DNA from: Aphanocapsa sp. GSE-SYN-MK-11-07L | Lineage (GTDB): Bacteria > Cyanobacteriota > Cyanobacteriia > Thermosynechococcales > Thermosynechococcaceae | Direction: 5' to 3' | Assembly (NCBI GenBank): GCA_019359715.1 | Contig: JAHHGS010000097.1 | Coordinates: 1-48,541, forward strand | Length of the DNA stretch: 48,541 bases | In this document: positions 1 through 48,541 of the stretch, piece by piece | Numbering within the stretch: the stretch's first letter is position 1 | Layout: each line of letters opens with the position of its first letter | Translations under genes and position numbers: made by a program | Notes under the pieces: generated by a model | Seen by the model: the letters and a program-made list of their open reading frames with translations, nothing else | What the model was told of the DNA's origin: nothing | Database searches by the model: none

Positions 1-1
1 G

Positions 2-151
2 ATTTTGGTCTTCTTGGCACTGTCCATACGTTTCCTGGGGGAGAGGTCAATTACTCAAAGTTTAGCGTTGCTTCAGAACATTAGTCCTAAGTACTTATAC
101 TCATTGCAAAAGTGGGATGCACTCCAGCCTATACTTCAAACAAGCTATTAG
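2..151 (+). CDS. C-terminal tail of an unidentified, possibly membrane, protein (partial)
   Basis: An open frame enters from the left edge and runs 49 codons to a TAG at 149-151. It starts with a hydrophobic stretch (ILVFLALSIRFLG) followed by a polar tail ending QTSY. Its stop overlaps the end of the convergent glycosyltransferase by 4 nt. In a polysaccharide locus a membrane protein such as a flippase or polymerase would fit, but nothing in the tail is diagnostic. A second frame from base 1 is also open for 27 codons, so the frame choice is uncertain. Confidence 0.4.
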   Translation: MLVFLALSIRFLGERSITQSLALLQNISPKYLYSLQKWDALQPILQTSY

Positions 152-1383
152 TTAATTATGCTACTGCATTTTACTCTTGCAGATAAAATAGTCTGATAAA
201 TCGCTAGGAGCGGTTCTCCTAAGCGATCGCTGTTGAAGCGTTTGAGCACGGTTTGCCGCGCTTGAAAGCCGATCGCTTGCCGCGCTTGGGGGCGATCGAC
301 TAGGTATTGCATGGCGTCAGCTAGGGCTGAAGCATCCCCAGGTGGAACCCCGTAGGCATCATAGTTGTGAGTAAATAACTCTGCTGCGCCGCCGGCTTGG
401 GCAACAATCACCGGCTTGCCGCAGGCCATGCCCTCCACAATCGATAGACCAAACGGTTCGGGTTGGGTGCTGGCGTGCACCACAATCTCTAAGCCGCGAT
501 AAACCTGGCTGACATTGGTTTGAAAGCCCAGAAAGTCTACTTTATCTTGAATTCCCAGTTGGACTGCTTGGGTTTGCAGGTCTGTTAACGACCACTGCGA
601 GCCGGTAGTTTGGTAAATTGGCCCACCAACAACGTAAAATTGGACGAGCGGGTCAGGCTTCTTACGCATCATCTGGGCGGCGGCAGCTAAAAACACAGTC
701 TGCCCTTTCCAGCAAGCAAAGGTAGCGACTAAGCCGATCCGAATCAGGTTTGGCGGCTCGGCTGGCTTGGATAGACTTTCAGTTCCAGCCGGAGAAAAGC
801 GATCGCAATCGACCGTGTTGTAAACCACTGCCAAGGGTAAGCGAGGCAAAATCGCTGCGGCATCTGTTGCCACCGATTTAGAAATGGCGATCCCTAACTT
901 GGCTGAACCACTTAGGTGACTGAGCAACTTAGCAACCAGGGGGCGAGAGCCATAGTAATCGTGAATGTGCCAGATGATCGGGATGTTGGCTGGACTAGCG
1001 AGGGACAGCAGAATATGGGTTTTAATTCCGTTGGAATGGATTAAATTTGGATCAATCGCTCGTAGGATTTGGCGGAGTCTGATCAGGTAATTAAAGAAAG
1101 CGGGCAGGGCGATCGCTAGCCTTAAAACCAGTCTGATCGTCCCTGTTAGTTTGCCTTGCCCTTTTAGCCCACTATCACCAGACTGACTAAGGCGATCGGG
1201 CAGGGGCAACACCTTGACCTCTACACCCAATTCCTCTGCCAAAGCTGTCAGGGAACCACCGCCACAGAGGAGTAAGCAGAGCTGCCAGTCGGGGCAAACT
1301 TGTCGGAGCGCCTTCAGATTAGCCAGCAAAACTCGCTCAGCTCCCCCCAGATCTCCAATCGGATTGATAAATAAAATCCGCAT
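148..1383 (-). CDS. Glycosyltransferase family 4 (GT-B fold)
   Basis: This 411-aa protein probably transfers a sugar from a nucleotide-sugar donor during surface polysaccharide assembly at the cytoplasmic membrane face. The N-terminus MRILFINPIGDLGGAERVLL is the usual GT4 opening with a Gly-Gly-Ala-Glu loop. The C-terminal half carries the family-1-type donor domain: GLVATFACWKGQ, then the E-x7-E region EPFGLSIVEGMACGKPVI with both glutamates present, followed by the GGAAEL loop. The ATG at 1383 has the expected start of the fold. It lies 92 bp downstream of a second GT4 gene on the same strand, so the two are probably cotranscribed. Donor and acceptor cannot be deduced. Confidence 0.9.
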   Translation of the reverse strand: MRILFINPIGDLGGAERVLLANLKALRQVCPDWQLCLLLCGGGSLTALAEELGVEVKVLPLPDRLSQSGDSGLKGQGKLTGTIRLVLRLAIALPAFFNYLIRLRQILRAIDPNLIHSNGIKTHILLSLASPANIPIIWHIHDYYGSRPLVAKLLSHLSGSAKLGIAISKSVATDAAAILPRLPLAVVYNTVDCDRFSPAGTESLSKPAEPPNLIRIGLVATFACWKGQTVFLAAAAQMMRKKPDPLVQFYVVGGPIYQTTGSQWSLTDLQTQAVQLGIQDKVDFLGFQTNVSQVYRGLEIVVHASTQPEPFGLSIVEGMACGKPVIVAQAGGAAELFTHNYDAYGVPPGDASALADAMQYLVDRPQARQAIGFQARQTVLKRFNSDRLGEPLLAIYQTILSARVKCSSIIN

Positions 1384-1475
1384 GACTTTAACCCACCCGC
1401 CTCTCCGAGATCATCATGTATTTGGAAATGCGGAGCGCTTTCAAACAGATCACGACAGATTACTGATCACTCAAC

Positions 1476-2639
1476 TTACTGATCACTTAACAAGTTTAAG
1501 TAAGTCTGAGCAATGGTAGCAGCATGGGCTGACCAAGCATATTTTTCTGCCTGCTGTTGTCGGAGGGGCGCAATCGGCGCTAAGGCTGGCTCGATTAAGA
1601 ATTGCTCTAGTTGAGCAACCCAAGCCGGTATGTCACCGAGGGGACAATAGGCGATCGCGCTGCCCCCCACTTCTCGCAAGACGGGTAAATCACTGGCCAC
1701 AACTAGCGCACCGCAGGCTAAGGCTTCAACGATCGGTAGCCCAAACCCCTCCGCTTGGCTGGTCAGTAAAACTGCGCTGGCTTGCCGATAGAGCGCCGCA
1801 AGCTGAAGCCGATCTAAGTCATGCAAATGCAAAATGCTGGTGCCGATCCCTAACTGGCTGATTTGCTGCTGCTGGGCCGCTGTCCAGTCGCCGCCAACTT
1901 TAACCAAGCTCAGCCTGGGCTGGCGCGATCGCAGCCCAGCAAAAATCTCCAATAGCAAATCAATCCGCTTGCGGGGAATGCAACTGCCAACGTGCAAAAG
2001 AAAGGGCTGTGGGGGTAATCCGGCGATCGCCAAGTCGGGCTGGGGGTGAACCGAAAACTCCTCGGCAATCCCCAAGGGAGCATGAATCAACCGCGCCGGA
2101 TCAACTAAGCGGTAGTGCTCAAGCTGTTGCCGAATCGCCACAGTGGAATAAAAAATGACAGCCGCTTGCTGAAGACCGGTTAAAATTCGGTTTGCCAACG
2201 CTTTGTACCAAGCTGGGCGTGGCTCTTGGGCTGGCTCGACTAAAGACCGGAAGGCATCAATGTCCTGGCAGTAAACCCCCGTTCGTTCAGGCGGCAAGAC
2301 GTGGACAAGTTGAGCATAGGTGTGATCGCTGACATGAAACAGATCAAACTGCTGCTTTTGGGAGCGCAGATAGCGGGGGTAGTCCCAAAACCGGTTCAGC
2401 AGCCGATCGCCATTAAAAGCGCTGTGTTTATTTGCAAAGCCTGGAATCCGCTGGCAGCGGCGGACAAATTGAGGACAAATCTGACTGGCTACCAGGGTTT
2501 GCCGATGATCGCTCTGCAAGTGCTGTAAGAGCATTTGAGCACACAGATCCATACTCGGCCAGCCTTCTTCTGGATAGTCAAACAGGACTGCAAGCCGGGC
2601 AGGCAGCACACAGGATGCTTCTATACTTGAATCCTTCAA
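1476..2639 (-). CDS. Glycosyltransferase family 4 (mannosyltransferase-like)
   Basis: A 387-aa GT-B enzyme. The donor domain shows FLLHVGSCIPRKRIDLLLEIF, then LYRQASAVLLTSQAEGFGLPIVEALACGALVVASD with the conserved E-x7-E pair, then a VGGSAI loop. These are typical of GT4 enzymes that add mannose or related sugars. The frame opens with TTG at 2639; a GTG lies ten codons in. Neither has a convincing ribosome binding site, so the start is uncertain. It is divergent from the GDP-mannose dehydratase and upstream of the other GT4, suggesting use of a GDP-linked deoxyhexose or mannose donor. That donor link is inference from position. Confidence 0.87.
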   Translation of the reverse strand: MKDSSIEASCVLPARLAVLFDYPEEGWPSMDLCAQMLLQHLQSDHRQTLVASQICPQFVRRCQRIPGFANKHSAFNGDRLLNRFWDYPRYLRSQKQQFDLFHVSDHTYAQLVHVLPPERTGVYCQDIDAFRSLVEPAQEPRPAWYKALANRILTGLQQAAVIFYSTVAIRQQLEHYRLVDPARLIHAPLGIAEEFSVHPQPDLAIAGLPPQPFLLHVGSCIPRKRIDLLLEIFAGLRSRQPRLSLVKVGGDWTAAQQQQISQLGIGTSILHLHDLDRLQLAALYRQASAVLLTSQAEGFGLPIVEALACGALVVASDLPVLREVGGSAIAYCPLGDIPAWVAQLEQFLIEPALAPIAPLRQQQAEKYAWSAHAATIAQTYLNLLSDQ

Positions 2640-2664
2640 TTTAATCCCACCAATTTAATCCCAC
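2637..2664. repeat. Tandem 14-bp repeat in a divergent promoter region
   Basis: CAATTTAATCCCAC occurs twice head to tail (2637-2650 and 2651-2664) between the TTG-initiated glycosyltransferase and the divergent dehydratase gene. It could be a paired operator or a recent duplication; nothing else supports either reading. Confidence 0.6.
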
Positions 2665-2718
2665 CTCCCGATTCTCGGTAAACTGGAGTCGTTAAGGCAA
2701 GTAGGAGAGGCCGAATAG

Positions 2719-3675
2719 ATGGCTACAACAGCCTTAATTTGCGGAATTTCTGGGCAAGATGGCGGCTATTTAGCCCAACTGCTACTCCAGCAGGGATACA
2801 CCGTCTACGGTACGTCTAGAGATGCTCAGGTGTCCAGTTTTCAAAATTTGGGCCGCTTAGGAATTCGTGAGCAAGTGCAGGTGCTCTCAATGGCCCTGAA
2901 TGACTTCCGCAGCGTCTTGCAGGTGATTGATAAAGTGCAGCCGGAGCAAATTTATAATCTGGCTGGGCAAACTTCGGTCGGGCTGTCCTTTGAGCAGCCG
3001 GTAGAAACGATGGAAAGCATCACCGTTGGTACTCTGAATCTGCTGGAAGCGATTCGATTTAGCAAAGCTAACATTAAGCTTTATAACGCTGGCTCCAGCG
3101 AATGTTTTGGCAATACCGGCGATCGCGCCGCCGATGAAACCACCCCTTTTCGCCCCCGCAGTCCCTATGCTGTCGCCAAAGCCGCCGCCTTCTGGGAAGT
3201 TGCCAACTATCGGGAAGCCTATAACCTGTTTGCCTGCTCCGGTATTTTGTTTAACCATGAGTCACCCCTGCGCCCGCAACGATTCGTGACCCAAAAAATT
3301 GTCAAAGCCGCCTGTCGAATTGCCCACGGAGTCAACGAGAAGCTGTATTTGGGAAACCTGTCAGTGCGGCGAGATTGGGGCTGGGCCCCAGAGTATGTCC
3401 AGGCCATGTATCGGATGCTGCAACAGTCCCAGCCCGACGACTACGTGATTGCCACGGGTAAAACCCATAGCCTAGAAGACTTTGTGGCAGAGGTATTTAG
3501 CAGTTTGAATTTAAACTGGCAAGACCATGTGGTGACGGATTTGAGTCTGCTCCGCCCAACGGACATTGCCGAAAGTCGAGCCAACCCAAGCAAGGCCAAG
3601 CAGCAGTTGGACTGGCAAGCGCGCTACCAAATGCCAGACATTGCCCGTGGCATGATTGAAGCAGCCGAAGCCTAA
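2719..3675 (+). CDS. gmd: GDP-mannose 4,6-dehydratase family (SDR)
   Basis: An extended short-chain dehydrogenase/reductase of 318 aa, predicted to convert GDP-mannose to GDP-4-keto-6-deoxymannose, the precursor of GDP-fucose or GDP-rhamnose. The N-terminus ALICGISGQDGGYLAQLLL carries the GxxGxxG NAD(P) loop in the form typical of Gmd. NAGSSECFG supplies the active-site Ser region and YAVAK the catalytic Tyr/Lys pair. LFNHESPLRP, RRDWGWAPEYV and the C-terminal LRPTDI region are also Gmd-like. It is slightly shorter than many bacterial Gmd proteins. It is divergent from two glycosyltransferase genes and likely feeds them. A reductase-type paralogue cannot be fully excluded. Confidence 0.88.
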   Translation: MATTALICGISGQDGGYLAQLLLQQGYTVYGTSRDAQVSSFQNLGRLGIREQVQVLSMALNDFRSVLQVIDKVQPEQIYNLAGQTSVGLSFEQPVETMESITVGTLNLLEAIRFSKANIKLYNAGSSECFGNTGDRAADETTPFRPRSPYAVAKAAAFWEVANYREAYNLFACSGILFNHESPLRPQRFVTQKIVKAACRIAHGVNEKLYLGNLSVRRDWGWAPEYVQAMYRMLQQSQPDDYVIATGKTHSLEDFVAEVFSSLNLNWQDHVVTDLSLLRPTDIAESRANPSKAKQQLDWQARYQMPDIARGMIEAAEA

Positions 3676-3847
3676 ACAGTCGATAACCATTGCAGAATGG
3701 CCAACAAAACTTGATAATTTTAATAGTCAGCTAAATCAGTCGCTAAAAAGTCAATGGTTTGCAGGCTAGAAATAGAAATTGTAATACTGCCAGAGCGACG
3801 GCTCTTACTTAAATTATCTAAATAGGCATTTTTCAGGAGGTTATCTG

Positions 3848-4294
3848 ATGTTCGGTCTGGTTAAAAAACTGTTCGGCGGTATTCTAGCCTTCATTGGCAG
3901 CATTTTCAGCTTCGGCAAAAAAGACAAAAAAATTGCCCCTGCCAAAGAATCTTTAGAGTCTAAAGTGGTTGAGGCTAAACCTCCGGCCCCAGAAAATAAA
4001 AAACAGCCCAAAGCTAAAAAGCAGGCAAAGCCAGAAGCTGCTTTTTTCCTGGAAGCAGAAGACGCACGCGGCTATACATCAGCCAATGGCAAGTCGGCTG
4101 CTAATCCCCAAAAAGCTAAAAAAGAAGCTGCTGTGGCATCGACGACCGCCTCGGCTCTCAACCTGCCTGCCCCAACGGTGAGCAGCGCCCCTGCTGAAGC
4201 GGCATCTCCGTTTGTCAAATTTGCTCGCCGTCGGCCAGGAGCTAATATGAGTGCTTTCTTAGATATGGCCAAGCAAGTCAAAACCTCTAACTGA
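3848..4294 (+). CDS. Conserved cyanobacterial hypothetical, membrane-active N-terminus and basic/disordered body
   Basis: A 148-aa protein behind a strong ribosome binding site (CAGGAGG, 3834-3840). Residues 1-22 form an amphipathic or hydrophobic helix (MFGLVKKLFGGILAFIGSIF). A long Lys/Ala/Pro-rich low-complexity segment follows, and a short conserved-looking C-terminus reads FARRRPGANMSAFLDMAKQ. I recall similar proteins in other cyanobacteria but know no function. The layout suggests a membrane-associated adaptor with a disordered linker; this is inference only. A strong hairpin terminator follows. Confidence 0.8.
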   Translation: MFGLVKKLFGGILAFIGSIFSFGKKDKKIAPAKESLESKVVEAKPPAPENKKQPKAKKQAKPEAAFFLEAEDARGYTSANGKSAANPQKAKKEAAVASTTASALNLPAPTVSSAPAEAASPFVKFARRRPGANMSAFLDMAKQVKTSN

Positions 4295-4336
4295 GATTTG
4301 AGATCAGTATCGGTAGATTAGCTAAGTCTTTGAGAC

Positions 4337-4374
4337 GCAATAAAGCCTCGCTCCTCGGAGCGAGGCTTTATTGC
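4337..4374 (+). terminator. Strong hairpin downstream of the 148-aa gene
   Basis: A perfect 18-bp inverted repeat (4337-4354 / 4357-4374) has only two unpaired bases at its tip and lies 43 nt after the stop. The T-run after the stem is weak, but the stem is very stable and suits a transcript end or 3' stabilising element. Confidence 0.75.
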
Positions 4375-4495
4375 AGTTAACAGATTTTTAGGCACACCGT
4401 TCAGCCTGACTAGAGCAGTGTAGTTTGCAGGCTCCTCGACTCTACGGTTCGTGCCCTCACTGTATAATTTTTCGTCTGTAGTGTAAGTAAGCAAA

Positions 4496-5542
4496 ATGGC
4501 GAAAGTATCCCCTCCCTCAAGCCCGCTCGATCCTTCGGTTGAAGATGCGCTTAGAGATTTAACTCTCCAGTTGCCTAACCCCGAAGACGACAAAATTACA
4601 GAACCAGACTTCTTGGCTCAGGTAGAGACGGCTTGGTTAGTCTGCGATCGCTTTGATCTGCAAACCGACATCTGGCGGGGCAGAATTTTGCGGGCCGTCC
4701 GCGATCGCGAAAAAGCCCAAGGCGAAGGGCGGGGCAGTGGTTTCTTGAACTGGCTGCAAGATCGCGATATTAGTAAGACGCAAGCCTATAGTTGGATCGA
4801 ACTTGCCAACAGCGCCGATACCTTACTTCAAGATGGGCAGCTCGACGCAGCCGCCCTCAACTGCTTTAGCAAAGCCGCTTTTGTTGCCACAGCCCAGGCC
4901 GATCCAGAAGTGCAGCAAATGGTGACAGAAGCCGCCTGCCGAGGCGATCGGATCACTCGTCGGGAAGTGCGTCAACTGGATGACGAGTGGACGGCCATGT
5001 CTTCAGAGCTAGTTCCCACCGTGATCAAGGAAAAAGCAGCGAGCAATACCATTCCTAGTCGTTACTTGGCTCCCTTCGTGCGGGAGCTAGAAAAACTGCC
5101 CAGTTCCCACCAAACCGTGTTTCAGGAAGAGCTAGTCGCTAGTCCAGACGTAGACACGCTCAAGCAAGCGACGGCTGAGGCCCGCTACTTGGCTCGCTAT
5201 TTGCAGTCGGCGAGTCAAGTCCAAGCCCTCGACCAAAACCCAATTAACCTAGAACAAGCCCTGGAAGAAGCCCTCCGTTTAGGCTGCCTGAACACGGCTG
5301 CTGACTTGGTTAACCAAGCAGCTCTGCTGGAACAAACGATCGCCAAGCTCTACACCACCTGGAAGCGCCTGGGCACCCTGACCGATCAGCTTGAGGAGGC
5401 GACGGGGGCCAGTACCCCGCAACTGCGATCGCTGCTGAAGGCGCTGGCCGGTTTAGCAACTGAAGTTGTTGAGGTGCAACTGGGCGAGGGTGAGCGAGGG
5501 CGATTAATTCGACTCAAAATCTTGCCAGAAGAAGAAATCTAA
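4496..5542 (+). CDS. Cyanobacterial hypothetical, mostly helical, possible DNA/RNA-associated regulator
   Basis: A 348-aa soluble, Glu/Ala/Leu-rich and predicted largely helical protein. Residues 50-105 (WLVCDRFDLQTDIWRGRILRAV through FLNWLQDRDISKTQAYSWIELA) resemble DUF3102-like or helix-turn-helix segments in phage and ParB-type proteins. The remainder has long helices compatible with coiled coils and ends in a basic/acidic tail. An ATG at 4496 follows a possible -10 box TATAAT at 4463-4468. It stands alone between two hairpin-rich intergenic regions. Function unknown; the DUF3102 resemblance is a weak visual match. Confidence 0.8.
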   Translation: MAKVSPPSSPLDPSVEDALRDLTLQLPNPEDDKITEPDFLAQVETAWLVCDRFDLQTDIWRGRILRAVRDREKAQGEGRGSGFLNWLQDRDISKTQAYSWIELANSADTLLQDGQLDAAALNCFSKAAFVATAQADPEVQQMVTEAACRGDRITRREVRQLDDEWTAMSSELVPTVIKEKAASNTIPSRYLAPFVRELEKLPSSHQTVFQEELVASPDVDTLKQATAEARYLARYLQSASQVQALDQNPINLEQALEEALRLGCLNTAADLVNQAALLEQTIAKLYTTWKRLGTLTDQLEEATGASTPQLRSLLKALAGLATEVVEVQLGEGERGRLIRLKILPEEEI

Positions 5543-5604
5543 GGATCTATCTTTAGAGAGTTGTTACTCGTTGTCAGAAGGTTGAAGACACGCTGCATGA
5601 ACTG

Positions 5605-5624
5605 CAACTTGTTATAACAAGTTG
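5605..5624. promoter_or_regulatory. Perfect 20-bp palindrome (operator-like site, copy 1)
   Basis: CAACTTGTTATAACAAGTTG is a perfect inverted repeat with no spacer. Its core differs at only two symmetric positions from a palindrome at 41838-41855 upstream of a glutamine-synthetase-like gene. Symmetric change at both half-sites is what a dimeric repressor site would show. The binding protein is unknown; GntR- or LacI-type dimers are possible. Confidence 0.65.
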
Positions 5625-5798
5625 TGTATTTGTCGCATTTCGATGCAAGTCCTACGCAAAAGACTAGTGTTTTCACTGATGGGGAATCGGTCGGTCGCCT
5701 GCCATCATGTTTTTAGATGAAACGACTTCCCTGTTAGATGACAAACTATCGATGAGGTTTCATCGCCCATCGATTTCTGCTCAACACCGGGGGGTGGG

Positions 5799-5834
5799 TG
5801 TGGGCAATTCTGTTCGCAGAATCACCTGCCCGCA
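5799..5834 (+). other. Folded element with UUCG-capped hairpin
   Basis: An 8-bp stem (5799-5806 with 5827-5834, one G-T pair), a four-base 3' bulge (CACC), then a 6-bp stem (5807-5812 with 5817-5822) closed by TTCG. A T-run follows at 5845-5849. It may be a transcription terminator for the upstream gene or part of a small structured RNA. No gene overlaps it convincingly. Confidence 0.5.
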
Positions 5835-5918
5835 TCTCCTCCCTTTTTCGTATGATTCCCTAATAAGTACAATTTTTACTGTTCCCTTTTTTATTGTGCT
5901 CTTTTAAGTGTTCCCTGT

Positions 5919-5973
5919 GCCTGGCTCAATGTGTGTTTAAGATCCCTGATTTCGCCTGGCTCAATGTGTGTTT
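5919..5973 (+). repeat. Two 20-bp direct repeats, 35 bp apart (start to start)
   Basis: GCCTGGCTCAATGTGTGTTT is present exactly at 5919-5938 and again at 5954-5973. Each copy is preceded within about 10 bases by CCCTG. They lie about 145 bp upstream of the molybdopterin oxidoreductase start. They could be binding sites for an activator, or the scar of a small duplication. Confidence 0.7.
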
Positions 5974-6082
5974 GGATAACTGAAAACTTAATTTAAGCAA
6001 ACGTCTGGAGATTGATTCCGGGGGGCAAGATTGACCAAGAGTTTTGACTTAAAGCATTTTCAGAACCGTTGATTTTAATTAG

Positions 6083-6112
6083 ATTGGGATAGTGCGATCG
6101 CTCTATCCCAAT
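6083..6112 (+). promoter_or_regulatory. Hairpin plus T-rich tail directly abutting a start codon
   Basis: ATTGGGATAG (6083-6092) pairs perfectly with CTATCCCAAT (6103-6112) around a 10-base loop containing a HIP1 octamer. The sequence TTTTCTT follows, then the ATG at 6119. It looks like an intrinsic terminator or attenuator placed inside the leader, occupying the place where a ribosome binding site would be. Confidence 0.6.
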
Positions 6113-6118
6113 TTTCTT

Positions 6119-6934
6119 ATGACCGATGATTCTTCGCCTGACTCAATTGGCTCTAAATCAATTGATCTCGATCCGGTTAATTCCGATCCGGTTAATCCCG
6201 ATCCCAGCCATCAAGCCGATTCAGTTGTCAGTCGGCGGCGTTTTTTACAAGTGGCTCAGATTGGTGGGGCTGGGGCAGTCCTGGCAGGCTGTGCCCCAGG
6301 TGGTCTAGAAGCAGTCATCCATCAAGTCTGGCAACCTGTGAATCAAACCGTCGGTGAGCTGATTTTTGACCCTCAAAAACTAGCACCAGAATTTCCTGAG
6401 AGTGCGATTCAGCCGCAGGCCCTGCTAACCAACGATAGTCAAACCAACCGAGGATTACAAACACCCCTGCTAGATCCGCAAACCTACCGCTTAGAAATTA
6501 CTGGCGATGTTGCCCACCCCCAAATCTTGAGCCTGGCTCAACTGCAAGCTCTGCCCGTCAAAACGATGACGATTCGCCATGTTTGTGTGGAAGGATGGGC
6601 AGCCGTTGTCCAGTGGACAGGCCTACCGCTCCAGGCGATCGCCCAGTTAGTCCAACCCCAGGCAAGCGTTCGCTACGTCTACTTCGTCTCGGCGGATGGC
6701 TACTACGAAAGTTGGGACTTAGCCTCGGCTCTGCATCCCCAAACCTTGCTGGCTTACAGGATGAATGGTGGTTTGTTACCGCGAGAAAACGGTGCGCCAA
6801 TTCGTCTGGCTTCACCGATCAAGTTGGGCTACAAGCTCAGCAAGTGGGTCGTTGCCCTAGCGTTTTTGAGCAATTTACCGCACCGCCAAGGCTACTGGGA
6901 AGACCAAGGCTACGAATGGTATGCCGGGCTTTAA
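6119..6934 (+). CDS. Tat-exported molybdopterin-dependent oxidoreductase (sulfite-oxidase superfamily)
   Basis: A 271-aa enzyme from the ATG at 6119; a GTG at 6092 in the same frame lies inside a hairpin and is less likely. The N-terminal region has a twin-arginine motif (SRRRFLQVAQIGGAG) followed by a lipobox-like LAGC, implying export of folded protein, perhaps as a lipoprotein. The oxidoreductase domain has IRHVCVEGWAAVVQWTG, whose Cys is the expected molybdenum ligand, then the family's YYESWDL and PIRLASPIKLGYK segments. Related proteins include YedY/MsrP-like and SorA-like enzymes. The substrate cannot be read from sequence. No heme subunit is adjacent. The leader hairpin suggests conditional expression. 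Confidence 0.87.
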   Translation: MTDDSSPDSIGSKSIDLDPVNSDPVNPDPSHQADSVVSRRRFLQVAQIGGAGAVLAGCAPGGLEAVIHQVWQPVNQTVGELIFDPQKLAPEFPESAIQPQALLTNDSQTNRGLQTPLLDPQTYRLEITGDVAHPQILSLAQLQALPVKTMTIRHVCVEGWAAVVQWTGLPLQAIAQLVQPQASVRYVYFVSADGYYESWDLASALHPQTLLAYRMNGGLLPRENGAPIRLASPIKLGYKLSKWVVALAFLSNLPHRQGYWEDQGYEWYAGL

Positions 6935-6969
6935 GCCGCTGAGATTTAAGTCGGGATTTTGAAGGATAA

Positions 6970-8421
6970 CTATAACGAATTTGTGATCACTACCCGGAGA
7001 TAAATTGTAAAAGTGCTGCCCTGACTGGGTTTGGATCGAACCGTGATGCTGCCCCCCATCCCTTCAACTAAGGTTTTGACAATCGCCAGCCCCAGGCCAT
7101 GTCCACCCGTACTGCGGGTACGAGATTCGTCCACCCGGTAGAAGCGCTCAAAAATCCGGCTTTGGTCAGGCAACGGAATCCCAATCCCGCGATCGCAGAC
7201 TTGAATCACTGCCTGCTCATCAATTTGGCTTAGCTTGAGCAAAATTGGCTGGTCGGGTTCAGAGTATTTGACTGCATTATCGATCAGGTTAATTAAGACC
7301 TGTTTTAAGCGATCGCGATCGGCGATCGCGGTAATTTCAGCCGCTTCAGTAACGGTGATTTGGCGCGCTCCCACCTGTTGAGCCATGTCCGTTGCTTCTG
7401 CCACAAGGTCATTCAGAACAACGGGCTTGAGCTGAAAATACATGTGGCCGCTATCGGAACGGGCTAAATCGAGCAGATCTTGGAGCATCCGCACCGTCCG
7501 GTCTGCCTCGGCAGCGGCTGTGGAAAGGGCTTCTCGCTGATAGTCATTTAAGTTAGGACTGCGGCGGAGCAAGCTTTGCAGGTAGCCTACCACCACCGTC
7601 AGCGGCGTACGGAGTTCATGGGAAACATCGCTGACAAACTGGCGCTGCTGTTCTTGGGCATCGGCCAGGCGAGACAGCATCATGTTAAACGCCTGGGTCA
7701 GCGCCCGGACTTCGCTGGGGGCGTGGCTGAGTTGGAGTTTAGCCGTCCGTAACTCTGTAGCCGAGATGATCCCAGCCATCCGGCTCATCTCTTTGAGCGG
7801 ATGCAGGGAGCGGCGAATTCGGAGGGCGATCGCGCTCATCATTCCCCCGATCGCTAAAACACAGACAATCGCCAAACTCTGCATGGCAGCATAAAACTGA
7901 CGCTGATCGGCGGTCACATCCTGGGCCATATAGACATTGCCCAGCAGTTTGCCTTTGAGTCTAATCGGACTCTCGTACAAAATTAGGTAGCGATCGCCCA
8001 CCCGATAGACTTGGGGTTTGAGCGGCATTTCAGCCAAAGACATTAATTCTTCAGCGGCGCTAGAGGAAGAATCGAGACTAATAGACCGAGCAAGGAGCTG
8101 ACCGTCTAACCCTTTGACCCAGATCAAGAGTTGCGGAATCGACACATTATCAATTGTCTTTTGCAGCCCAGCTTTGACGGGCAGCATGTCGCTGTAAAGC
8201 TCAACGTCGCGGGGAAAGCGGGTGGCAATATATTCAACGTGCTGCTGGTGAGTGACAATCAACACCTGCTGCATTTTCCAGCCCGTCCAAACCGCAAGAC
8301 TACCCAAGCCCAAAACCGCCAGCACTGCAATTTCCGCTGTCAGGCGAAATTGCAGGGAGGATATATCGAGTGATTTAGGCAGATGACAGATGGCTGCCCG
8401 AAGTTTGCGGTTCAATGGCAT
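6970..8421 (-). CDS. Membrane sensor histidine kinase with HAMP domain
   Basis: A 483-aa kinase with one transmembrane helix near residues 28-50, an extracytoplasmic sensor of about 130 residues, a second helix (SLAIVCVLAIGGMMSAIAL) and a HAMP linker. The HisKA phosphoacceptor box is FVSDVSHELRTPLTVVVGYLQSL. The ATPase domain has the N box LINLIDNAVKYS, G1 DRGIGIP and G2 GGHGLGLAIV, all intact, so it should be active. No response regulator gene is adjacent, making it an orphan here. It resembles the cyanobacterial kinase group that includes the manganese sensor ManS, but I cannot assign a signal. It is transcribed divergently from def. Confidence 0.92.
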   Translation of the reverse strand: MPLNRKLRAAICHLPKSLDISSLQFRLTAEIAVLAVLGLGSLAVWTGWKMQQVLIVTHQQHVEYIATRFPRDVELYSDMLPVKAGLQKTIDNVSIPQLLIWVKGLDGQLLARSISLDSSSSAAEELMSLAEMPLKPQVYRVGDRYLILYESPIRLKGKLLGNVYMAQDVTADQRQFYAAMQSLAIVCVLAIGGMMSAIALRIRRSLHPLKEMSRMAGIISATELRTAKLQLSHAPSEVRALTQAFNMMLSRLADAQEQQRQFVSDVSHELRTPLTVVVGYLQSLLRRSPNLNDYQREALSTAAAEADRTVRMLQDLLDLARSDSGHMYFQLKPVVLNDLVAEATDMAQQVGARQITVTEAAEITAIADRDRLKQVLINLIDNAVKYSEPDQPILLKLSQIDEQAVIQVCDRGIGIPLPDQSRIFERFYRVDESRTRSTGGHGLGLAIVKTLVEGMGGSITVRSKPSQGSTFTIYLRVVITNSL

Positions 8422-8618
8422 GGCCAGTCAGCCTGTTGATCTTCAGCAGATGGGAAGCTCAAAATGGGAAGCGATTCCTCAACTTTAATCGACATGTTTC
8501 TGAGAACAATGATGCAGTCTTAATGGCAGGATGAGCCGCGGCTGAGAAAAGAGTAAATTAGAATCAAATTATCCAGTCCATAGACCCGCGATCGCCGCTT
8601 TACTCTACCCCACCCACG

Positions 8619-9173
8619 ATGAGCTTTGACCCTAACCCCACCCACCAGCCAGAAATTGCCCAACTGGGTGATCCGGTGTTGAGACAAAAAGCCCATCTGA
8701 TCACTCAGTACCAAGATTTACAGCTTCAGACTCTGATCGACGACCTCCTGATTACTGTAAAACAAGCCCACGGAGTTGGGATTGCAGCGCCCCAGGTGTC
8801 TCAAAGCCTACAACTGTTTATTGTTGCTTCCCGGCCCACCCTGCGCTATCCCTATGCCCCGGTGATGGAGCCGATGCCCATGCTCAACCCGCGGATTTTA
8901 TCCTCTAGCCAGACCAAGGTCAAAGACTGGGAAGGCTGTTTAAGTGTGCCCAATCATCGCGGACTTGTGCCCCGCCACCAAACGATTCAGGTTGAGTATT
9001 GCGATCGCCACGGCCAGCTTCAGACCGCCACACTCACAGATTTTGTCGCTCGGATTTTTCAGCACGAATACGACCATCTGCAAGGAATTGTCTTTGTTGA
9101 CCGAGTAGAAGACCCCCAAGACCTGATCAGTGAAGCTGAGTATCAAACATTGATCACAGAAAAGGTTAAATAG
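8619..9173 (+). CDS. def: Peptide deformylase
   Basis: A 184-aa enzyme that removes the formyl group from nascent N-terminal methionines. All three family motifs are present: motif 1 GVGIAAPQ, motif 2 EGCLSVP with the metal-binding Cys, and motif 3 QHEYDHLQG carrying the HExxH metal ligands. Length is normal for cyanobacterial deformylases. The ATG at 8619 gives a plausible N-terminus. It is upstream of pyrH-frr, separated by a leader with its own hairpin, so coexpression is possible but not shown. Confidence 0.96.
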   Translation: MSFDPNPTHQPEIAQLGDPVLRQKAHLITQYQDLQLQTLIDDLLITVKQAHGVGIAAPQVSQSLQLFIVASRPTLRYPYAPVMEPMPMLNPRILSSSQTKVKDWEGCLSVPNHRGLVPRHQTIQVEYCDRHGQLQTATLTDFVARIFQHEYDHLQGIVFVDRVEDPQDLISEAEYQTLITEKVK

Positions 9174-9218
9174 GCTGCTCAAGATCCTGACATTTTTAGG
9201 ACAATCCCCTACCTGAGT

Positions 9219-9279
9219 TTGGAGACAGGTTAAAGATAATGCTTTGGAGCAAGCATCCTGCTATCTTTAATTGGAGACA
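9219..9279 (+). promoter_or_regulatory. Hairpin flanked by direct repeats in the pyrH leader
   Basis: TTAAAGATA (9230-9238) pairs with TATCTTTAA (9262-9270), and an inner stem ATGCTT/AAGCAT (9239-9244 / 9251-9256) leaves a small bulge. The hairpin is bracketed by identical TTGGAGACA copies (9219-9227 and 9271-9279). It may be the def terminator or a control element for pyrH. Confidence 0.45.
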
Positions 9280-9306
9280 AATTCAAGTTGAGCAAATTAG
9301 CATTTC

Positions 9307-10035
9307 ATGACGACTAAATATCAGCGGGTTTTGTTAAAGCTCAGCGGTGAAGCCTTGATGGGTAGCTTGCCCTACGGCATTGACCCCAAAATTGTGCAGG
9401 GGATTGCAGAAGAAATTACCGATGTCGCCAAGCGGGGAATTCAAATTGCGATCGTCGTCGGCGGCGGTAATATTTTTCGCGGCGTCAAAGGGGCCTCAGC
9501 CGGGATGGATCGGGCCACAGCGGACTACATTGGTATGATTGCCACCGTCATGAATGCGATGACTCTGCAAGATGCCCTAGAGCGGATGGGTGTGCCAACT
9601 AGGGTGCAAACGGCGATCGCCATGCAAGAAGTGGCGGAGCCTTACATTCGGCGTCGGGCGATGCGCCACCTCGAAAAAGGACGAGTTGTGATTTTTGGGG
9701 CCGGCTCCGGCAATCCGTTTTTTACCACCGATACAACAGCGGCCCTGCGGGCAGCCGAAATTGATGCTGAGGTGATCTTTAAGGCGACCAAAGTCGATGG
9801 AGTCTACGATGCCGATCCGCAGACGAACCCGCAAGCCAAGAAGTTTAATAGCCTCACCTATAGCTACGTGCTGGCCAACGATTTAGGCGTGATGGACAGT
9901 ACAGCGATCGCTCTGTGCAAAGATAACAGTATCCCTATCAACGTGTTCAATCTGTCAGTCCCCGGCAATATTCGGCTGGCCTTGACCGGAGAACGCATCG
10001 GTACGCTTGTCGGAGGTGACTGTGAAATTAGCTGA
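9307..10035 (+). CDS. pyrH: Uridylate kinase (UMP kinase)
   Basis: A 242-aa kinase of the amino-acid-kinase fold that phosphorylates UMP to UDP in pyrimidine nucleotide synthesis. It has the N-terminal [13 protein letters not shown], the glycine loop [13 protein letters not shown], the acidic nucleotide site [13 protein letters not shown], and the [13 protein letters not shown] region, all characteristic of bacterial PyrH. Length is standard. It overlaps the start of frr, a conserved gene order, so translational coupling is likely. Confidence 0.97.
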
Positions 10036-10570
10036 TGTCGAAGACCACATGCAAAAGTCTGTGGAAGCTACCCAGCGATCGTTTAATACGATTCGAACCG
10101 GGCGGGCAAATGCTTCCCTGCTCGATCGGATTGTGGTTGAATACTACGGCGCACCCACGCCCCTTCGTTCTCTAGCCAATATCAGCACGCCTGATTCCAG
10201 CACGATTACAATTCAACCCTTCGATCGCGGCAGCGTGAATTTGATCGAAAAGGCGATTTCTTTATCTGATTTGGGTCTGACCCCCAATAACGATGGGGTG
10301 GTGATTCGGCTCAATATTCCCCCGTTGACCAGCGATCGCCGCAAAGAGCTAGTCAAAATGGCCGCCAAGCTGGCGGAAGAGGGCAAAATCTCAATCCGCA
10401 ACATTCGACGCGATGCTGTAGACAGCGTGAAGAAACAAGGTAAGAGCAGCGAACTGCCGGAAGATGAAGTCAAAGACCTGCAAGACAAAATTCAAAAACT
10501 AACCGATAAGTACATCAGCAAGGTGGATGGCTTACTTGCCGAAAAAGAGAAAGACATCACAACTGTCTAA
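10022..10570 (+). CDS. frr: Ribosome recycling factor
   Basis: RRF of 182 aa, which with EF-G splits post-termination ribosomes. I chose the GTG at 10022 because GGAGG (10012-10016) sits five bases upstream, and it gives the family N-terminus [21 protein letters not shown] 10007 and GTG 10016 are in frame but poorly placed. The sequence shows the conserved [14 protein letters not shown], the LANISTPD hinge region, and [31 protein letters not shown]. The gene starts inside the end of pyrH, 14 nt before its stop, so the two are translationally coupled. Confidence 0.96.
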
Positions 10571-10607
10571 ACTGAATTGTCCGTAATCTCTATCGTTTAT
10601 CTTTATG

Positions 10608-10640
10608 TAAGTTGCATTGCACTATCAGTAGCGCAACTTA
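10608..10640 (+). terminator. Inverted repeat after frr
   Basis: TAAGTTGC (10608-10615) pairs with GCAACTTA (10633-10640) around a 17-base loop, 37 nt after the frr stop. No T-run follows. It marks the left border of an AT-richer stretch, so it could be a terminator or a boundary of inserted DNA. Confidence 0.35.
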
Positions 10641-10760
10641 AAGCCAGATTCTCTCGAAAGACACTACCTGTAAAATTAGCCCAAGCTCTAAGATCAGGTA
10701 TGATGACTAAAATCAGTAGCCAATGAAAAGCTGTAGTCTCTATTACAGGAAGATTTGAGT

Positions 10761-11114
10761 ATGTTGCCTTTGCGTCTTGATCGCCAATTGATTGCCCTTG
10801 TCTGTAAAGTTGCACCTGGCGGATTCTCTGGTGAGCGGATCTTTGAAGTCAAACTGGCGAATGGTAATCCGTATCGCAGCCTAGCTCCTCGTCAGTTTTG
10901 CTGGAATAGCTCAGGAAATCTGGTTGAGATAGATGAGCCAAAGACTGAAGTAGATGGTATGATCGCTGCTCGAATTGTTGACTTTATTGACGATGATCAG
11001 TTCATGGTTGAGATTCCTGATGGTGAAACTATTGCCGTTGACAAAGGAATAATAAAAGACCGTCCAACTGATATTAAGCCTCCGATGGAGTCAGCAATTC
11101 ATGTATCTGTCTGA
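10761..11114 (+). CDS. Hypothetical protein coupled to dCTP-deaminase-like gene
   Basis: A 117-aa acidic protein from the ATG at 10761, with AGGAAG at 10747-10752. An in-frame TTG at 10755 is closer to this site and is also possible. I do not recognise it. Residues 45-115 are rich in alternating hydrophobic and acidic positions (VDGMIAARIVDFIDDDQFMVEIPDGETIAVDKGII), suggesting a small beta-barrel, SH3-like or Tudor-like fold. The 3' end overlaps the next start codon by 14 nt, so the pair is translationally coupled and probably acts together. Base composition is more AT-rich than frr or the DUF2808 gene on either side. Confidence 0.7.
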   Translation: MLPLRLDRQLIALVCKVAPGGFSGERIFEVKLANGNPYRSLAPRQFCWNSSGNLVEIDEPKTEVDGMIAARIVDFIDDDQFMVEIPDGETIAVDKGIIKDRPTDIKPPMESAIHVSV

Positions 11115-11727
11115 TCGTGATCTTAAGTTTGCGGTTGAAACAGGTCAGTTAATTGTTAGTCCAGCACCTGAAGAGTACGACACTACATCCATTGACCTTC
11201 ATTTAGACAATGTAGATCAAGCTAAAATTTGGAATGTAGAGGCGTTCAGACAAAAACAAGCAGACGCAGGTAATGACTCATGGTTGCGTGTAGGGAAATA
11301 CAAATATCGGACTTTTTCCCAAGAGTTCTACCAGAATGTTCCAGAAAATTCCAGTTCTAGCAATTTGGTGTATCGGAACGGAGATCGAGTCATCCTCCGA
11401 CCACGGGGCTTTTTACTATGGCAAACACGCGAAGCTGTAGGAACTCCAGAGATTGATCCTCGTTTAATCTGTTTCATTAATGGTAAAAGTTCATCTGCTC
11501 GCTCAGGTCTTTTAGTTCATATGACTGCCCCAACTATACATGCAGGATGGTGGGGGCAAATTACTCTCGAAATTGCCAACCTTGGGCCTTTCGATCTATG
11601 CCTTGCTGAGGGAGATGCCATATCTCAAATTGTTGTTGCAACCATCTCAAGCCCACCGACAAAGCGAAAGAAAGAAGGAATTGCAATTGGGCAACGAACA
11701 GTTAGCGGAAATACCGGTTCAAATTGA
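11101..11727 (+). CDS. dcd: dCTP deaminase / dUTPase-fold protein
   Basis: A 208-aa protein of the trimeric dCTP deaminase/dUTPase superfamily. The N-terminal MYLSDRDLKFAVETGQLIVSPAP and YDTTSIDLHLD match the Dcd opening. The nucleotide site is present as INGKSSSARSGLLVHMTAPTIHAGWWGQITLEIANLGP, with the Ser-Ser-x-Ala-Arg loop and the glutamate of ITLEI. The segment usually written IDPG in E. coli-type Dcd is IHAG here, a variant I recall from other bacterial sequences. Predicted activity is deamination of dCTP, possibly with dUTP hydrolysis. It overlaps an unknown upstream gene. Lower GC and an isolated position suggest acquisition; a defence role is possible but unproven. Confidence 0.82.
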   Translation: MYLSDRDLKFAVETGQLIVSPAPEEYDTTSIDLHLDNVDQAKIWNVEAFRQKQADAGNDSWLRVGKYKYRTFSQEFYQNVPENSSSSNLVYRNGDRVILRPRGFLLWQTREAVGTPEIDPRLICFINGKSSSARSGLLVHMTAPTIHAGWWGQITLEIANLGPFDLCLAEGDAISQIVVATISSPPTKRKKEGIAIGQRTVSGNTGSN

Positions 11728-11792
11728 CTTAAATCAAAAGTAAGCTTTCTAGCCTTCATTACAACACAACTAAAGCCAACCAAACTTGATAG

Positions 11793-12359
11793 CTAAAACA
11801 AGGGCGAAAATAGGAAGCCCTGCTGATAAAATTGCAGCCGCCCGTAGCCCAAGAATTGACCGTGGGCTTTTTCGCCCTGGGGATAGGCGGTGACACCAAA
11901 CAGGTAAGTGCCGCCAACCTGGGGATTTCGGATTGGGCGGAGGGCAATTGTAACGGTTGTGCCAGGGGCGATCGCTGGCTCGAAGCTGACATTAATCGCG
12001 CGGGTTTGGGCGTCTTGACTGACATTCCCCAGAGGCAGCAGCAACCTGCGGTTTTTGGCCACGTAAGCAGCGGTTTGCGGCAGGTTAAATCGAATCGTGC
12101 CGACGCCTTCGGTCTGAACCAGCGTCACCCGCTGCATCGGGACTCCGGCATCCGCTGGCAAACTAATCGTAAACCGATAGGTGGGGGCTAAAGCACCGAC
12201 TGCCTTACTGGTAGTAACCGCCCCGACCAGTTGCGGCACTTGGGCAAAATAGACGGTGCCATCAGCAACTTGAATACCTTGAACAGGCTGTAGGCCAAAA
12301 GCTGCGACCAGCGCTAAGCTGCCAGCAAAGCATTTGCCCAAGTGCTTACGTTGCTGCAT
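11793..12359 (-). CDS. DUF2808 secreted protein
   Basis: A 188-aa protein with an N-terminal signal peptide (basic KHLGK then CFAGSLALVAAFGLQPVQG). The body has the DUF2808 pattern: YRFTISLPADAGVPMQRVTLVQTEG, IRFNLPQTAAYV, and VTIALRPIRNPQVGGTYLFGVTAYPQGE. This all-beta cyanobacterial family is of unknown function and is expected in the periplasm or outer envelope. It is a single gene with a short AT-rich leader. A second, more divergent DUF2808-like gene lies at 45732-46250. Confidence 0.85.
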   Translation of the reverse strand: MQQRKHLGKCFAGSLALVAAFGLQPVQGIQVADGTVYFAQVPQLVGAVTTSKAVGALAPTYRFTISLPADAGVPMQRVTLVQTEGVGTIRFNLPQTAAYVAKNRRLLLPLGNVSQDAQTRAINVSFEPAIAPGTTVTIALRPIRNPQVGGTYLFGVTAYPQGEKAHGQFLGYGRLQFYQQGFLFSPLF

Positions 12360-12443
12360 CTGATCCTAAAGCGCAGAGTCTCATCTTTAGAATAGCGCTG
12401 AAAAAACTGACCCAAGTAGCCCGTCAGAGCTACAATCTCTGAC

Positions 12444-12671
12444 TTAGCTGGCGATCGAGGCTTGTTCGTCTAGCCAACCACACTGGTGACAGTCCCAGCT
12501 AATCGGGGGAAACTTGCTCAATGGCACACTGGTGCCGCAGCAGGGGCATTTGCCCGTGAACAAGGGATGAGTATTGAGGACACGCAGTTGCTCAGGTCGA
12601 CTCAGACGAGCAAGGACTTGAGTTATTGGATGGATAATTCCACGATCTGAACGTTCTGCCATTTGGGACAC
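12444..12671 (-). CDS. Small zinc-ribbon protein
   Basis: A 75-aa protein with two Cys pairs, GKCPCCGTSVPL and WDCHQCGW, spaced as in a zinc ribbon. The N-terminal half (RGIIHPITQVLARLSRPEQLRVL) looks helical. Start ATG at 12671. Such proteins often bind nucleic acid or act as small adaptors; no specific function can be assigned. It is separated from the downstream DUF2808 gene by 84 nt and from the GGDEF/EAL gene by 155 nt, all on the same strand. Confidence 0.75.
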   Translation of the reverse strand: MSQMAERSDRGIIHPITQVLARLSRPEQLRVLNTHPLFTGKCPCCGTSVPLSKFPPISWDCHQCGWLDEQASIAS

Positions 12672-12826
12672 CGCTAAAGTTTTGGATGGAATGGATATGT
12701 GTAGTTTTATATCATTACTGCCACAGCCTGACTGTGATGCAGCTTACATACAGAAAATTTTTATTAGTTTTTGGTCTAACTATTTTGCTGCCAGCAGCAA
12801 TTCATACCGATTTGGGTGGCGCTGGT

Positions 12827-15448
12827 CTAAGGCATTAAGGTTTTGGACTGTAAAACTGCTGCTACCGCATCGGCTGGCAAAGGCTGATTAAACACGTACC
12901 CTTGAGCCTGTTCACATTTCAGTTCTTGCAGCAAGTTAAGCTGATCCACGGTTTCAACACCTTCAGCGATGACGTTCAGATTAAGTCCTCTGGCCAGAGA
13001 AATAACTGCCATCACAATCTGAGTATCTCTGGCGTTATCGACCACGTCTCTAACAAAAGATTGGTCAATTTTGAGGGTGTTAATCGGGAACTGGCGCAGA
13101 TGGGTGAGCGAAGAATAACCCGTGCCAAAGTCATCCATAGAAATTTGCACCCCGATTTCTTGCATTTGCTGCAACAGATTACAAGTGAAGTCAATGTCTT
13201 GGATGGCTGTAGTTTCAGTAATCTCTAAGTCTAAGTATTTTGGCTCTAATCCAGTTTCTTGCAAGATTTTAGCAATCATGCTGGGCAAGTTAGGCTGATG
13301 AAACTGACGCGCAGAAAGATTAACTGCCACACAGATTGGCGGCAGCCCTTGGTCTTGCCAAGCTTTATTCTGGAGGCAAGCTGTCTGCAATACCCATTCC
13401 CCAATCGGAATAATCAAACCACTTTCTTCTGCGATCGGAATAAACACTTTGGGAGCCACTAAGCCTAGTTCAGGATGCTGCCAGCGCAACAGGGCTTCCA
13501 TACCGGTTACTTGCCCAGTTTGAATGTTGACCTGGGGCTGGTAGTAAAGCATGAATTCTTGCCGCTCTAGGGCGCGCCGGAGGCTTTTTTCGACGGCTAA
13601 CTGTTCGGGAGCTAAAGAAGCCAAAGCCGTTGTAAAGAATTGGTAGTTATTTCGTCCGGTCTGCTTGGCCTGGTAAAGCGCCGTATCGGCGTGTTTGATC
13701 AGCGTTTCAGCATCATCCCCATCAGCGCCGTAAATGGCAATCCCAATACTAAAGGTAATAAACAGCTCATGCCCTTCTAGCTCAAACGGAGTGCGTAAAG
13801 CTTCCAATATCCGCTCGGCTGTGGCAGCAATATCGGTTTGATCTTCGACATAGGGCAGCAGTACCGTAAACTCATCGCCGCCCCAGCGCGCAACGGTATC
13901 GCCTTCGCGCAGGCTATGGGCTAACCGCTGAGCAACTTCTTTCAGCAGCCGATCGCCAACCGTATGCCCCAAGGTATCGTTGATGGTCTTAAACCGATCC
14001 AGGTCTAAAAACATGACGGCGAGGGTAGTGTGGGCCCGACTGGCGTTGGCCAAACTGACTTGCAGGCGATCGCTAAATAAGCTGCGATTCGGTAAATCCG
14101 TCAACAGATCGTGGAAGGCTTGATGACGAATCATCGCTTCAATTTGCCGCCGCTGCAGCGCCCCACTAATGCTGGCAGCCATGGTTGAGAGCAGTGCTTC
14201 TTCATTGTTAGACCAGATGCGGCCAGTCTGGCATTCATCAAAGCCGATGTAGCCCCAGAAGTGAGCATCGACTTGGATTGGCACCATCAAAATTGACTGA
14301 ATCCCATCCTGATTCAGAATCGCTTGTTCCTGAGTCGGCAAATCGGCGGTGATATTGCTAACTGGATAGCCCGACGACAAGGCCTGATACCAACCGATTT
14401 TGCTAAACGTACTGTAGGGCTGATTTTGCCAGTGGCTTTGGATAATTGAGGGGGCAATTCCTGCTCGCACCCACTCTTGGCGCATACTCATCGCCACTTC
14501 CCCGGTCTCAGCATGGGGATGATTTTCAAAAATATAGGCCCGATCAACCTCGATCGCCCGCCCGATTGTTGAGAGGACGTGGGCAATCGCTTCATCAAAG
14601 TTCAGATTTGTCAGTAAATAGTTGGCTGCATCAGCCACCGCCTGCTGGAGGCGATCGCGCTTGTAAAGCTCTTCTTCTGACTTCCGCCGCTGGGTAATGT
14701 CAGTAATAAAGCTCCGCACCAAATCGCTGGCTACCAAGTAATGAACAGACTGCTCAAAGAATTGATCCCCGACTTGGACTTGGCGAGCAAAAAAGTGACC
14801 GTGTTGCTCACTCACAGCCTCAACCAAGCCAACCAGCATTGGGTGCTCCAGCGCTAAGAGCGGCAGATCGGGAAAGGTTTCGATCGCGGCTGGATTGAGA
14901 TAAGTAATCGTACCGCTTAAGTTGATTTCAACGATCGGGTGAGGCGATAGTTCAGGGAACGAAGCTAAGCGCGTGATTGCTGCTTCGCTCGTGTCATAAA
15001 TCGGGGTAATAATTGTTCCCTTAGAGGCATGATCAAGCAGTGTGAAATCAGTTGCTTTTGAAGCAATACTCGAAGGAGCCGTTTTCTCAATCGAGCTAGT
15101 ATTGGACAAATACTGGGCTTTGGCCGAGCCGCCGCCAAACTCAATCAAATCTCGGTGCTGCAAGTCATGGGAGAAACAACGCTGCCCATTCACAAATAGA
15201 CCATTTGTACTGCGATTTCCCTGCAGGTCGCCATCAATCACCCGAAAGCGGTAGGCTTCTTCTCCCGGCATGGTGACTCGCAGTAAAATGGCGTGTTGAC
15301 GCGAAACTCGCCGGGAGTGAATCACAATCGAGTTGGTGCTGCCTCTCCCCAAAGAGTAAGTATTCGCTTGCAGCGGCACTGTTCGCTGTCCTTGTGAATC
15401 TTCAACAACCAGCAAGTGATGATTAGACTGTAATAGCTCTTGGTTCAC
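12827..15448 (-). CDS. FHA-PAS-GAF-GGDEF-EAL cyclic-di-GMP signalling protein
   Basis: An 873-aa soluble multidomain regulator. An FHA domain (about 30-110: YSLGRGSTNSIVIHSRRVSRQHA, then NRSTNGLFVNG) would bind phosphothreonine. A PAS-like segment (about 160-250) and a GAF domain (about 275-430) follow. The diguanylate cyclase domain has an intact GGDEF in ARWGGDEF, and an RxxD inhibitory site (REGD) exactly five residues before it. The EAL domain shows MEALLRW, NLSARQF, DDFGTGYSSL, LKIDQSFV and IAEGVET, so phosphodiesterase activity is likely too. No transmembrane segment is seen. It could link a Ser/Thr kinase signal to c-di-GMP level; the kinase partner is not in this window. Confidence 0.94.
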   Translation of the reverse strand: MNQELLQSNHHLLVVEDSQGQRTVPLQANTYSLGRGSTNSIVIHSRRVSRQHAILLRVTMPGEEAYRFRVIDGDLQGNRSTNGLFVNGQRCFSHDLQHRDLIEFGGGSAKAQYLSNTSSIEKTAPSSIASKATDFTLLDHASKGTIITPIYDTSEAAITRLASFPELSPHPIVEINLSGTITYLNPAAIETFPDLPLLALEHPMLVGLVEAVSEQHGHFFARQVQVGDQFFEQSVHYLVASDLVRSFITDITQRRKSEEELYKRDRLQQAVADAANYLLTNLNFDEAIAHVLSTIGRAIEVDRAYIFENHPHAETGEVAMSMRQEWVRAGIAPSIIQSHWQNQPYSTFSKIGWYQALSSGYPVSNITADLPTQEQAILNQDGIQSILMVPIQVDAHFWGYIGFDECQTGRIWSNNEEALLSTMAASISGALQRRQIEAMIRHQAFHDLLTDLPNRSLFSDRLQVSLANASRAHTTLAVMFLDLDRFKTINDTLGHTVGDRLLKEVAQRLAHSLREGDTVARWGGDEFTVLLPYVEDQTDIAATAERILEALRTPFELEGHELFITFSIGIAIYGADGDDAETLIKHADTALYQAKQTGRNNYQFFTTALASLAPEQLAVEKSLRRALERQEFMLYYQPQVNIQTGQVTGMEALLRWQHPELGLVAPKVFIPIAEESGLIIPIGEWVLQTACLQNKAWQDQGLPPICVAVNLSARQFHQPNLPSMIAKILQETGLEPKYLDLEITETTAIQDIDFTCNLLQQMQEIGVQISMDDFGTGYSSLTHLRQFPINTLKIDQSFVRDVVDNARDTQIVMAVISLARGLNLNVIAEGVETVDQLNLLQELKCEQAQGYVFNQPLPADAVAAVLQSKTLMP

Positions 15449-15640
15449 AGCGGGAACAAAGTAGAGAACATGAGTGAAGTTGACAAGGATGTGAGAGGGT
15501 TAATTGCTAAAACAATAGTAAAGCTGAGGTCAGATCCAAAATCAGGGCAGGGAAATTTTAGCCTTGCTGAATGATTTCTTTGGCAGGCTAAGGGCCCAGA
15601 AATATCACTCTATTTATTACAATGCCCAAATGTGATCCCT

Positions 15641-16843
15641 TTAAAGCTCTGAAGTTTTATTTTCTAAACCAGAAATGTTGTTGAACCAGCCCTTGCGCCA
15701 GAAATAGTAGATCAGACCGCCGGCGATCGCCAACATAAATCCCAAACAGAGCGGGTAACCGAGGGGCCAGTTCAGTTCTGGCATATTCCAAGCCGAAGTT
15801 TCCGGATTAAAGTTCATCCCGTAGACGCCAGCAATAAACGTTAGCGGAATGAAAATAGTCGAGATTACGGTCAGGATTTTCATAATTTCATTCATTTTAT
15901 TCCCCACCGAAGAAAGATAGACATCCATTAAGCTGGAAGCCAGTTCTCGGTAGGTTTCTACCATATCTATGACTTGAATCGTATGGTCATAGCAATCCCG
16001 CAAATAGACTCGCACTTCTGAACTGATTAAATCGCTCCCATCGCGAATCAGAGAATTAATCGCATCCCGCTGCGGCCAAATCGCTCGGCGCAGCCCCAGC
16101 AATTCGCGGCGAACTTTATGAATTTTCTCCAGCGTTTGCCGAGTTGGGTTGAGCACCACTTCTTCTTCTAATTCTTCAATCAGTTCGCCATAGGTTTCCA
16201 AGACTGGAAAAAAACCATCAATAATTGCATCTAAAAGCGCATAGGCGAGGTAGTCTGCCCCTTGCTTCCGAATAATGCCTTTACAGGTTTTCAACCGCTG
16301 CCGGACTGGCGCAAAGCAATCTCGCTGCGGCTCTTCTTGCACCGTCAACAGGTAATGCCGACCTAAAATGAAACTCACTTGCTCGTTGATAAAAGAACTG
16401 CTCTCATAGTTTGGCGTTACCATGTGGGTAATCATCAGCAACTGGTCTTCGTAGTCTTCTACTTTCGGGCGTTGGGGGACGTTTACAACATCCTCTAGCA
16501 TTAGCGGGTGGAGCTGAAATACGTTACCCAACCGATTCAGAACATCCTCATCTCCCAAGCCCTGGACATCAATCCAAGAGATCGATTCAGTATCGAGATA
16601 GGGAATGCATTCTTCGGGCGTTTCTAAAGGGAGTCGGATGGCTTGATCTTCGTCATAATCAATCAAAACAATCGTCGGGGGCGGAGCATCTGCTTCGATC
16701 TTTAAGGTGCCAGGGGTAGTGCCAGGCTGGTCAAAAAAGAAATCCATATAAGAGCCTGGCTCAGGCTGAGTCAGCAACCGATGAGAGCCAGTTTGCGAAT
16801 GATGGCGGCCAGTGGGGGAACTAACGGAATTTTTTTTAGCCAT
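15641..16843 (-). CDS. corA: CorA-family magnesium/cobalt transporter
   Basis: A 400-aa divalent-cation channel of the inner membrane. The N-terminal two thirds form the cytoplasmic funnel (EDVVNVPQRPKVEDYEDQLLMITHM, and a long stalk helix around LEKIHKVRRELLGLRRAIWPQRDAI). Two C-terminal transmembrane helices follow, with the signature GVYGMNF at the end of the first and an acidic/aromatic loop before the second. Length and motifs are standard. It is monocistronic, with about 190 nt of non-coding DNA downstream. Mg2+ versus Co2+ preference cannot be read from sequence. Confidence 0.95.
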   Translation of the reverse strand: MAKKNSVSSPTGRHHSQTGSHRLLTQPEPGSYMDFFFDQPGTTPGTLKIEADAPPPTIVLIDYDEDQAIRLPLETPEECIPYLDTESISWIDVQGLGDEDVLNRLGNVFQLHPLMLEDVVNVPQRPKVEDYEDQLLMITHMVTPNYESSSFINEQVSFILGRHYLLTVQEEPQRDCFAPVRQRLKTCKGIIRKQGADYLAYALLDAIIDGFFPVLETYGELIEELEEEVVLNPTRQTLEKIHKVRRELLGLRRAIWPQRDAINSLIRDGSDLISSEVRVYLRDCYDHTIQVIDMVETYRELASSLMDVYLSSVGNKMNEIMKILTVISTIFIPLTFIAGVYGMNFNPETSAWNMPELNWPLGYPLCLGFMLAIAGGLIYYFWRKGWFNNISGLENKTSEL

Positions 16844-17104
16844 GCCTAGTCCAGGTAAGAGAACTGATTTGACATTTCAGGACTTTTTTGACGAGCACGA
16901 TCGCAAGCTGATCTGGATTTTTGAGCAAGATGCTGGCAAAATCCTGCTGCAAAAAATCCTTTGACTTGGCCAATTTAAATCGGATTGCTCTATCTTTGCT
17001 GAAAATTTGCCTTTATATCGATAATAATCTCGCCTGAGTAGGTTTACCTGGTGCGAATGGCAGGATTAAAGTCTTGATAGTCTCTCAAACCGTGGTAGGC
17101 AAGT

Positions 17105-17635
17105 ATGGAACCAAGTTTTAGCATTCCGCCAGAGATTTCTTTTGAGCAAGCGATCGCCCTGACAGAAGATTTACTGGCTGATCAGTCTCTCACCGAAGCA
17201 GGGCTGGAGTCAGCCATTGCTGCCCTTGTCCAGACTGCCAATGGGGCGCGCGGCTTTTTTGTCACGTTTTTGACCGGAGATTACTCGCTAGCTGATCAGC
17301 CAACCGCAGCGGTGTTGCAGGGGTTGCGGTCTGCCCCAGCGCCAGTGGCGGATTTGCTGACCAAGAATTTAGCAATGGGCACGGCGATGGAAATCACCCA
17401 CCGCCGCAGCCAAACTCCAGACCTAGCCGCTGGTTCGGCCAGAGTCCAGCGCCGATCGCAGCAGCTGATCCAGCTTCTGCAACTGCCCGCTTTGCAAGCC
17501 AGCCTGCAACAGCTTTTGACTAGCGTGACGAGCACAGAAGGAGCATACCAAAGCTTTTTAAGCCGCTGGGGCTACGACGCTGAGCAGCGACAGGCGATTC
17601 AGCAAGCGATCGCGACCGTCAGCGGGCCCGAATAG
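17105..17635 (+). CDS. Conserved cyanobacterial hypothetical protein
   Basis: A 176-aa soluble, helix-rich protein (Ala, Leu and Gln rich) beginning MEPSFSIPPEISFEQAIALTEDLL. Recognisable segments are ARGFFVTFLTGDYSLAD and MEITHRRSQTPDLAAGSARVQRR, and the C-terminus ends in helical, Gln-rich sequence. I recall similar single-copy proteins in cyanobacteria with no known role. No catalytic motif is evident. A strong hairpin starts directly after its stop codon. Confidence 0.8.
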   Translation: MEPSFSIPPEISFEQAIALTEDLLADQSLTEAGLESAIAALVQTANGARGFFVTFLTGDYSLADQPTAAVLQGLRSAPAPVADLLTKNLAMGTAMEITHRRSQTPDLAAGSARVQRRSQQLIQLLQLPALQASLQQLLTSVTSTEGAYQSFLSRWGYDAEQRQAIQQAIATVSGPE

Positions 17636-17669
17636 CTGAGAGGCGCACCCGGCAGGGCGCGCCTCTCAG
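17636..17669 (+). terminator. Hairpin immediately after the 176-aa gene
   Basis: CTGAGAGGCGC (17636-17646) pairs perfectly with GCGCCTCTCAG (17659-17669) around a 12-base loop. The stem begins one base after the stop codon. It lies between convergent genes and can fold on either strand. Confidence 0.7.
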
Positions 17670-17715
17670 GAGTAATTAAAGAGCAGGAACACGATCGCTG
17701 AGAGCAATCAAAGGA

Positions 17716-18078
17716 CTAAAACAGGCGGAAAATAAACGGGTAGCGGAAAGGCTGGTCAGGGGATTTGAAGCAGTGCAAAATTGCCAGGATCGGCATAACC
17801 CAACTGGCTAAAAACACTAGACCGCCTAAGAAAGCAAAGGGGAGCAAAATAATCGTCCACCAGAGGGCGGCGCAAATAGCAGCAATCCCACCGTAGACCC
17901 AAACATTAAAGTGAAAATTAATTGATTCTCTGGCATTGTCTTTCACAACTGGGTCATCGCTGACGAGCAGAATTGCGATCGGGACTCCCACCGAAATGAC
18001 TAGAGAACTAAGAAAAATTGAGCCATGAGCAAGGGCTGATAAAAGTTTGCGCTTGTCAGCATCGTAGGTGGTTTGCAT
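17716..18078 (-). CDS. DUF4870 small membrane protein
   Basis: A 120-aa protein with about three hydrophobic helices: LAHGSIFLSSLVISVGVPIAILLV, WVYGGIAAICAALWWTIILL, and AFLGGLVFLASWVMPILAIL. DNARESINFHFN between the first two is the typical DUF4870 (Tic20-like) signature. It ends with a short polar tail. Function is unknown; family members sit in bacterial inner membranes and thylakoid-related contexts. It is transcribed toward the hairpin at 17636. Confidence 0.85.
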   Translation of the reverse strand: MQTTYDADKRKLLSALAHGSIFLSSLVISVGVPIAILLVSDDPVVKDNARESINFHFNVWVYGGIAAICAALWWTIILLPFAFLGGLVFLASWVMPILAILHCFKSPDQPFRYPFIFRLF

Positions 18079-18150
18079 TGACCTATTGATCTCCCTATAT
18101 TCACGCAGTTTTCCTTATCGTAGCAACCGAATTAGCGGGCTGACTAGCGG

Positions 18151-18939
18151 TTAAGCCCCCATCCCAGAGTAGTGTTTTAACCCCTTGCGCCAGAGCCAAC
18201 GATTGAGCGCTAAAAACAGCAGGCTCCAAAGGGCGATCGCCAAGAAGCCCTGACCGACGTTGACCGGCAACCCAACCAGTAAGCTAGCCGGAAAGTAAAT
18301 CATGTAGGGAAACGGTGTCCATAATACAACTTGCCGGACTGCCTCTGGAAACAGTTCTAAAGGGGCGATCATGCCTGATAAAAACAAATAGAACAGAAAC
18401 CAGAATTGCTCGATCGCGCTGGCCCGCTCCGTCCAGAAGGCAAACATTGCCAGGGTGTACTGGGTTAAAAACCGCAGCACAAAGGCGATCGCGATCGCCG
18501 GGATGGCCAGCAACAAGTCATAGCCGCTTGGAATCCAAAATGCCTGCGGATAAAGGATAAAAAACAGTCCGACCAGCGCCAAAGCAAAGGGCAACCGAGC
18601 CAACCGCTCTGACAAATGCGAAGCGACATGATGCCAGACCGGATCAATCGGTTGCAGCAAGCGAGGCGAAAGCCTCCCTTCGACGACTTCTCGTTCAAAT
18701 TCCCAAATGACCCAAACAACCGTGAACTGGCGAACCAGAAACACGGCCAAAAAGTACCGCGCAAAATCGGTTGCCGATAGCTTGAACTGACCGGCTTGAG
18801 CCGCCTGCATCCAAACGCCCATCAAAATCAGCGGCAAAGACCCCGACAAGACCCACAGGATCAACTCTGCCCGATACTCCACCATGTAGGCGTAGTAGAC
18901 AGACAGAAAAGCAACTGACCGCCGCCAAAAGGTTTTCAT
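18151..18939 (-). CDS. ABC-2 type transporter permease
   Basis: A 262-aa integral membrane protein with about six transmembrane segments, starting MKTFWRRSVAFLSVYYAYMVEYRAELILWVLSG. It resembles the uncharacterised ABC-2 permeases that work as a pair with a second permease and an ATPase (COG4587/COG3694 type). The conserved amphipathic region FEREVVEGRLSPRLLQPIDPVWH is characteristic. No ATPase or partner gene is adjacent, so those components must be encoded elsewhere. It lies 36 nt downstream of lysS on the same strand and could be read through from it. Confidence 0.85.
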   Translation of the reverse strand: MKTFWRRSVAFLSVYYAYMVEYRAELILWVLSGSLPLILMGVWMQAAQAGQFKLSATDFARYFLAVFLVRQFTVVWVIWEFEREVVEGRLSPRLLQPIDPVWHHVASHLSERLARLPFALALVGLFFILYPQAFWIPSGYDLLLAIPAIAIAFVLRFLTQYTLAMFAFWTERASAIEQFWFLFYLFLSGMIAPLELFPEAVRQVVLWTPFPYMIYFPASLLVGLPVNVGQGFLAIALWSLLFLALNRWLWRKGLKHYSGMGA

Positions 18940-18975
18940 CTTGTTTGTTTAAGGCTGACTGAATGAAGCCCGTAT

Positions 18976-20517
18976 TTATGGGCCTGAAGTTTCGGGTTTG
19001 AGGACGGGGAAAGCAATCACGTCGCGGATGCTGGGGGAATCTGTTAGGAGCATTACTAGGCGATCAATGCCAATGCCTAAGCCACCCGTTGGCGGCATCC
19101 CGTACTCTAGGGCAGTCAGGAAATCTTCATCCGGCCCGTGTGCTTCTAAATCACCCGCTGCTTTGCGGGCTGCTTGGTCTTCCAGCCGCTGCCGTTGGTC
19201 GATCGGGTCGGTTAACTCCGAAAAGCTGTTGGCGGTTTCTCGACCGACAATAAATAGCTCAAACCGCTCCACCAAACCGGGCCGACTGCGGTGGGGGCGA
19301 GCCAAGGGAGAAATTTCGACCGGATAATCGAGTACAAACGTGGGCTGAATTAAAGTTGCTTCGACGCGTTGCTCAAAGGCTTCATTCAGGACTTTGCCGA
19401 TCGTGTCGGATTTTTCGAGGTCAGTCAGTCCGGCTTGCTGAGCGGCGGTTTTGGCTGTTGCCAAATCGGTGAACTGGCTGAAGTCTAAGCCAGTTTGGGC
19501 TTGAACACTTTCCTGCATCGTGATCCGCCGCCAAGGGGGTGTTAAGTCGATCGCTGTGCCTTGATAGTTGAGTTTGAGCGTGCCTAAGGCCGCTTCCGCC
19601 GCCGCCACAATGATGCTTTCGGTCAAACTCATCATGTCGAAGTAGTCGGCGTAGGCTTGGTAGATTTCAATGGTTGTAAATTCAGGGTTATGGCGAGTTG
19701 AAATTCCCTCATTCCGAAAGACGCGCCCCAGTTCAAACACCTTTTCAAACCCACCCACAATCAGGCGCTTCAGGTGCAACTCGGTAGCAATCCGCAGATA
19801 CATCTGAGTTTCCAGCGTATTGTGGTAAGTCAAAAATGGTCTGGCCTCGGCTCCCCCCGCTTCCGTTTGCAGGACTGGGGTTTCAATTTCAATAAACCCC
19901 TCTTGGTCGAGGTAGCGCCGAATCGCCGCCGTAATTAAGGCCCGCCGCCGAAAGGTTTCTCGGACTTGCGGATTCACAATGAGGTCAACGTAGCGCTGAC
20001 GGTAGCGTTTTTCAACGTCCGTTAGCCCATGCCATTTGTCTGGTAGGGGCAGCAACGATTTGGTCAAGATCGCATACTCCCGCACGTAAACCGAGAGTTC
20101 ACCCTTCTCCGTTCGTTTGATTGTGCCCTTAACACCCAAAATATCGCCCGTGTCGAGCAGCTTATCGAGCCGCTTGAACGCCTCTTGATCGATCTGTTCC
20201 GTCAACCGAGATTTTTCTAAAAAAAGCTGAATTTGCCCGGTTTCGTCTTGCAGGGTGCAAAAAGCCAGCTTGCCCATAAACCGCCGCGCCATGATTCGCC
20301 CGGCTACAGACACCTCTAGGTCTGCTTCAGCCCCAGGCGCTAAATCAGCAAATTTGGCCTGTAGCTCAGCGGTATGGTGGGTGACTTGCCACCGATAGGC
20401 GAAGGGATTGTAGCCTAACTGTTTGAGCTTGCTGGCCTTTTCAATCCGGGTAGCCCGAATTTCATCCAAGGTTGAGGGGGGGGGAACAGAAGAAGCTGAA
20501 TCCGTGGGTTTGGGCAT
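18976..20517 (-). CDS. lysS: Lysyl-tRNA synthetase, class II
   Basis: A 513-aa class II aminoacyl-tRNA synthetase that charges tRNA-Lys. The N-terminal OB-fold anticodon-binding domain covers roughly residues 60-160 ([31 protein letters not shown]). The catalytic core has motif 1 ([21 protein letters not shown]), motif 2 ([32 protein letters not shown]) and motif 3 ([13 protein letters not shown]), all intact. Length is normal. The cognate tRNA-Lys(TTT) is also in this window at 40984. Confidence 0.97.
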
Positions 20518-20689
20518 GCGCGAACCGTCTTAAACTCTGGCAGATACTTTGCCATTCTAGTTTACAGAGCAGGTCGCCAAGCTAGTTTTTGAGCGGATTT
20601 GAGAGGAGGGTGATCGCCCCCCAAAATTGGAAGCTGGGGAGCAAAATTCCTTGAGTGTGTAGCAATCTTTACTTGATATGTCTAAAAGC

Positions 20690-21331
20690 TTAGGGAGAAA
20701 GGCGCTCTAACAGCCATTGCCCATCCACTCGTCGGTAACAGAGGCGATCGTGGAGGCGACTAGGCCGACCCTGCCAAAACTCAATCAAAGTCGGGTAGAG
20801 CCGAAAGCCGCCCCAGTGGGGCGGGCGAGGCACTTCTTTACCGGCATATTCCTGCTCTAGCTGTTTAAGGCGGTCTTCTAGGACTTGGCGATCGCCAATC
20901 ACTTGGCTTTGCTCAGAGGCCCAAGCCCCCAGCCGACTGCTCCAGGGACGGGTATTAAAATAACCATCCGATTCAGCCACCGAAACTTTTTCGACATAGC
21001 CTTCTATTCGCACCTGGCGCTCTAGCTCCGCCCACAAAAACACCAGGGCAGCCCAAGGAAAGTGGTCTAATTCTTGCCCCTTGTGGCTTTGGTAATTTGT
21101 AAAGAAAGCAAAGCCCTGCTCGTTCACATCTTTGAGCAGGACGATTCTAGCCGTCGGCTTGCCTTCGGGCGTAACTGTAGCCAAAGTCATAGCGTTAGGC
21201 TCCAGCAAATCAGCTTGCACAGCCTGCTTAAACCAGTGCTGAAATTGTTGAATGGGGTCAGGGTTAGCCTCAGACTCAAGCAGTTGGGCTTGCCGGTAGT
21301 CTTTGCGCAGGTCGGCGATCGCAGGATTCAT
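20690..21331 (-). CDS. pdxH: Pyridoxamine/pyridoxine 5'-phosphate oxidase
   Basis: A 213-aa FMN enzyme making pyridoxal 5'-phosphate. I chose the ATG at 21331 because it gives the usual length and N-terminus ([20 protein letters not shown]). The longer frame to 21400 adds 23 residues unlike the family. Conserved segments include [78 protein letters not shown] and [29 protein letters not shown], which cover the FMN and PLP contacts. Confidence 0.96.
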
Positions 21332-21441
21332 ACTGAGTGTTTTTAATAAAACTCGCAAGGTCGTTGTCAATTTTTGTCCAGCCGCTCTACTGCCAATCAT
21401 GGCTTTGAGGTTGGTGCGGAGTAACTCCGATTGTTTGATGA

Positions 21442-21681
21442 CTAACTGCTGAGAGTTTTCTGCGACTTGGGGTATTCCTTATCTTCTTGATTCAATAGCT
21501 CCCGCTGAGCTGCTTCAGTAATGATTCGTCTCAGCCACTCCGAACGTTCACTACTGGGCAATGTTTTTACCGCCGTTTCAATGCTTGCCGGGACTCTGAC
21601 ATACAGTCTGCCAGTCATTGCCGCATCAGCCTTTGGCAGAAAGGGCCTTAGGTTCTCAAGCTTGGGTTTAGGGTTGGGCAT
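21442..21681 (-). CDS. Small ribbon-helix-helix-like DNA-binding protein
   Basis: A 79-aa protein. Residues 25-65 ([39 protein letters not shown]) read like a ribbon-helix-helix domain: a short beta strand with alternating Arg, a turn, then two helices. The N- and C-terminal tails are charged. It is divergent from a two-gene operon, and the 155-bp gap holds several CAAGTGAT-type repeats, as expected for an autoregulated repressor. An antitoxin role is possible, but no toxin is adjacent. Assignment is from pattern only. Confidence 0.65.
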
Positions 21682-21695
21682 TGTGATCTAGCTAG

Positions 21696-21789
21696 CAAGT
21701 GATGAAATCAATATACTTTATCACTTGTCAGCAGAAGTAAAATCTAGCAGTAAAACTCTACTCTATCATTCGTCAACCAGTGATAAAAG
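21696..21789. promoter_or_regulatory. Repeated operator-like sites in a divergent promoter
   Basis: Three related copies occur: CAAGTGATGAA (21696-21706), its inverse TTTATCACTTG (21717-21727), and CCAGTGATAAA (21777-21787). A weaker match is CTATCATTCG (21762-21771). They lie between the divergent ribbon-helix-helix-like gene and the annealase operon. The last strong copy falls between the possible -35 and -10 boxes of the rightward promoter, a good position for repression. Confidence 0.55.
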
Positions 21790-21798
21790 GTTTATAAT
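21770..21798 (+). promoter_or_regulatory. Sigma-70-type promoter for the annealase operon
   Basis: A perfect -10 box TATAAT at 21793-21798 has a weak -35-like TCGTCA 17 bases upstream. The transcript would start about 30 nt before the first ATG at 21837. Confidence 0.5.
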
Positions 21799-21836
21799 AT
21801 ATCTAGGTAGACCAACGAGATTATCCGAGATGATCG

Positions 21837-22052
21837 ATGTCTAGCGAAGTCTTTGACGAGTTGAATAATTGCCTGGTGCGAGCAGATTCAGAACCGCCTC
21901 CAACGGCTACCTGTGGTAACTGTCAGCACTTTACTCAAACCAAATGGTATCGCTTGGTGTTTGAAGGCAAAACCGGCTACTGCTGGCAACTCAATCAAAA
22001 CCGCCGCCAGACAGATACTTGCCCAGAACATCAGTTCATTGACGAGTTTTAA
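21837..22052 (+). CDS. Small four-cysteine protein upstream of annealase
   Basis: A 71-aa acidic protein with four Cys: ATCGNCQHF, GYCWQL and DTCPEHQF. The pattern CxxC...C...C suggests a zinc or iron-sulfur site. I do not recognise a family. The ATG at 21837 gives a start 21 nt before the gap to the next gene, and its stop lies 21 nt upstream of the Rad52-like gene, so the two are in one operon. A role in recombination or DNA binding would fit the context but is inference. Confidence 0.7.
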   Translation: MSSEVFDELNNCLVRADSEPPPTATCGNCQHFTQTKWYRLVFEGKTGYCWQLNQNRRQTDTCPEHQFIDEF

Positions 22053-22073
22053 GCAAAACAGGAATTCCCTATC

Positions 22074-22880
22074 ATGGCTAAAGTTATTAGTCCGATCGCC
22101 GCTAGAGTCGAAGTGATTGGCAAACCCAAAGAATCTAGCTATCAGCCTGGTCAGTTCTATTACCCAACCCTATTTATTGACCTTTCAAAACCCGAGGGTA
22201 GCGAGGAGGCAAAAATTTGGAAGTCGCTCTCTAGCCAAGAAATTTCCCAAATTGCCAAGGGTGATACCGTTGAGCTTGTCCTAGCTGGGCGAAACAAGAA
22301 TGGCACAGATAAACACAATATTGTCGTGATTCATCCCGCAGCGGTGGCAATGGATCTTGATCCTGACAGCGCAGTTTCCGCAGTTCCCCAGTCAGAAACT
22401 GCCTCCGAGCGTCAGCAAGACGTTCAAACTCTGAATCAAACCTACGAGCAACTTGCTACCGTTAAGCCTGCTCCGTCTGCCCCTAGCGAATGGAGTCTGA
22501 GCCAGATTCAAGAAGCTTTGAAGCGTCCTCTGCCCCAAACAATGCTTGCTACCCGTAAACAGGGCGATACGATACTAGAATATATTCCCTGGCATACAGT
22601 CAGCCGCATTCTCGACAAATATGCTCCCGGTTGGACGTGGCAAATTACCGGAATACACACAACGAGCAGCAGCGAAGCCTCTGCTGCCGAGAATCGCTTA
22701 TTTCTGACCGGCCGGCTCACCATCCCCACCAGTGAAGGCAATCTCTATCGGGAAGCCACAGGTACTGAACTACTGACCTGTAGTGGCTATGGTGACCCTA
22801 GCAGCAATGCTGAAAGTATGGCGTTTCGCCGCTGTGCAGCCAAATTTGGACTTGGACTTTACCTTTACGAGAAAGACTAA
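22074..22880 (+). CDS. Rad52-like single-strand annealing protein with N-terminal OB-like domain
   Basis: A 268-aa protein behind AGGAA at 22059-22063. Residues 1-90 (AARVEVIGKPKESSYQPGQFYYPTLFIDL through GDTVELVLAGRNKNGTDKHNIVVIHP) look like a five-strand OB-type domain seen, as I recall, in cyanobacterial plasmid proteins. A flexible linker follows. Residues 140-268 match the Rad52/Rad22 annealing core: LKRPLPQTMLATRKQGDTILEYIPWHTVSRILDKYAPGWTW, then GNLYREATGTELLTCSGYGDPSSNAESMAFRRCAAKFGLGLYLYEKD. The final GDP..NAES.AFRRCAAKFGLG block is highly typical. Predicted role: annealing single-stranded DNA in recombination or plasmid/phage replication. No phage genes adjoin. Confidence 0.82.
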   Translation: MAKVISPIAARVEVIGKPKESSYQPGQFYYPTLFIDLSKPEGSEEAKIWKSLSSQEISQIAKGDTVELVLAGRNKNGTDKHNIVVIHPAAVAMDLDPDSAVSAVPQSETASERQQDVQTLNQTYEQLATVKPAPSAPSEWSLSQIQEALKRPLPQTMLATRKQGDTILEYIPWHTVSRILDKYAPGWTWQITGIHTTSSSEASAAENRLFLTGRLTIPTSEGNLYREATGTELLTCSGYGDPSSNAESMAFRRCAAKFGLGLYLYEKD

Positions 22881-22883
22881 TTG

Positions 22884-23100
22884 TGACATCCTCCCGCCAC
22901 TGACCTGAGTACAGGTACAGCGCGGGCTTCCCACCTCACGGATAAACCCCTGTTTACCCCGGCATCTTGGGAAGTTCCTGCTTCAACTGGTAGTGTCTAG
23001 CCGTAGGCTGCCCTACAGACCCCGATCAAATCCCATCCACAGGCAATTTGTTTAGAGTTCGCGAGATAGTCCTCCCGCCGAACTAGCTAACCTTCCCCAG
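22884..23100 (-). mobile_element. IS200/IS605-type remnant: 3' end and possible omegaRNA region without tnpB
   Basis: Read on the minus strand, this stretch ends with GTCAGTGGCGGGAGGATGTC, preceded by a palindrome-rich GC tract (CCCGCGCTGTACCTGTACTC). That is the form I recall for the right end of cyanobacterial IS605-group elements, where the tnpB guide RNA is encoded. A second GGCGGGAGGAC lies near 23072-23082. No transposase or TnpB frame remains. Exact ends cannot be fixed from one copy. The match is from memory, so the family call is moderate. Confidence 0.55.
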
Positions 23101-23139
23101 TGAAGTAGCCAGACTCGGTTGTTCAACACTCTACTTTTC

Positions 23140-23184
23140 TAGTTTTGAAAGGCGCTCTCCTTTGGAGAGCGCCTTTCAAAACTA
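23140..23184. terminator. 21-bp perfect hairpin
   Basis: The arms 23140-23160 and 23164-23184 are perfectly complementary with a TTT loop. The stem is symmetric, so it can fold on both strands. It separates the IS remnant from the antitoxin gene and may be a bidirectional terminator or a small palindromic mobile unit. Confidence 0.7.
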
Positions 23185-23248
23185 TGCTTTATGCCTATAT
23201 CCAAATCTGATAACCTGATTAGATGAAATTTCAGACCGTTTTTCTCAA

Positions 23249-23545
23249 TTGATAAAGCGTATTTCTGCAACTCATGCTGCTCGGAATTTTTCTGATCTTG
23301 TCAATCGCGTCTACTATCAGGGCGCAAGTTTTGAAATAGAGCGTGGTAACGAGGTGATTGCCCGAATTATTCCGGCTGCGCCTGCCTCGACAATCAGCCT
23401 TGCTAGTCTTGATCAAGCATGGAAACATCTGCCGCGCCTCAACCCGGAAGATACGGTCTTGTTTGCAACCAGCCTGCATGACATTCGCCAAAGCACTACA
23501 CTGCCAGACTCTCAATGGAATTGTGCAAGATTTAACAGTGCTTAA
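23249..23545 (+). CDS. Phd/YefM-type antitoxin, apparently orphan
   Basis: A 98-aa protein starting with TTG at 23249. IKRISATHAARNFSDLVNRVYYQGASFEIERGNEVIARIIPA is the standard Phd/YefM (prevent-host-death) DNA-binding domain. The remainder, ending FATSLHDIRQSTTLPDSQW, resembles VapB partners of PIN-domain toxins, which normally stop just after the Trp; here nine more residues follow. No toxin frame follows before the convergent gene at 23565. No ribosome binding site is visible. It is either a solitary antitoxin or the surviving half of a decayed toxin-antitoxin pair next to the IS remnant. Confidence 0.75.
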   Translation: MIKRISATHAARNFSDLVNRVYYQGASFEIERGNEVIARIIPAAPASTISLASLDQAWKHLPRLNPEDTVLFATSLHDIRQSTTLPDSQWNCARFNSA

Positions 23546-23564
23546 GGGGCCACCATAAATATAA

Positions 23565-24248
23565 TTATCGATTAGGGAAATTTGCTTGCCACCACTTAAA
23601 CCAATCTGCCCAAGCGGTTTTTAGTAAGGCATAGGTCGGTTCAGATTTAGCTTCTTTTAATGGCATTGACAACTGACTCCAAACACAGCGTTGGTCTAGT
23701 AGCCCTGATGAACTGAAGGGCCAGCGTAAAACTTTGTCCCACCTTAAATCATAGACAAGTCGATTGCGGCGAAATTGACTCAGATTGGTTGTACTCTTGC
23801 CGCTCGGATCAATGCAAGCACTCAGATAAGCCCGACCTTGGTGGGTAAATAAACTATAAAAGTTGCCAGGTTGAAATTCTTGTTCAACCAGCTTGAACGG
23901 TAGAGCCTGGTAAACTTTTTTCTGATCAAGCAGAAATAGATTCAAAAATTCCTTAGTCTCGACAGAAACTTTGCGAGGTAGGACATAGCGAGCTTCCGCT
24001 GTCAGGGTTAGTGGATTGGCACCCGTTTTTCGATACTGATAGCGTTGGCTACTTAAAATATTGGGGCTGAGGTGGGCAGGATCAGCGATCGCTTGCTTGC
24101 TAATAGCTTGCCAGCCGCTCAGCGGCACCTGAGCCGGAAACTGAAACGCCTGTGGCTTGCCCATGCCGGGGTCAATCAAAGAGCGCACCAGCCCAAAGCT
24201 AATCAGGCCAAACAGCGGCAAGAGAATCCAGGTTCGCCAAGGCTTCAT
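23565..24248 (-). CDS. Cyanoexosortase-associated protein
   Basis: A 227-aa membrane-anchored protein. I chose the ATG at 24248 because it overlaps the exosortase stop as ATGA and starts MKPWRTWILLPLFGLISFGLV, a single N-terminal transmembrane helix. The body is a periplasm-facing domain (VPLSGWQAISKQAIADPAHLSPNILSSQRYQYRK, then AYLSACIDPSGKSTTNLSQF) ending in an aromatic tail. Position and layout match the partner protein encoded next to cyanobacterial exosortases. A role in processing or delivering exported proteins is inferred from this context. Confidence 0.8.
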   Translation of the reverse strand: MKPWRTWILLPLFGLISFGLVRSLIDPGMGKPQAFQFPAQVPLSGWQAISKQAIADPAHLSPNILSSQRYQYRKTGANPLTLTAEARYVLPRKVSVETKEFLNLFLLDQKKVYQALPFKLVEQEFQPGNFYSLFTHQGRAYLSACIDPSGKSTTNLSQFRRNRLVYDLRWDKVLRWPFSSSGLLDQRCVWSQLSMPLKEAKSEPTYALLKTAWADWFKWWQANFPNR

Positions 24249-25141
24249 AGCTGCTGAGGGTCTTCTGGCAACGGACGGAGCCAATCTGGCAACCGAGTTA
24301 GCAGTTCCCAGAATAGCCAGAACACAATCACGTTGATGATGGAAAAAATATTGGAACCAGTGCCATGGTGCCAGAAGTCAAAGGCTGGCAGGTCTCTGGC
24401 AGCATTAACCACAGCCAGAATCGCAATCCGAAAACTATTCACCCCGATCGCGATCGCCACCGCCGCGATCGGCAATAGAAATCTTTGCAGCCAAGTCGTC
24501 GGGTAAATCGCCAAGAAAAATACGGTCATCTCCAGTAAGCGGACAATCGGAATGGTCGGCGAACAGGGGCCTAGCACCTCTACCGATGCTTGGGGAAGGT
24601 AGACTGCTATCCCTTGGTGATACGCATCGAAGCCCAAGCTCCAGAGCAGCCCAGCGGTGAGGCTAGCCGTCAGCTTTGAAGTCTGGACAAGCTCTGAGCT
24701 CACGACGCCTGGCATTGTGGTTGTTAAAAAGAAAAGTAGAATTATCCCTTCCAGCCAATATTGCCGCAAACCGCGCCATCCCGAGGCGATCAGAGCAAAC
24801 CCGAAAGCAGCGATCGCCGGTAAAATCCGGAGAAATGTGTCTTCCTCTGGCATCACCAAGCATTTAAGGATTACCCAAAACAGCAGTAAGACACCACTCC
24901 ACCAGGCAATTGGCGAGGGATAAAACTTTAGTTTGCCACGCCGCTGCCAGAGCCGATACAAAATGGCGCTCAAACCCAGGGCAATGGCGCTGATGTGGTC
25001 GTAGCTGTAACTCGCTTTCACCATCAGGCTAAAGTAAAAGCTGACCAGAAGACCAAACACGCCCCAGAGCAGCCAATCCGGTCGCTTTAGAAGCTTTTTT
25101 GTAACTGCTGCTGGGCGAGTCAGTAACTTAGCGTTTCTCAT
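24245..25141 (-). CDS. Exosortase (cyanobacterial type)
   Basis: A 298-aa polytopic membrane transpeptidase/protease with about eight transmembrane helices. The predicted catalytic residues are visible: Cys in VEVLGPCSPTIPIVRLLEM, Arg in IGVNSFRIAILAVVNAAR, and His in FDFWHHGTGSNIFSIINVIVFW. This is the Cys-Arg-His set of the exosortase family, which cleaves C-terminal sorting signals and couples proteins to surface polysaccharide. It overlaps its partner gene by 4 nt and lies 4 nt after an HpsJ-like gene. Subtype A, B or C cannot be settled; the HpsJ-like neighbour favours A or C. No substrate gene with a sorting tail is in this window. Confidence 0.88.
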   Translation of the reverse strand: MRNAKLLTRPAAVTKKLLKRPDWLLWGVFGLLVSFYFSLMVKASYSYDHISAIALGLSAILYRLWQRRGKLKFYPSPIAWWSGVLLLFWVILKCLVMPEEDTFLRILPAIAAFGFALIASGWRGLRQYWLEGIILLFFLTTTMPGVVSSELVQTSKLTASLTAGLLWSLGFDAYHQGIAVYLPQASVEVLGPCSPTIPIVRLLEMTVFFLAIYPTTWLQRFLLPIAAVAIAIGVNSFRIAILAVVNAARDLPAFDFWHHGTGSNIFSIINVIVFWLFWELLTRLPDWLRPLPEDPQQL

Positions 25142-25145
25142 GCCC

Positions 25146-25931
25146 CTATTTTGATGCTGACCGACTTAAACGTACCCTAGCCCAAGCCGAAACCCACCAC
25201 ATCCAAATAAAGATGCCGGTGGCAATGCTCGCAATTAAAGCTTGTTGAACAAAATTTTTGATGATGCTAAATCGCTGCTCTTGGCGCTGAAGCTCAGTCC
25301 CAGTTTGCAGTTTAGACTTAGCCTGCGTCAGTTGCACCAGCATCTGATCTTTCAGTTGTTGGGGGCTAATCCCGCTGGGGGTCTGCACCTTCATCTGGTT
25401 GACCAGTTGGTTGATCTGGGCATCAGAGGTGGCCTGCTTGACCTGAGTTTCAACCCGCTGAACAGCAGTCAATCGCTGATCTAAGCCCTGGACTAATTCA
25501 GCCTGTCCTTGGTTGTATAGCCTGACCGTACTGCTCAGCGATAAGGGCAGCAGCATAAAAAACAGCAGCGCCACTACCAGCGTTGCGTAGGAAAACCCCT
25601 GCACTAAAGCCAACTCTCGCCTCTGCCGCCAGTTTCTGCCGCCGTAGAGAACAAGGGTCAGCCCAACGGCTGGAAAAGCTAGGTTCTGCACCAAATTGCC
25701 CACCAGTTGTAATTGCCAAACGGGGTTGCCAAAGGCAGGCGGAATAAAAAAATTAACGTAGAGCACAAGCGTCACCAGCAGTAAGGCGTAGCCTGTGCCT
25801 CGAAACAAGGTTGCTGTCTGGCGGCGCTGGTTGCTGAAATCTCGCACCAGCAAATTAGTGTTTTCTAAATCACACTGGGTTTTAAACAACTCCTCTTGCA
25901 GGTTGCGAGATGGAGTTTGATCGCTGTCCAT
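25146..25931 (-). CDS. HpsJ-like protein, exosortase-associated
   Basis: A 261-aa membrane protein, first gene of a three-gene operon with the exosortase and its partner. It has a short polar N-terminus, three hydrophobic helices (about 47-65, 75-100 and 110-135), then a long extracytoplasmic coiled-coil region rich in Gln (VQRVETQVKQATSDAQINQLVNQM) and a final transmembrane helix (ALIASIATGIFIWMWWVSAW). The architecture matches HpsJ, a protein of hormogonium polysaccharide loci. I infer a role in assembling or anchoring secreted polysaccharide with the exosortase. Confidence 0.8.
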   Translation of the reverse strand: MDSDQTPSRNLQEELFKTQCDLENTNLLVRDFSNQRRQTATLFRGTGYALLLVTLVLYVNFFIPPAFGNPVWQLQLVGNLVQNLAFPAVGLTLVLYGGRNWRQRRELALVQGFSYATLVVALLFFMLLPLSLSSTVRLYNQGQAELVQGLDQRLTAVQRVETQVKQATSDAQINQLVNQMKVQTPSGISPQQLKDQMLVQLTQAKSKLQTGTELQRQEQRFSIIKNFVQQALIASIATGIFIWMWWVSAWARVRLSRSASK

Positions 25932-26084
25932 ACCGTTAAGTGAAAAGCCAGAATGGCGATAGAAACTAAGTCAGTTTAACATGGGGCAAAGATTGAGTCT
26001 GGGCTGAAGCCAGCTATCCAAAACCTTTTCCAGCCGTTAAACAAGTCATAAAAATCCTGTCATTGCAACAAGTCGAAGGCAGAT

Positions 26085-27839
26085 CTACATGCGGTCTAAA
26101 ACTTGAATGCCCAGTAAGGATAAGCCGAGTTTGAGCGTATGAGCTGTCAGTTGACAGAGGGCTAAACGCGACTGACGCTGACTTGGCTCAGCTTGAAGCA
26201 CTGGACAGCGATCGTAGAACTGGTTAAATTTTTGGCTCAGTTCAAACAGATACTGACACAGCCGATTCGGCAGTAAATCGTGAGTGACCAGATTCAGGAC
26301 ATCGGTTAGCTGTAGCAAATGCCTTGCTAACACCAGTTCTGTTTCTTCTTGCAGCAGAATCTGAGTCGTTGTGCTAGCTTGCTCTGTTAGTTGCCCCTTG
26401 CGATAAATGCCTTGAACTCGCACGTAGGCATAAATCAAGTAGGGAGCCGTGTTGCCCTGGAGCGCCAGCATTTTGTCGTAGCTGAAGACATAGTTGCTGG
26501 TGCGATTTTGACTCAGGTCAGCGTATTTGACAGCGCTAATTCCCAAAACGTGGGCAGCATGGTCAATAAACTCTGGCGTTTCTGGTCGGTCTTCTTTTTT
26601 GATCCGGGTTTCCAGATCAGCTTTAGCGCCGGCGATCGCTTGATCGAGCAAATCTTGCAGCCGAATCGTATCTCCAGAGCGGGTTTTCAGCTTTTTGCCA
26701 TCATCTCCCTGCACTAAGCCAAACGGGACATGCGTTATCTGCACTGACTCAGGAATCCAGCCGGCCCGCCTCGCCACCTGGAAAAACTGGGCAAAGTGAG
26801 CGGCTTGCCCGGCATCGGTGACGTAAATAATCCGATCGGCGTGATCCTGCTGAATCCGGTAGCGGAGAGCCGCCAAATCAGTGGTGGCGTAGTTAAAGCC
26901 CCGATCCGACTTTTGAATAATCAACGGCTGGGGGTCGCCGTTTTTGTTGGTGTAGCCGTCTAGAAATACACACTTGGCCCCCTGGTCTTCGACCAGCAGC
27001 CCAGCAGTGGTCAAATCTTCGACGATCGCACTCAGCAAGGGATTATAGAAAGATTCTCCCCGCTCGATTAGGTGAATATCCAGCAGGTCATAAATTTTTT
27101 GAAACTCCCGCCGCGATTGGGCGCACAGCAACTGCCAAGCTTTCAGGCTGTCAGGTTGCCCGGATTGCAGGCGCACCACCTCTTGACGAGCGATTTCTTG
27201 AAACCCAGGGTCGCTGTCGAACCGCTGCTTGGCCTGCTTATAAAAGCTGACCAAATCGCCCAAGTCGAGAGCATCGGAAGTTGTCAGGGCTTGGGGGCAG
27301 ACTTCTCGCAGGTAAGTGATCAACATCCCAAACTGGGTGCCCCAATCGCCAATATGGTTCAGCCGCAGCACATCATGCCCCAAAAACTCTAGGACGCGGG
27401 CAATGCAATCGCCAATAATCGTCGATCGCAAATGCCCCACATGCATCTCTTTGGCAATGTTGGGGCTAGAAAAATCAACCACCACCCGCTGGGGAGTAGC
27501 CACGCAGGCAATGCCCAACCGGGGGTCAGCTTGCATCTGCTCAAGCTGGCTGCCCAAGTAGCTGGACTTGAGCTGGAAGTTGATAAAGCCTGGCCCAGCA
27601 ATGGTGGGCGGGTCGCATAAATCACTGACATCAAGCTGGGTCAAAATTTGCTCAGCGATCGCCCGTGGCGACTGTCCACAGGCTTTGGCCAGGGACAAGG
27701 GAGCATTTGATTGATAGTCACCAAACTTGGGGTTACTGGCGGACACCAGCAACGGGTCTGCGTTGGCCAGTTCTGACCCCAGAGCGGCAACCAATGCCTG
27801 ACTGAACCTGGCTTTCAGGTCATCTAAGGGAGAATTCAT
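26085..27839 (-). CDS. argS: Arginyl-tRNA synthetase, class I
   Basis: A 584-aa class I enzyme charging tRNA-Arg. The N-terminal Add-1 domain is present ([46 protein letters not shown]). The HIGH-type signature appears as [15 protein letters not shown]. The KMSKS counterpart is the non-canonical [15 protein letters not shown], as in other bacterial ArgRS. The C-terminal DALR anticodon-binding domain spans roughly 460-584 ([16 protein letters not shown] onward, ending [14 protein letters not shown]). Length is normal. It is monocistronic and lies upstream of a 153-nt gap to the HpsJ-like gene. Confidence 0.97.
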
Positions 27840-27918
27840 CCTCTGGGATTCCTATACTTGAAGCGAGATTGAGAATCACTCCATCTCAATCTCGCCCCCT
27901 AAATACTGTCGCGCTAGC

Positions 27919-28074
27919 TTAGCGGCGACTCGTTCGGCGCTGCTGCTGCTTTTCTTGGTTGAGCCGTCTACGATCGCGCCATTCAGCCAGAGTCAGGTAG
28001 CCGATACCGCCTGTGACGGCAACCAGCAGCCCAAGACCAACCAAAACTAAAACGCTGAGGACTGGAGTTTCCAC
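27919..28074 (-). CDS. 51-aa single-helix membrane protein downstream of petN
   Basis: A short frame starting GTG at 28074, nine nt after the petN stop. It reads METPVLSVLVLVGLGLLVAV, then TGGIGYLTLAEWRDRRRLNQ and a Gln/Arg-rich tail. A single transmembrane helix is followed by the polar segment EWRDRR and a basic cytoplasmic tail. I recall similar short conserved proteins in cyanobacteria without a function. Tight linkage to petN suggests a transcript shared with cytochrome b6f and possibly a thylakoid role; that is inference. Confidence 0.72.
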   Translation of the reverse strand: METPVLSVLVLVGLGLLVAVTGGIGYLTLAEWRDRRRLNQEKQQQRRTSRR

Positions 28075-28083
28075 CGCTTTGAC

Positions 28084-28173
28084 CTACATGCCGTGCCGAC
28101 CCCAAACCACCATGGCGATCGAGAAGGTAAATACACTCAAAACTCCTACCCAACCCAGTGTCAAAATATCCAT
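28084..28173 (-). CDS. petN: Cytochrome b6f complex subunit VIII (PetN)
   Basis: A 29-aa single-helix subunit of the thylakoid cytochrome b6f complex, needed for its assembly. The minus strand reads [20 protein letters not shown] then MVVWGRHGM and a stop, matching the PetN consensus (MDILTLGWV...F..[11 protein letters not shown]) at the normal length. The start is ATG at 28173. It is followed nine nt later by a 51-aa membrane protein gene. Confidence 0.95.
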
Positions 28174-28510
28174 AGCGCTTTGTTCTGAACGTAGTGCATT
28201 AATAGTTTACAGCTACCAGTATATCGCGGTTGTGCCGCAAACCTGCCCTGGGTTTTATTTTCAGCGATCGCCCATTTGGACTGACCACTTTCTCAGCATC
28301 ACTCTATGTTGAGCAACTTGATCAGTGCCGTCCGACACAAATGTTTACCAGACTACAGAATTATTTACGGCTAGCCAGTTTAATTTTTTCCAAGTCGTAG
28401 GGCAATCTAGAAATAGAAAGAGATTAAAAGATATGGAACGGTGCAATAATTATTGCATAAGTATTATTTACTAATGTGAAGGTTTAGATCATAAATGTGA
28501 GGGTAAGGCC
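28174..28510. other. Divergent intergenic region between petN and the 116-aa gene
   Basis: This 337-bp gap contains the petN promoter region on the left and, on the right, a 16-bp perfect palindrome (28442-28457) before a GAGGGTAAGG ribosome binding site at 28499-28508. No convincing small gene or RNA is visible. Confidence 0.5.
28442..28457. promoter_or_regulatory. 16-bp perfect palindrome upstream of the 116-aa gene
   Basis: TGCAATAATTATTGCA is perfectly self-complementary, 53 bp before the start codon at 28511. Its size and position suit a dimeric regulator, but AT-rich palindromes also arise by chance. Confidence 0.4.
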
Positions 28511-28861
28511 ATGTTGTCACCACAAGACCTAATTGGGCAGAAAGTCTGGCTAAGCCTTCAGCTTGATGCTGAGAGTGAGCTGGTTTATGGAGAGCTAGAA
28601 ACGAACCAAGTCCAAGCTGAAATTACCCAGCCGACTTCTCCTCCCTGGTTTTTTGCTCGCTATCTGAATCCGCCAACCTTAGTTAGAACTTCTGGACAGT
28701 GGCTTTCTCTGTATGAAGCGGAGCAAGCTGTTCTGCTCAATCCGGTGATTGAATACGATGACGATGATTACGAAGACGACCTTGATGACGATTTTCTGGA
28801 AGATAGTTTAGAAAGCTACGAAAACCAGTTGAACAGTCGGCGATCGTCCTTGAGCTACTGA
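28511..28861 (+). CDS. Conserved cyanobacterial hypothetical, acidic tail
   Basis: A 116-aa acidic protein. Residues 1-78 look like a compact beta-rich domain (LIGQKVWLSLQLDAESELVYGEL, SPPWFFARYLNPPTLVRTSGQWLSLYEAEQAVLLNPV). The C-terminal 35 residues form a strongly acidic run (YDDDDYEDDLDDDFLED) then a basic/Ser tail. I do not know the family. An acidic tail of this kind often mediates binding to basic proteins or mimics nucleic acid; no function is assigned. Confidence 0.75.
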   Translation: MLSPQDLIGQKVWLSLQLDAESELVYGELETNQVQAEITQPTSPPWFFARYLNPPTLVRTSGQWLSLYEAEQAVLLNPVIEYDDDDYEDDLDDDFLEDSLESYENQLNSRRSSLSY

Positions 28862-28948
28862 AAATCCAATTAGAAGCCGAACTGCTACTTGCTTCAAGCA
28901 CCTACACCGCTAAATTAGTCAGAGCAAAGTCTAAACAAGTCTTTTTGG

Positions 28949-29545
28949 TCAAAAAACCTCGATCAAACTTAGCTTAAATCCAGGCAGCACATCTTCCCCA
29001 GACAAAATCAACGGAGAGGAGAGCACTTCAATCTCTCGATTCGCTCGATAGATTTCTACAGTCTGATCCTTAGCATTGAGCAGCCACCCCAACCGCACTC
29101 CATTATCGATATACTCTTGCATTTTTTCCTGCAAAGACTTTAGACGTTCGGCTTTGCCGTCCCGCAGGGAATCGCTGGCTGAACGCAGTTCAACCACAAA
29201 GTCTGGAGCTAGCGGTAGAAACCCGTCAGGATCTGGGTTAAGAGCATTCATTCTGTCTTGTCGAACCCAAGCTGCATCAGGAGAACGGACTGCACTGTTA
29301 GGGAGAATAAAGCCTGTTGAAGAATCAAAAACCATGCCGAGCTTAGCTTGACGATTCCAGAAAATCAGATCAGCCGTGAGGTTTGCGTTCCGGTTTCCTG
29401 ATTCCCAACCCGTCGGCGGCATTACAATTAGTCTCCCTTCTGCAGTACGTTCAAGCTTGAGATCAGGATTAAGCTGACAGAGTTTCCGAAACTGCTCATG
29501 GGTAAGATAAAGAACTGGCTCTAGGTTGAGGGTGAGGGCAGTCAT
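28949..29545 (-). CDS. Uma2-family (DUF820) PD-(D/E)xK nuclease-like protein
   Basis: A 198-aa protein of the family very abundant in cyanobacteria. The fold core is visible: LIVMPPTGWESGNRN, SAVRSPDAAWVRQDRM with the conserved Asp, FVVELRSASDSLRDGKAERLKSLQEKMQEYIDNGVRLGWLL with the E and the downstream helix, then VEIYR. These match the PD-(D/E)xK core. Function is unproven; members often have many paralogues and are mobile. ATG start at 29545. No toxin or methylase partner adjoins. Confidence 0.88.
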   Translation of the reverse strand: MTALTLNLEPVLYLTHEQFRKLCQLNPDLKLERTAEGRLIVMPPTGWESGNRNANLTADLIFWNRQAKLGMVFDSSTGFILPNSAVRSPDAAWVRQDRMNALNPDPDGFLPLAPDFVVELRSASDSLRDGKAERLKSLQEKMQEYIDNGVRLGWLLNAKDQTVEIYRANREIEVLSSPLILSGEDVLPGFKLSLIEVF

Positions 29546-29722
29546 AAGCAGGTGCTAAATTCAGCTATTGACAGCGTAGCATTGGGCAAACTTTTCGATA
29601 GTTATCAATCGTCTTGTTTGTTATTTTCTCCGCTGCATTGGTTTGATCTGCGCTTGCTGCTGCTCAATGATCTAAATCGTCCTCAAGAGAGAAGCAAAGA
29701 TATTGAGTTGCTTCTGTAATGC

Positions 29723-29750
29723 TTGACTGGGCATATCCTCCAGCTATGAT
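29723..29750 (+). promoter_or_regulatory. Sigma-70-type promoter for the DUF4129/DUF4350 operon
   Basis: TTGACT (29723-29728) and TATGAT (29745-29750) are 16 bp apart, 27 nt upstream of the start codon at 29777. Both hexamers are close to consensus. Confidence 0.6.
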
Positions 29751-29776
29751 GAGGGCTGGGATAGCAGCGGTCGCGA

Positions 29777-30415
29777 ATGAATTTTTTTGAGCAGGTCAAT
29801 TGGCAAACGGGACGCGCTTGGCGACAGGTGAGTGAGCAGTCTTTGTACTGGCTGCAAAAGTGGCTTTCGTCTGCTCCGAAGCAGCAGCCAACCGAAAATC
29901 CAGACTGGTTGGAACCGCTGGTGATTTGGCTAGCCAGAGGGCTGGCCGCCCTGCTAGCTGTAGCGCTGGTTTATCTTCTGGTGCGATTTGTGTGGCCGTG
30001 GTGGCAGCGGCGACGATTGCCCCGCCCAACTTTAGAGGACGCCAAGTATACCGCGATCGCCCGTCAGCGTAGCCCCAGTGAGTGGTTATTGCAGTCTCGC
30101 CAACTGCAAGCCGAGGGCGATTTTGCAGGAGCTTGCCGTTGCCTTTACTTTGCTCTATTGCTGCGCTTAGAGGAAAGTAGCTGGTTGCCCCAAGACCCTG
30201 CCCGCACCAACCGAGAGTACCTGCGGGGGTTAGAAGTCTTTTGGCTCCGAGAGCAGCGCCCCCTTAATTTGCGGTCGGCGGCCCAGCAGATTTTTGCCAC
30301 CCACGACCAACTTTATTATGGTGGACAAGCTGTTTCCTCCGAGACTTGGCAGCGCTGTGATCAGGCTTACTCTGCTCTAGAATCTGAACTGCTGAAGCCT
30401 TCTGCTACCCCTTAG
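29777..30415 (+). CDS. DUF4129 membrane protein
   Basis: A 212-aa protein with one transmembrane helix (about 53-76: WLARGLAALLAVALVYLLVRFVW), then a cytoplasmic DUF4129 domain: EWLLQSRQLQAEGDFAGACRCLYFALLLRLEE, NREYLRGLEVFWL, and YGGQAVSSETWQRCDQAYSALE. DUF4129 is usually found with transglutaminase, DUF58 and MoxR genes. It opens a four-gene row with DUF4350, MoxR and DUF58 and ends 6 nt before the next ATG, so they are cotranscribed. Confidence 0.88.
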   Translation: MNFFEQVNWQTGRAWRQVSEQSLYWLQKWLSSAPKQQPTENPDWLEPLVIWLARGLAALLAVALVYLLVRFVWPWWQRRRLPRPTLEDAKYTAIARQRSPSEWLLQSRQLQAEGDFAGACRCLYFALLLRLEESSWLPQDPARTNREYLRGLEVFWLREQRPLNLRSAAQQIFATHDQLYYGGQAVSSETWQRCDQAYSALESELLKPSATP

Positions 30416-30421
30416 TTTGTG

Positions 30422-31585
30422 ATGACTTCCAATCCTTCTGATCAACCACTCAAAATCAATTCTCGCCGAACCAAAGGATTTTTGCGACGCTGGGGGCTGT
30501 GGATTGGCTTGGGGGTGCTTGTTTTTATTGGGTTAGTCCTGCTGAGTGCGCCTACCAGCAAAGAGGGGTCAACCTACGAGCGATCGCCAACGGGTTACTT
30601 TAACTGGTATAGCTCAGCCCAAAAGCAAGGAGTCTCAATTAAGCGCTGGCAAAAAAACTACGCCAAGCTGGCCGGGACGGGGCAGACCTTGATTCAAATT
30701 CGCGGCGATCGGACTGACCCGCCAAATGCAGACGCTAAAACAGCGATCGACGATTGGGTTGCCAAAGGCAATACCCTGATCAGCCTGGAGTGGGCAGGAC
30801 GACTGACAGCAGCTCCCTTTAGCTCCCAACTAGCTAGCCCGGTCGGGCCAGTTTTAATTGAAACCATCCGCCGTCAACCTACGTTGGCAAAAGGCGATCA
30901 GGCGTTGCTGCGAGACAAAGCTGGCAGTGCAGTTTGGTCTAGCCCAGAATCTCAAGGGCAGCAGATCAAGGTTGCTTATCCATGGTTGGCCGCCAACGCC
31001 TATCCAGCAAACAGTAATAACTACAAGTTTTTAACTCGACTGGTCCAGCAGCCAGGCGGGCAAATTTGGGTAGATGAATGGATGCATGGCTACCGCGACC
31101 CGCTCACTCCCCAAGAGAAGGCGGCTTTGCCCGATCAGGATGTGTTTGACTATCTGAGTCGAACCCCTGTTTTTCCGCTCACCATTCAAAGCTTTTTAAT
31201 CTTGCTGCTGTTGGTTTGGGCTGGCAATCGCCGGTTTGGGCAGATTTTAGCGGTTAAAAAGCCCGATTTGGCCAACAGTGAGCGCTATATTCAATCTCTG
31301 GCAGGTGTCCTCAACAATGCTCGCCACAGCGATTTTGTCTTGCAGCAGTTAGGAGAACAATTGCGTCAGCAGTTGGCAACTAAGTTGGGCGTTACTGCCG
31401 ATCGGGCGGCTGGGACAGCCCGGCTTGATGACCAGCAGTTGGCAGTCGCCTGGGCTAATCAGTCTGGTAAATCACCGCAGGAGGTGCTGAATTTGCTGGG
31501 GCAGGTGGATCAAAAACGCCGCCTTAGCGATCGAGAGGTGCTGGACTGGATCAACCGAGCCGAGCTAATCTTAAAAGCTTGCTAG
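30422..31585 (+). CDS. DUF4350 membrane protein
   Basis: A 387-aa protein from the ATG at 30422; the frame also contains a GTG one codon upstream. N-terminal transmembrane helix WGLWIGLGVLVFIGLVLLSA, then an extracytoplasmic DUF4350 domain (SSAQKQGVSIKRWQKNYAKLAGTGQTLIQIRGDR, DDWVAKGNTLISLEWAGRLT). A second helix near residue 255 (FPLTIQSFLILLLLVWAGNRRFG) is followed by a helical cytoplasmic tail. DUF4350 belongs with the MoxR/DUF58 systems. Its role in envelope or metal-cofactor maturation is inferred from that linkage. Confidence 0.88.
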   Translation: MTSNPSDQPLKINSRRTKGFLRRWGLWIGLGVLVFIGLVLLSAPTSKEGSTYERSPTGYFNWYSSAQKQGVSIKRWQKNYAKLAGTGQTLIQIRGDRTDPPNADAKTAIDDWVAKGNTLISLEWAGRLTAAPFSSQLASPVGPVLIETIRRQPTLAKGDQALLRDKAGSAVWSSPESQGQQIKVAYPWLAANAYPANSNNYKFLTRLVQQPGGQIWVDEWMHGYRDPLTPQEKAALPDQDVFDYLSRTPVFPLTIQSFLILLLLVWAGNRRFGQILAVKKPDLANSERYIQSLAGVLNNARHSDFVLQQLGEQLRQQLATKLGVTADRAAGTARLDDQQLAVAWANQSGKSPQEVLNLLGQVDQKRRLSDREVLDWINRAELILKAC

Positions 31586-31756
31586 CGATCTAGATCACCC
31601 CAGTCGGCTGACTGAATCTGGATATTTGTGCTGATGCCTGTTCTTCCTAAGAAACTCTGGCGTATCCTACTTTCATTGACTTTATAGCAGCGCTTACATG
31701 GAATACACAGCCGTTGTCAGATTTATCTTTTTTAGGACAGTTTGGGGGGGAATCTC

Positions 31757-32698
31757 TTGAATAGCGTTTTTAATCAACTTCGGCAAAACCTTGGTCAAAT
31801 TGTGATTGGACAAGAGGCGATCGTCGAGGGACTGCTGATTGCCCTGTTGGCAGAAGGGCATGTGATTTTAGAGGGCGTGCCTGGCACCGCTAAAACCCTG
31901 CTGGTAAAGCTAATGGCCCGGCTGATTGAGGCAGACTTTCGGCGGGTTCAGCTTACCCCGGATGTCCTACCGGCTGATGTGCTGGGTACGAGTATTTTTG
32001 ACTTTAAGAGCGGTAGCTTTACCCTCCGCAAGGGGCCGATTTTCACCCAAGTCTTACTGGCAGATGAAATTAACCGTACCCCACCCAAAACCCAGGCGGC
32101 GCTGCTGGAGGCAATGGAAGAGCGGCAGGTAACGCTGGACGGCAATACTTTGCCCCTATCTCCGCTGTTTTGGACGATCGCCACCCAAAACCCGCTGGAA
32201 TTTGAAGGCACCTATCCGCTGCCAGAAGCCCAACTGGATCGGTTTTTGTTCAAACTGGTGGTCAACTATCCTGCCAGTTCGGCTGAAAAAACGATGCTGA
32301 CCAATGCCTTGCAGGGGTTTGAAGCCAGAGAACTGCCGCAGATGGAGTTAATTCCAATCATCACCGTTGAGCAGGTCTTGCAGTCTCGCCAGTTAGTGCG
32401 GCAGGTGCAGGTGCAAGAAACTGTGATTGACTATTTGCTGGCTTTGGTTCAGGCCAGTCGGCAACATCCAGATTTGCTGCTGGGGGCTTCGCCGCGATCG
32501 GCGGTCGGCTGGCTGCGGGCGGCCCAAGCCCAAGCTTGGCTAGATGAGCGAGACTTTGTCACTCCAGATGACATCAAGGCGATCGCCCTGCCGCTGTTGA
32601 GTCATCGTCTGATCTTGAAACCAGAAGCGCAACTGGACGGAACCAACCTAGAGCAAGTGATCAAGAATTTGCTAACTCGCGTTGCGGTGCCGCGATGA
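31757..32698 (+). CDS. MoxR-family AAA+ ATPase
   Basis: A 313-aa AAA+ chaperone ATPase. I prefer TTG at 31757, which has GGGGGGAA upstream (31744-31751), over TTG at 31742. Walker A is VILEGVPGTAKTLL, Walker B is VLLADEINRTPPKTQAALLEAMEERQVTL, sensor 1 is FWTIATQNPLEFEGTYPLPEAQLDRF, and sensor 2 is ASPRSAVGWLRAAQA. MoxR ATPases remodel partner proteins, often for metal-cofactor insertion or envelope stress. Here the DUF58 protein is encoded 4 nt overlapping downstream, the usual partner. Confidence 0.92.
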   Translation: MNSVFNQLRQNLGQIVIGQEAIVEGLLIALLAEGHVILEGVPGTAKTLLVKLMARLIEADFRRVQLTPDVLPADVLGTSIFDFKSGSFTLRKGPIFTQVLLADEINRTPPKTQAALLEAMEERQVTLDGNTLPLSPLFWTIATQNPLEFEGTYPLPEAQLDRFLFKLVVNYPASSAEKTMLTNALQGFEARELPQMELIPIITVEQVLQSRQLVRQVQVQETVIDYLLALVQASRQHPDLLLGASPRSAVGWLRAAQAQAWLDERDFVTPDDIKAIALPLLSHRLILKPEAQLDGTNLEQVIKNLLTRVAVPR

Positions 32699-34122
32699 CT
32701 GCCGTTGCGACTCCCAGCGCTCCTGCTCCGGTTCGGCCACCCCAGCGGCGAATTCCAAGCACCTCTTGGCTGGTGCCCACTACCCGTCTCTACTGGCTGC
32801 TGTTGCTGGGGCTACTGATTCCGCTGCTGACGGCGCTAGTGCCGAAAATTGGGGTCGGTTTGGGCTGGGGTTTACTGCTGCTGTACGACTTGCTGCTGTT
32901 GGCGATCGCCATCGTCGATTTTAGGCGGGCTAAAGCCTGGCAATTCCAGCTTCGGCGCGAGTGCGAACCTCGACTCTCGATTGGGCGAGACAACCTAATC
33001 CGACTCCAGATTGCGGTTCCGGCGGGGCCAAAGGGTGTCAAGTCGGCTCAGTTAAACCTGCGCGAATACCTGCCTCAAGACTGGCGGCTGGATCGCTCCG
33101 AACTAGAGGGAATAATTAAACCCCAAACCAGCTTGGAGTTGACTTACCATGTGTTTCCGCCTCGGCGAGGCAAGTTTGCTTGGCAAGGGCTAGATTTGCG
33201 GCTCCAGAGTCCTTGGGGCTTGGTCTGGCGCTGCTGGCACGAAACGGTCGTAACTGAAGTTGAGGTTTACCCAGATTTAATCGGGCTGCGATCGCTGTCT
33301 GTCCGGCTGAGCCTAGAGTCAGCAGGCAGCCTGCGGCGGCGACGGCAAACGCTGGGTGGAACTGAATTTTCAGAGCTGCGCGACTACAGCTTGGGAGATG
33401 ACCTGCGCCTGTTGGACTGGAAAGCGACCGCCCGTCGGGGCAGACCCCTAATCCGGCTGATGGAACCAGAGCGCGATCAGCCCTTGATTATTCTGCTGGA
33501 TCGGGGACGACTGATGACAGCGACGGTTGCCGGCTTAAAGCGGTTTGACTGGGGCTTAAATGCAACTTTGGCCTTGGCAATGGCGGGACTCAGAAGGGGC
33601 GATCGGGTGGGGGTGTGTATCTTCGACCATCAAATTCAAACCTGGATTGCGCCGCAGTCGGGTCAGTCTCACCTCTCTCGAATTATGGGTCAGGTCTATC
33701 AGGTGGAACCCGTTTTAACTGAGTCAGACTACATTGGCACCGTCAGCACCTTACTGAGCCAATATACTCGCCGCGCCTTGGTAGTGTTGCTGACCGACAT
33801 AGTTGATGCCACAGCTTCGGCCGAACTGCTAGCCGCCATGGGCCGACTCACCCCCCGCTTCTTACCGTTTTGTGTCGCTTTTCGCGATCCGCAAGTGGAT
33901 GCGATCGCCCATCGTCCGCTTTCCCTAACGCCTGCCCATCCTGACGATCAGGTGCAGTTGCTGTATGAACAGGCAGTCGCCCTAGATTTAATCCGGCAGC
34001 GCAATTTGGCCTTTGCCCAGTTAAAGCAGCGAGGGGTTTTAGTCCTAGACGCCCCCGCCAATGCAATCAGTGAGCAATTGGTCGATCGCTACCTGCTGCT
34101 AAAAGCCCGCAATCGGATTTAA
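32695..34122 (+). CDS. DUF58 protein (VWA-like), MoxR partner
   Basis: A 475-aa protein whose start overlaps the MoxR stop by 4 nt. Two transmembrane helices near residues 28-75 precede a cytoplasmic domain with the DUF58 signature GTEFSELRDYSLGDDLRLLDWKATARRGRPLIRLMEPERDQPLIILLDRGRLM, a VWA-like fold. The Asp-rich strand LIILLDRGR is a MIDAS-like position. It likely binds the adjacent MoxR ATPase. It completes a set with DUF4129 and DUF4350. Confidence 0.9.
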   Translation: MTAVATPSAPAPVRPPQRRIPSTSWLVPTTRLYWLLLLGLLIPLLTALVPKIGVGLGWGLLLLYDLLLLAIAIVDFRRAKAWQFQLRRECEPRLSIGRDNLIRLQIAVPAGPKGVKSAQLNLREYLPQDWRLDRSELEGIIKPQTSLELTYHVFPPRRGKFAWQGLDLRLQSPWGLVWRCWHETVVTEVEVYPDLIGLRSLSVRLSLESAGSLRRRRQTLGGTEFSELRDYSLGDDLRLLDWKATARRGRPLIRLMEPERDQPLIILLDRGRLMTATVAGLKRFDWGLNATLALAMAGLRRGDRVGVCIFDHQIQTWIAPQSGQSHLSRIMGQVYQVEPVLTESDYIGTVSTLLSQYTRRALVVLLTDIVDATASAELLAAMGRLTPRFLPFCVAFRDPQVDAIAHRPLSLTPAHPDDQVQLLYEQAVALDLIRQRNLAFAQLKQRGVLVLDAPANAISEQLVDRYLLLKARNRI

Positions 34123-34133
34123 AGCTTTAGCCA

Positions 34134-34517
34134 ATGGAAATTGACTACATTGCCCTGTTTGTGACCAATGTTGAGCGATCTGTTGCCTTTTATCAACAGG
34201 CTTTGGGGTTTGAGTTTACTAAACCTGCCAAATCCGATGGCGCCGAAGGGCGAAGCGGGCAACTGCGAATTGGAATTTACGATCGGCGCTGGTTAACTCA
34301 CCTCCTCGGTGAACAAGGCACAGAATCAATTGGGCATCTTTTTCTGCTGTCAATGACCGTTCCTGATTTGGAAGCGACCCACCAGCACTTGCAGCAACTA
34401 GGAGTCAACATCCTCAAACCACCGCAAGACATGGTTTGGGGACAGCGCATTTTACTGCTAGCCGACCCAGACCACAACCTGCTGGAAATTGTCCAAAGAT
34501 CCCCGTCCTCAGAATAA
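34134..34517 (+). CDS. VOC-fold (glyoxalase/dioxygenase-like) protein
   Basis: A 127-aa protein of the vicinal oxygen chelate superfamily. IDYIALFVTNVERSVAFYQQALGFEF and ADPDHNLLEIVQRS are the two characteristic halves, and a C-terminal Glu occupies a usual metal-ligand position. The first-half His found in glyoxalases is not obvious, so substrate and even metal binding are unclear. It follows the DUF58 gene by 11 nt and may be the last gene of that operon. Confidence 0.85.
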   Translation: MEIDYIALFVTNVERSVAFYQQALGFEFTKPAKSDGAEGRSGQLRIGIYDRRWLTHLLGEQGTESIGHLFLLSMTVPDLEATHQHLQQLGVNILKPPQDMVWGQRILLLADPDHNLLEIVQRSPSSE

Positions 34518-34660
34518 ATGGTGTTCTGCCAAATCATTAACCTATCAATCAGCGGGGTAAATGTGATAGGCTCAGTAACTGCGCTTGTAAACCTATTTGA
34601 CTTTTTATTGAAATTCTTAGGGCTGATTCAAGCAACCATTTTTGATCTACAGAGGTAAGC

Positions 34661-34846
34661 ATGGCTAAGCGCCGTAACCAAAAGAAAGAAAAAGCTCTCC
34701 GTAACCAAGCCTACGCCCGCAAATTTCGGAAACGTACCAATACTGGTCGATTTGGCCGCAGATTCTACGGCGATAACCGCTCCTCAGAGAAGGGGCCAGA
34801 AGGGGAAAATCAAGAGACAACAGCCATGGACGCGGCTGAAAGCTAG
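34661..34846 (+). CDS. Small basic conserved cyanobacterial protein
   Basis: A 61-aa protein behind an AGAGGTAAGC-type ribosome binding site. The first 40 residues are strongly basic (MAKRRNQKKEKALRNQAYARKFRKRTNTGRFGRR); the last 20 are acidic. This resembles an RNA- or ribosome-associated protein. I recall near-identical short proteins in other cyanobacteria but know no function. The gene stands alone, convergent with the FAD oxidoreductase. Confidence 0.78.
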   Translation: MAKRRNQKKEKALRNQAYARKFRKRTNTGRFGRRFYGDNRSSEKGPEGENQETTAMDAAES

Positions 34847-34855
34847 CAGGCTCGC

Positions 34856-35959
34856 CTAGAGAGCATTGAGTTGATCAATTATCAACTCAAAACTCGGTAA
34901 AGATCGGCTGTGAAACTGACTGTTGAGGCGATCGCCAGCCGCCAAGCCTGATTTCAAGGCAGCAGCGACCCCGCTGCCCCCACACCAATCACCGCAGCAG
35001 ATTAGCAACTGCTCTATAGGAGCCTGTAAAAACTCGGCTGGGTAGGGATGCAGCGGGAAAGCGTAGCGCCAGCGATGCACCTGAAGCCAACTGGGGGCTG
35101 CTAGCCTAGGCAGCAGATTTTGTTCAGCTTGGTTGAGCATGGCTTGACCCGCAGCCTCCAAACTGGCTGACTCCAAGCAGGAATGGGCAAAGGCGGCGGT
35201 ACTTTGCAAAACAACAGTCGGCTGTGCAAGCTGAGTCCGCTTACTACTGTCAATGCCAACCCAGTCCAGGATCGGGTCATCTAGGGCAGTGATCGCTTGC
35301 CAGGGCAATTGGTCTATTTCAGTCTGAAATTCTGGCGGATAGCCGGCGATCGCGCTCAAGCAGGGAGCATAGGTTGCATCTTGCAAAGCCCGGACAAATT
35401 CTGGGGCCAGTCCTTTGGCAGCCAGGGGTTCACACAAATCCAGCGCTTGGGGAGCCGGAATCGCAATTACTAAAGCAGTGGCACTGACGGGCGCTGACGA
35501 TTCGCTGATGATCTGCCAACTTGCCTCTGGATACATGGCAATTTCGCTCAGATGCAGCCCAATCACCCTTTGATTTAAACGAACTTCTAATCCTTGCCCC
35601 AGGAATTTGGCGATCGCGCTTATTCCCAGCGGAGCCGCATAGCGAGGGTAGCTTTCAGGCATCGGCTTTAGCCCATCTGCTGCCCAGGTATAAAGGGGAG
35701 TAGCCCAAGGCACAATCATTTCTCGCTGCAACAAGGCTGGCACTAACGGGTATAACTCTGATTTCGGGTTTAACTCCAGATACCGAACCCCGTGGTCTGC
35801 CCATGTTTCCTGCAAGCGGCGAGTTGCCATTCGCCCGCCCAAGCCGCGCGATTTTTCCAGCACGACAACCCGATAGCCAGCCTGGGTTAGCTGCTGGGCA
35901 CAGATCAGTCCAGCCATCCCAGCCCCAATCACCGCAACATCAAAGCAATCCTGATCCAT
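34856..35959 (-). CDS. FAD-dependent amine-oxidase/renalase-like oxidoreductase
   Basis: A 367-aa flavoprotein. The FAD Rossmann motif is VAVIGAGMAGLICAQQLTQAGYRVVVLEKSRGLGGRMATRR, followed by DHGVRYLELNP, as in renalase-like proteins. The C-terminal FAD-contact segment is LICCGDWCGGSGVAAALKSGLAAGDRL. The substrate is unknown; cyanobacterial members are annotated only as NAD(P)/FAD-dependent oxidoreductases. The ATG at 35959 is consistent with the motif position. Confidence 0.87.
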   Translation of the reverse strand: MDQDCFDVAVIGAGMAGLICAQQLTQAGYRVVVLEKSRGLGGRMATRRLQETWADHGVRYLELNPKSELYPLVPALLQREMIVPWATPLYTWAADGLKPMPESYPRYAAPLGISAIAKFLGQGLEVRLNQRVIGLHLSEIAMYPEASWQIISESSAPVSATALVIAIPAPQALDLCEPLAAKGLAPEFVRALQDATYAPCLSAIAGYPPEFQTEIDQLPWQAITALDDPILDWVGIDSSKRTQLAQPTVVLQSTAAFAHSCLESASLEAAGQAMLNQAEQNLLPRLAAPSWLQVHRWRYAFPLHPYPAEFLQAPIEQLLICCGDWCGGSGVAAALKSGLAAGDRLNSQFHSRSLPSFELIIDQLNAL

Positions 35960-36055
35960 GAGCGGGTTGTCCTAAAGATTTCAGGATTGCAGGGGCTTAG
36001 ACCGTGCAATCCTGACTTAAATACCACTTGAGCAGGTAGGGCTAGTCCTGGCTGC

Positions 36056-37855
36056 TTAAGGCTTAACAGACTTAATCTCTTGCGGATGGCTGGGTGGAAC
36101 GCCCTCAATTGTGATCAGCGATTCTAAAACAGACTTGACAACTGGAATCGATACGGTTGAGCCATAGGCATTATCCCCCTGCGGTTCGTCAACCACCGTC
36201 AGCAAAACATAGCGAGGACTTTCTAGCGGGAAAACACCGACAAAGCCAGTAATTCGTTTATTGCTATAGGTGCCGTTAATTGCCTTTTGAGCCGTGCCAG
36301 TTTTGCCCCCCAGACGATAGCCCGGCACTTGAGCCGATTTACCTGTGCCATTGGTGACAACATAGCCCATCATTTTGACCACCTGCTGGGAGGTTTGGGC
36401 GGAAAAAACGCGGCGAGGTGGGGGAATGTTAGGCGCTTTCACCAGCTTCCCTTTGCGATCGAACAGCCCCTGCATGACATGGGGCGTGACCAGCTTCCCG
36501 CCGTTAGAAACCGCGGCAGTCAATTGAGCCATCTGGATTGGTGTAATCGAAAATCCTTGCCCAAAGGCAGTCGTGGCTGGTTCAATCGGGTAATTCACAA
36601 ACTGATCCCTGGGTTTAAACTGCCCTGGCGTTTCAAACGACAAGTCAGTGTCAGTTTTTGAGCCTAAACCTAAACGCTTGAGAAAGTCGTAGTAGGTCGC
36701 AGCGCGGACTCGCTGCATCATGTGCACCATGCCAACGTTGCTCGAAACGCCCAGCACTTGGGCAATTGACAAGGCTCCGCGCCCACCGGCCGAGCTAAAG
36801 TCATTGTTTTGAATCGGCCAACCGCCGACAAAAATTCGACCCTCATCATAGAGGGTTGTATCTGGGGTAATCGCTTTGTTTTCGAGGGCGATCGCCGCAT
36901 TGACGGGCTTAAACGTCGAGCCGGGTTCATACAGGTCTGCCACTGCCCAGTTGCGGAACAGGGCTGGATCAGCCTTGTAATACAGATTGGGATTAAAAGA
37001 AGGCTCTGACACCAAGGCGAGCAGAGCGCCATTTTTGATGTCCATCACAATCACTGTCCCCCGTTTGGCCCCAAACTTATTCAGTTGCTGGCGGAGAGCA
37101 GTCCGGGCCACCCGTTGCAGCCGAACGTCGATCGTCAGCCGCAAGCTATAGCGACTGGTCGGGTCAACTGGATCGAGCGCCGCCAGGTTAGGCAACAAAA
37201 ATCCAGCCCCATCACCCGTTAAAATCCGCGACTGCGGCGGAGCTTGCAGCAATTTAGCCTGGCTATACTCAAGCCCCGCTTGACCTTGATGATCGCGGTC
37301 AACATAGCCAATAATTCCAGAAGTTAATTCTTCTTGAGGATAAATTCGCTTCCACTCACGGTTAAGTTCCAGTCCATCCAGCTTCAAATTGCGAATTTGG
37401 CTGGCAGTTTCTTCTGAAAGTTCATATTCAACCGGAATCCCACTTTTAGCCGTGCCGAACAGCTTTTCTAGCTTCGCTGCTGGCTGCTTCAGCAAGGGAG
37501 ACAGCTTGGCTGCAATGGAAGCATTGGTCTCTGGGGGTTTAAATAAAAAGGGATGGGCAAATAGCGTAAAGGCGGGTTGATCTGCCGCTAACAGGTCTAG
37601 ACGGCGATCGACAATCGGGTAGCGAGCAACTAACGGCGGCAGAGATACCTGCTGCTGACCTTGAGCTTGCTGCTGGAGAGCTTTTGTCGCGTAAATTTGC
37701 AGGTAAATCAAGCGAGCCGCTAGCCCGACCTGACCCACGACCAAAAATAAGCCAATCAGCCAAAGGCGAAACTTTGAAGGTTGAGGCGGAGGGGGAGCTG
37801 AAACATTCGACCGAGGAGCAGAAGTGCGTGAACGACGGGCAGATGTAGAGGTCAT
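36056..37855 (-). CDS. ftsI: Penicillin-binding protein 2 / FtsI-type transpeptidase
   Basis: A class B penicillin-binding protein of 599 aa from the ATG at 37855; a GTG at 37876 is also in frame. One N-terminal transmembrane helix (LWLIGLFLVVGQVGLAARLIYLQI) is followed by the dimerisation/pedestal region and the transpeptidase domain. The active-site triads are STFK (in EPGSTFKPVN), SSN (in VSSNVGM) and KTG (in LGGKTGTAQ). It cross-links septal peptidoglycan. It lies downstream of rsmH and an FtsL-like gene, the usual order of the cell-division cluster, which supports FtsI. Confidence 0.93.
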   Translation of the reverse strand: MTSTSARRSRTSAPRSNVSAPPPPQPSKFRLWLIGLFLVVGQVGLAARLIYLQIYATKALQQQAQGQQQVSLPPLVARYPIVDRRLDLLAADQPAFTLFAHPFLFKPPETNASIAAKLSPLLKQPAAKLEKLFGTAKSGIPVEYELSEETASQIRNLKLDGLELNREWKRIYPQEELTSGIIGYVDRDHQGQAGLEYSQAKLLQAPPQSRILTGDGAGFLLPNLAALDPVDPTSRYSLRLTIDVRLQRVARTALRQQLNKFGAKRGTVIVMDIKNGALLALVSEPSFNPNLYYKADPALFRNWAVADLYEPGSTFKPVNAAIALENKAITPDTTLYDEGRIFVGGWPIQNNDFSSAGGRGALSIAQVLGVSSNVGMVHMMQRVRAATYYDFLKRLGLGSKTDTDLSFETPGQFKPRDQFVNYPIEPATTAFGQGFSITPIQMAQLTAAVSNGGKLVTPHVMQGLFDRKGKLVKAPNIPPPRRVFSAQTSQQVVKMMGYVVTNGTGKSAQVPGYRLGGKTGTAQKAINGTYSNKRITGFVGVFPLESPRYVLLTVVDEPQGDNAYGSTVSIPVVKSVLESLITIEGVPPSHPQEIKSVKP

Positions 37856-37955
37856 AGGGCGGAAGGAGACAGACACTTCTCAGGCGTTCTCAAGCGGAAA
37901 AACCGGCTTTACTACCAGGCCAGCCATCCCGAACTGAGAGACTCCAAACTCAAAC

Positions 37956-38447
37956 TTAGTAGCTGACGGGAGACAACGGCGCCACCGGCAACACAGCAGC
38001 ACGATGAGGCTTGGCGGCTGGCGTGACCGGCGAGGGGGAGGGAGCTAGAAACAGGGTGTTTTCTGGCACTTGGCGGACTAAACCTGTCGGCTGACGCTCT
38101 GCTTTTTCGGCAATCTGAAACTTATTGATTTCAATATTGGCTAGCAGTTTGCGCTCTGAGCGCTGCAATTGCTCTAGCTGCTGATAAGACTGCCCCCAAG
38201 AGTGCTGGTTCAAGACGTTCCAGCCATAAATCGGCAAAAGACTCATTCCCAGTAAGCAAGCTGTGCCGGTGGAAACATGGCGGAAGGCAATCAGAGAAGT
38301 TAACCAGAATGGGCGCGGCGGAGTCACCAAAGCTGCTACTTGCGGTTGCAGCCTGGCCCGCCTGGTCTCTACGCGCTTGCGGCGCTCTTGCTCAGCAGCC
38401 GATCGCTGGTAAGGATTAGATAATTCAGGTTTTACGGCAGCAGACAT
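37956..38447 (-). CDS. FtsL-like bitopic cell-division protein
   Basis: A 163-aa protein from the ATG at 38447 (GAGGAG lies upstream); an in-frame GTG at 38465 adds six residues. A cytoplasmic basic N-terminus of about 65 residues is followed by one transmembrane helix (HVSTGTACLLGMSLLPIYGWNVL). A short heptad-like coiled-coil stretch (YQQLEQLQRSERKLLANIEINKF) and a Pro/Ala-rich tail complete it. Single-span topology with a coiled coil, and a position between rsmH and ftsI, match FtsL. Sequence identity in FtsL is always low, so synteny carries most of the weight. Confidence 0.72.
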   Translation of the reverse strand: MSAAVKPELSNPYQRSAAEQERRKRVETRRARLQPQVAALVTPPRPFWLTSLIAFRHVSTGTACLLGMSLLPIYGWNVLNQHSWGQSYQQLEQLQRSERKLLANIEINKFQIAEKAERQPTGLVRQVPENTLFLAPSPSPVTPAAKPHRAAVLPVAPLSPVSY

Positions 38448-38676
38448 AGCACCAATACTCCTCACGCCAAGAAAAAACTTAAAAGATTATGCTCAAGCAG
38501 CTTATGAAATGAATAACTCCTAAACCAGCCATTCATGCATCCAGCAACACAGAAATTACACACAAATGATTAAGAATAAACTTCAATAAAATGAGCTGAT
38601 TTCTTAACCCAGATTAAGCTGTATTTTAGACCTAGTTTACACATTCAACCGGAGTTTTGCCGACTCTAGTCTGGGA

Positions 38677-39549
38677 TCACTCTTTGCTGTCATCCTGACG
38701 CTCAGCCAACCGCAACTTGGCAGACCGAGAGCGCGGGTTAGCCGCAATTTCAGCCGCATCGGCCACAATCGGTTTTTTGGTTAAAACTTTTAAGTTGGGA
38801 TGGTTGCGCAGCCCAAATTTGACTCGGCGATCTTCCAGGCTATGAAAGCTAATGATGGCAATTTTTCCCCCTGGTTTCAGCCAACTGGGCGATCGCTCTA
38901 ACAAAGTATCGAGAGCCAGCAATTCTTGATTAACGGCAATTCTGAGCGCCTGAAACACCCGTGTTGCGGGGTGAATGCTTTGGCGGGGACGATGGGGCAT
39001 CGCTTGCAGCACAATTTGCGCCAACTGAGTGGTGGTTTGAATTGGCCGCTGGGCGACAATTCGAGCCGCAATTCGGCGCGAAAACCGTTCTTCACCAAAC
39101 TGATAAAAAATATCCGCCAGTTCCGTGGCAGAAGCTGTGTTGATTAAGTCAGCCGCCGTCAGCGATCGCCGCTGATCCATCCGCATATCGAGCGGAGCTT
39201 CTTGACGAAAGCTGAATCCCCGCTCTGGGCGGTCAATTTGAGCCGAACTCACCCCTAAGTCAGCCAAAATACCATCAAACCGGAGTGAGCCGGGATCATA
39301 GTCAGCAAAGTTATGTTGGTAAAACTGGACGCGATCGCCATACTCCTGCAAGTGAGCTTGGGCCGCCGCTAGGGCTTGCTGGTCTTGATCGAGGGCGGTC
39401 AAGGTAATCGCTGGGGCGATCGCCAAAATCAGACTGCTGTGCCCGCCGCCACCGACGGTTGCATCCAGGTAGTGACCGTCAGGGCGAATCTCTAGCCCTG
39501 CGATCAGTTGCCGACTCAGGACAGGAATATGCTCAAACGTTAAGGTCAA
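38677..39549 (-). CDS. rsmH: 16S rRNA (cytosine-1402-N4) methyltransferase
   Basis: A 290-aa SAM-dependent methyltransferase (MraW). The N-terminus [15 protein letters not shown] and the SAM loop [15 protein letters not shown] are typical, followed by [24 protein letters not shown] and the C-terminal [24 protein letters not shown]. The frame opens with TTG at 39549, which gives a family-like start but has a poor ribosome binding site. It begins the cell-division row leading to the FtsL-like gene and ftsI. Confidence 0.95.
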
Positions 39550-39615
39550 AGTAGAATCCGGCTGCGATATGGCTCTGTCTTGAGCCTAGCGGATCGTTGC
39601 CCGACTCGCTGCGGC

Positions 39616-40905
39616 CTAAAATATAAAGATCAGTTTCAGCGACCAGTCCGGCGATCGCCGGACTTCAATCCGATTTAAAAACTCACGAAAATAAAATCGC
39701 CGCTCGGCTTCCGACAAGTCGTACCAAAACTGCGGGATCGAGATTGTCTGAGCAATTTGGCGCAGATTGGGCGGTGGCAGTTGGGCACGTTGGCTCTCTA
39801 ACGCCGCAATTTCTGTCCGGAGCTGATAGGTTCGCAGGGCGGCGGTCTCCGAATCGAGCACACCGTTGGCAATCAGATCCGGCAGTTGCTCGATCACCTC
39901 GGCTTTAGCCGCGATTGTACTGGTGAGTCCCGTCTGAATTTGGCTCATCATCGGTAGATTGACCGCGGCGATCGCCGATGGCAATTCTTGACAAATTTGC
40001 TCGATTGTTTGGTTTAAAACCGCCGCGTAAGGGATGGCCCGACATTTTGGTTTGGCAGCACAGTCTGTCGGCCGAAGATAAAGATACTCCTGCACTCGAC
40101 GAGGCGCTGTTACCCGCGCAATCGTCATGGAGGACTGACAGGCGGCGCAAACCACTAAACCGGCTAGCGATCGGGGGGCGCTGGCGGAGCGAGAGGGCAA
40201 ACTGCGGTTGCGCCGGAGTAACCGATCCACTTGGGCTGCTTCTTCGCGGTCAATAATTGCTGGGTGAGTATCGCGCAGAATTTGCTGATTTCGGTAGACT
40301 AAATCTCCCCGATAAACCGGATGGGTTAACCAACGCCGTCCGGTCGCCACAGAAATCTGCTTGCCGTGTTTTTTCTCCAGGTAGCGCACTGATCCCCGCA
40401 GTGATCCATAAAGTAAAAAGTGCTCAAAAAAGTCCTTCACAATCGCTGCTGCTGCCCGGTCGATTACGTAGCGATCTTTGCCGCGCCGATAGCCGTAGGC
40501 GGTTTTACCGGGAGGGGGTAGGGCTTTCAACCGCTTACGGGCATGTCCGCGCCGAATTTGGCGGCTCCGCTGTTGCGCTTGCACGCTTTGGAACATCTCT
40601 AGGTCAGAGTCTGGGCAATCTCCTGTCGTTCCATTTTCTTCTTCCAGGGTAAATATATGAACACCTAAGGCTTTGAGCTGAGCTAAGCGATCGCTAACTT
40701 GAGCAACAGATTCTCCCAATTCCTCAAACCGTCTGAGCAGCAAATAGGCGACAGGTTCGTGCTGGCAGTCTTGCAGCAGTTGTTGAAGCTGAGGACGGCG
40801 CTCGTCTAAGTCCTGGTAGACGCGGTTGATCTCCCAGCCCCAAATTGCCGGATCGAGGGGTGACTCGAACATTGGGTCACTGTAGCTGTAGGCAATGATA
40901 TTCAA
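39616..40905 (-). CDS. Large serine recombinase-like protein with degenerate catalytic domain
   Basis: A 429-aa protein, TTG start at 40905. The C-terminal two thirds are a normal large serine recombinase: a recombinase domain (KTAYGYRRGKDRYVIDRAAAAIVKDFFEHF, VATGRRWLTHPVYRGDLVY), a zinc ribbon (VVCAACQ, then TDCAAKPKC) and a helical region. The N-terminal resolvase domain keeps the DERRPQLQQLL block. However, the YxRVS catalytic serine/arginine motif is replaced by AYSYSDP, and the arginine helix reads RRFEELGESVAQ instead of DRLxR. It is therefore probably unable to cut DNA. I recall similar proteins in other cyanobacteria, so this may be a conserved non-catalytic family. It is divergent from tRNA-Lys. 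Confidence 0.85.
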   Translation of the reverse strand: MNIIAYSYSDPMFESPLDPAIWGWEINRVYQDLDERRPQLQQLLQDCQHEPVAYLLLRRFEELGESVAQVSDRLAQLKALGVHIFTLEEENGTTGDCPDSDLEMFQSVQAQQRSRQIRRGHARKRLKALPPPGKTAYGYRRGKDRYVIDRAAAAIVKDFFEHFLLYGSLRGSVRYLEKKHGKQISVATGRRWLTHPVYRGDLVYRNQQILRDTHPAIIDREEAAQVDRLLRRNRSLPSRSASAPRSLAGLVVCAACQSSMTIARVTAPRRVQEYLYLRPTDCAAKPKCRAIPYAAVLNQTIEQICQELPSAIAAVNLPMMSQIQTGLTSTIAAKAEVIEQLPDLIANGVLDSETAALRTYQLRTEIAALESQRAQLPPPNLRQIAQTISIPQFWYDLSEAERRFYFREFLNRIEVRRSPDWSLKLIFIF

Positions 40906-40983
40906 GCGACAACTGCAACTTTGTGCAAAAGGGCTAACTGGATATGTTACGTTAGTAGACGGTCAAAATTTTTAATTTGCCAG

Positions 40984-41055
40984 GGGTCGCTAACTCAACG
41001 GTAGAGTACTCGGCTTTTAACCGATTAGTTCCGGGTTCGAATCCCGGGCGACCCA
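40984..41055 (+). tRNA. trnK-UUU: tRNA-Lys (anticodon TTT)
   Basis: A 72-nt cloverleaf. The acceptor arms GGGTCGC (40984-40990) and GCGACCC (41048-41054) pair fully, with discriminator A at 41055. The anticodon loop is CTTTTAA (41014-41020), giving TTT. The T arm has CCGGG/CCCGG around TTCGAAT. The 3' CCA is not encoded. The first pair of the anticodon stem is a C-T mismatch. A damaged copy of its 3' half lies 565 bp downstream. Confidence 0.96.
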
Positions 41056-41096
41056 TTCCTAGAGTCAACCAGAGTTACCAGTAGTCAAGATCGTAG

Positions 41097-41285
41097 ATGC
41101 CTAGTGTAGAACAAGCCCTGCAAACGATTCAGGTGTGTCACTGGCTATCGAACTGCTATCTAGACATTCACCTTTTTCGGTATGACAGCAAGCGAGAAGA
41201 AATTTATGTTTTGGCTGGCGACAACATCGGCATCACAATTTTTTCCAATGGTACATGGGAGTTTGATTATGAGCCTGAAACCTGA
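41097..41285 (+). CDS. DUF6888-like small protein
   Basis: A 62-aa protein: MPSVEQALQTIQVCHWLSN, then YLDIHLFRYDSKREEIYVLAGDN and IGITIFSNGTWEFDYEPET. It matches my recollection of DUF6888, a short cyanobacterial family of unknown function. It has a beta-rich C-terminal half with two aromatic strands. It overlaps the next gene by 17 nt, so the two are translationally coupled. It lies between tRNA-Lys and a decayed tRNA fragment, suggesting carriage on a small integrated segment. Confidence 0.75.
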   Translation: MPSVEQALQTIQVCHWLSNCYLDIHLFRYDSKREEIYVLAGDNIGITIFSNGTWEFDYEPET

Positions 41286-41484
41286 CCTAGAACAAATGAC
41301 TCGCAAAGCTTTGAGGGCCTACGTTCTCTCCCACCGAGATGATGAAGAGGCCTTACGCTTCTACATTGATCGACTACACACCGATCCGGATGTCATTAGA
41401 CACACTGGCAGTTTTAATCAACAGGGAACCACTCAGCTTGAGCACCTGATTCAGCAACAAGCCCAGCGAACCATAGACGAGTGA
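41269..41484 (+). CDS. DUF6887-like small protein, coupled partner
   Basis: A 71-aa protein starting at the ATG at 41269 (the longer frame to 41182 only covers the upstream gene). MTRKALRAYVLSHRDDEEALRFYIDRLH matches my recollection of DUF6887, whose hallmark is LRAYVLxHRxDxEAFxxYxDR. The remainder is polar (FNQQGTTQLEHLIQQQ). This family is normally found paired with DUF6888, in this order. A toxin-antitoxin or regulatory pair is one idea; nothing in the sequence proves it. Confidence 0.78.
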   Translation: MSLKPDLEQMTRKALRAYVLSHRDDEEALRFYIDRLHTDPDVIRHTGSFNQQGTTQLEHLIQQQAQRTIDE

Positions 41485-41578
41485 TCAGGCTTGAAATAGG
41501 TATAGAACTATGTGCAAAATATAGACCTTATCTTTTGGCTCCTTTTCCAGTAACTGCTTCAGCCGATAAGCTAATCGC

Positions 41579-41634
41579 CTTTTAACCGATTAGTTTTAGT
41601 TTCGAATCCCGGGCGACCCATTTCTAGAATTAAC
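41579..41634 (+). pseudogene. Decayed duplicate of the tRNA-Lys 3' half
   Basis: These 56 bases align with 41014-41069 at 49 positions by my reading. Identity covers the anticodon loop CTTTTAA, the 3' acceptor strand, and 14 bases of flanking DNA beyond the tRNA. Six of the seven differences are C-to-T or G-to-A. The T stem cannot form (TTAGT faces CCCGG), and no 5' half is present. It looks like an attachment-site duplicate or the scar of a segmental duplication. Confidence 0.85.
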
Positions 41635-41822
41635 GCTTGCTTCTCGTTCAAGATATCCTGCCAGAGCCATCTCAAGCACTCAAGTGGCTAATCAATTTCG
41701 GCTGCAAGGGCTGTAAATGCCTGTTTAACCCCTTCGGGCAACTGATTTAAATCACTTAATCAGGAAAATAATAAATCTGATTCTCTTCTTTATTTTGAGC
41801 AGTTGAAAGAGCAGAGAAAAAA

Positions 41823-41836
41823 GTAATGATTGATAC
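41823..41836 (+). promoter_or_regulatory. NtcA-type binding site
   Basis: GTAATGATTGATAC is an exact match to GTA-N8-TAC, the site of NtcA, the global nitrogen regulator of cyanobacteria. It is 61 bases before the preferred start of a glutamine-synthetase-like gene. Candidate -10 boxes TAGCTT and TAGCAT lie 18 and 27 nt downstream, either side of the usual spacing of about 22. Confidence 0.6.
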
Positions 41837-41837
41837 A

Positions 41838-41855
41838 AACTCGTTATAACGAGTT
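41838..41855. promoter_or_regulatory. Perfect 18-bp palindrome (operator-like site, copy 2)
   Basis: AACTCGTTATAACGAGTT begins two bases after the NtcA-type site and overlaps the -10/-35 spacer region. It matches the palindrome at 5605-5624 at 16 of 18 positions, and the two differences are symmetric. Likely a repressor or activator dimer site. Confidence 0.65.
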
Positions 41856-41896
41856 AGCTTTACTAGCATCAATGAGTAACATTGGGAGCAGAAAGC

Positions 41897-43390
41897 GTGA
41901 CAGCAGTTTTAGCCCAAACAGGTGCGTCCACTGATATTGCCGCCTATGTCAAAAGCGATGGCCGAGCCGAACTGGTGCAGCAGGTGCGGGGTAAAATTAA
42001 CGACCTCGGCATTCAATACATTTATTACCAATTTATTTCGGTCACGGGTCGGATTGTTGGTAAAGGCGTTCCGGCTGACCATTGGGAAGCGATTTCTGAA
42101 AAAGGGATTCAACTGGTTTACGGCTCAACCGCTAACTTAGCCATGGATCGGCACCGCAACTACATTGGCTATGGCCCAGAAGCGGCGGAATTAGTTGCCA
42201 TCCCAGACCCGGAAACCTTTGTTCAACTGCCTTGGGACAAGCGAGTGGCGCGGGTGTTTTGCACCTGCTTTCGCAACCGCGAAGAACCTGTTGATCCAGG
42301 CGCCTACCTCACCTCGGACTGTCGGGGCAACCTGAAGCGGATTCACGCCCAGTTTCAGCAAGATCATAACGGGCTGCACCTGCGCCACGGCTGCGAACCA
42401 GAAATGATGTGGCTGAAGCGAGATCCTGACGGCAAACCAGCCGGAGGGGTGACGAAGCCCAACTGCTACCACATTGATCAGTTTGAAGAACTGCGCCCGG
42501 TGTTCTTGAAGGTGATTGAATACTCTCGTGCGATGGGGCTAGACATGATTCAGGGCGACCACGAAGATGCGCCGGGGCAGTTGGAATTGAATTTCACGTT
42601 TGACGATGCCCTGCGCACCAGCGATCGCCTCGTTACCTATCGGCAAATTTGTGCTCAGGTGGCCCGTGAGTTCAACCTGATTGCCTGCTTTATGTCGAAG
42701 CCATTCATGGGCGTTTCAGCTTCTGGCTGTCACCACAATTTGTCGCTCTGGTTCGGCGGCAGTGACACCGTTAATGAATTAGGAGCAGAATCCCTGCCAG
42801 GCATGTCTGGTGCTTTCGCCTATCGCAAAGGCGGTGAGAATACCTTCTTACCCGTCGATTCTGAAAAACCTGGGCCAATTGGCTTGAACTGCATTGGCGG
42901 TGTGATTGAGCATTTAGGGGCACTGACGGCGATCGGCTCTTCTACCGTTAATTCCTACCGTCGCCTTTGGGATACCGGACTTTGGGCCCCTGTGTATGCT
43001 GACTGGGGCTACCAAAACCGCACCTGTGGTCTGCGCGTCTCGGCCCCCGGTCGGTTTGAGTATCGAGCCGTTGATTCAATGGTCAACCCCTATCTAATGG
43101 CAGCCGGGCTGCTAAAGGCGTTTGATGATGGGATCAAGCGCAAACTGGATCCTGGTGAGCCGGAACAGCGCAACATCTATGAAGCGATGGAATCTGGCAA
43201 AACAGTTAAGAAATTGCCAATGTCCCTCGGCGAAGCCCTCGATCGCCTGGCCGCCGATGAAGTAATTAAGTCTGCCATGCCGGGCGAAATGTATCAGGTC
43301 TATAGCTGGTACAAACGAGATGAGTGGGAGCGGTTCTTAGCCACTACCACCAATTGGGATTTGGAAACTTATTTAGATTGCTTACCGTAA
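41897..43390 (+). CDS. Glutamine synthetase family protein (gamma-glutamyl-amide ligase-like)
   Basis: A protein of 497 aa from the GTG at 41897, preferred because GGGAGC lies upstream; TTG 41882 is in frame but weakly placed. The type I GS core is visible: HEDAPGQLELNFTF (metal-binding glutamates), FMSKPFMGVSASGCHHNLSLW, and NRTCGLRVSAPGRFEYRAVDSMVNPYLMAAGLL (ATP/glutamate contacts). Compared with GlnA the flanking sequence differs, so it could be glutamine synthetase-like, or a gamma-glutamyl-amine ligase. It is followed 47 nt later by a glutamine amidotransferase. The upstream NtcA-type site suggests nitrogen control. Confidence 0.88.
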   Translation: MTAVLAQTGASTDIAAYVKSDGRAELVQQVRGKINDLGIQYIYYQFISVTGRIVGKGVPADHWEAISEKGIQLVYGSTANLAMDRHRNYIGYGPEAAELVAIPDPETFVQLPWDKRVARVFCTCFRNREEPVDPGAYLTSDCRGNLKRIHAQFQQDHNGLHLRHGCEPEMMWLKRDPDGKPAGGVTKPNCYHIDQFEELRPVFLKVIEYSRAMGLDMIQGDHEDAPGQLELNFTFDDALRTSDRLVTYRQICAQVAREFNLIACFMSKPFMGVSASGCHHNLSLWFGGSDTVNELGAESLPGMSGAFAYRKGGENTFLPVDSEKPGPIGLNCIGGVIEHLGALTAIGSSTVNSYRRLWDTGLWAPVYADWGYQNRTCGLRVSAPGRFEYRAVDSMVNPYLMAAGLLKAFDDGIKRKLDPGEPEQRNIYEAMESGKTVKKLPMSLGEALDRLAADEVIKSAMPGEMYQVYSWYKRDEWERFLATTTNWDLETYLDCLP

Positions 43391-43437
43391 TCTGCCGCCC
43401 TCTTTCTGCCTTTTCTCCCTTTACTAAAGGAGGTTGC

Positions 43438-44154
43438 TTGCGCTTTTTGGTGTTTCAACATGGTGCCTCAGATCATCCCGGAATTTTTCGTGACTTGTTT
43501 GCTGCCGATCAAATTCAGTGGGATGCGATTGATCTGAGCAAGGGTGAGTCAATTCCTGACCTATCGCCTTACGCTGCTCTCTGGGTGATGGGTGGGATGA
43601 TGAATGTCTGGCAAGAAGAGCAATACCCCTGGCTAAAGCAAGAGAAAGCCGCAATTCGAGCAGCAGTAATAGATAAAAACCTGCCCTATTTTGGCATTTG
43701 CCTTGGGCATCAGCTTTTGGCTGATGCTCTAGGAGGAGAGGTAGGTGTGGCAACCCAGGCAGAAATTGGGCTGTTAGAAGTTGAGCCAACGGCGATCGGG
43801 CAGCAAAGCCCTTTTTTAGCCGGACTGCCAACCCCAATCAAGTGTTTGCAGTGGCATGGGGCAGAAGTTAAAACCCCACCCCCCCATGCCCAGGTATTGG
43901 CTTGTTCATCTGCCTGTGCAGTCCAAAGTTTACTGATCGGCGATCGGGCGTTTGGGATTCAGTACCATGCTGAAGTTTTATCCACCACTTTGGCAGAATG
44001 GTGTACCGATCCTGCCTCTAAAGGAATGTTGATAGACCACTTAGGGGAGCAGGCTCTACCCAAGCTCAACCAAGCAGTCCAAACTCACCTCCAGACCCTT
44101 AACAGCAACGCCAGAAAGCTCTATCAAAACTGGAAAGCCGTTGTACTGGACTAA
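43438..44154 (+). CDS. Class I glutamine amidotransferase (GATase1)
   Basis: A 238-aa protein. I place the start at TTG 43438 because AAAGGAGG lies at 43426-43433, four bases upstream; the open frame extends back to 43324 inside the GS-like gene without support. FGICLGHQLLADALGG contains the nucleophile Cys, and FGIQYHAEV the His/Glu pair, so the triad is complete. It may hydrolyse a gamma-glutamyl bond or supply ammonia. Pairing with a GS-like ligase resembles glutamylated-amine catabolism (the PuuA/PuuD principle), which is inference here. Confidence 0.87.
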   Translation: MRFLVFQHGASDHPGIFRDLFAADQIQWDAIDLSKGESIPDLSPYAALWVMGGMMNVWQEEQYPWLKQEKAAIRAAVIDKNLPYFGICLGHQLLADALGGEVGVATQAEIGLLEVEPTAIGQQSPFLAGLPTPIKCLQWHGAEVKTPPPHAQVLACSSACAVQSLLIGDRAFGIQYHAEVLSTTLAEWCTDPASKGMLIDHLGEQALPKLNQAVQTHLQTLNSNARKLYQNWKAVVLD

Positions 44155-44277
44155 AATGCTATCGATCCCAACATTTCAAAATTGCTATAAAACTTAAATT
44201 TGATCGCTCGCTGATTAGCATAGGCTGCTTTACGCTAAGACTTAGGTAAAGATATTTAAGCAGTTCTGGCACTTACG

Positions 44278-44799
44278 ATGAAACAGACCATCCACGCGAT
44301 CGCAGCAAAACTATCCCAACTTGCCACCTGGACAATTAGACTGGCTCTACTTTTGCTGCTAACTGTTTCAGGATTCGGGGCGCTCCCTGCTCTGGCGGAT
44401 AACTACGCCAAAGAAATTCTGATCAATCAAGACTTTTCCGGGCGTGACCTGCGGGATTCCAATTTCACCAAGGCCAATCTGCTGCGGGTCAACTTTAGCC
44501 ATGCCGATTTGCGAGGCGTTAGCTTTTTTGCTGCCAACCTAGAGGCTGGGAACTTAGAAGGTGCAGACTTCCGCTCTGCAACCCTAGACAGTGCCCGCTT
44601 TGTCGATGCCAACCTCACCAATGCCAACTTAGAAGGTGCGTTTGCCTTCAGTGCCCAGTTTCAAGGTGCCACGATCGATGGAGCAGACTTCACCGACGTT
44701 GACCTGCGGGATGACACCCAGGCCATGCTCTGCCAAATTGCCAAGGGGACTAACCCTGTCACTAAAAGAAACACCCGTGAGACGCTCAATTGCGCTTGA
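44278..44799 (+). CDS. Exported pentapeptide-repeat protein
   Basis: A 173-aa protein with a hydrophobic N-terminal segment (WTIRLALLLLLTVSGFGALPALA) ending in an ALA-type cleavage site, so probably secreted to the thylakoid lumen or periplasm. The body is built of A(D/N)LxX repeats (NLLRVNFSHADLRGVSFFAANLEAGNLEGADFRSATLDSARFVDANL), forming a right-handed beta-helix. The C-terminus has a Cys pair (AMLCQIAKG, TLNCA) that could form a disulfide. Overall it resembles the lumenal pentapeptide proteins (TL20.3/TL17 type). Confidence 0.88.
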   Translation: MKQTIHAIAAKLSQLATWTIRLALLLLLTVSGFGALPALADNYAKEILINQDFSGRDLRDSNFTKANLLRVNFSHADLRGVSFFAANLEAGNLEGADFRSATLDSARFVDANLTNANLEGAFAFSAQFQGATIDGADFTDVDLRDDTQAMLCQIAKGTNPVTKRNTRETLNCA

Positions 44800-44894
44800 G
44801 TTAGACCTGACAGCCAGAATGATTTAATTTTTGCAAATGTAGAGGATTGGCGAGCGCTGCCCACAAATAGGTTCTACTGAAGGAGGATATTCTG

Positions 44895-45305
44895 ATGGAA
44901 GAGAATCCAAGCATCCTTTCGCACATTTCGATCGGCACGAATAACTTTGAACGGGCTGTTGCCTTTTATGACCAAGTATTGCCAACCATCGGCTGCCAGA
45001 GAATCATGGAGCACCCAGGCGCAGTTGCCTACGGTAAAAAATATCCTGAGTTTTGGATCCAAACTCCGATTGACGGTCAAACTGCGACGGTTGGAAACGG
45101 CACTCATATTGGCTTGATTGCTCCCACAAAAGCGGCTGTCCATGCCTTCTATGAAGCTGCTTTGAGTGCAGGCGGAACCGACGATGGTGCCCCAGGTTCA
45201 AGACCAGATTACGGCGAACCCTACTATGGGTGTTTTATTCGCGATCTGGATGGGCACAAAGTTGAAGCCTCATTTTGGGATTTCTCGCTGGAGCAGAATG
45301 CTTAA
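44895..45305 (+). CDS. VOC-family glyoxalase/bleomycin-resistance-like protein
   Basis: A 136-aa single-domain protein behind a very strong ribosome binding site (AAGGAGGAT). SHISIGTNNFERAVAFYDQVLPTIG, GTHIGLIAPTKAAVHAFYEAALSAGGTDDGAPG and RDLDGHKVEASFWDF are the typical VOC segments, with His4 of the first, His of GTHI and Glu of KVEA as likely metal ligands. Substrate is unknown. It is more canonical than the VOC protein at 34134. Confidence 0.9.
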   Translation: MEENPSILSHISIGTNNFERAVAFYDQVLPTIGCQRIMEHPGAVAYGKKYPEFWIQTPIDGQTATVGNGTHIGLIAPTKAAVHAFYEAALSAGGTDDGAPGSRPDYGEPYYGCFIRDLDGHKVEASFWDFSLEQNA

Positions 45306-45731
45306 AAATCCTAATTTGCCAGGACTTTAAACTTTAGAAATTTTAGTTCTGGATCGCTCAAGCACAGCTTTACAAGTATTGCTCATTAACTTTAGAAGAT
45401 TGATTTTCTAGCGCCGCTTGCGATCGCGGCTTTTGCTTTCAAGACCTTGATAGACAAAGCTAGAGAACAAAAAAACTATCTCAAAAATAACTGTAAAGCA
45501 GCAGATTAAAAAAGATGAAAAAATATCTAATACCCTAGTCTTCTTTGTTGATCATTTAGGTCAAAAACTAATTAATAATCCGTCTTTAAAAGCCAAAGGT
45601 ATCTTTACAATGAGTGAGCGATAAATTCAAGCATTTATTTCAATAGAACGATCCAGGTTGCGACTATTGGCAGACCCTAGCCGTATTCAGATTCGATTAA
45701 GCTTTTCGGTATCAGTTCAAGGAGTATCCCG
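45306..45731. other. AT-rich intergenic region
   Basis: No gene with a start codon is supported here. One frame on the plus strand is open for about 60 codons up to TAA at 45622-45624 (LVFFVDHLGQKLINNP within it) but lacks ATG, GTG or TTG at its beginning, so it could at most be a degraded gene. The right end holds the leader of the DUF2808-like gene with AAGGAG at 45719-45724. Confidence 0.5.
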
Positions 45732-46250
45732 ATGAAAAAGCTAGGCTATATTATTGCGGCTGTTGTAATCCCAGCGATTTTTGCTCCGGCTGTCAGTGCT
45801 CAACAATCAACTTCTTATATCCAAAAATCTGACAATACAACGGGTGGGGTGGCTGGTATTGTGAAAGCTGACATTCGACCATCTACCTCTCAGAGCCTTG
45901 GCCCGGCCCATAGAATCCAGGTTTATACTGGTAATCAACCCTTAACTCAACTAACAATTCAACCCCTTTACAATGTTCGGGTTGATGAGAATAACATTCA
46001 GGTGATTGAAGATGAGTCGAACGGCAAACTCGATGCAACTGTCACTGTAGACGAGCAAAATAAAGTGACGATCGCGTTTGCTCAACCTGTGCCACCCGAA
46101 AAGGTGCTTGAGATTAGAATGTTTGGTTTAACTCCACCTAATCAGTTCTTCCCTAAAAGCTTAGCCTACTCGGTTAATGGCTCCTATGAAGGCATGAGTC
46201 AAACAATGCCGTTTGGGGTTGTGCAGGTAAGAACTTATGGGCCTCGCTAA
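45732..46250 (+). CDS. Secreted DUF2808-like protein
   Basis: A 172-aa protein with a clear signal peptide (MKKLGYIIAAVVIPAIFAPAVSAQQ). The mature part is beta-rich (IQVYTGNQPLTQLTIQPLYNVRVDENNIQVI, ATVTVDEQNKVTIAFAQPVPPEKVLEIRMFG). This resembles DUF2808, but the match is weaker than for the gene at 11793. Expected in the periplasm or outer envelope. An ATG at 45732 follows AAGGAG. A strong terminator follows its stop. Confidence 0.72.
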   Translation: MKKLGYIIAAVVIPAIFAPAVSAQQSTSYIQKSDNTTGGVAGIVKADIRPSTSQSLGPAHRIQVYTGNQPLTQLTIQPLYNVRVDENNIQVIEDESNGKLDATVTVDEQNKVTIAFAQPVPPEKVLEIRMFGLTPPNQFFPKSLAYSVNGSYEGMSQTMPFGVVQVRTYGPR

Positions 46251-46269
46251 GCCGCCATTCTGGTTATTT

Positions 46270-46322
46270 TAAGAGTTTCAGAATTTTAAGTAGACTCACT
46301 ACTCAAAATTCTGAAACTCTTA
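46270..46322 (+). terminator. Rho-independent terminator with very long stem
   Basis: The arms 46270-46293 and 46299-46322 form a 24-bp stem with one mismatch and a five-base loop (ACTCA), then a T-run at 46325-46332. It begins 20 nt after the DUF2808-like stop. Confidence 0.85.
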
Positions 46323-46548
46323 GTATTTTTTTAGCCTGAATGGAAATTCTGATTGCGATTATTTGCTGAATTTTTATATTAAAAAAAATAAAAATATAGT
46401 CTTATTTCTTTCTTTTTCTTTCTCTGTCAAAGCTATTTCGATCGACAGACAAACTGATTTCATATTAATCCATTCGGTAGACAGATATCAGCAGCTTTTA
46501 TCTGATTCTAGTAGTGAACAGATGTTTAGAATTCATGAGGATACTTTA

Positions 46549-46890
46549 ATGAGTAACCAAGACACTTCGTCAGATACCTACGATCGCGGGATTATTCCGG
46601 CTGAAACAGCAGCCCGCAAAGAAAGAGAAGGAGACAACTATAAGCAAATTCCCGAAGACCCCGATGGCTTTAATACAACCGGAGGCTACACTGTTGACTC
46701 GGAAGGGCTAGCGAACAACTACGCGATTGAGCCAGAAATGTACGTTAACGAACCTGGTGATTTGCGAGAATCAGAGGAAGCTGCTAGACAACAGCGCCAG
46801 CAAGAGTTGCAGGAAGTCAGGGAAGATGATGAAACTGGCAAGCTGACGATGGATCAAGACAGTCGCGGTCACGGGCCAGGCGTGATTTAA
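46549..46890 (+). CDS. Hydrophilic, probably disordered conserved cyanobacterial protein
   Basis: A 113-aa protein. I prefer the ATG at 46549, with GAGGA at 46537-46541; the frame extends upstream to 46363 through a low-complexity AT-rich region that is unlikely to be coding. It is rich in Asp, Glu, Gln and Gly (YDRGIIPAETAARKEREGDNYKQIPEDPDGFNTTGGYTVDSEGL) with no hydrophobic core, resembling intrinsically disordered, stress-protective or late-embryogenesis-like proteins. No known function. Confidence 0.75.
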   Translation: MSNQDTSSDTYDRGIIPAETAARKEREGDNYKQIPEDPDGFNTTGGYTVDSEGLANNYAIEPEMYVNEPGDLRESEEAARQQRQQELQEVREDDETGKLTMDQDSRGHGPGVI

Positions 46891-46917
46891 GCAAAAGTCT
46901 GTGGCGGTCAAACTTGG

Positions 46918-46956
46918 CTGACAAGCAAGGGTTCCGCAAGAACCCTTGCTTGTCAG
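46918..46956 (+). terminator. 17-bp perfect hairpin after the disordered-protein gene
   Basis: The arms 46918-46934 and 46940-46956 pair perfectly around CGCAA, 28 nt after the stop. Only a weak T-run follows, so it may stabilise the RNA or terminate transcription. Confidence 0.7.
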
Positions 46957-47054
46957 AGCTTGTAATTTTGTCGTCAAATTCAGATGATGGTGACGCTTGA
47001 ACTTTGGGGCAACTCCCCCTTTAGGAGATTTTTAGCAAAAAAGTTACCTGCTGG

Positions 47055-47097
47055 CTTCGACTGCGCTCAGCCAGCCGTGCCCTGAGCGCAGTCGAAG
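47055..47097. repeat. 16-bp inverted repeat of the TTCGACTGCGCTCAG type
   Basis: CTTCGACTGCGCTCAG (47055-47070) is inverted at 47082-47097 across an 11-base spacer. I recall this sequence as a dispersed palindromic repeat in many cyanobacterial and other genomes. It lies between two plus-strand genes. Confidence 0.6.
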
Positions 47098-47170
47098 GGC
47101 ACAACTCGAAGGGTAAAATCTTTCTAAGAAATCTCCTTAACTCAAGCCTGATAAATTAAGTGCATTACGT

Positions 47171-48055
47171 ATGGTTAGGTATAAGTCAAAAAGTTTAACC
47201 AAGCAAGCTTGGCAGCAAGAACTGAATGATTTAGTCCGGGGGGCCTCTGGCGGATTTTTATTTGGGATTCCACTTATTTACACAATGGAAGTTTGGTGGA
47301 TTGGCTCCTACGCTGAGCCGCCGATGATGCTGGGCTTGCTAGGCGTGACGTACATAGCAGTATTTCTACTCAACCGAACCGATGGGTTTCGGCAAGGAAC
47401 CGATGATCCACCCATCACGACAGCAGTGGATAGCGTAGAGGCGATAGCAATTGGGATTGTCTGTGTGACGTGTGTCCTGATCCTGCTGCAAGAAATAACT
47501 TGGCAGACCCCCAGGCATGAAGTATTGGGCAAAATTATTTTTGAGGGTGTTCCGTTCGCGGTTGGCGTCGCCTTAACCCGATCGCTGATTAACCCAGAGC
47601 AAAAAGAATCAGATTCATCCTCGAACTCATCAGACGCTTCCAAGCCCAGTCAACTCTGGCAGCAGACCCTGACTGACATTGGCGCAACTCTCGTTGGAGC
47701 CATGGTGATTGCCTTCAGTATTGCTCCCACCGATGAGGTGACAATGCTAGCCTCCGCCGTTACTCCACCTTGGCTGTTGCTGATTATTGCGGCCTCATTG
47801 TTAGTCTCCTATAGCATTGTGTTTGCGGCCGGCTTTACATCGGAGCAAAAGCGCAAGCAGCATCAAGGAATATTTCAGCGCCCGCTGATTGAAACTGCTG
47901 TCTCTTACTTATTCTCTTTAGGGATGGCAGCCTTGATGCTATGGTTTTTCCATCGGCTCAGCGTTTCCGACCCGTGGAGTTTGTGGCTGAATCAGGTTTT
48001 GATATTGGGTTTGCCGGCAACCATTGGTGGAGCAGCCGGACGTTTAGCAGTATGA
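47171..48055 (+). CDS. TIGR02587-like integral membrane protein
   Basis: A 294-aa protein with about seven hydrophobic segments. The N-terminal GASGGFLFGIPLIYTMEVWWIGSYAEPPMMLGLLGVTYIAVFLLNRTDGFR and the central SIAPTDEVTMLASAVTPPWLLLIIAASLL are the segments I associate with TIGR02587, a family of unknown function. The middle has a hydrophilic Ser-rich loop. The following gene overlaps it as ATGA and is the partner normally found with this family (TIGR02588). Start ATG at 47171. Confidence 0.85.
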   Translation: MVRYKSKSLTKQAWQQELNDLVRGASGGFLFGIPLIYTMEVWWIGSYAEPPMMLGLLGVTYIAVFLLNRTDGFRQGTDDPPITTAVDSVEAIAIGIVCVTCVLILLQEITWQTPRHEVLGKIIFEGVPFAVGVALTRSLINPEQKESDSSSNSSDASKPSQLWQQTLTDIGATLVGAMVIAFSIAPTDEVTMLASAVTPPWLLLIIAASLLVSYSIVFAAGFTSEQKRKQHQGIFQRPLIETAVSYLFSLGMAALMLWFFHRLSVSDPWSLWLNQVLILGLPATIGGAAGRLAV

Positions 48056-48432
48056 ACAAAAGACTCTCCCGCCCTCAGCGCCGTTTACTGCCGGAGTGGA
48101 TTACTTTTCTGGTTGCCTTGTGCATTGTGGCCGTGATCGTGGGACTCGTGATTTATGAGTGGGTGACTGAAAGTAACCAGCCGCCAATTCTTACCATCAG
48201 CCGACAGGAGATTCGAGAAGCTGAAGGGCAGTTTTACGTTCCCTTTACTGTCACCAATAAAGGTGGATTAACGGCTGAATCCGTTCAGGTTTCTGGAGAG
48301 TTACAGATTGAGGGGCAACCCAGCCAAATTGGCGACCAGCAAATTGATTTTCTCTCCAGCGGCGAGCAGCAAGAAGGCGCGTTTATTTTTAACCACAATC
48401 CCAGTCGGGGTGAGCTAAGGCAATGTAAATAA
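48052..48432 (+). pseudogene. TIGR02588-like protein, truncated by an insertion
   Basis: The frame gives 126 aa from the ATG at 48052, which overlaps the preceding stop codon. One transmembrane helix (EWITFLVALCIVAVIVGLVIYEWV) is followed by an extracytoplasmic beta-rich domain (PILTISRQEIREAEGQFYVPFTVTNKGGLTAESVQVSGEL). The end departs from the expected pattern: after GEL the frame reads RQCK and stops, where relatives continue with several more residues. The break coincides with the left side of an insertion sequence, so the last residues are probably IS-encoded and the gene is disrupted. Confidence 0.72.
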
Positions 48433-48541
48433 ATAAGTCATCGGTTTGTATAATGAAAGAGTAATCCTCATCTTGGTAGATACTTCTATGATTTCTGCTG
48501 GGCAAGTAGAACATATTAAAGCCAAGTACGAAGCCTTAAAA
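48417..48541 (+). mobile_element. Left end of an insertion sequence (probably ISAzo13-like)
   Basis: Starting near TAAGGCAATGTAAATAA at about 48417, the sequence stops resembling the host gene. A promoter-like TATAAT (48449-48454) and a new start codon at 48488 follow. The exact terminal repeat cannot be defined because the right end is outside the window. Confidence 0.6.
48488..48541 (+). CDS. Transposase N-terminus, ISAzo13-like (partial)
   Basis: Eighteen codons before the window ends: MISAGQVEHIKAKYEALK. This matches my recollection of the N-terminus of ISAzo13-family DDE transposases (pattern xI..I..KYE.L.P). Only this end is visible, so the family is provisional. Confidence 0.55.
   Translation, partial: MISAGQVEHIKAKYEALK

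Follow-up and report, generated by a model that had tools for sequence, protein, structure and literature searches.

A 523-bp islet with a DUF6888/DUF6887 gene pair at a cyanobacterial tRNA-Lys gene: a probable integrase-less relic of a tRNA-targeting element

The tycheposons of marine picocyanobacteria are tRNA-targeted cyanobacterial elements which possess tyrosine recombinases. The genomic islands collected by Islander (PMC4383910) comprise an intact tRNA gene and, downstream and in the same orientation, a fragment reaching the tRNA 3' end, which is not part of a full tRNA and begins at a crossover subsite; an integrase gene is located between the two copies and the islands measure 2-200 kb. 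Of the two classes in the Islander count, the anticodon subsite (class A) is the more frequent, with 2083 of the 3919 islands. Cis-mobilizable elements (CIMEs), as defined in PMC5704250, have kept attL and attR, while integration and transfer genes are lost; such elements derive from an ICE/IME and are mobilisable in cis. A locus comparable to these systems was identified in a stretch of 48,541 nt from Aphanocapsa sp. GSE-SYN-MK-11-07L (contig JAHHGS010000097.1), hereafter called the window. Its tRNA-Lys gene is intact and is followed in the same orientation by a fragment which extends to the tRNA 3' end, has its edge at the crossover subsite and does not belong to a second full tRNA, since ARAGORN revealed one tRNA. 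Unlike Islander islands, the copies enclose no integrase gene, and the distance from the end of tRNA-Lys to the fragment is only 523 bp. As in a CIME, putative attL and attR sites, identified as such by geometry only, are retained and genes for integration and transfer are missing.

The single tRNA gene of the window, tRNA-Lys with the anticodon UUU, is located at positions 40984-41055 on the plus strand (ARAGORN, Rfam); its sequence is identical in several relatives. A core of 56 nt (41014-41069) recurs at 41579-41634 with 49 identical positions and a constant offset of 565. By a repeat search, the direct repeat was extended to 63 nt (86% identity), resulting in an attL-like copy at 41007-41069 and an attR-like, decayed copy at 41572-41634, both of which lie on the plus strand, start within the 5' strand of the anticodon stem and include 14 nt beyond the tRNA. 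Within this flank, 11 of the 14 bases match (P about 6e-5); from 41621 on, it reads TTTCTAGAATTAACGCTTGC... From tRNA-Lys to the copy, four C-to-T, two G-to-A and one G-to-T differences were counted, and the predominance of the first two kinds (six of seven) is the pattern expected once selection no longer acts on a sequence. Apart from the copy, no place in the window matched the 56-mer better than 29/56. Best matches in 20 windows simulated by a Markov-1 model ranged from 27 to 31/56, which confirms the repeat with seven, mostly C-to-T or G-to-A, differences described by the original prediction. When the 5.1 Mb of the whole genome were searched with a probe of 24 nt, allowing three mismatches, only two places were detected, tRNA-Lys and its copy.

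Between the copies, Pfam recognised only DUF6888 and DUF6887, as had been claimed before (E 2e-25 and 4e-19). The DUF6888 protein (62 aa, 41097-41285, plus strand) matches PF21828 with an E value of 2.3e-25 and 88.6 bits, compared to a curated cut-off of 27 bits. DUF6887 (71 aa, 41269-41484, plus strand) matches PF21826 with an E value of 4.3e-19 on 41275-41484 and 69 bits versus a cut-off of 24.2 bits. Both genes are intact; the ATG of DUF6887 at 41269, a start codon read from the sequence, overlaps DUF6888 by 17 nt. In the 41-nt leader between tRNA-Lys and DUF6888 (41056-41096), a search did not reveal any promoter-like or terminator-like site, and thus read-through from the tRNA promoter may be possible. 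The right arm of the islet (41485-41578), presumably an attP arm, has no relative in 390 cyanobacterial genomes. In these genomes the islet ends were not matched either, nor did they match the arms of the other tRNA elements of the same genome, and no close relative with a larger element was found.

We assign a probability of about 0.72 to the reading that the islet is a CIME-like relic, bounded by attL and attR and devoid of an integrase, which goes back to the insertion of an element into tRNA-Lys by a tyrosine recombinase and in which the gene pair was kept. Strand exchange would have taken place in the anticodon loop. The attP site of the element would have brought a tRNA-Lys 3' half together with 14 bases, by which the tRNA was rebuilt on the left, while the displaced 3' half of the host, now on the right, would have been freed from selection and decayed. 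A later loss of the integrase and of any transfer genes, presumably by deletion, would have left the 523-bp unit. Its remaining cargo, the translationally coupled genes DUF6888 and DUF6887, is probably read from the tRNA promoter and may have persisted because it was under selection, possibly as an addiction module. The repeat geometry, the sampled relatives without a fragment, the intact and constrained genes and the recurrence at other tRNAs were all directly observed. What counts against a relic is that the islet contains neither an integrase gene nor any other gene of an element. The original prediction had left it at either a very small element or the remnant of a larger one. The remnant is now favoured, and the small element is kept as a rival. 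The pair recurs in tRNA islets, and tyrosine integrases that target tRNAs are numerous in the genome.

DUF6887 accompanies DUF6888 in all 80 cyanobacterial loci sampled. Among them, the nearest relative of the window pair is located in genome G017, likewise in a tRNA islet, with amino acid identities of 74% and 67%. Between the two pairs, pN amounts to 0.13 and 0.18 and pS to 0.84 and 0.89, synonymous sites being near saturation; these low pN values relative to pS indicate that both frames are under purifying selection. AlphaFold2 predicted a helix and a four-stranded sheet for DUF6888 (mean pLDDT 92) and three helices for DUF6887 (mean pLDDT 85). Fold searches with both proteins against the PDB did not yield a confident match, none having an E value below 0.2. 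DUF6888 showed a weak partial likeness (E about 0.7) to one domain of the toxin RnlA, which was not counted as evidence. PADLOC and NCBIfam gave no hit naming a toxin-antitoxin family for the pair. The pair, of which coupling and co-occurrence were observed, might be an addiction (toxin-antitoxin-like) module. DUF6888 was absent from the phages and viral contigs searched, and three distant copies were detected on plasmids. In the open library searched, no paper naming DUF6887 or DUF6888 was found.

The same kind of pair was detected beside fragments of other tRNAs, a search for which the original prediction had proposed: at tRNA-Leu (genome G106), at tRNA-Thr (G017) and, in divergent form, at tRNA-Arg. 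At tRNA-Leu, the pair lies 78 bp downstream of the tRNA, and behind it comes a decayed 3' half of tRNA-Leu, the two repeats being spaced by 601. At tRNA-Thr, a copy of the 3' half (97.6% identity) located 1577 bp downstream encloses the pair together with what is left of other small genes. The genome of the window itself (G000) contains a second islet of this type on contig C139, in which a decayed copy of tRNA-Arg(UCU) about 670 bp on encloses overlapping frames of 63 and 70 residues (L211, G000:C139:95000-112000, 5798-6590, minus strand). The first frame resembles DUF6888 by hhalign (P 2.5e-5 in a single comparison), its Pfam E value of 0.054 being below the cut-off, and the second frame alone was not significant by hhalign. 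Within the fetched loci, whatever else the two frames matched by tblastn was a DUF6888 or DUF6887 gene. Judged by these similarities, the two frames are a divergent DUF6888/DUF6887-like pair. No other gene was recognised in the tRNA-Lys, tRNA-Leu and tRNA-Arg islets.

Integration at a tRNA is not the usual context of the pair. Of the DUF6888 loci that were sampled (some 115), about 110 lie outside tRNA islets. With 38 further loci, none of which showed a tRNA islet, about 3 of 115 standard pairs lie inside one. Direct repeats around the pairs scored 17 or more at 7 of 79 loci, compared to 0.6% of random intervals. Of the high-scoring loci, only those of the window and of tRNA-Leu look like integrations, and perhaps L138, in which a fragment is located close to the 3' end of a gene; the tRNA-Thr case of G017 came from a separate search and not from these scores. 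Flanking repeats at four other loci were rejected as signs of integration. That of L126 is a duplicated neighbouring gene and that of L061 a dispersed palindromic repeat, while those of L066 and L078 consist of the end of DUF6887 and are possibly relics of tandem copies. In the latter two loci (L066 4882-5432, L078 4797-5377), a second copy of this 3' end lies upstream of the pair and, in L066, includes 53 nt of flank. Three tandem DUF6888/DUF6887 pairs are present in L095 (G107:C90, 3913-6615).

Four islets at four tRNAs in three genomes, each with a pair of this type, suggest that the pair is either a minimal mobile unit or has survived the deletion of the rest. Under the first alternative, an islet of 0.5 kb would have been mobilised at about its present size by a tyrosine integrase acting in trans from another tRNA element. 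The genome of the window would offer such enzymes, since it harbors 14 tyrosine-recombinase loci, six of which closely follow a tRNA gene (tRNA-Thr, -Pro, -Ala, -Val, -Arg and -Thr(CGU)). Elements marked by 3' fragments were found at tRNA-Pro and tRNA-Thr. The tRNA-Pro(CGG) element (L308 and L198, G000:C107:5037-22850) comprises 17.7 kb and ends in a 97.6% copy of the tRNA 3' half; a tyrosine integrase gene is located near its left end, and DUF6887, preceded by a small gene (SEWLRRVITEAAEREL), near its right end. Behind the copy, the left-arm sequence occurs once more, which suggests tandem accretion. The tRNA-Thr element (L176, G000:C116, 7423-16549) encodes an integrase, a DUF927 protein and a terminase small subunit and resembles a phage satellite. 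The end with the 3' fragment is apparently located on another contig (L177, G000:C105, 11461-11516).

Further points in favor of a mobile unit of minimal size are the similar dimensions of the islets at tRNA-Lys, tRNA-Arg (both G000) and tRNA-Leu (G106), which hold nothing but a small gene pair, and the existence of 0.5-3.5 kb islets without a recognised integrase at tRNA-Thr, -Val and -Ala in the family. Such islets are frequent in the family, and those of 0.5-2.2 kb occur at tRNA-Thr, -Val, -Ala and -Tyr in G003, G008, G010, G013 and G016. Several family islets have a common left arm (TTGGTTGGGGAACC...GGCTTTTGGGAGTTCCAGACAACTTCTGAAGG) and right end (TACCCCGnnnnnTACCCCGCT..TTTATTGATAATGCTCAAAAGC). 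The left arm is also present on integrase-bearing elements at tRNA-Pro, tRNA-Thr and tRNA-Ala of the window's genome, the right end at its tRNA-Pro and tRNA-Thr fragments. In five of the small islets (L188, L196, L197, L201 and L205 from G010, G013, G003 and G008; 0.5-2.2 kb), several of which possess the conserved ends, a small gene with a 16-letter motif was noticed; some contain coiled-coil, DUF29 or Uma2 genes, and no integrase was recognised in them. The tRNA-Lys islet, by contrast, is not a member of this shared-arm family: nhmmer gave no hit for the left arm and only a 3-bit match on the wrong strand for the right end. Since it lacks the shared arms and its ends are unmatched in 390 genomes, it probably stems from another integrase type. 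Another copy with these ends occurs neither in its own genome nor in the 390 others. As the attR copy has decayed, the islet can probably not move at present. Mobilisation in trans at the present size is thus unlikely, though of the competing explanations it fares best. It is equally doubtful, if conceivable, that cyanobacteria harbor a whole class of recombinase-less micro-elements of about 0.5 kb, composed of tRNA att arms and a coupled pair of 60-70-residue proteins (DUF6888/DUF6887 or similar) and inserted by the integrases of larger resident elements. If true, few integrative units that carry genes would be as small. Viral and phage sources of the islet were considered and rejected: an exact tRNA-Lys 3'-half pattern was absent from the viral contigs searched, and tRNA-Lys matches in phages and plasmids look like ordinary tRNA genes.

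The repeat could also stem from a segmental duplication or a decayed tandem tRNA-Lys which enclosed the pair by chance. It is true that tRNA genes do duplicate, and the tRNA-Arg copy of the same genome is weakly similar to its tRNA along the 5' half (P 0.10), making it the borderline case among eight other tRNA islets tested, in which the 5' half is at background. At tRNA-Lys, however, the 3' half is 88% identical to the copy, while the 5' half could not be detected in the 30 bases upstream of the copy by two tests (P 0.72 and 0.30), and a duplication of the full tRNA was rejected on this result. The similarity begins at the anticodon stem/loop, where 4 of 6 bases of the 5' stem strand match (2 to 6 of 6 in the eight other islets), and ends 14 bases past the tRNA 3' end. 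A duplication has no reason to end at this edge, which is also seen in the other islets, and it does not account for the recurrence of the same pair at other tRNA fragments. A duplication is consequently improbable, and integration at the tRNA 3' end, proposed originally alongside it, is clearly favoured by the sharp edge. The geometry of the copy corresponds to that of an att site of a tyrosine integrase with a putative crossover in the anticodon loop.

tRNA-Lys is present in nearly all of 57 relatives searched. At 19 tRNA-Lys loci of relatives, read with several kb of flank (up to 10 kb), no 3' fragment was found. The order XisF-like recombinase, tRNA-Lys and fba is kept in four of these, in genomes from three genera, and these fragment-free loci indicate that the islet is derived in the lineage of the window. 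Two observations named beforehand as speaking against integration, a fragment in relatives and further copies at unrelated genomic sites, were thus not made, the latter by means of the 24-nt probe. The expectation that relatives have a single tRNA-Lys followed by the same flank was borne out for the single, fragment-free tRNA; across such distances, the 14 bases of flank are no longer conserved. Moreover, fba of the window's genome sits on contig C93, away from tRNA-Lys, and a search of 28 family members at E 1e-100 gave no match for the glutamine-synthetase-like gene to the right of the copy. Hence, the right flank is not ancestral, which implies that a rearrangement also took place, and no exact empty-site alignment was seen. 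The glutamine-synthetase-like gene (41882-43390) lies directly right of the islet and is nearest to NCBIfam type III, below the cut-off. On the left, a gene for an XisF-like serine recombinase (39616-40905, minus strand; assignment below the NCBIfam cut-off) lies divergently 78 bp upstream of tRNA-Lys. It is nevertheless most improbable, and was rejected, that this enzyme placed the islet, since its gene lies on the host side, is conserved across cyanobacteria (about 60% identity) without tRNA-Lys nearby, adjoins, divergently, an islet-free tRNA-Lys in six family members and encodes a recombinase of a type other than the tyrosine integrases, the only ones known to target tRNA genes (PMC4383910).

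Both an integrase-less relic and a minimal mobile unit predict addiction or trans-mobilisation for two protein families without known function. As the Islander screen demands an integrase and at least 2 kb, islets like that at tRNA-Lys are invisible to such screens.

Tycheposons, unlike the tRNA-Lys islet, are larger and possess their own recombinase. With Islander islands (PMC4383910) the islet has in common the intact tRNA gene, the 3' fragment in the same orientation and the anticodon subsite (class A), but with 523 bp it is below their minimum of 2 kb and it lacks an integrase. It differs from a CIME (PMC5704250) in holding a single gene pair of 0.4 kb, and its putative parent may have been an ICE/IME or a phage satellite; what it has in common with a CIME is that attL and attR are kept without integration and transfer genes. 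The tRNA-Pro (C107) and tRNA-Thr (C116/C105) elements of its own genome comprise many kb, contain an integrase (C116 also DUF927 and the terminase small subunit) and have conserved arms that are absent from the islet. On the other hand, they use, like the islet, a tRNA 3' half as att site with an edge at the anticodon loop, and the C107 element shares with the islet a DUF6887 gene, located near its right end.
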